Shown here: positions 1 through 34,902 of the stretch, piece after piece
Layout: each line of letters opens with the position of its first letter
Position numbering within the stretch: position 1 is the stretch's first letter
Origin: Anoxybacteroides voinovskiense
GTDB lineage: Bacteria > Bacillota > Bacilli > Bacillales > Anoxybacillaceae
Direction: 5' to 3'
DNA length: 34,902 nt
Assembly: GCF_014196205.1 (NCBI RefSeq)
Contig: NZ_JACIDE010000032.1
Coordinates: 1-34,902, forward strand
Program-made: the position numbers and the translations under genes
Notes under the pieces: model-generated
Databases searched by the model: none
What the model was told of the DNA's origin: nothing
The model's input: only the letters and a program-made list of their open reading frames with translations

Positions 1-52
1 GAGAGTAGCTTCGGCGAAATCGGGTGCGATGAACAAGGAAGGAAACGTAGAT

Positions 53-82
53 CTTTATAAGTTTCTTATAAAGTCTTATAAG
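53..82. promoter_or_regulatory. Probable autoregulatory operator of the XRE regulator
   Basis: CTTTATAAG (53-61) and CTTATAAAG (65-73) are perfect inverted repeats separated by TTT. A third palindrome, CTTATAAG, follows at 75-82. They lie just upstream of the ribosome binding site GGAGGGG of the regulator gene starting at 106. Tandem palindromes in front of an XRE gene suggest autorepression. This is inferred from position and symmetry only. Confidence 0.55.
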
Positions 83-105
83 TTTTCTGTAACGGAGGGG
101 ACTTT

Positions 106-468
106 ATGAGCACAATTGGTGAAAATATTAAAATGTACCGCGAACAACGAAAAATGAGCCAGCAAGAACTAGCATTAAAAGTGCGTGTCGGAACGGCTAC
201 GATTCAAAAATATGAGTCAGGCGAACAAATCCCTGATACGCAAACGATTTTAAAACTTTGCACCGCCCTTGACGTTCCAGCGTCTGAGTTAATGGAACGA
301 GAAATGTATACCTCATCTGGCGTCGACCCAGAAATCGAACATCTCGTCAAAGAAGTGGGCGTCAAACGAGCAAAACTGATTTTACGCAAAGCAAAAGAGT
401 TCAGCGAAGAAGACTTTTTGCGCGTGATGCAAATGCTTTATGAAATTAAATACGGAAAAGATGCATAA
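106..468 (+). CDS. XRE-family helix-turn-helix transcriptional regulator
   Basis: The 120-residue protein carries a Cro/C1-type helix-turn-helix over about residues 5-60. Typical features are the MSQQELALKVRVGTATIQKYESG stretch (Q-E-L-A, then T-I-x-K-Y-E-x-G) and the following I-L-K-L-C-x-A-L-D-V. The C-terminal half (about 75-118) is charged and probably helical, possibly for dimerisation. ATG at 106 is preceded by GGAGGGG at a five-base spacing. Three TTATAAG-type palindromes lie in its leader, so it probably represses itself. It is followed by a strong bidirectional terminator shared with alaT. The target genes cannot be told from the sequence. Confidence 0.85.
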   Translation: MSTIGENIKMYREQRKMSQQELALKVRVGTATIQKYESGEQIPDTQTILKLCTALDVPASELMEREMYTSSGVDPEIEHLVKEVGVKRAKLILRKAKEFSEEDFLRVMQMLYEIKYGKDA

Positions 469-493
469 TTCCGCCGCAAATGCGGCGGAATTT
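467..493. terminator. Bidirectional intrinsic terminator (XRE regulator / alaT)
   Basis: AATTCCGCCGC (467-477) pairs perfectly with GCGGCGGAATT (482-492) around a four-base loop. T-rich sequence follows on both strands. It overlaps the end of the regulator gene and abuts the alaT stop codon, so it ends both convergent transcripts. Confidence 0.9.
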
Positions 494-1662
494 TATATTC
501 GTGATAAAAATCGTTTCATTCGTTTTATCGCTTCTTGCAACTGTTCAAGCGAAGAAGCATAGGAACAGCGCACATAACCTTCGCCACTGTCACCAAACAC
601 ACTCCCAGGAACGACCGCTACTTTTTCTTCCAGCAGCAACCGCTCCGCGAATTGCTCGGACGTCATTCCCGTAGAAGCAATCGATGGAAACGCGTAAAAC
701 GCGCCACCTGGCAAATGGCAATGCAACCCAATGTCGTTTAATGACTGAACAAAATAATTGCGGCGGCGGCGATAGCTTTTGCGCATTTCGTCTACATCGT
801 GTTCTCCGTTTTTTAACGCCTCTATCGCCCCGTACTGCGCCATTGTTGGCGCACACATCATCGCATATTGATGAATTTTTAACATCGCTTGCAATAACTC
901 CTCTGGTGCAGCGACAAACCCTAGCCGCCAGCCCGTCATCGCAAACCCTTTCGAAAACCCGGACACTAAAATCGTCCGCTCGCGCATCCCTTCCACCGCC
1001 GGAAAGCTCGTATACGGCTCATCATATGTTAATTCTGCATAAATTTCATCCGAAATGACGAGCAAATCATGTTTTTCGACAATGCGAGCAATCGCTGCCA
1101 AATCCTCCTGGTTTAATACCGTTCCCGTCGGATTGTTTGGCGAACAAAGAATTAGCGCTTTCGTTCTCGGGCTAACGACTTCTTCAATTTGTTGCGGGCG
1201 CAACTTAAAATGGTCAGCGCCATTTGTTCGAACGGATATAGGCACTCCTCCTGCTAATGCAACAAGCGGACTATACGATACAAAGCTCGGCTCAACGACA
1301 ATCACTTCATCTCTAGGGTTAACAATTGCCCTTAGCGCCAAATCAAGCGCTTGGCTTGCCCCGACCGTTACTAATACTTCACCATCCGGGCGGTATGATA
1401 AGCCAAATTTCCGCGACAAATATGCAGAAATTTCTTGGCGAAGCGCTAACAATCCTGCATTCGCGGTATACGATGTATACCCTTGCTCAAGCGATAAAAT
1501 ACACGCTTCCCGAACACTCCATGCGGTCACAAAATCAGGCTCTCCGACCCCAAGTGAAATGACCCCTTCCATGCTTGCCGCTAAATCAAAAAAACGCCGA
1601 ATCCCTGACGGCTTTAGACGACTAACCGTTTCTGAAACGTACGTTTTCGTTGCCCGTGTCAT
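493..1662 (-). CDS. alaT: Aminotransferase, probable alanine transaminase AlaT (YugH)
   Basis: This is a 389-residue fold-type I PLP aminotransferase of class I/II. The PLP lysine is about K238 in SGFSKGFAMTGWRLG. Other class motifs are the PNNPTG loop near 175-180, the D205 of SDEIY and the C-terminal arginine region near YVRCS. Length is normal for the family. The start overlaps the stop of the upstream Lrp-type regulator by ATGA, which implies translational coupling. In B. subtilis the same pair (yugG-yugH) is alaR-alaT, where AlaT makes alanine from pyruvate. Substrate is assigned from this synteny; the sequence alone would only say aspartate-family aminotransferase. Confidence 0.85.
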   Translation of the reverse strand: MTRATKTYVSETVSRLKPSGIRRFFDLAASMEGVISLGVGEPDFVTAWSVREACILSLEQGYTSYTANAGLLALRQEISAYLSRKFGLSYRPDGEVLVTVGASQALDLALRAIVNPRDEVIVVEPSFVSYSPLVALAGGVPISVRTNGADHFKLRPQQIEEVVSPRTKALILCSPNNPTGTVLNQEDLAAIARIVEKHDLLVISDEIYAELTYDEPYTSFPAVEGMRERTILVSGFSKGFAMTGWRLGFVAAPEELLQAMLKIHQYAMMCAPTMAQYGAIEALKNGEHDVDEMRKSYRRRRNYFVQSLNDIGLHCHLPGGAFYAFPSIASTGMTSEQFAERLLLEEKVAVVPGSVFGDSGEGYVRCSYASSLEQLQEAIKRMKRFLSRI

Positions 1663-2159
1663 GGTGCCACCACGATGCGGCGATCTTGGTCTCCTTGGTC
1701 AAACACGGTGCCGTCATGCTTATATTTTTTCAAAATAAAATGCGTTGTCGTCGAAATGACCGAATCAAGCGTGGACAACTTTTCTGACACAAAATGAGCT
1801 ACTTCTGCCATCGAGCGTCCTTCAATGACGACCGATAAGTCGTATGCTCCTGACATTAAATAAACCGATTTCACTTCCGGAAAGCGATAAATGCGCTCTG
1901 CCACTTCATCAAAACCGACCCCTCGTTTCGGTGTCACTTTCACATCAATCATTGCGGTTACTCCTTCGTGCCCGTCAATTTTTCGCCAATCGACAATCGT
2001 GGCATACTGCACAATCACTTTCGTTTCCTCCAGTTTTTGCAAAATAGCTTCTACTTCTTCGACCGTCAGCGACGTCATTTTTGCAAGCGTGTCGAGCGGT
2101 ATTCGTCCGTTTTTCTCGACGATTTCGACGATTTCTAGCTCTTTTTCTGTTAACTTCAT
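1659..2159 (-). CDS. alaR: Lrp/AsnC-family regulator AlaR (YugG)
   Basis: A 166-residue Lrp/AsnC protein. The N-terminal winged helix-turn-helix covers about residues 3-60 (LDTLAKMTSLTVEEVEAILQKLE), followed by a RAM ligand-binding domain with the VYLMSGAYDLSVVIEG core. The ATG at 2159 is preferred because GGGAGGG lies seven bases upstream. An in-frame TTG at 2165 is too close to that site. It overlaps alaT by four bases and lies 70 bases after yugE on the same strand, so the three probably form one operon. In B. subtilis AlaR activates alaT expression. Confidence 0.87.
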   Translation of the reverse strand: MKLTEKELEIVEIVEKNGRIPLDTLAKMTSLTVEEVEAILQKLEETKVIVQYATIVDWRKIDGHEGVTAMIDVKVTPKRGVGFDEVAERIYRFPEVKSVYLMSGAYDLSVVIEGRSMAEVAHFVSEKLSTLDSVISTTTHFILKKYKHDGTVFDQGDQDRRIVVAP

Positions 2160-2229
2160 CCGCAATCCCTCCCTTTTTAGAATTTTCGCATAATTTCATT
2201 AAATTTGCACGCAAAAAATTTCGTTTTTT

Positions 2230-2487
2230 TTACAGCGCGCATTCTGAGTCTTCTTTCATCAGCAACAGCTCACGCGCTAATGTTATGCATTTAGTAAGAG
2301 GAATTTTTTGCTCAAACGCGAATTCATAAATAGCTTGGATTTTTCGGGCGAGCTTTTCGACATCATCATACTCATAGACCGCTCGAACAACGTCCATCGC
2401 TTCTATTTCATAGGCGTCTATGCCATACCCAAACGGATCCCATTGTTGAACGATAGCAAGCAACGAGCGGTTTAAATGTTGGTTCAT
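2230..2487 (-). CDS. yugE: DUF1871 family protein YugE
   Basis: An 85-residue acidic, helical protein matching the small YugE/DUF1871 family, which occupies the same place upstream of alaR in B. subtilis. The start at 2487 (MNQHLNRSLL) is chosen because GGAGGG lies nine bases upstream. The longer reading frame reaches into the patB promoter region and lacks a binding site. No catalytic motif is visible and the function is unknown. It is divergent from patB and probably heads the yugE-alaR-alaT transcript. Confidence 0.8.
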   Translation of the reverse strand: MNQHLNRSLLAIVQQWDPFGYGIDAYEIEAMDVVRAVYEYDDVEKLARKIQAIYEFAFEQKIPLTKCITLARELLLMKEDSECAL

Positions 2488-2564
2488 ATTCGTTCCTGCC
2501 CTCCATAAAAAAGAATATGCCAACATTATACGCCTTGAGGGAAAATAAAGGAAGGAGATTTGTG

Positions 2565-3734
2565 ATGTATTCATTTGACCATCCTATCGAACGACGCCAT
2601 ACCCATTCAGTGAAATGGGACGAAACAGAGCGATTTTTCGGGGTACGCGATGTGCTGCCGATGTGGGTTGCTGATATGGACTTTCCTGCACCGCCCGCCG
2701 TTATTGAGGCGATTACAAAACGTACAGAACATGGAATTTTTGGCTATACCGCCATTCCATATTCGTTGAAAGAAGCCATTAGCGACTGGCTAAAAACACG
2801 CCACCGATGGACGATACGTCCAGAATGGTTGTCGTTTTCTATCGGCGTCGTTCCTGCCATCGCCACGGCAATCACAGCATTTACAGCACCAAGCGACCGA
2901 ATCGTCGTTTTTTCTCCCGTTTATCCACCGCTATTTCAGCTAGTTGAAAAAAACAGCCGTGAGCTTGTAACAAGTCCGCTTCTATTAACAAAAAAAGGAT
3001 ATGAAATCAACTGGGAAGATGTACAAGAAAAACTAAAAGGGGCAAAAATGTTGTTGCTCTGCAGCCCACATAACCCAAGCGGACGGGTGTGGACGAAAGA
3101 AGAACTGATAAAACTAGGAACGCTTTGCGTCGAAAACAACGTGCTCGTCGTCAGTGACGAAATTCATGCCGATTTAACGTTGCCGCCGTTCCAACATACG
3201 CCGTTTGCTTCCATCAATGATGCTTTCGCTGACATTAGCATCACATGCGTCGCCCCGACAAAAACGTTTAATTTAGCAGGACTGCAATGTGCAAGCATCA
3301 TTATTCCGAATAACCAACGAAAAAAGCAGTTTGACGCTGCTCAACAACGCCAAGGCTTTTTCACGTTAAATACGTTTGCCGTCATCGGCGCGGAGGCCGC
3401 TTATCGGCATGGCAGCGATTGGCTCGATGCGCTGTTGGCGTACATCCAACAAAACATCGAGCAGACGTGCTCGTTTCTTAACACTTTTTTGCCAAAACTA
3501 CACCCGATTCGCCCGGAAGCCACATACCTTGTTTGGATTGATTGCCGCGAACTTGGCATGGAAGAACAGCAAATAAAACAACGGCTTCTTCAGAAAGGGA
3601 AAATCGCCGTAGAAATGGGGAGTAAATTTGGTAAAGAAGGCACGGGGTTTATTCGTCTAAACGTCGCTTGTACGCGACAAACGCTACAAGAAGCGTTTCA
3701 CCGGTTAGTAATCGCTTTCGACCAAAAAAGCTAG
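2565..3734 (+). CDS. patB: PatB-type cystathionine beta-lyase / aminotransferase
   Basis: A 389-residue fold-type I PLP enzyme of the MalY/PatB group, recognised by LPMWVADMDFPAPPAV near residues 31-45, SPHNPSGRVW at 168-176, SDEIHADL at 197-204 and the PLP lysine K233 in APTKTFNLAGLQ. Enzymes of this group cleave cystathionine (C-S lyase) in methionine synthesis and sulfur recycling. The ATG at 2565 has AAGGAG seven bases upstream. An in-frame ATG at 2517 lacks a binding site. It is divergent from yugE with only 77 bases between them, so the two promoters must overlap or lie back to back. A perfect terminator overlaps its stop codon. Confidence 0.88.
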   Translation: MYSFDHPIERRHTHSVKWDETERFFGVRDVLPMWVADMDFPAPPAVIEAITKRTEHGIFGYTAIPYSLKEAISDWLKTRHRWTIRPEWLSFSIGVVPAIATAITAFTAPSDRIVVFSPVYPPLFQLVEKNSRELVTSPLLLTKKGYEINWEDVQEKLKGAKMLLLCSPHNPSGRVWTKEELIKLGTLCVENNVLVVSDEIHADLTLPPFQHTPFASINDAFADISITCVAPTKTFNLAGLQCASIIIPNNQRKKQFDAAQQRQGFFTLNTFAVIGAEAAYRHGSDWLDALLAYIQQNIEQTCSFLNTFLPKLHPIRPEATYLVWIDCRELGMEEQQIKQRLLQKGKIAVEMGSKFGKEGTGFIRLNVACTRQTLQEAFHRLVIAFDQKS

Positions 3735-3755
3735 CCAAAACGGCTAGCTTTTCTT
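3728..3755. terminator. Bidirectional terminator between patB and sodC-like gene
   Basis: AAGCTAGCC (3728-3736) and GGCTAGCTT (3742-3750) form a perfect nine-base stem with a five-base loop, followed by a T-rich tail. Both convergent stop codons lie inside the stem. Confidence 0.85.
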
Positions 3756-4265
3756 AATTTCCCCGCACGCAATGCGCCCACCTGCATCACCGGCTGGCTG
3801 TGTCATGCCGTCATCTTTGCCAGCATGAATGACTAATGCGGTACCTTCTTTCGTTAACAATGTGCCTTTTTTTCCTTCCTTTAATGTCACTTGCGGCGCA
3901 AACAGCTCTGTTTTTACCGTTCCGTCTTCTTTCACAATTAAATTCGGTAAATCGCCCGCATGAGCCCCTTCCGGATGCAATAGGCCGTGTTTTTTCCCTT
4001 CTGGATTATAGTGGCTGCCTGCGGATTGAAAGTCTGGTTTTTTACACATTCCTTTTTCATGAATGTGAATCGCATGCTCTCCCGGCGGCAATCCTTCTAA
4101 ATCTAAGGAAATTTTTACCCCCTTTGGCTGCTCCGACAGTTTCGCGTTTCCTAGTACATCGCCCGCACTATTCATCATTTTTACATTTATTTCGGTTGGA
4201 TTCCCTTCTTTGCAGCCGCTGATTAGCATGATTATCGCCGCTAACACCCATACTTTTCGAAACAT
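3744..4265 (-). CDS. Cu/Zn superoxide dismutase-like lipoprotein (YojM family)
   Basis: The 173-residue precursor has a lipoprotein signal peptide ending in LISGC (Cys18), so it should be anchored outside the membrane. The SOD domain shows H67 and H69 in HAIHIHE, H85 in GSHYNP, H93, H102 and D105 in AHAGD, and H147 in VIHAG. This is a full set of Cu and Zn ligand positions. C74 and C167 are placed for the usual disulfide. The best known relative, B. subtilis YojM, is reported to lack two copper ligands, so this copy may be an active enzyme. The start at 4265 has AAGGGGA upstream. It is convergent with patB. Chemistry is inferred from motifs. Confidence 0.87.
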
Positions 4266-4327
4266 AAAATCCCCTTTCGCAACACATTTTTTCTTCAGTA
4301 TTGCCAAAAGAGGATTTCCGCAAACCA

Positions 4328-4531
4328 CTATTGTTCATCTCGAATCACATTTTCTTTCCGCAACCGTTCTTCAAACTGCTTCGCTTTTTCTTCTTGCCGT
4401 TTCGAAATTTTCATAATAAGCCGCATCGTAAAAATCGCGGCAATTAAAAAAAGCGTACATGTAATCGCGGCTGGAATGTATTCCCGTTTATCTTCTGGAA
4501 AGTATAAAAACAGCCCTAATAAATACGTCAT
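4328..4531 (-). CDS. Small membrane protein of unknown function
   Basis: A 67-residue protein with a short hydrophobic N-terminal segment (about residues 2-10), a clear transmembrane helix (about 20-41, [21 protein letters not shown]) and a charged, possibly coiled-coil tail rich in K, E and R. The start is uncertain: ATG at 4531 has only a close GGAG, and a GTG at 4534 is in frame. It lies between kapD and the sodC-like gene on the same strand. I do not recognise the family. The membrane topology is the only functional hint. Confidence 0.6.
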
Positions 4532-4587
4532 CACTCCGTCAACCTTTCGTCGTTCATTTTCCCGTTCATTATACCAAAAACAAATAT

Positions 4588-4615
4588 GCCAAACCAGCAG
4601 AGTGTATGGTTTGGC
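4588..4615 (-). terminator. Intrinsic terminator downstream of kapD
   Basis: Reading the minus strand, GCCAAACCA pairs with TGGTTTGGC (4607-4615 with 4588-4596) around a ten-base loop. ATATTTGTTTTT follows. It starts four bases after the kapD stop codon. Confidence 0.75.
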
Positions 4616-4618
4616 TTG

Positions 4619-5236
4619 CTATAGTGCAAATTTTTTTAATAATTGACTAAAGTCCACGCGCTCGCCAAGCGTCGGCTGCGATGGCTTTGCTAAATATGTT
4701 TTATCTTTCTCCACTAGCTTGAAAATATTATATGTCGTAAACGCATCGTCAAGCGCACAATGTGGTTTGCCCACCCCTTCTTTTCCATATTCCTGAACCG
4801 CTTTGCGCAATCCCGGCTGGTTCCGCTCGCCAAAAAACATTTTATACTCCATCGCTAAGTCACGGTGCTCTCCAGTGAACGGAAACGGAAGATTCGCTTG
4901 GGCACAATTATGCTTTAACACTTTCATATCCATGCTTCCCCATGTAATGACGGTCGGACGAAGGGCATCATATTGCTGTAATCGCGCTACGAGTTCCGCA
5001 AGCGAAATGCCTTCGTCAATTTGAGCTTGCGTAATTTTTAAGAAGCTTTTGCACCGTTCCGTTAATACTGGAAACGACGTCGGTTTCACATAAGATGAAA
5101 ATTGCTCGCATACTTCACTCTCAACAACAACGACAAGACCGACCTCAATAATTTCTGGAAAAAATCCCCTCGGGGTTGTTTTATTTTCTGGCATCGTAAA
5201 CTCAAAATCGAGAAATACATACGGACGCTCTTGCAT
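4619..5236 (-). CDS. kapD: DEDDh 3'-5' exonuclease-like protein KapD
   Basis: A 205-residue protein of the RNase T/ERI-1-like exonuclease group. The DEDDh residues are visible: D10 and E12 in FLDFEF, D103 in WGSMDMK, H159 and D164 in HCALDDA. In B. subtilis KapD inhibits signalling from the sporulation kinases KinA and KinB. Its nuclease residues are conserved here, so RNA or DNA trimming may be part of that role. The ATG at 5236 follows AAAGGGGG. Unlike B. subtilis, no kinB-kapB pair lies next to it; a sodC-like gene and a small membrane protein occupy that side. Confidence 0.85.
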   Translation of the reverse strand: MQERPYVFLDFEFTMPENKTTPRGFFPEIIEVGLVVVVESEVCEQFSSYVKPTSFPVLTERCKSFLKITQAQIDEGISLAELVARLQQYDALRPTVITWGSMDMKVLKHNCAQANLPFPFTGEHRDLAMEYKMFFGERNQPGLRKAVQEYGKEGVGKPHCALDDAFTTYNIFKLVEKDKTYLAKPSQPTLGERVDFSQLLKKFAL

Positions 5237-5361
5237 CGAAAGCCCCCTTTCGCTTGCTTTTTATCATTATATCACGAAATGTTGGTTGTTCACTTATTTT
5301 TTCAGAAAATTTGACCTTTTCCTTTATACATAGATGCTTAAAGCATATGAGTAAAAATGGT

Positions 5362-5390
5362 TTGGAGGTAAGCAGCAAAGACAGTATAAT
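5362..5390 (+). promoter_or_regulatory. SigA-type promoter for the zinc-ribbon/NhaD operon
   Basis: TTGGAG (5362-5367), a 17-base spacer and a perfect TATAAT (5385-5390). The first gene starts at 5429, giving a leader of about 30 bases that contains the AAAGGGGG binding site. The 192-base gap 5237-5428 shows no other feature. Confidence 0.7.
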
Positions 5391-5428
5391 AAGGGGGGAT
5401 ATCATGTCAGCCAAAGGGGGAATTTCGC

Positions 5429-5851
5429 TTGAAAAATGTAATTATTCATAAAATTGTGACGTTCATTTTCACCGAAGAGCAATTGAAAGCGTTTTGGGAA
5501 AAGAAAAAAACGGGAATTCCATTTTCTTCATTAACAAATGAACAGTATATGAAACTTGCCGAAGAAATGCTTGCACATTCTTCCCATAGCCAACTACAAC
5601 AACATTTAGTCGACGGTGGCTGGCGTACAAAAGAAGAGACGGAAGGGCTCGTGCTTGCGGAAGATGACTCACGCGAGCATATTCACGTCGAAATTGTCGA
5701 CACGACCGTTCCGCAACGCCCGTCGAACAAACTGTTTATCGATCGTCTTACTGAATTTACTTGCACAAACTGCCAATTTTCTTTTTACGTAAGAGGGCTA
5801 CAAACTCCATCGCACATCCATTGTCCATCTTGCGGCACAACGATTCAATAA
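5429..5851 (+). CDS. Hypothetical protein with C-terminal zinc ribbon
   Basis: A 140-residue protein starting with TTG, supported by AAAGGGGG (5413-5420) at normal spacing. Residues 1-70 are helical and charged. The C-terminal third has a C-x2-C ... C-x2-C knuckle pair (FTCTNCQFSF, then HIHCPSCGTT) that should bind one zinc ion. I do not recognise the N-terminal domain. Its stop lies 13 bases before the start of the ion transporter gene, so the two are almost certainly cotranscribed. A role linked to that transporter is a guess from context. Confidence 0.75.
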   Translation: MKNVIIHKIVTFIFTEEQLKAFWEKKKTGIPFSSLTNEQYMKLAEEMLAHSSHSQLQQHLVDGGWRTKEETEGLVLAEDDSREHIHVEIVDTTVPQRPSNKLFIDRLTEFTCTNCQFSFYVRGLQTPSHIHCPSCGTTIQ

Positions 5852-5864
5852 GGAGGGGAAACCG

Positions 5865-7187
5865 TTGCACGAAACAGTAACAACAGTGTCAAACGTACAA
5901 TACTATTTAGCGATCGCCATTTTTTTAGCAACATATGCGATTATTATTTCAGAAAAAATTAACCGTGCAGTCATTGCCTTGCTTGGAGCAGCAGCGATGG
6001 TCATTTTCGGAATCGTCGATTTGCATAAAGCGTTTACCCACCATATCGAATGGGGAACGATTACGCTTTTAATCGGGATGATGATTCTCGTTCACATTAC
6101 AAGCAAATCAGGATTTTTCCAATATGTCGCCATCAAAGCGGCGAAAGCGGCGAAGGGACAGCCGCTGCGCATTTTAATTATTTTATCGCTATTGACTGCC
6201 GTGTTGTCCGCGTTTCTCGATAACGTTACTACCGTCTTATTAATCGTTCCTGTTACGTTTTCGATTACGCGCATTTTGCACGTCAATCCAGTGCCTTATT
6301 TAATTTCAGAAGTGCTATTTTCCAATATCGGCGGAACGGCAACGCTAATCGGAGACCCACCAAACATTATGATCGGGTCAGCGAATAAACATTTAGATTT
6401 TAACGACTTTTTGATCAATTTAGCTCCAATTGTTATTGTGATTATGCTCGTGACAACAGTAATTATTGCACTCATTTACCGCCGTCACTTAACGTCGGAT
6501 GCAAAGCTCATTGAACAGCTTATGAGCTTGAATGAAAAGGATTACATTAAAGATCCAGTATTATTAAAAAAATCAGTGTCCGTTTTAGCATTAACGATTT
6601 TAGGGTTTATTCTTCATTCTGTCATTCATGTCGATGCTGCGGTCATCGCTCTTACGGGGGCTACCATTCTTATGGTTATCGGCGTGCACGAACACGAAGT
6701 GGAAGACGTATTCGCATCTGTAGAGTGGGTCACCATTTTCTTCTTTGCTGGGTTATTTACACTCGTCGGTGGACTTGTCGATATCGGGCTGATTAAAAGC
6801 CTAGCGGAGAAAGCACTTGACGTCACAGGTGGTAATATTTCGGTCGCTTCGTACTTTATCCTTTGGGTGTCTGGCATCGCGTCGGCAACAATTGATAACA
6901 TTCCGTTCGTGGCGACAATGATTCCGCTTATTAAAGATATGGCGGTAGGTATGGGGCTATCACCAGATTCGCCGCAAATTGATGTGCTATGGTGGGCGTT
7001 GGCGCTTGGTGCGTGTTTAGGCGGAAACGGGACGTTAATCGGTGCTTCCGCGAACGTCATCGTGGCCGGTCTGGCGTCGCGTGAAGGACATGGCTTTAGC
7101 TATATGGACTTTTTGAAAATCGGCGCACCGTTAACGTTAGTCGCATTGTTGTTGTCCCATTTTTATTTGTTTTTCCGCTATTTGTAA
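5865..7187 (+). CDS. ArsB/NhaD-family ion transporter
   Basis: A 440-residue integral membrane protein with about eleven to twelve hydrophobic helices. It carries the two repeated signature loops of the ArsB/NhaD/P-protein branch of the ion transporter superfamily: GGTATLIGDPPNIMIGSAN near residue 165 and GGNGTLIGASANVIVAGLA near 385. Each follows a helix with a D-N motif (FLDNVTTVLL, TIDNIPFVATMIPL). Family members move Na+/H+, arsenite or organic anions, and the substrate cannot be fixed here. The start is TTG at 5865, seven bases after AGGAGGGG. It is second in an operon with the zinc-ribbon gene and ends at a strong terminator. Confidence 0.85.
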   Translation: MHETVTTVSNVQYYLAIAIFLATYAIIISEKINRAVIALLGAAAMVIFGIVDLHKAFTHHIEWGTITLLIGMMILVHITSKSGFFQYVAIKAAKAAKGQPLRILIILSLLTAVLSAFLDNVTTVLLIVPVTFSITRILHVNPVPYLISEVLFSNIGGTATLIGDPPNIMIGSANKHLDFNDFLINLAPIVIVIMLVTTVIIALIYRRHLTSDAKLIEQLMSLNEKDYIKDPVLLKKSVSVLALTILGFILHSVIHVDAAVIALTGATILMVIGVHEHEVEDVFASVEWVTIFFFAGLFTLVGGLVDIGLIKSLAEKALDVTGGNISVASYFILWVSGIASATIDNIPFVATMIPLIKDMAVGMGLSPDSPQIDVLWWALALGACLGGNGTLIGASANVIVAGLASREGHGFSYMDFLKIGAPLTLVALLLSHFYLFFRYL

Positions 7188-7220
7188 AAGAGCGAGCTAA
7201 AATTGGCTCGCTCTTTTTGT
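7187..7220 (+). terminator. Intrinsic terminator after the ArsB/NhaD transporter gene
   Basis: AAAGAGCGAGC (7187-7197) pairs with GCTCGCTCTTT (7206-7216) across an eight-base loop and is followed by TTGTTTTTT. Confidence 0.9.
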
Positions 7221-7261
7221 TTTTTACATATAGTGATACAAAACGCGTAAGGAGGATCGAG

Positions 7262-7582
7262 ATGTTTCCCTATGAATTTCGCCAATACCCTCCCATTGAC
7301 CCAACCTTGTTTAGCCAATCGGCTACGACCGCGCAATGGCTAATGAAAGACGCAAGTGTCATTTTAGCAAAATTCGCCCAGTCCAAGTCGTTCGCTACGG
7401 CGATTATGTCGCTCGCCCAACAAGGAAAGACAAAGCAAGTGCAACAAATGGTTCAATCGCTAGGCATTCGTTCGAAAGTGGATATTTATTTCAATCCAGA
7501 TGGCATTCGCTTGACGTTGTCCCCTTCCTCTGTGGGAGGGTGCTGCCAATTAGTGATTGGACTGCGATGGAATGTTTTTTAG
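7262..7582 (+). CDS. Hypothetical protein, conserved-looking, 106 residues
   Basis: A 106-residue soluble protein. The start at 7262 is set by AAGGAGG at 7249-7255. The longer frame from 7217 overlaps the preceding terminator and is unlikely. The sequence has an N-terminal aromatic/proline patch (MFPYEFRQYPPIDP), a helical middle with an alanine-rich segment, a basic run (KTKQVQQMVQSLGIRSKV) and a C-terminal strand-like tail with two adjacent cysteines. I do not recognise a family or catalytic motif. A perfect hairpin overlapping the stop ends the transcript. Confidence 0.7.
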   Translation: MFPYEFRQYPPIDPTLFSQSATTAQWLMKDASVILAKFAQSKSFATAIMSLAQQGKTKQVQQMVQSLGIRSKVDIYFNPDGIRLTLSPSSVGGCCQLVIGLRWNVF

Positions 7583-7610
7583 CTGTTTGGTTCGCCAAAC
7601 AGCTCATTTT
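7581..7610. terminator. Bidirectional terminator with UUCG tetraloop
   Basis: AGCTGTTTGG (7581-7590) and CCAAACAGCT (7595-7604) form a perfect ten-base stem closed by TTCG. T-rich sequence follows on the plus strand. It overlaps the stop codons of the convergent genes ending at 7582 and 7604. Confidence 0.88.
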
Positions 7611-7750
7611 TCTTGGAATTGTTTTTTCCCAATTTCGCTTGCATCACGCAAATCGTAGCCTTCTTTTTCGTTGCTGACGTGTATACCATCCTCCTTCGCC
7701 CCAAATGAGTTCGCACGCGCGATATCTTTCTCCCAGTTTTTTCGCTCCAT
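7604..7750 (-). CDS. Small hypothetical protein, 48 residues
   Basis: Reading the minus strand from ATG at 7750 gives a 48-residue hydrophilic protein beginning MERKNWEKDIARANSFGAKE and ending in KKQFQEK. GGAGGG lies six bases before the ATG, which is a strong binding site. Its stop (7604-7606) sits exactly at the shared convergent terminator. Composition is rich in K, E, D and A with one tryptophan, resembling small soluble or spore-core proteins, but no family is recognised. Support comes from the binding site and terminator placement. Confidence 0.65.
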   Translation of the reverse strand: MERKNWEKDIARANSFGAKEDGIHVSNEKEGYDLRDASEIGKKQFQEK

Positions 7751-7808
7751 AGTATCCCTCCTCTATATTTATTTTCCCTTATCAATGAGAACCGTATTCA
7801 GAAACTTC

Positions 7809-7837
7809 TTGACATCAATCGCATTGTTCGATACGAT
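7809..7837 (+). promoter_or_regulatory. SigA-type promoter of bioY
   Basis: TTGACA (7809-7814), a 17-base spacer and TACGAT (7832-7837). The expected transcription start near 7844 falls within the adjacent BirA-like operator. Confidence 0.75.
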
Positions 7838-7838
7838 T

Positions 7839-7869
7839 CTGTTAACTATGAAAAAAAGGGGGTTTACAT
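7839..7869. promoter_or_regulatory. BirA-type biotin operator
   Basis: CTGTTAAC (7839-7846) and GTTTACAT (7862-7869) form the two half-sites of the Gram-positive BirA box (wTGTwAAC, about 15 bases, GTTwACAw), here with exactly 15 bases between. It covers the likely transcription start and the ribosome binding site of bioY, so biotinyl-AMP-loaded BirA would block expression. The match is seen in the sequence; BirA control is known for bioY genes in Firmicutes. Confidence 0.8.
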
Positions 7870-8460
7870 ATGCGGTTGCGCGCATTGGACATCACGCTTG
7901 TCAGCGTATTTGCCGCGTTGATGGCAATTGGGGCGAACATTACTTCTTGGGCACCGTTTTTAGTCGTTGGCGGCGTGCCAATTACATTACAAACCTTTTT
8001 CTGCGTGTTAGCTGGCGCGATGTTAGGACGCCGTCTCGGGGCGCTCGCAATGTTTGTCTATATGCTCGTTGGACTTGTTGGTGCTCCTGTTTTCGCAAAA
8101 TTTTCCGGCGGTTTTGGCATGATTGCCGGCCCAACATTTGGCTTTATCGTTTCTTTTATTTTTGCTGCTTATATTACCGGCTGGATAATCGAAAAAGGCG
8201 GCGACCGCCCATCGCTTGCCCGCTTTATTGCCGCAGCATTAGCGGGAATGATCGTCAACTACGTTATCGGCACAAACTGGATGTATATGGCGTTTAAATA
8301 TTGGGCAGAAGCACCGAAAGGCTTTTCTTACAGTGTCGCTTGGAGCTGGATGCTTGTGCCACTGCCAAAAGACATTATTTTATCGATTGTCGCCGGAGCG
8401 ATCGCCCCACGCTTTTATCATACGATTCGAAAATCAGTAACCTCTAAATATGCGATATAA
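7870..8460 (+). CDS. bioY: Biotin transporter substrate-binding subunit BioY
   Basis: A 196-residue membrane protein with about six helices, matching the BioY S-component of ECF transporters. Recognisable parts are the conserved N-terminal F-A-A-L-M-A-I-G-A-N, P-I-T-L-Q-T-F-F and G-A-x-L-G-R-R-L-G segments and the glycine-rich FSGGFGMIAGPTFGF loop. BioY binds biotin and works alone or with an ECF ATPase module. No ECF genes lie nearby. B. subtilis has a bioY (yuiG) in the same neighbourhood. The BirA-type operator just upstream makes biotin repression very likely. A perfect terminator follows the stop. Confidence 0.92.
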   Translation: MRLRALDITLVSVFAALMAIGANITSWAPFLVVGGVPITLQTFFCVLAGAMLGRRLGALAMFVYMLVGLVGAPVFAKFSGGFGMIAGPTFGFIVSFIFAAYITGWIIEKGGDRPSLARFIAAALAGMIVNYVIGTNWMYMAFKYWAEAPKGFSYSVAWSWMLVPLPKDIILSIVAGAIAPRFYHTIRKSVTSKYAI

Positions 8461-8490
8461 AAAAGTGCATGCCGAGGCATGCACTTTTTT
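8459..8490. terminator. Bidirectional terminator between bioY and pit
   Basis: AAAAAAGTGCATGCC (8459-8473) and GGCATGCACTTTTTT (8476-8490) are perfect inverted repeats. They give A/T tracts on both sides and serve both convergent genes. Confidence 0.92.
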
Positions 8491-9490
8491 ATATAAAGAA
8501 TAGTTTAAATAGCTGATAAGTAAACCCTGCGATAAGCGCCGAAACCGGCAACGTAATAATCCATGTAATGACGATGCGTTGGGCAACTCCCCATTTGACG
8601 CCTTTAACGCGCTGGGCTGCCCCGACGCCCATCACGGAAGAAGAAGCAACGTGCGTCGTACTGACAGGCAAATGAAACGTCGTCGCCGAAAAAATAACGA
8701 TCGCGGAAGACAAATCGGCTGCTGCGCCGTTTACCGGACGGATTTTCATAATTTTTCCTCCGACCGTTTTAATAATTTTCCATCCACCGACCGATGTTCC
8801 AATCCCCATTGCAATCGCTGCTGACAGACGCACCCACTCTGGGATTTCCGTCGATGTGTGATAGTTCCCAGCGATTAACGCCATTGTAATAATCCCCATC
8901 GCTTTTTGTGCGTCGTTCGTCCCGTGCGTATATGATTGCATCGCAGCGGTCACTACTTGGAACAAGCGGAATCCTTTTGTCGTTCTCGACAAATTCGCAT
9001 TTTTAAAAAGCATGCGGAACAAGCTCATGACGATAAATCCGACGCCAAACGCTAAAAACGGAGAAACAACGAGCGATTCTAAAATTTTTGTAAATCCCGC
9101 ATAGTTTAAAATGCCAAACCCACCGGCAGAAATTGCCGCCCCAGCAACCGAACCAATCAACGCATGAGATGAGCTACTTGGAATTCCGTAATACCATGTA
9201 ATTAAGTTCCAAGCAATCGCCGCTGTCAGTGCTGCTAAAATGACGACGCCACCATTTTCTAACGCAAACGGATCGACAATGTCTTTCGTAATCGTTTTTG
9301 CTACTCCAGTAAACGTCAACGCCCCGAGCAAGTTCATCGTTGCCGCCAACAAAACCGCTTGACGCGGAGTTAACGCCCTTGTCGAAACGGATGTCGCAAT
9401 CGCATTCGCTGTGTCGTGAAAGCCGTTAATAAAGTCAAACGCTAACGCAAAAATCACCACTAAAACCGTTAGTATAAACACCGTATCCAT
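8489..9490 (-). CDS. pit: Inorganic phosphate transporter, Pit family
   Basis: A 333-residue membrane protein with duplicated PiT signatures: FDFINGFHDTANAIATSVSTRAL near residues 19-41 and the second-half GTNDAQKAMGIITMAL near 190-205. PiT proteins couple phosphate or metal-phosphate uptake to protons and have low affinity. The ATG at 9490 has AAGGGGA upstream. It follows the DUF47 gene by 14 bases on the same strand, the standard Pit partner, so the two form an operon. Regulation by PhoP is suggested by the hexamer array upstream of the first gene. Confidence 0.92.
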   Translation of the reverse strand: MDTVFILTVLVVIFALAFDFINGFHDTANAIATSVSTRALTPRQAVLLAATMNLLGALTFTGVAKTITKDIVDPFALENGGVVILAALTAAIAWNLITWYYGIPSSSSHALIGSVAGAAISAGGFGILNYAGFTKILESLVVSPFLAFGVGFIVMSLFRMLFKNANLSRTTKGFRLFQVVTAAMQSYTHGTNDAQKAMGIITMALIAGNYHTSTEIPEWVRLSAAIAMGIGTSVGGWKIIKTVGGKIMKIRPVNGAAADLSSAIVIFSATTFHLPVSTTHVASSSVMGVGAAQRVKGVKWGVAQRIVITWIITLPVSALIAGFTYQLFKLFFI

Positions 9491-9504
9491 TACAAAGTCC
9501 CCTT

Positions 9505-10128
9505 TTACGCGTTGCGCATAATGATCGTTTCAATCGTATTGGCTACATCTTCACAACTATCTGCGATTTCTTCTAACATCTCGTACAATTCTTTATATTG
9601 AATCAGTTTAATCGGGTCTTTTTGCGTCACAAATAAGTTTTTAATGGATGCGCGTAAAATTTCGTCGCATTTTGTTTCATAGTCTTTAATTTTAATTGCA
9701 TGAGCACGCATATCTAACAACTTTTTGCTTGCTAATAATTTTAATGCTTCAGCAATTTCAATCGTGCTTTGGTAAATATTATCGAAAAATTTCACCATAT
9801 GGTCATCGATATCGGTAAATGAGAACATTTCAAAGCGTGCGGAGCATTGCTCTAATCCGTCAAGCACGTCATCCATTTTCATTGCTAGTTGGTGAATGTC
9901 TTCCCGTTCGATTGGCGTAATAAACGTTTTATTCAGCGCAACAACGAGTTCGTGGATAAACGAATCGCCTTTTTTCTCATACTCTTTCATGACGCGCGCA
10001 AATTCTTTTAAATCGCTAACGTTTTGAATTTTGTATTCGACAAAATATTGCGCCGCTTCTTTCACGTTTTCCGAAATCGTAAATAATAAATCAAAAAAAA
10101 CATCGCGTTTTTTTGGTGAAAAAACCAT
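9505..10128 (-). CDS. DUF47 (PhoU-like) phosphate transport regulator, YkaA type
   Basis: A 207-residue all-helical protein of the DUF47 group, related to PhoU. Family traits are the N-terminal FSPKKRDVFFDLLFTISENV, then EYEKKGDSFIHELVVALNKTFITPIEREDIHQLAMKMDDVLD. D/E-x3-D-type acidic clusters probably bind metal. Such proteins are encoded next to Pit transporters and are thought to modulate them. The start at 10128 is set by GGGGG seven bases upstream. A longer frame from 10164 lacks a site. It is the first gene of the two-gene phosphate operon. Confidence 0.88.
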   Translation of the reverse strand: MVFSPKKRDVFFDLLFTISENVKEAAQYFVEYKIQNVSDLKEFARVMKEYEKKGDSFIHELVVALNKTFITPIEREDIHQLAMKMDDVLDGLEQCSARFEMFSFTDIDDHMVKFFDNIYQSTIEIAEALKLLASKKLLDMRAHAIKIKDYETKCDEILRASIKNLFVTQKDPIKLIQYKELYEMLEEIADSCEDVANTIETIIMRNA

Positions 10129-10193
10129 ACAAAAACCCCCATTTATGTATTGATATTGAGCCACCCTGTCTTATTTTATCAACAATTGTCGAA

Positions 10194-10254
10194 TTTACAA
10201 CAAATTCAAAAAATCTTAACATAAAATTTACACTAACTTAACATTTCGTTAAAA
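10194..10254 (+). promoter_or_regulatory. Six-hexamer PhoP box array
   Basis: Hexamers start at 10194 (TTTACA), 10205 (TTCAAA), 10216 (TTAACA), 10227 (TTTACA), 10238 (TTAACA) and 10249 (TTAAAA), spaced at exactly 11 bases. Bacillus PhoP binds TT(A/T/C)ACA repeats with about five bases between. The array is on the strand opposite to the phosphate operon it precedes. Its first hexamer overlaps a candidate -35 (TTGTAA on the minus strand, 10195-10200, with TAAAAT 16 bases downstream). That arrangement would suit repression. Confidence 0.75.
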
Positions 10255-10258
10255 ATAA

Positions 10259-10283
10259 AAAGCTATCCTCTCCGGATAGCTTT
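10259..10283 (-). terminator. Intrinsic terminator of pepA
   Basis: AAAGCTATCC (10259-10268) pairs with GGATAGCTTT (10274-10283) around a five-base loop. On the minus strand a T-rich tail follows. It overlaps the pepA stop codon. Confidence 0.88.
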
Positions 10284-11776
10284 ACTTCTCAAATCGCTCA
10301 ACAAACGTCGCGAGCGTCCGCACCATGACACCCGTTGCTCCTGCTGGACCGAGGTCAGATGGTTTGGTCGTGACCGATGTACCAGCAATATCTAAATGCA
10401 CCCATGGGGTATCTTCCGCAAATTCCGCTAAAAACGCCGCGCCCATAATCGCATGCCCTTCTCTGCCCGGAGAATTGTTTAAATCTGCGATCGGGCTATT
10501 CCGCACTCGTTCTTTATCTTTTTCCGTAATTGGAAGCCGCCAAATAAACTCCCCTGTTTCCACTGACGCCTCGAGCACTTGTTCAAACAGCGCTTCATCG
10601 TTTGTCATCGCACCAGTCGTATGAACGTCAAGCGCAATAATGACTCCACCTGTCAGCGTCGCTACGTCAATAAGATAATTTGCTCCTTGTTGTTTCGCAT
10701 ACGTAATGGCATCGGCTAAAATAAGGCGACCTTCCGCATCGGTGTTCGTCACTTCAATCGTCTTTCCGCTCATGGAAGTGATCACATCGTCCGGCTTAAA
10801 CGCGCTGCCGCTAATCATATTGTCTGTTGCTGGAATAACGGCAAGCACGTTTTGTTCCGGGCGAAGCTCCCCGATAATTTCCATCGCTCCCAATACAGCA
10901 GCCGCTCCCGCCATATCCGTTTTCATCCCAACAATTCCATCTTTCGGCTTAATCGAATAGCCACCCGTATCAAATGTAACCCCTTTGCCAACAAGCCCAA
11001 TCACGTCTTCCCATGTTTCTTTTCCTTGGTATTTTAGTACAATTAGTTTTGGCCGTTCGACTGACCCTTGATTGACCGCTAAAAACGCGCCCATTCCGAG
11101 CGTTTCCATCTCTTCTTTTTCGATTATTTTGTATTCAAATCCGTATTTTTTCGCCAGTTCTACCGCGTAGTTAGCCAGCGCGGAAGCGGATAACAAATTA
11201 CTCGGAGTGTTGACGAGCGTTCGCGCTGAGTTTGTTGCCCGTCCATACACAGAGCCAACGAATAAACTCGCTTCTACTTCTTTTTCGTCAGTTGTCGTAT
11301 AGACAGTAAGTTGCTCGATTGTTTTCTGTTCGGTTCGCTTTTGCTTGTAGCCAGCAAATTCATATGTTGCTAACATACATGCTTCCGAGAGCGCGTGGGC
11401 GGCATCGTTCGCATCGATTCGCTCCGTTGTAAACGTATCTAACATTACTGCCACTTCCGACCACGTGGCTCCTTTTATCGTTTGAAACAGCTTGCCAAAC
11501 GCTTCCCGCAATTGCTCAAACGTTAATTCTTCTTTTTTTTCCTAAACCGACAAAATAAAGACGCTTTATATTCATTTGCCCAAGCGTATGTACTTTTGTG
11601 ATATGTTTTTTCTTTGGCGACAAGTCTCCTTCGTTCACTAATTCCGTTAACTGTCCGTTCAGTTGCTCATTCCATTTTGCCACGATTCCGCTAAATAGAG
11701 GCTCTTTTTCAAACAACCCAATGACGATTGCTTCATGCCTCGCATTATTCGATATTTCTTGCATCACTGTAAACAT
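10282..11776 (-). pseudogene. pepA: Leucyl aminopeptidase pepA, frameshifted at an A8 run
   Basis: Two adjacent frames together encode one M17 leucyl aminopeptidase of about 497 residues, the usual family length. The first 86 codons (11776-11516, ATG after GGGAG) give the N-terminal macro-like domain and reach YFVGLGKK, then run into a stop. The catalytic domain continues in another frame. It has the metal and active-site motifs [28 protein letters not shown] and [17 protein letters not shown], and ends at 10282. The frame changes at eight T residues (11533-11540, A8 on the coding strand). With seven, the product would read [16 protein letters not shown] without a break. It is either a real mutation, slippage-corrected expression or a sequencing error. 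M17 enzymes are cytosolic metallo-peptidases. Confidence 0.88.
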
Positions 11777-11825
11777 TCAATCACTCCCTTTTATATTATC
11801 TTTCATTATAACGAATTTCTTAAGG

Positions 11826-12197
11826 CTAGTCGTGTAAAAATAGGACAAGCGTTGGAAGAGGCGGTAGCTCGTTCAATGCTCTACTATCAACCCGGTCGAC
11901 ATCTGTCGTCATTATTGCTAGACAGCGTTGAATAAATGCGCATACTTCATCTACACGAACTCCCCAATAAAACGGACGGTATGGCTGTAAATACTCCTCG
12001 GCCGCCTGCATCATCAAGCGCGCCCCTTTCACATTTCCATAACTATAATGATAGAGCGCGACCGTCATTTGCAATAACCCTTTAATAAAAAAATTCGCTT
12101 TATCTGTCATCCAAATTTCTTCTAACAAATCGTGACACGTATAGTAATCCCCTTCATTAAACTTCACAAAAAACTCGTAATACTCCATCGGATACAT
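11826..12197 (-). CDS. DUF309 family protein
   Basis: A 123-residue protein recognised as DUF309 by FVKFNEGDYYTCHDLLEEIWMTD near residues 9-31, with the conserved E-x2-W and H-D-x2-E patterns, followed by GLLQMTVALYHYSYGN and the GA-x3-M helix. The family is a small helical bundle of unknown function found across Firmicutes and cyanobacteria. ATG at 12197 is preceded by GGGGG. It lies 49 bases upstream of pepA on the same strand and could be cotranscribed with it. The final residues (about 105-123) are less conserved-looking. Confidence 0.82.
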   Translation of the reverse strand: MYPMEYYEFFVKFNEGDYYTCHDLLEEIWMTDKANFFIKGLLQMTVALYHYSYGNVKGARLMMQAAEEYLQPYRPFYWGVRVDEVCAFIQRCLAIMTTDVDRVDSRALNELPPLPTLVLFLHD

Positions 12198-12274
12198 GGC
12201 AATCCCCCTTTTTTTTCACAATACCACAAGGAAAATAAAACGAAAAAGCGAATGAGAAAAAAGAGGTGATTTTG

Positions 12275-13081
12275 TTGAAACTTATTTCTCTTTGCCCAAG
12301 CAATACCGAGATGCTTGCTTATTTAGGACGAGCGGACTGGTTAATTGCCGTAGACGATTATTCCGATTGGCCAGCATCTGTCCATTCCCTTCCGCGCGTC
12401 GGTCCGGATTTGCACATTGACATGGAGCGTGTCGAGGCGCTGAATCCTGATCTTGTTCTTGCCTCATTAAGCGTTCCAGGCATGGAGCGAAACATTGAAG
12501 AGCTGAAAAAACGAAACATTCCGCATCTTATTTTTCAACCGCATTCGTTAAAAGAGATTGCGGACGACTTGCTTCGATTAGGCGAAGCGATTGGGGAAAA
12601 AGAGCGCGCCGAAGCAGTAGTCAAACGATACCGAGATGTCATCGCTCAATATACGCAACTCGCCAAAAAAATAGACCAACCGCCAACAATTTATTGGGAA
12701 TGGTGGCCGAAGCCGGTCTTTACGCCTGGAAAAACAAATTGGCTCAGCGAAATAAGCGAATTAGCTGGCGGACGCAATGTATTTGCCGATATCGAGCAAG
12801 CGAATGTGCAAACGGACTGGGAAGAAGTAAGTAGGCGAAATCCAGATTATATCGCACTTGTCTGGGTCGGCGTACGGAGCGAAAAAATCGACCCATCGCT
12901 CGTAAAAAAACGGCCGGGATGGAATGAACTTCAGGCTGTTCAATCTAACCGCATTTACGTACTGGAAGAAGCGCTTTTTTGCCGACCGTCTCCACGGTTA
13001 TTACTTGGGTTAAAAAAGCTGGCGTCATTATTGTATTCCGACATCTTTCCAACCTACGACGAAGTAGACCCTGTTTTATAA
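12275..13081 (+). CDS. Cobalamin-binding-like protein of the BtuF/FecB fold, without signal peptide
   Basis: A 268-residue protein of the type III periplasmic-binding fold. Family features are the N-terminal ISLCPSNTEMLAYLGRADWLIAVDDYSDWP, the repeated LPRVGPDLHIDMERVEALNPDLVLAS segment and C-terminal AVQSNRIYVLEEALFCRPSPRLLLGLKKLASLLYSD. No signal peptide or lipobox is visible, so it should be cytosolic. No permease or ATPase gene lies near. Relatives are annotated as cobalamin-binding proteins. The TTG at 12275 has AGAGGTGA five bases upstream; GTG at 12266 overlaps that site. The true ligand is unknown. Confidence 0.78.
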   Translation: MKLISLCPSNTEMLAYLGRADWLIAVDDYSDWPASVHSLPRVGPDLHIDMERVEALNPDLVLASLSVPGMERNIEELKKRNIPHLIFQPHSLKEIADDLLRLGEAIGEKERAEAVVKRYRDVIAQYTQLAKKIDQPPTIYWEWWPKPVFTPGKTNWLSEISELAGGRNVFADIEQANVQTDWEEVSRRNPDYIALVWVGVRSEKIDPSLVKKRPGWNELQAVQSNRIYVLEEALFCRPSPRLLLGLKKLASLLYSDIFPTYDEVDPVL

Positions 13082-13084
13082 TAA

Positions 13085-13255
13085 GAAAAGCGCAAAGCGC
13101 CCGCCTATCGGCGAAGATCGCACAAGCCCCACCGAGGAGGCTCAGCCAAAGCAAAGCTTTGGCTTGCGTGGGATATTTCAAGGAAGCGAACTCAATGTGT
13201 CGCCGCCGCAGTGTGGGGCGGAGCGACTCGAGCCGATGGCGCTTGGAGCTAGACA
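13085..13255 (+). repeat. Intergenic repeat, copy 1 (GAAAAGCG ... AGCTAGACA type)
   Basis: This 171-base non-coding stretch begins GAAAAGCG directly after the TAATAA of the preceding gene and ends GGAGCTAGACA. Its ends pair: GCGCC...CTATCGGC near 13097-13111 with GCCGAT-GGCGC near 13232-13242. An internal hairpin, AGCCAAAGC / GCTTTGGCT, lies at 13144-13164. A diverged copy at 23035-23155 has the same first and last motifs and also starts at a stop codon. I recall similar intergenic repeats in Geobacillus and related Bacillaceae. No function is known to me. Confidence 0.65.
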
Positions 13256-13302
13256 ACGCTCCGCCTAATCGTAAAATTTTATACTTTCTTACCTTAAAAT
13301 AA

Positions 13303-13326
13303 AGAAGGGGGCAACCGCTCCCTTCT
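13303..13326 (-). terminator. Intrinsic terminator of yuiC
   Basis: AGAAGGG (13303-13309) and CCCTTCT (13320-13326) pair, with an extra G-C near the loop. On the minus strand the tail reads TTATTTTAAGG. It lies six bases past the yuiC stop codon. Confidence 0.7.
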
Positions 13327-13331
13327 GTTTT

Positions 13332-14030
13332 CTAGCTTTTCGATTGTACGTACTGTTGGCGAAATACTTGCATCGTTTCATCTTCGTTCAACTTTTTCAA
13401 TTCATCTTCTGACAGTTTCCCGTCACCTTTTTTCACGACATACACTTCGACCGTTTTTTTGCCCCAATACTTGTAGACATCTTCTACTGTATCGTAGTAC
13501 AAATCGATGCGGTTTCCTTTAATTGCGCCACCTTTATCTGCCACCACCCCATACCCATAGCCAGGAATAAACAAAATCGTGCCGATTGGAAACACATTTA
13601 AATCAGCAGCAATCGTCGAATATAAATCTCGCTTTACGCGCACTCCTGAATACGTAATGCCATATGCTGGATGGTTTGGCGACTTCCCAGTTGATTCTAC
13701 CCCGGCTGTATAGCCAGTAGCGACAACGGTCGTCGATGGATACTGAGTCCAATCAATCGCTTCTTCTAAACGGAGCGAACCATTTTCCGTCAGCTCCGAT
13801 GAAATTTGCGGCTGCGCCCGTTCCTCGTAATGAATCCATTCGTCATCAGCTGTGGCGTAGTCTATATCAAAATAATTAGCAAAATAATAGCTGCGTTGAA
13901 AAAGAGAAAACGGTGAATCGTCCATCCAATCAATGATCGTACGCGCCTCTACTCCAGAAATGGATTGGAATGTTGTAAAGAGCGCGCACACAAATAAGAT
14001 TGTCATGCATAGCCTTCGTACAAAACTCAT
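13332..14030 (-). CDS. yuiC: 3D-domain protein YuiC (Rpf/stationary-phase survival type)
   Basis: A 232-residue exported protein. Residues 1-29 form a signal peptide or N-terminal anchor ([23 protein letters not shown]). The C-terminal half is a 3D domain (double-psi beta barrel): [80 protein letters not shown], with the three-aspartate signature. Such domains occur in muralytic transglycosylases, and B. subtilis YuiC is a characterised relative. It should act on peptidoglycan outside the cell. ATG at 14030 follows GGGAGGAGTG. It sits downstream of yuiA-yuiB, as in B. subtilis. Confidence 0.87.
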
Positions 14031-14103
14031 TTTCTCACTCCTCCCACGGCTCTATTTATTTCCAAAAAGAGAAACAAATATTCATCGAGAGGATATGAGA
14101 AAA

Positions 14104-14132
14104 GAAAAAAGCCTTCGCCTAATGGACGAAAG
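14104..14132 (-). terminator. Probable terminator of yuiB
   Basis: On the minus strand CTTTCGTCC and GGCGAAGG form an eight-base stem (two G-T pairs) around ATTA, followed by CTTTTTTC. It lies directly after the yuiB stop codon. The 104 bases from here to yuiC hold nothing else clear. Confidence 0.6.
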
Positions 14133-14134
14133 CC

Positions 14135-14458
14135 TTAAAACATTTGATATCCTTTCGCTCGCAATACTCGAATGGCAACACCGGACAAAATGGCTCCAAT
14201 TAGCCCGCTGCTGAGAATCATGACATCTGCAGGGGCTAACGTCAAAATTTTATGTTTTAACGCTGCAAACGACGCGCTTGGTGCAGTAAAATACTCCAAT
14301 AACTTTACATCATCAATAATGAAAATAAAAACAATCGGACTTAAAATGGCCGGCAGCCACGACATTCGTAAAATCATGTTTAGTAGAAAACCAATGCCAA
14401 AAAATAAAACAAAAAACAACAACATCGAAATGAGTAAAACAGGTATACTCATCTCCAT
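14135..14458 (-). CDS. yuiB: Membrane protein YuiB
   Basis: A 107-residue membrane protein with an N-terminal double hydrophobic segment (IPVLLISMLLFFVLFFGIGFLLNMIL), a second (LPAILSPIVFIFII) and a C-terminal hydrophobic helix (LSSGLIGAILSGVAIRVL). It matches YuiB of B. subtilis in position and pattern. The function is unknown. The start at 14458 (MEMSIPV) is set by GGAGG eight bases upstream; ATG at 14464 is too close and 14452 is possible. It follows yuiA by 63 bases and likely shares its transcript. Confidence 0.8.
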   Translation of the reverse strand: MEMSIPVLLISMLLFFVLFFGIGFLLNMILRMSWLPAILSPIVFIFIIDDVKLLEYFTAPSASFAALKHKILTLAPADVMILSSGLIGAILSGVAIRVLRAKGYQMF

Positions 14459-14521
14459 CCCCATCACCTCCAGTACATCCTTCTTAAGTGTACTGAATGA
14501 TAGACGGGGAGTCAACGAAAG

Positions 14522-14647
14522 TCATTCGTTGTTTTTTGCTTCTCCTTTCCCTGCACAGCAATAACATGTTTCCGAACCGCCTAACAGAAGTTGTACATAG
14601 CCATTCCCAGCACAATATGGACATACTGTTTGCTCTTTGCGTTTCAT
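14522..14647 (-). CDS. yuiA: Small zinc-finger protein YuiA
   Basis: A 41-residue protein beginning MKRKEQTVCPYCAGNG. It has C-x2-C-x-G-x-G at residues 9-16 and C-x-C-C-x-G-x-G at 28-35, a DnaJ-like cysteine knuckle pair that should bind zinc. ATG at 14647 has AGAGGG six bases upstream. The gene lies directly before yuiB, as in B. subtilis. The role is unknown. The reading is exact on the minus strand with a TGA at 14522-14524. Confidence 0.85.
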   Translation of the reverse strand: MKRKEQTVCPYCAGNGYVQLLLGGSETCYCCAGKGEAKNNE

Positions 14648-14810
14648 GAAGATCCCTCTCTTTTTCTTAATTTTCTGATAATATATCAAATTCCAAGCAA
14701 AAAAGAAAAGAAGGATTTCTAGCGATTTTCTCTTGTGTAAGCGAATACATCTAATAAATGCTCTCGTTTTCTTTTATTTTCTTATTTTTTTGAATTTTTT
14801 AATAAACAAA

Positions 14811-14833
14811 AAAGGGGGCAATTGCCCACCTTT
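14811..14833 (-). terminator. Intrinsic terminator of yumB
   Basis: AAAGG-GGGCAATTGCCC-CCTTT is a near-perfect palindrome. On the minus strand it is followed by TTTTTGTTTATT. It begins two bases after the yumB stop. The 188 bases between here and yuiA contain only this and AT-rich promoter-like sequence for yuiA. Confidence 0.82.
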
Positions 14834-14835
14834 CA

Positions 14836-16050
14836 TTAGAAAATATTGAATTTCCCTTTTTTCACAACAAGCGACGGTCCGCCAATTAAGTAAAGCGCGC
14901 GGTTGTCGACCATTTTTTTCATGAAACTTGCTTTCGAGCCCCACATTTTCTTTCCAAAGACGACACCGATAGCATCATCGTGACCAAGTGAACATACCGT
15001 TCCTTTAATGTCTGGCTTAAATGGCTGCAATTCCCCTTGCTGGCGAATTAACACAGCTAAGTTTTTCGCGCACAATTCACCTTGTTGCATGGCAATTTGC
15101 GCTGTCGGCGGATATGGGCGGTTTGTTTCTTCATTAATCATTAACGAGCAGTCACCGACAATAAAGACGTTATCATAGCCAGGGGCACGTAAGAATGGGT
15201 CAACTTTCACGCGACCACGCATTTCTTCAAATCCAGACTCGTCAATGACATAGCTTCCGCGCACACCAGCTGCCCATACAACCGTGCCTGCTTTAATTTC
15301 TTCTGTTTCATCGCCTTTTGCGACAATAATGCCTTCCGGCGTGCATTCTTTAATCGCTGTTCCGATGCGGAACTCGACCCCTTTGCGCTCAAGCACACCA
15401 ACTGCATATTCGACAAGCTCTGGGTCGAAGCCAGGGAGAGCAGTCGGTGCTGCTTCCACACAGATGATGCGTACTTTTTTCGGGTCGATATCATATTCAC
15501 GGCAAAGTTCTGGCACACGGTTCACTAACTCGCCAAGAAACTCAATGCCCGTAAACCCAGCTCCACCAACAACAATTGTTAGACGCTCTTCCCGCTTTTC
15601 GATTTCTGTATTGTACGTCGCAAATTGATATTCAATATGCTCGCGAATTTGGCGGGCTGCATTAATATTTGCGATAGAGAACGCATATTCTTTTAGCCCT
15701 TTAATTCCGAACGTTTCCGATTCAAATCCAAGGGCAACCACTAAGTAATCGTACGAAAGCTCCCCTTTTTCTAAAAGAACGCGTTGTTCTTGTGGGATGA
15801 TTTTCACTACTGTGTCTTGCACAAACTGTACTTTGTTACGATCGATTACATCAGTAATTGGATAACGCACACGGTCATGATGAAGCGTTCCAGCAGATGC
15901 TTCATGAAGCCATGTTGTTTCATAATGATAGTCGTATTTGTTCACAAGCGTGATGTTCGCTTCGTTTACCCCAACTAACTTTTGTAAGCGAACCGTTGTC
16001 ATTAAACCCCCATAACCTGCACCTAAAATAACGACATTTGGCTTTTTCAA
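14836..16050 (-). CDS. yumB: Type II NADH dehydrogenase-like flavoprotein YumB
   Basis: A 404-residue FAD-dependent pyridine nucleotide oxidoreductase. The FAD site is [18 protein letters not shown] at the N terminus, the NAD(P) site is [19 protein letters not shown] near residue 160 and the second FAD contact is [12 protein letters not shown] near 290. The sequence is very close to my recollection of B. subtilis YumB. NDH-2 enzymes feed electrons from NADH to menaquinone at the inner membrane face without pumping protons. The TTG at 16050 ([10 protein letters not shown]) is preferred with GGAAGTG upstream; GTG at 16065 overlaps AAGGTGG. It is divergent from yumC, with a Rex-like operator in between. 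Confidence 0.85.
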
Positions 16051-16129
16051 ATGAATCACTTCCACCTTTTTAATTTTTTTTTGTGTACAACTAGCGTGTG
16101 TCGCTTCGTTGCATTTTATCGAAAAAAGT

Positions 16130-16147
16130 TTGTGAAAAAATTCACGA
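16130..16147. promoter_or_regulatory. Rex-type redox operator between yumB and yumC
   Basis: TTGTGA (16130-16135), six bases, then TCACGA (16142-16147). The Rex consensus is TTGTGA-N6-TCACAA, so one base differs. It lies 80 bases upstream of yumB, a plausible place to block its promoter when NADH is low. Rex control of NADH dehydrogenase genes is established in B. subtilis; its use here is inference. Confidence 0.65.
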
Positions 16148-16268
16148 TGACGGACAAAAAAATGTCAAACAATTGTCGAAAAATCTTAACAATCTCTTCA
16201 AAAACATATTATGCTTTTTTTTTATTGTTTTCAAGTGATTTTTTTCTTTTTTCTAAAGGAATTATATA

Positions 16269-16277
16269 TGGTATGAT
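16269..16277 (+). promoter_or_regulatory. Extended -10 promoter of yumC
   Basis: TG-G-TATGAT (16269-16277) is an extended -10 element with only a weak T-rich -35 region. It gives a leader of about 34 bases before the yumC start at 16318. Confidence 0.5.
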
Positions 16278-16317
16278 GTAGGTGTCTGTATTTTTCATAA
16301 TCGAGGGGGAAGGGATC

Positions 16318-17310
16318 ATGAAAGAAGACCAAAAAGTGTATGACATTACGATTATCGGGGGCGGCCCGGTCGGGTTGTTTACCGCATTTTACGGGGGGAT
16401 GCGCCAAGCAAGCGTAAAAATTATCGAAAGCCTTCCACAGCTCGGCGGTCAGCTGTCGGCGCTTTATCCAGAAAAATACATATATGATGTTGCAGGATTT
16501 CCGAAAATTCGGGCACAAGAACTTATTAATAACTTAAAGGAACAAATGGCAAAATTTAATCCGACGGTTTGTCTTGAGCAATCGGTCGAAAAGCTAGAAA
16601 AACAAGATGATGGTATTTTCAAGCTCACAACTAATAAAGAAGTGCACTATTCAAAAACGGTCATTATTACTGCTGGAAACGGGGCATTCCAACCTCGTCG
16701 TCTAGAGTTGGATAGCGCTGCACAATACGAAGGGAAAAACCTTCATTACTTTGTAGACGATTTAAACAAATTCGCCGGACAAAAAGTACTTGTTTGCGGC
16801 GGCGGCGACTCAGCTGTCGACTGGGCGTTAATGTTAGAACCAATTGCAGAAAAAGTAACTATTGTGCATCGTCGCGATAAATTCCGTGCCCATGAACATA
16901 GCGTCGAGAACTTAATGAAATCAAAAGTCGATGTGAAAACACCGTTTACCCCTGTTGAATTAATCGGCAACGAAAACGGTATTCAAAAGGTCGTGCTTGA
17001 AAGCGCGAAAGATGGAGCGCGAGAAACGATTGATGTCGATGCGGTCATCGTTAACTACGGCTTTGTTTCTTCGCTTGGTCCGATTAAAGAATGGGGACTT
17101 GATATCGAGAAAAACTCGATTAAAGTGAACTCAAAAATGGAAACGAACATTCCTGGAGTATATGCAGCCGGGGATATTTGCACGTACGAAGGAAAAGTAA
17201 AACTAATTGCTTGCGGTTTCGGCGAAGCGCCAACTGCCGTCAATAACGCGAAAGCATATATTGACCCAAGCGCAAAAGTGCAACCGCTTCATTCCTCGTC
17301 AATGTTTTAA
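16318..17310 (+). CDS. yumC: Ferredoxin/flavodoxin-NADP reductase, thioredoxin-reductase type (YumC)
   Basis: A 330-residue FAD/NADP oxidoreductase. It shows [20 protein letters not shown] (FAD), [44 protein letters not shown] (NADPH) and [32 protein letters not shown]. The thioredoxin reductase C-x2-C is absent, which marks the FNR type 2 group. B. subtilis YumC reduces ferredoxins or flavodoxins with NADPH and is essential there. ATG at 16318 follows GGGGGAAGGG. The next structure is a hairpin at 17318-17340. Confidence 0.92.
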
Positions 17311-17317
17311 TGAAGAA

Positions 17318-17340
17318 GGGATGGCTCCACAAGCCATCCC
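17318..17340. terminator. Hairpin terminator between yumC and the LapA-like gene
   Basis: GGGATGGCT (17318-17326) and AGCCATCCC (17332-17340) form a perfect stem with a five-base loop. T tracts are weak on both sides, so efficiency is uncertain. Confidence 0.6.
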
Positions 17341-17344
17341 CGCC

Positions 17345-17650
17345 TTATTTTCCATCTACCACTTCCGCGTTTTCCTTTTTCTCCATTGCCTCCATTTTTT
17401 CTTGTAATTCCTTCTTCTCTTTTGATAATACTTTCACTTGCCGCTGCAATTGAAATATCCGAAAAAAGCCGAATGAAGCAACAATAAGTCCTCCCATTGC
17501 TGTCGAGCCTAAAATGATTAAAATTAATGGCCATTCCGTTTTTCCAAACAAATAATTAACCGAAACGGCATTAACATTAGCTACAGCAAAAATAGCGACA
17601 ACTAGCGCAAATAACATCGCAAATAATAAGTTCCATTGCATCTTCACCAT
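17345..17650 (-). CDS. LapA-domain (DUF1049) membrane protein
   Basis: A 101-residue protein with two transmembrane helices (about residues 7-27 and 41-63) and a C-terminal coiled coil (residues 64-95, QLQRQVKVLSKEKKELQEKMEAMEKKE). The pattern F-A-V-A-N-x-N-x-V-x-V-N-Y-L-F-G, then W-P-L-I-L-I-I-L-G-S-x-x-x-G-G, is typical of the LapA/YrvD group. In Gram-negatives LapA works in lipopolysaccharide assembly; in Bacillus the role is unknown. ATG at 17650 follows GAGGGGG. It is divergent from the CAP-domain gene, with 161 bases between. Confidence 0.82.
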   Translation of the reverse strand: MVKMQWNLLFAMLFALVVAIFAVANVNAVSVNYLFGKTEWPLILIILGSTAMGGLIVASFGFFRIFQLQRQVKVLSKEKKELQEKMEAMEKKENAEVVDGK

Positions 17651-17811
17651 AATTCCCCCTCGTTACATACAGTTTAATACATTATTTATCGCGGCTCAAC
17701 TTCCTTCTTCTTTTCTTCCCATTTCCCACAGCGATTCCCACCATTATTTTCTCCACCAAAGCAAATACTACTTCCGTAAGCCCATTTTACATGTACTAGG
17801 GGGGATTACAA

Positions 17812-18540
17812 TTGTTCAAAAAAGCAACGACTGTTTTGCTTGCTTCTGTGCTAGCGACTGGACTGGCTGCCTGCAACAAAATGGGAATGGAGCGCAACGA
17901 TAATGGGCAAAAACAAAATATTTCTGCGTTGCGCACATCCATCCCAAGCAGTCAATACCCACATACGAGGGCAATCTTAATCCAAGACGCGAAATACGAT
18001 TTTATCCCGATCAGTCCTCAACAAGCGGCACAATGGCAAGCACAACTTCAGCCGCAGTGGAAGCAACCAACGTTTCCATATTACGCTATGCCGCGACAAG
18101 CACAACAAACGCCAAAACAAGCTGTTCCGCCTCAACCGCAACAAGGGCGAACAATGGCTGGAATTAGCCAATTTGCACAACAAGTCATTGATTTGACGAA
18201 TAAAGAGCGGGCGCGGGCCGGACTCCCTACACTAAAAGCGGATGGGCAACTGAGCGCTGTTGCTCAGAAAAAGTCGGAAGATATGCAGCGGAAGCATTAT
18301 TTTTCGCACACTAGCCCAACGTACGGCTCGCCGTTTGACATGATGCGCGACTTCGGAATTACGTATCGCACCGCCGGTGAAAACATTGCCCAAGGACAGC
18401 GTACCCCGCAAGAAGTCGTAACCGCTTGGATGAACAGTCCAGGACACCGCGCCAACATTTTAAACCGTCAGTTTACCCACATCGGGGTCGGATTTGAAAG
18501 CGCAGGAAACCACTGGACACAAATGTTTATCGGAAAATAA
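17812..18540 (+). CDS. CAP-domain (SCP/PR1, YkwD-like) lipoprotein
   Basis: A 242-residue precursor with a lipobox at TGLAAC (Cys21), so it should be membrane-anchored outside the cell. A low-complexity linker rich in Q and P spans about 65-105. The CAP domain covers 115-240: VIDLTNKERARAGLPTLKADGQLSAVAQKKSEDM, then HYFSHTSPTYGSPFDMM, GENIAQG, VVTAWMNSPGHRANILN and HIGVGFESAGNHWTQMFIG. Related Bacillus proteins (YkwD, YlbC, spore-associated SafA/YkuD neighbours) are secreted; their biochemical role is unclear. TTG start at 17812 is supported by AGGGGGG. A strong terminator follows. Confidence 0.88.
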   Translation: MFKKATTVLLASVLATGLAACNKMGMERNDNGQKQNISALRTSIPSSQYPHTRAILIQDAKYDFIPISPQQAAQWQAQLQPQWKQPTFPYYAMPRQAQQTPKQAVPPQPQQGRTMAGISQFAQQVIDLTNKERARAGLPTLKADGQLSAVAQKKSEDMQRKHYFSHTSPTYGSPFDMMRDFGITYRTAGENIAQGQRTPQEVVTAWMNSPGHRANILNRQFTHIGVGFESAGNHWTQMFIGK

Positions 18541-18545
18541 TAAGA

Positions 18546-18570
18546 AAAGAGGAGCGTTGTGCTCCTCTTT
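18546..18570. terminator. Bidirectional terminator between CAP gene and yutM
   Basis: AAAGAGGAGC (18546-18555) and GCTCCTCTTT (18561-18570) are perfect inverted repeats around a five-base loop. Confidence 0.9.
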
Positions 18571-18571
18571 C

Positions 18572-18934
18572 TTAACATTCTTCTGGCGTTCCAGTATTCG
18601 TTGCCGTGCGGAATGACGAGCCGCAACCGCATGTCGCAATGGCGTTCGGGTTGTGGATGGTAAATCCACCGCCCATAAGCGACTGTTTATAGTCAATGAC
18701 CGTTCCTTTTAAAATCGGAGCACTTTCTTTATCGACTAACAGTTTAATGCCATGTTGTTCGAACGTATAGTCCTCGTCCGTTTGCTCCTGCTCAAATCCC
18801 ATTCCATACGACAATCCGCTGCAGCCGCCGCCTTTGACGCCAATGCGAAGGTATGCCCCTTCTTCGCCATGCTCTTTCATCATATCCTTAATTTGTAGCG
18901 CTGCTGCTTCCGTTAACGTAACGACTTCGTTCAT
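18572..18934 (-). CDS. yutM: A-type Fe-S cluster carrier YutM (ErpA/IscA family)
   Basis: A 120-residue HesB/IscA-type protein. The three cluster-binding cysteines are in GGCSGLSYGM (about residue 38) and CGCGSSF (about 103 and 105). These carriers pass Fe-S clusters to targets such as LipA, which is also encoded in this window. Family length is typical; the tail after SSF is slightly long. ATG at 18934 follows GGAGGG. It lies 77 bases downstream of dapF on the same strand and may be cotranscribed with it, an order kept in B. subtilis (yutM next to yutL). Confidence 0.9.
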   Translation of the reverse strand: MNEVVTLTEAAALQIKDMMKEHGEEGAYLRIGVKGGGCSGLSYGMGFEQEQTDEDYTFEQHGIKLLVDKESAPILKGTVIDYKQSLMGGGFTIHNPNAIATCGCGSSFRTATNTGTPEEC

Positions 18935-19011
18935 CGCTTTCCCTCCTCTTATTTTTCAACGATTAGCAAGCTTCTGCTTTTTACCAGTATATCGATTTTT
19001 CTCTTCTTCGT

Positions 19012-19866
19012 TCAATAATAATACACTCCTGTGCAAACCGTTTCTGCCGGACCAGTCATTAGCACATTCCCTTCATCGGTCCATGTAATCACTAAATCGC
19101 CGCCCGCAAGATGGACAACCGTTTCTTTGTTTCGCGCTGTTTTGCCATTTAAGACAGATGCCACTACCGCAGCGCACGCCCCTGTGCCACATGCTTGTGT
19201 TACTCCCGAACCGCGTTCCCAGACACGAAAATGTAGCTCTTGATCATTTACTACTTCGACAAACTCCACGTTCACCCCTTCTGGAAAACGAGCATCTTTT
19301 TCTACGATCGGTCCGAGTGACGTTACTGGTGCATGTGTAATGTCATCGACATAAAAAATAACATGTGGATTTCCCATCGAAACAGCCGTAATTTCATACG
19401 TTCCCCCAGCAAACTCTACCGTTTCCGCTACCACTTGTTCCGCTTCTTCCCCGATCATCGGCACTTCGCTTCGTTTTAAGCGTGGATTTCCCATATCTAC
19501 CGTCACGCTCGTCACGACGCCGTTTTCGACAAACACTTCCGCTTGCACAAGCCCTGATAATGTTTCAATCAAAAATGAACGCTCCGCCACTAATCCGTGT
19601 TCATACGCATATTTCGCGACACAGCGAAGACCATTTCCGCAATTTTTCCCTTCGGAGCCGTCGCTATTGAAAATGCGCATTTTTACTGGCGCGACGTCTG
19701 ATGGACAAATGAGTATCATCCCGTCCGCCCCAATGCCTGTGTTTACATTGGATACTTTTATCGCCAATTCCGAAAATAATGCCTCTGGAATTGTTTCTTC
19801 AAACATGTTGACATATATATAGCTATTTCCTAAGCCATGCATTTTCGTGAACGAGAACGTATTCAT
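19012..19866 (-). CDS. dapF: Diaminopimelate epimerase DapF
   Basis: A 284-residue protein converting LL- to meso-diaminopimelate for lysine and peptidoglycan synthesis. Both catalytic cysteines are present in the two symmetric halves: [16 protein letters not shown] (near residue 75) and [17 protein letters not shown] (near 222). The N-terminal [15 protein letters not shown] motif fixes the start at 19866, where AGGAGG sits seven bases upstream. The frame extends further upstream to 19956, but without a site. It is the B. subtilis yutL position. It is divergent from the DUF2225 gene. Confidence 0.95.
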
Positions 19867-19959
19867 AAAGCGCCTCCTAAAAATTTTTTTACCTATAAGT
19901 ATAAAGAAGCGAAGCGTTGGAAACAATGAAAATATCCCCCGTTTTTTCATATACACCTG

Positions 19960-19988
19960 AAAGAAGATGTCATATTGGCATCTTCTTT
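19960..19988 (+). terminator. Terminator-like hairpin in a divergent intergenic region
   Basis: AAAGAAGATG (19960-19969) pairs with CATCTTCTTT (19979-19988) and is followed by more T residues (seven in all). It faces the plus strand between the divergent dapF and DUF2225 genes, upstream of a TATAAT at 20006-20011. No plus-strand gene precedes it. Confidence 0.6.
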
Positions 19989-20056
19989 TTTTGTTCCATT
20001 CTATGTATAATCGGTTTGTAGTAGGTCTTTATTCTTACATATGCGGGGGAAGCATG

Positions 20057-20761
20057 ATGGATCCTTTATATGATCGAACCGTTCACTGCCTCGTTTGTCA
20101 CCAATCATATACGACGAAAAAAGTTCGCTCCCGCTTTCTTCGTCCAATAAAACACGATACCGACTTTTGTTCCTATTATCCGTCGGAAGAAGTAAATCCG
20201 CTTTTTTATTACGTCAGCGTCTGTCCGCATTGCGGGTTTTCGGTAACTGAAGAGTTTTCATCTTATTTTCCACCGAATGCGCTCGAGGCGATTCAAACAA
20301 ACATTTGCCAAGCGTGGAGTGGGAAGAATTACGGCGAAAAACGGACGTTTCAAGAAGCAGTTAATACATATAAACTTGGTATTTATTGTGCCACATTAAA
20401 GCGAGAAAAACATATCGTACGTGCTGGGTTGTATATGCGCTTAGCATGGCTTTACCGAACGTACGAAAATACCGACCAAGAAGAACGATTTATGCGGCTT
20501 GCTCTTGAAGAATACATTTCCTCTTACAGCAACGACGATTTTCAAGGCACACACATGTCGGAAGTACGACTTCTTTATTTGATTGGAGAATTATACCGAC
20601 GGCTCGGGCAGCCAAAACAAGCGATTCTTTATTTTTCCAAAGTGATTGCCAAAAAGAAAGAAACAATCGAAAAACGAATCGTGCAAATGGCGCATGAACG
20701 ATGGCAGGAAATTCGCGAGCAGCAAAAATCAGCCCCTCCGGAAGAAAAAAGCGGCATGTAG
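20057..20761 (+). CDS. DUF2225 family protein
   Basis: A 234-residue protein of the DUF2225 group. Its N-terminal zinc-ribbon-like part has HCLVCHQSYTTKKVRSRFLRPIKHDTDFCSYYPSEEVNPLFYYVSVCPHCGFS, where C-x2-C at each end would bind zinc. It is followed by a helical TPR-like C-terminal region (about residues 85-215, with repeats such as AGLYMRLAWLYRTYEN and LYLIGELYRRLGQPKQAILYFSKVI). The function is unknown; the repeats suggest a protein-binding scaffold. The second of two adjacent ATGs (20057) has GGGGG seven bases upstream; 20054 is possible. A strong terminator overlaps its end. Confidence 0.82.
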   Translation: MDPLYDRTVHCLVCHQSYTTKKVRSRFLRPIKHDTDFCSYYPSEEVNPLFYYVSVCPHCGFSVTEEFSSYFPPNALEAIQTNICQAWSGKNYGEKRTFQEAVNTYKLGIYCATLKREKHIVRAGLYMRLAWLYRTYENTDQEERFMRLALEEYISSYSNDDFQGTHMSEVRLLYLIGELYRRLGQPKQAILYFSKVIAKKKETIEKRIVQMAHERWQEIREQQKSAPPEEKSGM

Positions 20762-20776
20762 AAAGCCGCTTTTTCT
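20746..20776. terminator. Intrinsic terminator between DUF2225 gene and yuzB
   Basis: AAAAAGCGGC (20746-20755) pairs with GCCGCTTTTT (20765-20774) across a nine-base loop containing the DUF2225 stop codon. It may also serve yuzB on the other strand. Confidence 0.85.
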
Positions 20777-20790
20777 TATACGCCCCAACA

Positions 20791-21030
20791 TTAAAACATC
20801 GGGTTTTCTTCTAAAAACGTATAAATATTGTCGACTAATTGCTCCGGCGTTTCGCCTGTTACCACTTCCCCGTTCACTAACGCAAAAAACGTATGGGCAC
20901 ATTTGCCGCAATAGCTTAAACACCCATACTCCATAATATCTAAGTTCGGGTCTTTTTGCAGTATTTCTAGCGCTTTTTGTGAGCCGCTCGCTAAATTGCT
21001 CACACAAAATTCAATCAACGGCTGAATCAT
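20791..21030 (-). CDS. yuzB: DUF1450 family protein YuzB
   Basis: A 79-residue protein matching YuzB/DUF1450, with C9 near the N terminus and the [41 protein letters not shown] block. The cysteine pattern and the A-L-V-N-G-x-x-V loop resemble a small thioredoxin-like ferredoxin fold that could bind a 2Fe-2S cluster. The function is unknown. ATG at 21030 follows GAGAGGTG. It keeps its B. subtilis place between dapF and yutJ. Confidence 0.87.
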
Positions 21031-21127
21031 CGTTCGTCACCTCTCTATGTTCATCATCCTAACGATTTTTGCGTCAATCGTCAATTGATGCCATACGATT
21101 ACTCCCCATCATTTTTTCGAAAAATTG

Positions 21128-21156
21128 TTGTGATTTTGTCACATTTTCGCTATACT
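21128..21156 (+). promoter_or_regulatory. Promoter of yutJ with an inverted repeat over the -35
   Basis: TTGTGA (21128-21133), a 17-base spacer and TATACT (21151-21156) form a promoter. The -35 lies inside TGTGA-TTTTG-TCACA (21129-21143), an inverted repeat close to Rex and CRP/FNR sites but with a five-base spacer. The leader of about 107 bases to 21271 shows no other clear element. Confidence 0.5.
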
Positions 21157-21270
21157 TTTAATGGCATTTGGTAAACACTTTGCATATAACAAATCGCGCT
21201 CTATTTCACCGAAGAGAGCGTCTAATAAAAGCTACTTAGGAAAAAGACAGCGACAAAGGGGAATTTTAGC

Positions 21271-22341
21271 ATGAGACATCTCGTTCTGCTCGGCGGGGGA
21301 TATGGCAATATGCGTATTTTGCTTCGCCTTCTCCCAAATCAACTACATGAGAACGTTCACATTACGCTCATTGACCGCGTACCGTACCATTGTTTAAAAA
21401 CAGAGTATTACGCATTAGCCGCAGGAACTGTCAGCGACCATGACATTCGCGTACCATTTCCAGAGCATCCTCGCCTCACGTATCGTTTTGGGGAAGTTGT
21501 CCGCATTGATCTTGATGCCCAAACAGTCTTTTTAGAAGACGGAACTTCTGTTTCATATGATGATTTAGTCATCGGATTAGGCTGTGAAGATAAATATCAC
21601 GGCGTTCCGGGGGCGGAACAATTTACGTACAGCATTCAATCAATCGATAAAGCGCGCACAACGTACCAAGCGTTAAACAACTTGCCTCCGCAATCAGTCG
21701 TCGCTATCGTTGGCGCAGGATTAAGCGGGGTGGAACTAGCAAGCGAGCTGGCGGAAAGTCGTCCAGACTTGCGCGTCATGTTATTTGACCGCGGAGAGCG
21801 AATTTTGCCGATGTTTCCAGAGCGGTTAAGCGTATACGTCGAAAGCTGGTTCGATGAGCACGATATTGAAATTGTTCGTTTTTCTAACATCACAAAAGTA
21901 GAAAAAGGCGTATTATATAATCACGATGCGCCGATTCGATGTGACGCAGTCGTCTGGACGGCAGGCATTCAGCCAAATCGGGTCGTCCGTGAGTTGAACG
22001 TCGAAAAAGACGCGCAAGGACGTGTCATGTTAACAACCCGTCACCATATTCCAGGTTATGAAAATGTATATGTTGTTGGTGACTGTGCTAGCTTGCCGCA
22101 CGCGCCAAGCGCCCAACTTGCCGAAGGGCAGGCAGAACAAATTGTCCAAGTGCTCCAAAAACGTTGGAACGGAGAAGAACCGCCACAATCGTTCCCACCG
22201 ATTAAATTAAAAGGCATTCTCGGCTCTCTCGGCAAAAAACACGGATTTGGTCTTGTCGCTGACCGTCCGCTAACTGGTCGCGTGCCGCGCCTTTTAAAAT
22301 CCGGCGTGCTTTGGATGTATAAATACCATAACGGATATTAA
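21271..22341 (+). CDS. yutJ: NADH dehydrogenase-like flavoprotein YutJ
   Basis: A 356-residue type II NADH dehydrogenase-like protein. It has LVLLGGGYGNMRILLRLL (FAD), VVAIVGAGLSGVELASELAES near residue 145 (NAD) and YENVYVVGDCASLPHAPSAQLAEGQAEQI near 268 (FAD). It is shorter than YumB and lacks part of the C-terminal membrane-binding region, as does B. subtilis YutJ. The electron acceptor is not known. ATG at 21271 follows AAGGGG. It is single-gene, between its own promoter and a strong terminator. Confidence 0.87.
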   Translation: MRHLVLLGGGYGNMRILLRLLPNQLHENVHITLIDRVPYHCLKTEYYALAAGTVSDHDIRVPFPEHPRLTYRFGEVVRIDLDAQTVFLEDGTSVSYDDLVIGLGCEDKYHGVPGAEQFTYSIQSIDKARTTYQALNNLPPQSVVAIVGAGLSGVELASELAESRPDLRVMLFDRGERILPMFPERLSVYVESWFDEHDIEIVRFSNITKVEKGVLYNHDAPIRCDAVVWTAGIQPNRVVRELNVEKDAQGRVMLTTRHHIPGYENVYVVGDCASLPHAPSAQLAEGQAEQIVQVLQKRWNGEEPPQSFPPIKLKGILGSLGKKHGFGLVADRPLTGRVPRLLKSGVLWMYKYHNGY

Positions 22342-22369
22342 AACGGGTGCCTTAGAGCACCCGTTTTTA
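22341..22369. terminator. Bidirectional terminator between yutJ and yuzD
   Basis: AAACGGGTGC (22341-22350) and GCACCCGTTT (22357-22366) pair perfectly around a six-base loop, with T residues following. Confidence 0.92.
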
Positions 22370-22702
22370 TGCTTGCTCGACGGATTTATACCCGTATTTC
22401 TCCATTTCCTCATAAATCGCTTTTAATTTTGGATTCCCTTCTCCGACAATCGCCCCTTCTACGAGGACAACAGGATAAAACAAATCCTCTTCTATTACTT
22501 TCCTTGCGAACGCTTTTTTCTCTTCATCGTCTGGCGGCTGAAAAATATCGATGTATGAAATGACGAATGGCTGGTTCGGATATTTCCGTTTAATGGCTGC
22601 CTCTAACCACTCATACGTTTCTTTCGAAGAGGGCAAATTGACACAAGAGGGGCAAACGACCTCTGCGCCATATACACATATTTCGATCGGTTTAAATGGC
22701 AT
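22367..22702 (-). CDS. yuzD: YuzD family protein (DUF1462), thioredoxin-like
   Basis: A 111-residue protein with an N-terminal thioredoxin-like start, ICVYGAEVVCPSCVNLPSSKETYEWLEAAIKRKYP. Its C-P-S-C pair could be redox active or metal binding. A second conserved part is LFYPVVLVEGAIVGEGNPKLKAIYEEMEKYG. It fits the YuzD/DUF1462 family in length and position, next to the Fe-S scaffold gene yutI. A role in Fe-S or disulfide chemistry is inferred from this context only. ATG at 22702 follows AAAGGTGG. Confidence 0.87.
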   Translation of the reverse strand: MPFKPIEICVYGAEVVCPSCVNLPSSKETYEWLEAAIKRKYPNQPFVISYIDIFQPPDDEEKKAFARKVIEEDLFYPVVLVEGAIVGEGNPKLKAIYEEMEKYGYKSVEQA

Positions 22703-22797
22703 ATGTTTCCACCTTTCCTCTCCATCGCGAAAAAGTTATTAGATTTTTTCCATTATAACGATTATAATAAAGTTACAGAAAGGAGTCGATGGGAAGA

Positions 22798-23034
22798 ATG
22801 AGCGATTTAGAAATTAAAGAACAAGTGCAAGAAGTTTTAGATAAACTGCGCCCGTTTTTACTTCGAGACGGCGGTGACTGCGAGCTCGTCGATGTCGAAG
22901 ACGGCGTAGTGAAATTGCGTTTACTTGGCGCTTGCGGCAGCTGCCCAAGCTCCACGATTACATTAAAAGCCGGCATTGAACGTGCCCTTTTAGAAGAAGT
23001 ACCAGGCGTCGTCGAAGTCGAGCAAGTGTTCTAA
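22798..23034 (+). CDS. yutI: NifU-like Fe-S scaffold YutI (NfuA type)
   Basis: A 78-residue protein corresponding to the NifU C-terminal domain. It shows [24 protein letters not shown], then [37 protein letters not shown], with the cluster-binding C-x2-C in CGSCPSS. It carries Fe-S clusters to target enzymes. The start is uncertain: AAAGGAG lies three bases before ATG 22789 and 12 bases before ATG 22798, so the product could be three residues longer. It is convergent with thrB. The intergenic repeat begins at its stop codon. Confidence 0.92.
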
Positions 23035-23155
23035 GAAAAGCGGAGGCGACTGGTTAGCTGCGAAGGGGCGAATGTTCTTCCCCCGGAGAGGTGCTTGCCA
23101 CCTCGAGGGGAAAGGTTATTTGACCCCCGAGCAGCTAGGAGCCGTAGCTAGACAC
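23035..23155 (+). repeat. Intergenic repeat, copy 2, followed by a duplicated 13-bp start
   Basis: This 121-base stretch begins GAAAAGCGGAGGC (23035-23047) immediately after the yutI stop and ends GAGCCGTAGCTAGACAC. GCTGC and GCAGC segments near the two ends pair (around 23057 and 23141). The 13 bases GAAAAGCGGAGGC recur at 23156-23168, where they lead into the terminator. It is a diverged relative of 13085-13255. Confidence 0.65.
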
Positions 23156-23165
23156 GAAAAGCGGA

Positions 23166-23197
23166 GGCTGTCCCTGAGCTTAAGGGACAGCCTTTTT
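23166..23197 (+). terminator. Intrinsic terminator downstream of yutI
   Basis: GGCTGTCCCT (23166-23175) pairs perfectly with AGGGACAGCC (23183-23192) and is followed by TTTTT. It may also stop thrB transcripts from the other side. Confidence 0.9.
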
Positions 23198-23220
23198 AGC
23201 ACGCTTCACCGAATATTGCG

Positions 23221-24135
23221 TTATGCTTCTAGCGCCATTTTGTAGACGCGGCTACCAATTGGTTCGACCGTTAAACATTCCACCGCGCAATGCGGAAAGT
23301 GCGGTGTCAATTTTTCCTTCAACCATTCTCCTCTCCCTTGTTCGGCAAAGCAAAGAACCGTTGGGCCTGCGCCACTCAATGCCGCCCCAAACGCCCCATA
23401 CTCTTTAGCGAGCGCCTGCACATGTGCTAATTCGGGAATTAACGGTGCGCGGTACGGTTGATGGAACACATCTTTGTCCATCATTTTTCCTGCCAATCGC
23501 CAATTTTTTGTCAACAGTGCGGCAACGAGCACATTGCTGACCGCACTCGCTTCTACCGCTTGTTCTTTGGAAAAAGAAACAGGAAGCACACGACGCGCTT
23601 TTTTCGTTTCTAATTCATAGTTTGGAATAACTGCCACAAGGTCTAGTTCGATATTCGGAACGTGAATAATCGTCGTTTCTTCTTCTCGATGGCAACCGAT
23701 GACAAGCCCGCCGTATAATGACGCACCAACGTTATCTGGATGCCCTTCGAAACAACTTGCCAATCGCGCCTTTTCTTCCATCGTAAGCGACAATTTTGCG
23801 AGCTCGTTCGCTAGTTCGATGCCTGCTACAACGGCTGCTGCACTGCTTCCTAGCCCGCGCGTAAATGGAATATCACTATATACATCAACCGCGCACGACG
23901 GTAACGTTCTCCCATGCGTGCGAGCCACTTCGTCCGCCACCCGAAAAATTAAATTATCCGTTCCCGTCGGAATCGACTGCACTTCTTCCGAACGAGCGGT
24001 AAATTTCCATTCATTTGCTTGTCGCACTTCCAATACTAAATAGCGGGAAACCGCTAACCCAAGCGAATCGAACCCAGGTCCTACATTTGCCGTACTCGCC
24101 GGGACAACAATTTTCAACATCTCGTCTTCTTTCAT
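23221..24135 (-). CDS. thrB: Homoserine kinase ThrB
   Basis: A 304-residue GHMP kinase that phosphorylates homoserine in threonine synthesis. Motif 1 is [20 protein letters not shown] near residues 9-29, motif 2 the ATP loop [21 protein letters not shown] near 90-110, and motif 3 [17 protein letters not shown] near 251-267. The start at 24135 overlaps the thrC stop as ATGA, indicating coupling. An in-frame ATG at 24120 is possible, but the longer form resembles the B. subtilis N terminus. It is the third gene of hom-thrC-thrB. Confidence 0.94.
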
Positions 24136-25193
24136 TGGTGAACAGCCCCTTGAATATGTTCAAACACGATCCGTTCATCATTCGGAAGCACCATTGGCGC
24201 TATATCGGCTGCCTCCATGGCAATTGCTGGGTCTTTTAGTCCGTTTCCAGTCAATACGGCTACAACGGTACTTCCTTCTTTCACTTCTCCAAGCTTCCTT
24301 TGCTTGATTACCCCAGCAATGGAAGCGCACGACGCCGGTTCGGCAAAAATTCCTTCCGTTCTTGCCAATAGTTTATACGCTTCTAAAATTTCTGCGTCCG
24401 ATACGTCGTCTATTTTTCCGTTTGATTCGTTCACCGCCTGCACGGCTTTTTCCCAACTCGCTGGGTTGCCAATGCGAATCGCGGTCGCAATTGTTTCTGG
24501 TTCCGTAATGACTTGGTTGCGCACGATTGCCGCCGCACCTTCCGCCTCAAACCCACGCATTTCTGGTAACCCCGTTTGCTTTCGTTCGTGGTATTCTTTA
24601 AACCCTTTCCAATACGCTGTAATATTTCCGGCATTTCCGACCGGAATCGCCAATACATCTGGAGCTTTGCCAAGCTGCTGGCAAACTTCAAACGCAGCCG
24701 TTTTTTGCCCTTCGATGCGGTACGGATTTACCGAGTTAACGAGCGTAATTGGCGCGATGTCACTTAAACGTCGCACCATTTTTAACGCTTCATCAAAATT
24801 CCCTTCAATCGCAAAAATTTCTGCCCCATACATCACCGCTTGCGCCAATTTCCCCATCGCAATTTTCCCATGCGGAATGACGACGATGCAGCGCATACCT
24901 GCTCGCGCGGCATACGCAGCTGCTGCCGCCGACGTATTGCCGGTCGATGCACAAATAATCGTATGGCTTCCTTCTTCTTTCGCTTTCGCCACTGCCATCA
25001 CCATGCCGCGATCTTTGAAGGACCCCGTCGGATTGGCGCCTTCCACTTTCACATACAACTCAATGCCAAGCTGGGCAGATAGCCGCTCTAACCGAATTAG
25101 TGGGGTATTCCCTTCATGCAATGAAAGAAGCGGCGTTTTTTCCGTCACCGGCAAAAATTCGCGAAATTCCTGTAACAATCCTTTCCACGCCAT
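24132..25193 (-). CDS. thrC: Threonine synthase ThrC
   Basis: A 353-residue fold-type II PLP enzyme that makes threonine from phosphohomoserine. The PLP lysine is in [15 protein letters not shown] (near residue 59), with [20 protein letters not shown] (near 80-99) and the phosphate-binding [16 protein letters not shown] (near 187-202). Length is typical for the short, Bacillus type. Its start overlaps the hom stop by one base (TAATG) and its stop overlaps thrB, so the three genes are translationally coupled. Confidence 0.95.
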
Positions 25194-26491
25194 TAGTTCC
25201 CATTCCCTTCTACGCGATACGAGCTTTTCACATCTTTCACAATCGCAAGGTCACGCAACTGTTGCAAAATTTCTTCATACGCTTGTTGCGACGCTTTGTG
25301 CGTGACAATGACAATTTCTGCAACTCCTTTTTCTTTTAGTGGCAACTGTAAAATTTTCTCGAAGCTAACGCCTCGCTCAGAGAAAATTGCCGTAATTTTC
25401 GCAAACGCCCCGACTTCGTCTTTTACGTGAATCCGAAGGAAATATTTCGAAAAAATTTCTGCCGGAGCTTTTAACTGCTTTTCGTATTGCGGAGCAACTG
25501 CACTTCGTCCGTTTACTCCAAGTCGCATATTTTTCATAACCGCTACTAAATCCGATACAACTGCGGTTGCGGTCGGAAGGCTTCCCGCACCTGGACCGTA
25601 AAACATCGTTTCTCCAACCGCTTCTCCGTACACGTACACCGCGTTATATTCATCGCTCACCGACGCTAACGGATGAGAATCTGGCAACAATGTCGGCTGG
25701 ACGCTCACCTCCACTTTGTCACCGTCGCGATGAGCAATCCCAATTAATTTCATCGTATAGCCAAGCCGCTTGCTGTAATCTAAATCTTCTTCCGTAATGC
25801 CAGTAATTCCTTTTACTTGCACATCTTCTAAATCAATGTTCATGGAAAATCCTAAACGCGCTAAAATCGCCATCTTCCGCGCTGCGTCTAGCCCTTCAAC
25901 GTCTGCGGTCGGATCTGCTTCTGCATATCCAAGCGCTTGCGCCTCCGCTAACACTTCTTCGTACGGACTTCCATATTTGCACATTTTCGTTAAAATAAAG
26001 TTTGTCGTTCCGTTAACAATTCCCATCATTTTTGTGATTCGGTCAGACGCTAAACCGTCAACAAGGCTACGTAAAATCGGAATGCCGCCGGCAACGCTCG
26101 CTTCATAAAATAAGTCGCAGCCGTTTTCTGTCGCTACTGCGAGCAATTCCGAACCGTAGAGCGCCATTAAATCTTTATTCGCGGTTACGACATGTTTCCC
26201 TTGCTGCAACGCTTGCAATAAATAGTGCTTCGTTTGCTCTACTCCTCCCATCACTTCGATGACGACATCGATTTCCGGATCGTTAATAACCTCTTCCGCA
26301 TTCGTTGTTAATAGCTCTGGAGCGACTTTCACATCACGCTCTTTATATAAATCGCGAACGAGAATTTTTTTTACGACAACCGGGCAGCCGACTTGGTGAA
26401 TGAGTTGGTCTTGATGGTTTTCAATAATTTTCACAACCCCGCTGCCTACTGTTCCTAAGCCTAACAAACCAACCGCAATTGGCTTTGCCAT
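25193..26491 (-). CDS. hom: Homoserine dehydrogenase Hom with ACT domain
   Basis: A 432-residue enzyme reducing aspartate semialdehyde to homoserine. Order of parts: NAD(P)-binding [18 protein letters not shown] at the N terminus, then [10 protein letters not shown], the catalytic [40 protein letters not shown] block near 145-185, and the C-terminal ACT domain (about 350-432, [33 protein letters not shown]), which senses threonine in relatives. ATG at 26491 has GGGAG eight bases upstream; the longer frame from 26527 reaches into the leader. It is first in the operon, behind the promoter at 26547-26575. Confidence 0.95.
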
Positions 26492-26521
26492 CCTCTCCAC
26501 TCCCTTTTGTATTTTCTGTAT

Positions 26522-26575
26522 GAACATCTGTTTTTATATAGTAGACATTATAAAAGATGTTCCTTTCTTTTACAA
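26522..26575 (-). promoter_or_regulatory. hom operon promoter with flanking inverted repeat
   Basis: On the minus strand: TTGTAA (26570-26575), a 17-base spacer and a perfect TATAAT (26547-26552). GAACATCT and AGATGTTC, an eight-base inverted repeat (26555-26562 and 26522-26529), straddle the -10 and the start of transcription. That is a good place for a repressor, perhaps the threonine regulator, which I cannot identify here. Confidence 0.7.
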
Positions 26576-26599
26576 TCATTATTTTTTTATCATATATTC

Positions 26600-26614
26600 T
26601 GAAAACGCTTAACA
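26600..26614. promoter_or_regulatory. Weak cre-like site upstream of hom promoter
   Basis: TGAAAACGCTTAACA has a perfect left half of the catabolite-responsive consensus (TGWAANCGNTNWCA) and a right half displaced by one base. It is listed only as a weak candidate. Confidence 0.2.
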
Positions 26615-26658
26615 TCAAGTAAATTCCGATAATTTTTTAAAAAATAAATAGCCCTTCC

Positions 26659-26906
26659 CAGGCATGTTGATTAACCATTAAAAAACAGTTGAAATCGCTC
26701 TATTCCTAGCTTTTCTGCCGTAGTCGGCAAGCGGTTCGCTTGCCGACTGGGCATGCTGTACGCATGCCCTCCTCGAACAATGAACGCTTTGCGGGCAAAT
26801 GACATTTGCCCGCCGGCGTTCTTGTTCGAGGGAAGAGGCAGAAAAGCTTGTGTTCAGTCAAATGATTCTGTGTTTTTAGTAAAATAATGGATAATCAACA
26901 CTCGTG
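26659..26906. mobile_element. MITE copy 1 with 9-bp target-site duplication
   Basis: A 248-bp element flanked by AGCCCTTCC on both sides (26650-26658, 26907-26915). Its ends are imperfect inverted repeats of about 22 bp (CAGGCATGTTGATTAACC and, inverted, CACGAGTGTTGATTATCC). Inside, AGCTTTTCTGCC (26708-26719) pairs with GGCAGAAAAGCT (26837-26848). This closes three hairpins: 26722-26748 (12-bp stem, loop GTT), 26749-26769 (8-bp stem) and 26771-26831 (10 + 6 + 10 bp). It has no open reading frame for a transposase, so an unseen element must move it. It splits the terminator of the hydroxyacid dehydrogenase gene. Confidence 0.92.
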
Positions 26907-26928
26907 AGCCCTTCCTTGTCAAAGGGCT
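26907..26928 (-). terminator. Terminator hairpin of the hydroxyacid dehydrogenase gene, cut from its T tract
   Basis: AGCCCTT (26907-26913) pairs with AAGGGCT (26922-26928), overlapping the stop codon. On the minus strand it should be followed by ATTTATTTTTT, which is now found only beyond the MITE (26636-26649), next to the second copy of the duplicated arm (26650-26658). Confidence 0.75.
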
Positions 26929-27919
26929 ACGATCGTTTCTGTACTAGCCATTCTGTATTCACTAGTGCTTCTGGCGTTTCTCCTGTTAGCACGGCGAGAA
27001 TGTTTCGGCAGCTCCGTTCCATCATCTTTCTCCGCGTTTCGATACTGGCGCTCCCAATATGCGGAAGGGCGACGACGTTTTTGAGTGACAATAGCGGATG
27101 CGATGGGTCAATCGGCTCTTTCGTAAAGACATCTAGCCCCGCAGCGGCAATTTCCCCCGTCACAAGTGCTTCGTATAACGCCTCTTCATCGACGACAGCG
27201 CCCCTCGATGCATTAATAAAAATGGCTGATTTCTTCATCCACTGGAACGCCTGACGGTTGAACAAATGGCGCGTTTCTTCCGTAAGCGGCGTTAAACATA
27301 CGACAAAATCAGCCGCCTGCAACAATTCTTGAAACGTGCAATATACCGCACCTAATTGCCGCTCCGCCTCTTCCTTTCGCGTCCGGTTATGATATAAAAT
27401 GTTCATTTCAAACCCTTTCGCCCGTTTCGCAACCGCTTGTCCTATTTTTCCAAGACCAACAATGCCAATCGTTTTATGGTGTACGTCCGTACCCGCCAAT
27501 AAAAACGGGCTCCAACTTTTCCATTCACCTGCTTTGATATATTCTGCCGCTTCCACTAAACGCCGTGCCGTCGCTAATAATAGCGCAAACGTCAAATCCG
27601 CTGTCGTATCGTTCAGCACGTCTGGCGTATTACAAACTGCCACACCGTATTCCGTTGCTACCGGTACATCAATGTTATCAAACCCGACTGCCATGTTTGC
27701 CACCACTTTTAACTTCTCGCCTGCTTCCATCACTTCTCGATCAATACGGTCGGATAGCATCGTTAGTAGCGCGTCCGCTTTTTTCGCTTCGGCAAGCAAC
27801 ACGTCTCGCGCCACCGGCACATCGTCGTACGGCCACATCGCCACTTCTCCAATGACTCGTAACGGCGCAATCACTTCCTCTGGCAATTTTCGTGTAATAA
27901 AAATATACGGCTTGTCCAT
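26927..27919 (-). CDS. D-2-hydroxyacid dehydrogenase (glyoxylate/hydroxypyruvate reductase-like)
   Basis: A 330-residue NAD(P)-dependent enzyme. The Rossmann motif is TIGIVGLGKIGQAVAKRAKGF near residue 150. Catalytic residues fit the family: R in INASRGAVVDEEALYEAL, E in LDVFTKEP and H in ALPHIGSASIETR. Relatives reduce glyoxylate, hydroxypyruvate or 2-ketogluconate to D-hydroxyacids; the substrate is open. The ATG at 27919 (MDKPYIF) has AAGGAG seven bases upstream; 27925 is too close. It is downstream of yutH on the same strand, with a hairpin between. MITE copy 1 begins 20 bases past its stop codon. Confidence 0.88.
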   Translation of the reverse strand: MDKPYIFITRKLPEEVIAPLRVIGEVAMWPYDDVPVARDVLLAEAKKADALLTMLSDRIDREVMEAGEKLKVVANMAVGFDNIDVPVATEYGVAVCNTPDVLNDTTADLTFALLLATARRLVEAAEYIKAGEWKSWSPFLLAGTDVHHKTIGIVGLGKIGQAVAKRAKGFEMNILYHNRTRKEEAERQLGAVYCTFQELLQAADFVVCLTPLTEETRHLFNRQAFQWMKKSAIFINASRGAVVDEEALYEALVTGEIAAAGLDVFTKEPIDPSHPLLSLKNVVALPHIGSASIETRRKMMERSCRNILAVLTGETPEALVNTEWLVQKRS

Positions 27920-27955
27920 GTCCATTCTCCTTCCATTTTCGCCATCAACGCTCAA

Positions 27956-27976
27956 AAAGCGGCGATAGGCCGCTTT
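27956..27976 (-). terminator. Terminator hairpin after yutH
   Basis: AAAGCGGC (27956-27963) pairs with GCCGCTTT (27969-27976). On the minus strand TTGAG follows, a short T run, so some readthrough into the next gene is possible. Confidence 0.6.
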
Positions 27977-27980
27977 CCGT

Positions 27981-28970
27981 TCACTTCTTTAGCCAACGAA
28001 CGACCGGCAATGAAAAGCGCTTTGGTAAATCTAATTGCTCGTAAAACGAAGCTAAAAACGCCTCATACGCTTGTGACTGAGCGATGAGCGAGCGTAACAT
28101 CTGTGTATGGCTCTTTTTTTCTTGTTCGCTTTCCGCCAAATAATATCCTTCTACACACTCAAAATAAGGGATCGGGAACAATAACCGCGCATAAAGAAGT
28201 CGCCAAGAAAATGCCGACAGCGGCGTAATGCGCTCGTAATCACGAAAAAACAGGCGCAGTTGCTTTACTTCTCCTTGCATGTATAACGCACGTACCCACT
28301 CTGCTAAGTCGCGCGCACAATGGTCGTACACCCAGTCAAGCGGGAGCTTCACCTCTTTTCCTCCTGCCCATAATGCTTGCGGCAGCCGTTCATGGCAAAT
28401 CGTCGCTGCATCTACCGTATACGGCTGCTCATCTAATTCTGTATCGGAAACGTATTGAATCGCATTTTCCGCTAGTCCGGCATAATACGGAAACGACTCA
28501 ACAAACCAATCAGCAAATTCGTCTTCCCGTCGGTGCCATTTTTCTTTCCAAAATAACTCCATTTGATCTAACCGTTGCCCCCATAACTGTTTCCACTGTC
28601 CGATTCGATTACAATAAACAATATTGCTCGGAACATATCGACCGAGGGCATGAAGTTTTGCTAGTTCTTTTCCAAACGGTGTTGTTCTTGCGTACAGTTG
28701 CGTAGGAATACGAAACAAGGCGACATGCTTCCCGTTATGGGAGGTCACTAGCTTTCCGTTCGTTGTCGGAACGAGCGTCGCGACTGATAAATCTCCTTTT
28801 GCTACTAAATAGACGGCCATTTGATGTAGCTCGCTCATCTCCTTTTCCGTCCGATGGTGAACGGGGACAAGAAGAAACTTTTCCTTTTGACATAAAAACA
28901 CATCATACTTTCCTAGTTTCTCCGTCTTTTCTATTTTCCGTCCATATTGTTGTTCGACCCATTCAAACAT
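27981..28970 (-). CDS. yutH: YutH, spore coat-associated protein of the CotS/YutH kinase-like family
   Basis: A 329-residue protein that matches YutH in length, place and overall pattern. The kinase-like (APH/CotS) fold is suggested by the N-terminal strand region, the ELAKLHALGRYVPSN segment and the C-terminal LDWVYDHCARDLAEWVRALY. A full catalytic HxD and DxD pair is not evident, so it may be a pseudokinase. YutH is a putative endospore coat protein in B. subtilis. ATG at 28970 follows GGAGGGGGG. It is divergent from yutG. Confidence 0.82.
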   Translation of the reverse strand: MFEWVEQQYGRKIEKTEKLGKYDVFLCQKEKFLLVPVHHRTEKEMSELHQMAVYLVAKGDLSVATLVPTTNGKLVTSHNGKHVALFRIPTQLYARTTPFGKELAKLHALGRYVPSNIVYCNRIGQWKQLWGQRLDQMELFWKEKWHRREDEFADWFVESFPYYAGLAENAIQYVSDTELDEQPYTVDAATICHERLPQALWAGGKEVKLPLDWVYDHCARDLAEWVRALYMQGEVKQLRLFFRDYERITPLSAFSWRLLYARLLFPIPYFECVEGYYLAESEQEKKSHTQMLRSLIAQSQAYEAFLASFYEQLDLPKRFSLPVVRWLKK

Positions 28971-29045
28971 AAGCCCCCCTCCTTTCTATCCAAATATATG
29001 CGGAACAAATACCGAATACGAATAAATCACGAACGCGCAAAATAT

Positions 29046-29075
29046 TTGTGCAACATTCCAGTTTTTGATTATAAT
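29046..29075 (+). promoter_or_regulatory. Candidate promoter of yutG
   Basis: TTGTGC (29046-29051), an 18-base spacer and a perfect TATAAT (29070-29075). The leader of about 100 bases contains near-complementary AGAAAAAGCGT (29088-29098) and ACGCTTTTCT (29132-29141) that could fold. The rest of 28971-29183 is featureless. Confidence 0.5.
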
Positions 29076-29183
29076 AATTTCAACGTGTAGAAAAAGCGTT
29101 CGTCCATCGTTATCTATTCTTAAAAAAAGGCACGCTTTTCTCCATTTCCACATATACAATACAAAAAGAAATAGGTGAGCAAC

Positions 29184-29681
29184 ATGGAAAAATATACTAT
29201 GAACAACCTTGAACACGTTGCACGTCAGTGGTTAGAAGCAAGAGGAGTAAAAATCGAAGATATTGCTGAACTTGTTTATTATTTACAGTCTAAATATCAC
29301 CCGAATTTACAAATGGAAGAATGTATCGAAAACGTCAACCGCGTCATTTCAAAACGCGAAGTGCAAAATGCGATTTTGACCGGTATTCAACTCGATGTTC
29401 TTGCAGAGAAAGGGATGTTAGACGAGCCGCTACAGGCAATCATTCATCGTGATGAAGGGTTGTATGGGGTAGACGAAATTTTAGCGCTATCCATTGTCAA
29501 CGTGTATGGCTCTATTGGTTTCACAAATTATGGATATATCGATAAACAAAAACCAGGGATTTTGCAGTACTTAAATGATAAATCTACTGGAAAATGCAAC
29601 ACCTTCCTAGATGATATCGTCGGTGCGATTGCAGCAGCCGCCTCCAGCCGCCTAGCGCACCGCGCGGTCAATACAGAGTAA
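29184..29681 (+). CDS. yutG: YutG, phosphatidylglycerophosphatase A (PgpA)-like protein
   Basis: A 165-residue protein of the PgpA superfamily in its Bacillus YutG form. Family features are the N-terminal VARQWLEARGVKIEDIAELVYYLQ, then GIQLDVLAEKGMLDEPLQAIIHRDEGLYGVDEILALSIVNVYGSIGFTNYGYIDK and the acidic NTFLDDIVGAIAAAASSRLAHR tail with the D-D metal site. Compared with canonical PgpA it is soluble-looking, without strong membrane helices. The substrate is uncertain. ATG at 29184 has AGGTGAG six bases upstream; GTG at 29175 is inside that site. Confidence 0.85.
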   Translation: MEKYTMNNLEHVARQWLEARGVKIEDIAELVYYLQSKYHPNLQMEECIENVNRVISKREVQNAILTGIQLDVLAEKGMLDEPLQAIIHRDEGLYGVDEILALSIVNVYGSIGFTNYGYIDKQKPGILQYLNDKSTGKCNTFLDDIVGAIAAAASSRLAHRAVNTE

Positions 29682-29704
29682 AGGGCGTCGTTTTGACGCC
29701 CTTT
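29680..29704. terminator. Bidirectional terminator between yutG and yutF
   Basis: AAAGGGCGTC (29680-29689) pairs with GACGCCCTTT (29695-29704) around GTTTT. It overlaps the stop codons of both convergent genes. Confidence 0.88.
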
Positions 29705-30473
29705 ACATTCTTTCCATCCATTCTTTTAACGAATCAACTGTATACGTCGGCTGTTCGGCGTATGTTGCTAATAACTCTTTCGTCGTTACGCCTGTATGAA
29801 CAAGAAGTGTGTCCATACCGGCGTTCATTCCTGCTTTAATGTCCGTATCATAGTAATCGCCAATCATTAATGTTTTCTCACGCGGGACGCCAAGTACTTT
29901 TAACGCTTGTTCCATAATAATTTTTTCTGGTTTGCCGATAAAAATCGGTTGCACTTGCGTCGATACGGCAACAACAGACGTTAATGAACCATTCCCAGGT
30001 AACAATCCCCGCTCGGTTGGAATCGCAATGTCTCCATTCGTCGAAATGAACGTTGCCCCATTTCGGACAGCTAAGCATGCAATCGCTAGTTTTTCATATG
30101 TAATCGAGCGGTCAATGCCCATGACGACAAACTCCGCATCCTCTTTCGCAAACGTAAAACCTTTTTCTTTCAGCGCTTCGCGAATGCCATCTTCGCCAAT
30201 GACATACACCGAAGCATCTGGCTTTTGTTCAAAAATATAATTCGCCGTTGCTTGGCTTGTCGTAAATACTTGCTGTTCAGTCGCGGGAATGTCGAATGAC
30301 TGCAATTTTTCCGCTACTTGCGCTGGCGTCCGCGAGGAGTTATTTGTCACAAATAAATACGGAAGATGACGTCGATGCAACTCTTTCACAAACTCACGCG
30401 CTTCGGCAATACATTCCGTTCCGCGATACATCGTGCCGTCTAAATCAATTAAATACCCTTCATACGTTTTCAC
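29703..30473 (-). CDS. yutF: HAD-family phosphatase YutF (NagD-like)
   Basis: A 256-residue HAD hydrolase of the NagD/pNPPase group with a C2 cap. Motif I is GYLIDLDGTMYRG, with nucleophile and acid/base aspartates; motif II is LFVTNNSSRTPAQVAEKL; the motif III lysine is in FIGKPEKIIMEQAL; motif IV is LMIGDYYDTDIKAGMNAGMDTLLVHTGV. B. subtilis YutF dephosphorylates small metabolites such as nucleotide and sugar phosphates. GTG at 30473 has AAGGGAG eight bases upstream and gives the known N terminus MKTYEGYLIDLDG; GTG at 30482 overlaps that site. MITE copy 2 separates it from its promoter. Confidence 0.9.
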   Translation of the reverse strand: MKTYEGYLIDLDGTMYRGTECIAEAREFVKELHRRHLPYLFVTNNSSRTPAQVAEKLQSFDIPATEQQVFTTSQATANYIFEQKPDASVYVIGEDGIREALKEKGFTFAKEDAEFVVMGIDRSITYEKLAIACLAVRNGATFISTNGDIAIPTERGLLPGNGSLTSVVAVSTQVQPIFIGKPEKIIMEQALKVLGVPREKTLMIGDYYDTDIKAGMNAGMDTLLVHTGVTTKELLATYAEQPTYTVDSLKEWMERM

Positions 30474-30503
30474 ATGCAGCACTCCCTTATGTTCTGTACG
30501 TAA

Positions 30504-30752
30504 CAGGCGTGTTGATTAACCATTAAAAACCAGTTGACATCGCTCTATTCCTAGCTTTTCTGCCGTAGTCGGCAAGCGAACCGCTTGCCGACTGGGCATG
30601 CTGTACGCATGCCCTCCTCGAACAATGAACGCTTTGCGGGCAAATGACATTTGCCCGCCGGCGTTCTTGTTCGAGGGAAGAGGCAGAAAAGCTTGTGTTC
30701 AGTCAATTGATTCTGTGTTTTTTAGTAAAATAATGGATAATCAACACTCGTG
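30504..30752. mobile_element. MITE copy 2 with 9-bp target-site duplication
   Basis: A 249-bp element nearly identical to 26659-26906 and in the same orientation, flanked by TGTACGTAA on both sides (30495-30503, 30753-30761). It has the same terminal repeats and the same cloverleaf-like interior. Differences from copy 1 are few: one base in the left end, two near the left T/A run, one in CAATTGATT, one extra T, and the loop of the first hairpin, AAC here against GTT in copy 1. It lies between the yutF promoter (-10 at 30765-30770) and the yutF ribosome binding site. Confidence 0.92.
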
Positions 30753-30764
30753 TGTACGTAACAC

Positions 30765-30793
30765 ACTTTATCGCACAAAATACAAGATGTCAA
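30765..30793 (-). promoter_or_regulatory. Promoter of yutF upstream of MITE copy 2
   Basis: On the minus strand: TTGACA (30788-30793), a 17-base spacer and TAAAGT (30765-30770). The expected start of transcription, near 30758, falls in the target-site duplication. The transcript would therefore carry the whole MITE before reaching yutF. Confidence 0.65.
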
Positions 30794-30794
30794 A

Positions 30795-30826
30795 ACAAAA
30801 ACGCTTCTTGAACGAGCGAGAAGCGT
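30795..30826 (-). terminator. Intrinsic terminator of the SufR-like regulator gene
   Basis: ACGCTTCT (30801-30808) pairs with AGAAGCGT (30819-30826). On the minus strand TTTTGTTTTG follows. It lies just after the stop codon at 30832. Confidence 0.8.
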
Positions 30827-30831
30827 CTTTG

Positions 30832-31464
30832 TCATTCATCTGTTTCGTGAATTTCGTAGTGGCAAACGTCATCGCCTTTTGTCATGCACGCTTGCAAGGC
30901 GACTTTTGAGTTGAGAAGCTGTTGAAATAATTGCAGCTCACAAGAACAAATGGAACGGTATTTTTTTGCAATTTCCGAAATCGGACAATGGTGGGCGATG
31001 AAATGGTACACCCCTTGGTTGTCTTTTTTTAGCTGTGCCATATAGCCTTGTTCGTTTTGCAATTCGAACAGTTTTTGCATTTTTTCTTCGAGCGGTTTGT
31101 CTTGAAAATCGTGCGCATACCGTTCTTTCATTCTTGCGATTCGCGCTTGCAAAAGAAGAGCGACCATTTCTTTTCCCGCCAATGCCTCTAAATCGCTCAA
31201 CAACTCAACAGCCCATTGTTTGTAATGCTGGGGAAACTGTTCTTCTCCTTTTGCTGACAGCTCATACACGTTCGTCGGCCTTCCCATCGCTTGGCGAAAA
31301 AGCGTTGAACAAATAAGCCCGTCGCGTTCTAACGCCTGCAAATGACGGCGTACAGCCATTTCGCTTATATGGAGCCGTCTAGCTAATTCGCCAGCCGTTA
31401 GCCGTTTTTCCATCTTCAACAACTTCAATATTTGTTGCTTTGTGGAAGAGGATTGATAATCCAT
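30832..31464 (-). CDS. SufR-like winged-helix regulator with cysteine cluster
   Basis: A 210-residue DeoR/ArsR-like regulator. The N-terminal winged helix (about residues 7-70) contains LTAGELARRLHISEMAVRRHLQALERDGLI. The C-terminal part has five cysteines in the order C-x12-C-x-C-x17-C-x7-C (AHHCPISEIA, SICSCELQ, LQACMTKGDDVCHYEI), which resembles the Fe-S binding region of SufR-type regulators. It could sense Fe-S or redox state. Fe-S genes yutM, yutI and lipA are nearby in the window. The start at 31464 has GGAAGGTG upstream; ATG or GTG codons further up are unsupported. It has its own terminator. Confidence 0.82.
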   Translation of the reverse strand: MDYQSSSTKQQILKLLKMEKRLTAGELARRLHISEMAVRRHLQALERDGLICSTLFRQAMGRPTNVYELSAKGEEQFPQHYKQWAVELLSDLEALAGKEMVALLLQARIARMKERYAHDFQDKPLEEKMQKLFELQNEQGYMAQLKKDNQGVYHFIAHHCPISEIAKKYRSICSCELQLFQQLLNSKVALQACMTKGDDVCHYEIHETDE

Positions 31465-31541
31465 CTCATTCACCTTCCTCTTCCTCATTGTACGCTATTT
31501 CTTTCATTGATACAATTTTTACACAAAAAAGTTTAGAAAGT

Positions 31542-31979
31542 TTAGTTACGGAATGCCGAAACAGGCCCGAGTTCGTTTTCTAAATACGTGCGAATCGCCT
31601 TCGGATACGCTTGTAACGCCTGTAGCGAACGGCGAAATGCTTCGAGCAATTCCACTCTGTTTGGAGTTGTGTATTGCTGGACGAGCATTTTGCGATAATG
31701 AATAATCGCTTTTAGCTGTTTTGCGTCTTCTTCTGTCACGACTTTTTCATCGGTTAAAATGTCGATAATATCATCATAACTGCCAGGATCGCGCATAATG
31801 AAGCCGTCAATCATTGCATTTCCGACGTCTAACACGGCTTCGATGCAAACGTGGACGATTCGTTCCAACGCCAATTGTGTCATCTCATCGTTCCATGACG
31901 ATTGTTGTTCATATAATGTGAGCATTTTTTCCATATAGCACAACGTGTCTTCGATTTTTTTTCGATCAACAAAATACAT
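31542..31979 (-). CDS. yutE: YutE, DUF86/HepT-like protein without the catalytic histidine
   Basis: A 145-residue helical protein of the DUF86 (HepT-like) family. Family features are FVDRKKIEDTLCYMEKML, ALERIVHVCIEAVLDVGNAMIDGFIMRDPGSYDDIIDIL and the region around HYRKMLVQQY. In HepT toxins the active motif is R-x4-H-x-Y; here the position of the histidine is glutamine (R-K-M-L-V-Q-Q-Y). No MntA-type nucleotidyltransferase antitoxin gene is beside it. It is therefore more likely a domesticated homologue than a working toxin. ATG at 31979 follows AAGGAGG. It keeps the yutE position of B. subtilis. Confidence 0.85.
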   Translation of the reverse strand: MYFVDRKKIEDTLCYMEKMLTLYEQQSSWNDEMTQLALERIVHVCIEAVLDVGNAMIDGFIMRDPGSYDDIIDILTDEKVVTEEDAKQLKAIIHYRKMLVQQYTTPNRVELLEAFRRSLQALQAYPKAIRTYLENELGPVSAFRN

Positions 31980-32093
31980 GAAAGGGCCTCCTTATGCAAA
32001 AAACTATTTTTTATTGTATTATAACAAAAGAAACCGGTCACTTGCAGAAATGTTTGGTAAGATGAGGGTAATGACTGTTAGGAGGTGGATCGT

Positions 32094-32363
32094 ATGAACG
32101 AGCGTTTTTTCTTGTATGACGATACGACGGAAACGAAAACAAGATTTGTTAGTTTTCTCGGCGAACGACAACGCTTTGATTTAGCGATTGTGCAAACAGA
32201 CCGCTTTTATGGAAAATATTTAGTGTTAGATATGCAAAGCAATCGTTTTGCCATTATCGGTCGTGATGATTTAGAAGAACCTGGGTATTTAGAATATGCT
32301 TATCGGTTAAGCGAAGAAGATGCCAATGATTTACGGTCGTTTTTAAGCGAGTTTGTTGGATAG
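32094..32363 (+). CDS. Small conserved protein, probably DUF3055 family
   Basis: An 89-residue soluble protein beginning MNERFFLYDDTTETKTRFV, with a mixed strand/helix pattern ending in EEDANDLRSFLSEFVG. I recall this pattern from the DUF3055 family of Bacillales, whose function is unknown. ATG at 32094 has AGGAGG eight bases upstream; GTG at 32085 is inside that site. An inverted repeat follows at 32374-32403. It shares strand with the next small gene, 58 bases downstream. Confidence 0.75.
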   Translation: MNERFFLYDDTTETKTRFVSFLGERQRFDLAIVQTDRFYGKYLVLDMQSNRFAIIGRDDLEEPGYLEYAYRLSEEDANDLRSFLSEFVG

Positions 32364-32373
32364 CTTGGCGGAT

Positions 32374-32403
32374 GGCAAGGAACATTATAAATAAATCCTT
32401 GCC
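32374..32403. repeat. Inverted repeat between two small genes
   Basis: GGCAAGGA (32374-32381) and TCCTTGCC (32396-32403) are perfect inverted repeats with a 14-base AT-rich loop. There is no T run after it, so it is probably an mRNA hairpin or protein site rather than a terminator. Confidence 0.5.
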
Positions 32404-32421
32404 AGAAAAGAGGGGACAACG

Positions 32422-32688
32422 ATGGAATATCGTGATTTCTCAAGTGTAGAGAAGCAGCGTGATTTCTTGACAGCAGAAGAGTTTCCGGAAGGGCCATATG
32501 GTCATCCACAAGGAAAAAAGCATCTTGTCGAAAATAAAAGCACGCCATGGAAAGAAGGACAGCGGTATTATAGCGCGTTTAACTACGAATACAAAGCGTT
32601 TCATCAACATATCCCCCGTCAAGACCCTGGCGCGCACCCACCGCACGACGATCCAACGAAGGAGGAGCAGCCTCCGTATGAAGCATAG
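32422..32688 (+). CDS. Hypothetical hydrophilic protein, 88 residues
   Basis: An 88-residue protein beginning MEYRDFSSVEKQRDFLTAEEFPEGPYG. It is rich in P, H, K, E and aromatic residues and has no hydrophobic core or membrane segment. The C-terminal third (GAHPPHDDPTKEEQPPYEA) is likely disordered. I recall similar small proteins annotated only as cytosolic proteins in Bacillaceae. No function can be given. ATG at 32422 has AGAGGGG six bases upstream, and a strong terminator overlaps its stop codon. Confidence 0.75.
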   Translation: MEYRDFSSVEKQRDFLTAEEFPEGPYGHPQGKKHLVENKSTPWKEGQRYYSAFNYEYKAFHQHIPRQDPGAHPPHDDPTKEEQPPYEA

Positions 32689-32724
32689 GCTATCTCACGA
32701 CGTGTGAGATAGCCTACTTTTTTA
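32686..32724. terminator. Bidirectional terminator between the small gene and yutD
   Basis: TAGGCTATCTCAC (32686-32698) and GTGAGATAGCCTA (32704-32716) form a perfect 13-base stem, followed by CTTTTTTTAC. Both convergent stop codons lie within it. Confidence 0.92.
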
Positions 32725-32989
32725 CTTTCCTTAACACGAAATACGCGCAGCCGAAGTTGCAATATTCATACAAATATTCCGATAATGTGCTGATTTTTGT
32801 ATCGTACGTTGCTTTTTGGTTATGATCGTCAAAAAAGCCACGCAACCGCAATTGATTATATCCCCAATCGCCTACAATATAGTCGTATTTATTTAAAATA
32901 TCGGCATAACGCGCCCGAAACGCTTCTTCATTAAATCCATTTTTCACATTCTCAATGAGCTCATAGCACGTATTATTGACGCAAATCAT
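32714..32989 (-). CDS. yutD: DUF1027 family protein YutD
   Basis: A 91-residue protein very close to my recollection of B. subtilis YutD: ICVNNTCYELIENVKNGFNEEAFRARY, then YIVGDWGYNQLRLRGFFDD and YLYEYCNFGCAYFVLRK. The family (DUF1027) has no known function. The start at 32989 is chosen by GAGAGGTG upstream and by the family N terminus; the frame is open further upstream but overlaps the yutC leader. It is divergent from yutC. Confidence 0.9.
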   Translation of the reverse strand: MICVNNTCYELIENVKNGFNEEAFRARYADILNKYDYIVGDWGYNQLRLRGFFDDHNQKATYDTKISTLSEYLYEYCNFGCAYFVLRKVKK

Positions 32990-33092
32990 TTTTCTCACCT
33001 CTCTTTTATGATAAACGATGCGGCGTTCCCAATCAATTACTGTGATAAGACATCGAAAAGAAAGGAATGATGTAAACGAGGGGGTGTTAGCA

Positions 33093-33779
33093 TTGAAGAA
33101 AGCATGGATTATATCGCTCGGCGCAGCTGTTTCGCTATCCGCTTGTGCACAAATGGCAGAGAATACTCGTGATACGCTATATCCACGGAACGGAAATACA
33201 ATTAACGTTTCCGATCGCAACGACTTATACAACGTACAAGGGCTTCCGAATGGGACAGATTCTCGGTTGAATAATTTCGGCTATGTGCGCCATCAAAAAA
33301 GCCCAATAGCAGGGGGAATGAACAACGTTGGCAATTTACCAACACTCAATCGCGAACGTGTCGCCGATTTAATTAGCAAATTATGTGTACAGTTGCCACA
33401 CGTCAACGACGTCGCTACGCTTGTTACCGATGAAGAAGTGTTAATCGCTTATGATACCGATACGAAAAACCGGTTTGAAACGGCCGATCAAGTGAAAAAG
33501 ACCGCCCTTTCCGTCGTGCCGCGCTACTATCACGTGTATGTCGCAGATGATCCGCGCATGATGAAAGAAATTGAACGGTTCGGTCGGCTCGATTCCAATA
33601 GCCGAAACATCGACCAAATTATTGATACGACAATTAGAGAAATGTTGAAATATCCGCAAGGCCGCAAGTTAAGCGACGGGGAAAATGAGAACGGGGAAAT
33701 GATCAATGAAATGAACGACCATTTAGATCGCGATTTTCGTGACGGTACACCAATCCCGAAACAAACGATGAGCAAATAA
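33093..33779 (+). CDS. yutC: YutC, YhcN/YlaJ-family sporulation lipoprotein
   Basis: A 228-residue precursor with a short signal peptide and lipobox LSAC (Cys18). The mature part has the YhcN/YlaJ domain: ADLISKLCVQLPHVNDVATLVTDEEVLIAYDTD, then VKKTALSVVPRYYHVYVADDPRMMKEIERF. Members are membrane lipoproteins made in sporulation and sometimes found in spores. TTG at 33093 follows GAGGGGGTG; the frame is open upstream from 33018 but has no site. It is divergent from yutD and ends at a shared terminator with lipA. Confidence 0.87.
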   Translation: MKKAWIISLGAAVSLSACAQMAENTRDTLYPRNGNTINVSDRNDLYNVQGLPNGTDSRLNNFGYVRHQKSPIAGGMNNVGNLPTLNRERVADLISKLCVQLPHVNDVATLVTDEEVLIAYDTDTKNRFETADQVKKTALSVVPRYYHVYVADDPRMMKEIERFGRLDSNSRNIDQIIDTTIREMLKYPQGRKLSDGENENGEMINEMNDHLDRDFRDGTPIPKQTMSK

Positions 33780-33801
33780 ACGCATACACTTTCCGGTAAT
33801 G

Positions 33802-33833
33802 AAAAAAGGGACCCGCTAGTGAGTCCCTTTTTT
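33802..33833. terminator. Bidirectional terminator between yutC and lipA
   Basis: AAAAAAGGGAC (33802-33812) pairs with GTCCCTTTTTT (33823-33833), giving A/T tracts on both flanks of a ten-base loop. Confidence 0.9.
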
Positions 33834-33834
33834 G

Positions 33835-34728
33835 TTACCCTTCGTTTCTTTTCGTAGTTGCCGCGCTTACTTGTTCGTCCGCATGATACGAGGAGCGGAC
33901 AAGCGGTCCTGCTTCGCAATGGCTAAATCCTTTGCTTAACGCGATTTCTTTTAGTTCCATAAACTCATGTGGATGGTAATATTTTTCGACGTTTAAATGT
34001 TTTTTTGTTGGCTGTAAATATTGTCCAATCGTTAAAATATCGACGTGGTTCGCCCGTAAATCGTCCATCGCTTCGATAATTTCTTCTTTCGTTTCGCCAA
34101 GCCCAATCATAATGCTCGATTTTGTTGGAATATCTGGCTGCAATTCTTTCGCGCGGCGTAAAAACTCTAGCGAACGCTCGTACGTTGCCCGTGCGCGCAC
34201 TCTTGGCGTCAAGCGGCGGACAGTTTCGATGTTATGATTTAAAATATCTGGGCGGGCATCCATTAAAATTTTTAAGTTCTCATAAACACCACCCATATCA
34301 GAAGGAAGCACTTCAATCGTCGTTAACGGATTTTTGCGGCGGATCGCCCTTACGGTTTCCGCAAATACAGCGGCTCCTCCGTCTTTTAAATCGTCGCGTG
34401 CTACGGCTGTCACAACGACATGTTTTAAATTCATTAACCGGACCGAATCTGCCACGCGCTCTGGCTCTTGCCAATCCAATTCCGTCGGCAAGCCCGTTTT
34501 CACCGCACAGAAGCGGCAAGCGCGCGTACAAACATCGCCTAAAATCATAAACGTTGCTGTTTTTCTTACCGCCCAACATTCGTGAATGTTCGGGCATTTC
34601 GCTTCTTCACATACGGTATGCAGCTGCTTTTCCCGCATCATTTTTTTTAAACCTGTATACGTTTCGTTCGTATTTAGCTTTATTTTCAACCATTCCGGCT
34701 TCCGGACACGTTCTTCATTTGTTGCCAT
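33835..34728 (-). CDS. lipA: Lipoyl synthase LipA (YutB)
   Basis: A 297-residue radical-SAM enzyme that inserts two sulfurs into octanoyl groups on lipoate-dependent enzymes. The auxiliary cluster cysteines are C40, C45 and C51 ([16 protein letters not shown]). The radical-SAM triad is C67, C71 and C74 ([10 protein letters not shown]). The conserved C-terminal R-S-S-Y with its cluster-ligating serine is present. Length is normal. ATG at 34728 has GGAG eight bases upstream. It needs Fe-S supply, plausibly from YutM and YutI encoded in this window. Confidence 0.95.
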
Positions 34729-34886
34729 GGCTCACACTCCAGTCGTTAATTTACACTTTTCATTATAAGAAAAAGCAAAGGCGAACTCAAAGGAAATTGT
34801 CACGTACGATTGAGTCAAGAGTTTGTGGGAGATTTTTTTTGATATTTCGATTCTCTGGATATATTTGGTTTAAATAACCCAGTGTT

Positions 34887-34900
34887 TGTAAGCGTTTTCT
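34887..34900. promoter_or_regulatory. cre-like site at the right edge
   Basis: TGTAAGCGTTTTCT matches the catabolite-responsive consensus TGWAANCGNTNWCA at all positions but the last. The gene it might control lies outside the window. The rest of 34729-34902 shows no gene. Confidence 0.35.
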
Positions 34901-34902
34901 AA

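Follow-up and report, generated by a model that had tools for sequence, protein, structure and literature searches.

Among the bacterial MITEs described so far, Correia/NEMIS, ERIC and QMITE2 are presented in two reports as small, non-autonomous elements that carry duplications and give very stable transcript folds (PMC2229807, PMC10969869). In the Bacillus cereus group, bcr1 is a short interspersed repeat with a structure analysis (PMC2267715), and bcr mobility is linked to a TTTAT motif (PMC6542083). The MITE analyzed here lies in a window of 34,902 nucleotides (the whole stretch of DNA examined) from Anoxybacteroides voinovskiense. As far as these sources describe the known families, it resembles Correia/NEMIS, ERIC and QMITE2 in size, non-autonomy, duplications and stable folds, but their folds are given family by family, whereas here one cloverleaf occurs across unrelated ends and its pairing persists through stem replacement. 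Like bcr1, it is an interspersed short Bacillales repeat; bcr1 is associated with TTTAT, however, and the present MITE with varied 9-bp duplications, a comparison of descriptions and not of sequences. TTTAT duplications, which would be expected of bcr1, are not seen among those of the MITE. Searches of the open-licence PMC literature turned up no report of the element, which does not prove it unreported. We consider it probable, at roughly 0.8, that the repeats are an IS5377-type MITE with a cloverleaf cassette that recurs between several kinds of ends.

Two MITE copies, their relatives and a candidate parent

The window contains two copies of the MITE on the + strand, delimited by sequence comparison and by genome-wide copies: copy 1 of 248 bp at 26659-26906 and copy 2 of 249 bp at 30504-30752. 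They lie in one orientation at a spacing of 3845, share 97% identity over 219 nt and are identical over the 34 nt of their right end. Copy 1 is flanked by the unstranded target-site duplication AGCCCTTCC (26650-26658 and 26907-26915) and copy 2 by TGTACGTAA (30495-30503 and 30753-30761), and so the two near-identical copies with exact 9-bp duplications that had been proposed at 26650-26915 and 30495-30761 are real and can be seen in the sequence itself. Comparison with the ends of IS5377-like elements places the terminal inverted repeats of copy 1 at 26659-26680 (left, common to the IS5377-like element) and 26885-26906 (right), both on the + strand, while that of copy 2 spans 23 nt and is 87% complementary. 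No transposase-sized ORF was found within the MITE. Promoter-like sites numbered 8, with 7.8 expected; one of them, weak, falls within the right-hand portion of copy 2 (+ strand, 30707-30734).

A candidate parent is present in the same genome, namely a 1250-bp (1.25-kb) stretch around an IS4-family DDE transposase, both borders of which match the MITE ends. Its transposase is split over two frames, the N-terminal piece scoring 115.5 bits against NCBIfam NF033592 (cut-off 115) and the C-terminal piece 90.5 bits, and a single complete copy of the element was seen there. A relative on a plasmid (L103) possesses ends CAGGCGTGTTGATTA...GGATAATCAACACTCGTG nearly identical to those of the MITE, an exact 9-bp duplication (TAAACACAA) and a transposase that reaches 224 bits against the same cut-off of 115 and shares 79% identity with the own-genome N-terminal piece over 216 aa. 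The matching ends of the own-genome element, taken together with the plasmid relative and its 9-bp duplication, identify the repeats as a non-autonomous IS5377-type MITE, the terminal ~23 bp of which match the IS4-family element of its own genome; the IS4-like parentage put forward in the original prediction was thereby supported by the search for such an IS. The IS5377-like transposase would presumably mobilize the MITE in trans. These elements (IS4 family) resemble the MITE in having terminal inverted repeats and, in one of the three copies examined, a 9-bp duplication (L103, where it is exact; L104 and L070 lack one), and differ from it in being 1.25 kb long and transposase-bearing and in showing no cloverleaf, none being found in the IS-MITE comparison or by model R2 on L070, L103 and L104. 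Beyond the ends, IS and MITE align at one place, over MITE positions 18-66 with 70% identity (E 0.006), which equals the right-end match in strength and weighs against our reading that the MITE interior is without convincing similarity to the IS5377-like element and not visibly derived from it.

The own genome holds 32 near-full-span copies of the MITE, and matches occur in 25 of 61 genomes (own genome included), all 25 within one family, and so the element is far from confined to the two copies of the window. Length falls between 242 and 250 bp in 31 of 33 measured own-genome copies, the remaining two having 216 and 135 bp, and 28 of the 33 examined carry an exact 9-bp duplication, all 28 differing in sequence. 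Multiple copies, inverted repeats and these duplications uphold the earlier description of a MITE with 9-bp duplications. No MITE match was found among phages, nor any match of the closing-stem pattern in viral contigs, and a viral or phage origin was set aside; viral contigs with homoserine dehydrogenase yielded nothing either, an uninformative result. Several partial copies (L064-L067, L069) are fused to other sequence, to the eye apparently through later insertions of other elements, and three shortened forms (L055, L062, L063) retain arm 1 of the cassette described below.

Mini-copies of 103-109 bp without the cloverleaf also exist, one in another genome (L068, in G034) and two in the own genome (L080 and L081, in G000). 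L068 and L080 have a deletion junction in common, and that of L081 is near-identical; Of the three, only L081 is flanked by an exact 9-bp duplication, as is the 135-bp copy (L054), which is likewise devoid of the arms. Since cloverleaf-free copies exist, some with exact 9-bp duplications, the cassette is not essential for transposition, and the suggestion that the fold is a transposition signal fails if an essential signal is meant.

The cloverleaf cassette and its different ends

The core of copy 1 is a cassette of 139 nt (26709-26847, + strand), for which fold prediction gives a closing stem and three arms. The closing stem pairs GCTTTTCTGCC (26709-26719) with GGCAGAAAAGC (26837-26847), over 11 bp when folded as RNA and 12 as DNA, and encloses arm 1 (26722-26748, 12 bp), arm 2 (26749-26769, 8 bp) and arm 3 (26770-26832, 28 pairs), which ends in an apical hairpin with CAAAT..ATTTG. 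Comparison with copy 1 places the cassette of copy 2 at 30554-30692 (+ strand). On the + strand, 26709-26847 is predicted to fold with -98.7 kcal/mol (z -11.9), on the - strand with -98.2 (z -13.2), and 0 of 200 shuffles reached the native value on either strand. The cloverleaf that had been predicted to form alike on both strands therefore stood, whereas its long arm, given as 26 bp, was found to comprise 28 pairs with small interruptions. The cloverleaf was also the minimum-energy structure in nine representatives (the window, seven of eight loci, and L125 in G164; z -11.2 to -15.2); in L125 it forms on the + strand and not on the other (z -6.7). The arm 1 sequences of the two copies are exact reverse complements of each other, with loops GGTTC in copy 1 and GAACC in copy 2; arm-1 loops occur in both orientations, and in L026 the top of arm 3 is inverted, with one mismatch.

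The 139-nt cloverleaf, closing stem and three arms included, is flanked by ends of at least three kinds. The second kind, after the IS5377 type, is that of GGCTCTTT-ended MITEs with an 8-bp duplication, present in two other families (G336, G164); in G336 the duplications are exact in six of six full copies, and in the G164 copy they match at seven of eight letters. We take the GGCTCTTT motif to be linked to ISL3, but the ISL3 transposase (PF01610) was found in neither of the two genomes carrying such copies, and no ISL3 parent was assigned to the 8-bp type. The third kind is that of TATATAGAT-ended repeats, found in Geobacillus (ends TATATAGATGCAAC) and Thermolongibacillus (ends TATATAGATTCAAG); these ends are counted as one kind and may be two, and their target may be TA. 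The analysis brought up no parent element for the second or the third kind. In genome G010 the cassette likewise lies between ends other than the IS5377 type. A search of genome contigs with the pattern GCTTTTCTGCC-N95..125-GGCAGAAAAGC returned at least 99 stretches; among the 80 loci listed, three from outside Bacillales (L192, L212, L225) were rejected as not being cloverleaves, the best of them reaching 20.7 bits with model R2 (E 0.0035).

The closing-stem sequences are wholly different between end types, as would be expected if each MITE had evolved hairpins of its own and no common cassette existed. Such convergence is highly improbable, since L119, L121 and L167 share GGCAAG..CTTGCC in arm 1, GTCACGC..GCGTGAC in arm 2, the order of the arms and a similar apical hairpin, and since model R1, for which no GGCTCTTT-ended copies were used, finds such a copy in G336, in another family, at E 8e-15. 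Recurrence of the cloverleaf between unrelated ends points to retention of the fold as such. Two MITE types adjoin each other at some sites, and in the hybrid L053 an IS5377-type portion (positions 2-125, 90%) is joined within the long arm to a TATATAGAT-type portion (32 nt, 100%).

In a genus different from that of the window, 16 of 21 genomes carry the cassette as a single copy upstream of sufC; in L120 it ends 159 nt before the gene. No terminal repeats were recognized in this version. Arm 3 has been lost from two genomes of the genus, and the whole cassette is absent from two.

Pairing, wobble and the possible use of the fold

The predicted stems stay paired while their sequence is replaced. 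Two-sided changes were counted in 45 of 52 pairs of alignment A3, a level reached by 0 of 500 shuffles, A3 being structure-fitted and uncorrected for relatedness; the count is 13 of 52 in alignment A1, made with MAFFT only, and 4 of 54 among the suf orthologues. The stem cells of A3, again uncorrected for relatedness, comprise 1296 Watson-Crick, 32 G-T, 17 A-C and 29 other combinations, and G-T makes up 2.4% of standard-paired cells.

These pairs bear on whether the cassette is an RNA, a reading in which read-through transcripts would fold whichever way they run and be processed, stabilized or terminated, insulating neighboring genes, with the suf copy as a regulatory RNA. Such a role would suit the similar folding of both strands, the placement of 27 of 30 copies outside ORFs (in a heuristic context table) and the conserved single-copy position upstream of sufC, though 159 nt separate cassette and gene in L120. 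G-T outnumbers A-C about 2:1 (32:17 in A3, 15:8 in A4), a weak lean toward RNA on the + strand, but counted as distinct column types the ratio is 19:16, and a single pair supplies 13 of the 15 G-T in A4. Structured RNAs in Rfam 15 are likewise covarying and multi-armed, whereas the cassette has low wobble and gave no family at the gathering threshold in 12 stretches (the window and 11 further loci); four sub-gathering matches in the window (E 0.31 to 0.69) were taken as chance. Nor is any terminator-like site listed inside copy 1 or copy 2, where the original prediction offered a terminator role. The RNA role offered with it is compatible with these data yet not favored, G-U wobble being rare, and we regard it as doubtful.

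The rarity of G-T and A-C alike, together with the inverted arm top, leads us to read the cassette as folded DNA, which we put forward with modest confidence. The trigger would be a single-stranded state of the region, as on the lagging strand during replication, or strong supercoiling, upon which the cassette could extrude as a cloverleaf on either strand. Extrusion would shorten the stiff interior of ~200 bp and bring the terminal repeats next to each other, where the transposase could use them; alternatively, the cassette may make insertion of the MITE better tolerated. Use as folded DNA would fit MITEs of any transposase family.

The same inversion, with loops running both ways, is what strand switching within hairpins would leave behind, and the cassette may have no function at all: template switching and palindrome correction would maintain its hairpins while it hitch-hikes and spreads between MITEs by recombination, as the hybrid L053, the adjoining MITE types and the losses of arm 3 or of the whole cassette in the suf genus would allow. 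We hold this to be unlikely, because correction need not preserve arm number, order, relative size or a CAAAT..ATTTG-like top through near-complete turnover, one site is retained in most genomes of a genus, and near-full-span copies in the own genome (32) far exceed the mini-copies seen there (two, and one of 135 bp). The idea that the structure is selected holds insofar as the architecture outlasts stem replacement and changes of ends, a pattern that does not tell selection from palindrome-correcting mutation.

Returning to folded DNA, we tentatively picture a portable DNA cassette, a single cloverleaf that may travel as cargo of unrelated Bacillales MITE families, spread by recombination, fold as DNA on either strand and have become fixed at least once ahead of the suf iron-sulfur operon.

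MITEs are commonly viewed as gutted insertion sequences with drifting interiors, and here the architecture of the interior persists while the ends change. If the fold helps, it would provide a testable reason for the unequal multiplication of MITEs, and many natural copies on which selection on DNA structure, as opposed to RNA, could be tested in bacteria, with the suf-locus copies as a single-copy case open to knockout.

The MITE and its IS5377-type relatives

The original prediction described two MITE copies in the window, at 26659-26906 (248 bp) and 30504-30752 (249 bp), each flanked by a 9-bp duplication, and we found both copies and their duplications as described. The predicted fold held as well: the 139-nt cloverleaf in the MITE interior, hereafter the cassette (a closing stem and arms 1, 2 and 3, arm 3 being the long arm), folds far better than chance would give (z -11.9 on the + strand and -13.2 on the - strand, with 0 of 200 shuffles doing as well on either).

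A search of the bacterium's own genome (G000) with the MITE as query gave 32 near-full-span matches at an identity of at least 82%, one of them a 216-bp form on contig C21, in addition to fragments. Borders were checked in 33 copies (30 loci plus L050, L051 and L054), 28 of which had an exact 9-bp duplication, no two alike in sequence, while the other five had 2 mismatches (two copies), 3 (one) or 5 (two); the 26 tabulated duplications lean to T-A-T at positions 7-9. Among 61 genomes (its own and 60 others) MITE matches were found in 25, all of the window's family, and two plasmid records, in Anoxybacillus amylolyticus and Geobacillus stearothermophilus, carried the MITE; a search of phage records found none.

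Beyond the MITEs, searching the same genome with the terminal consensus yielded a pair of ends, C15:69600-70849, enclosing an IS4-type DDE transposase split over two frames, and nine single ends near contig ends, the pattern that a multi-copy, assembly-breaking IS would give. Plasmid relatives of the C15 element are annotated as IS5377, and one of them, L103, has ends nearly those of the MITE and an exact 9-bp duplication; IS relatives L104 and L070 had no 9-bp duplication at their borders. Aligned to the IS, the MITE matches at its ends (1-23 and 225-248), the right end, reversed, also aligning to the left end. One further alignment, of MITE 18-66 to IS 739-787 (70%, E 0.006), scores as poorly as that of the right end; we regard it as chance. 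The element itself is an IS5377-type MITE.

The cassette between different ends

In G010 (Thermolongibacillus altinsuensis, name inferred), a stretch 74-76% identical to MITE positions 51-193 lies between ends entirely unlike those of the MITE, and 23 loci with G010-type ends were gathered. We therefore built two covariance models of the cassette, R1 and R2. Within the order, R1 found the cassette in 18 of 397 genomes, including 7 that belong to other families than the window's; in a draw of 398 genomes from the class, R1 matched 4, all of the window's family, and R2 matched 7, all of that family or of g69, a genus with a single-copy cassette upstream of sufC.

Four kinds of ends were distinguished. 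The window's own, IS5377-type with 9-bp duplications, was also seen by eye in G166, a genome of another family, and in L095 and L097 these ends are, by eye, reversed relative to the cassette. The second kind, GGCTCTTTTCTC...CAGCC with 8-bp duplications, occurs in G336, in six full copies of 183-184 bp (duplication exact in 6/6), and in G164, of another family, in at least one copy whose duplication matches at 7 of 8 letters. The third, TATATAGAT, occurs in five Geobacillus genomes, with 23 to 46 matches per genome, counting partial and reverse-strand matches, and its target is, by inference, probably TA. One such element, on A. amylolyticus plasmid pDSM15939_2 (L320:2951-3671), extends into the 3' end of a gene annotated as an HNH/ENDO VII nuclease, and three others (L247, L255 and L280) have, by eye, a left end with GGGAG(G/A) and an ATG 8 nt on, resembling a putative ribosome site and start. 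The fourth kind, without recognised ends, comprises the suf locus as well as L121, whose neighbouring gene was judged by eye to be azoreductase-like.

At the suf locus, 16 of 21 g69 genomes had a cassette match, at a single place per genome; sufC was identified in one locus, L120, and the other 15 loci all align to L120 across its sufC region. Among the five unmatched genomes, two (G249 and G175) have, by eye, a shortened cassette lacking arm 3 (G175 29.5 bits; G249 no model score), G877 and G862 have no cassette before sufC, and the assembly of the fifth, G895, is 66% complete. In L120, tandem repeats of ~52 bp form an extended array upstream of the cloverleaf (L120:533-1206), and similar repeats match in most orthologous suf loci (self- and cross-matches). 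A SufR-like gene (an iron-sulfur regulator) adjoins copy 2 in the window (30832-31488, minus strand), scoring 133 bits against TIGR02702 (SufR), under the cut-off of 178.8; this neighbour and the cassettes upstream of sufC in another genus are possibly a coincidence.

Structure, exchange and possible role of the cassette

Nine representatives of the end kinds each folded alone into a closing stem, a short arm, a shorter arm and a long arm; a tenth, L125 on the wrong strand, gave no cloverleaf. In alignment A3, fitted to the R1 structure and hence leaning towards it, 96.7% of cells pair, compared with 38-49% with slid partners, and two-sided changes occur in 45 of 52 pairs against 14.5 in shuffles; such changes occur in 13 of 52 pairs in the MAFFT alignment (A1) and in 4 of 54 among the 15 suf orthologues, kinship being ignored in all these counts.

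Locus L053 is a hybrid, IS5377-type (positions 2-125) joined to TATATAGAT-type with the junction inside the long arm, and the same two kinds lie at most 10 bases apart at G017:C1:1101621-1102058 and G017:C1:156933-157345 and at most 30 apart at G021:C32:511-984. Furthermore, cloverleaf-less mini-copies of 103-109 bp share a deletion junction in G034 and G000, and a third has a near-identical junction and an exact 9-bp duplication. It follows that the cassette can be transferred from one MITE to another and that MITEs do not depend on it to move.

Stem cells of A3 comprise 1296 Watson-Crick, 32 G-T, 17 A-C and 29 other, and those of alignment A4 769, 15, 8 and 15, one pair accounting for 13 of the 15 G-T; the G-U share is usually larger in conserved RNAs. 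Copy L026 (G000:C17:9369-9617) has its arm-3 top inverted as one block, with a single mismatch, and the arm-1 loop is found either way round (GGTTC in 15, GAACC in 9 and other sequences in 6 of 30). We read this as pointing to hairpins that formed in DNA. A structural role at the DNA level is our tentative preference, at less than even odds; a role as RNA is rated slightly lower, and palindrome upkeep with hitch-hiking and no further function slightly lower again. Leaving mechanism aside, we give about 80% to the joint statement that the MITE is classified correctly and that a shared cassette exists. The surprise is the recurring cloverleaf inside the MITE, rather than the MITE itself.
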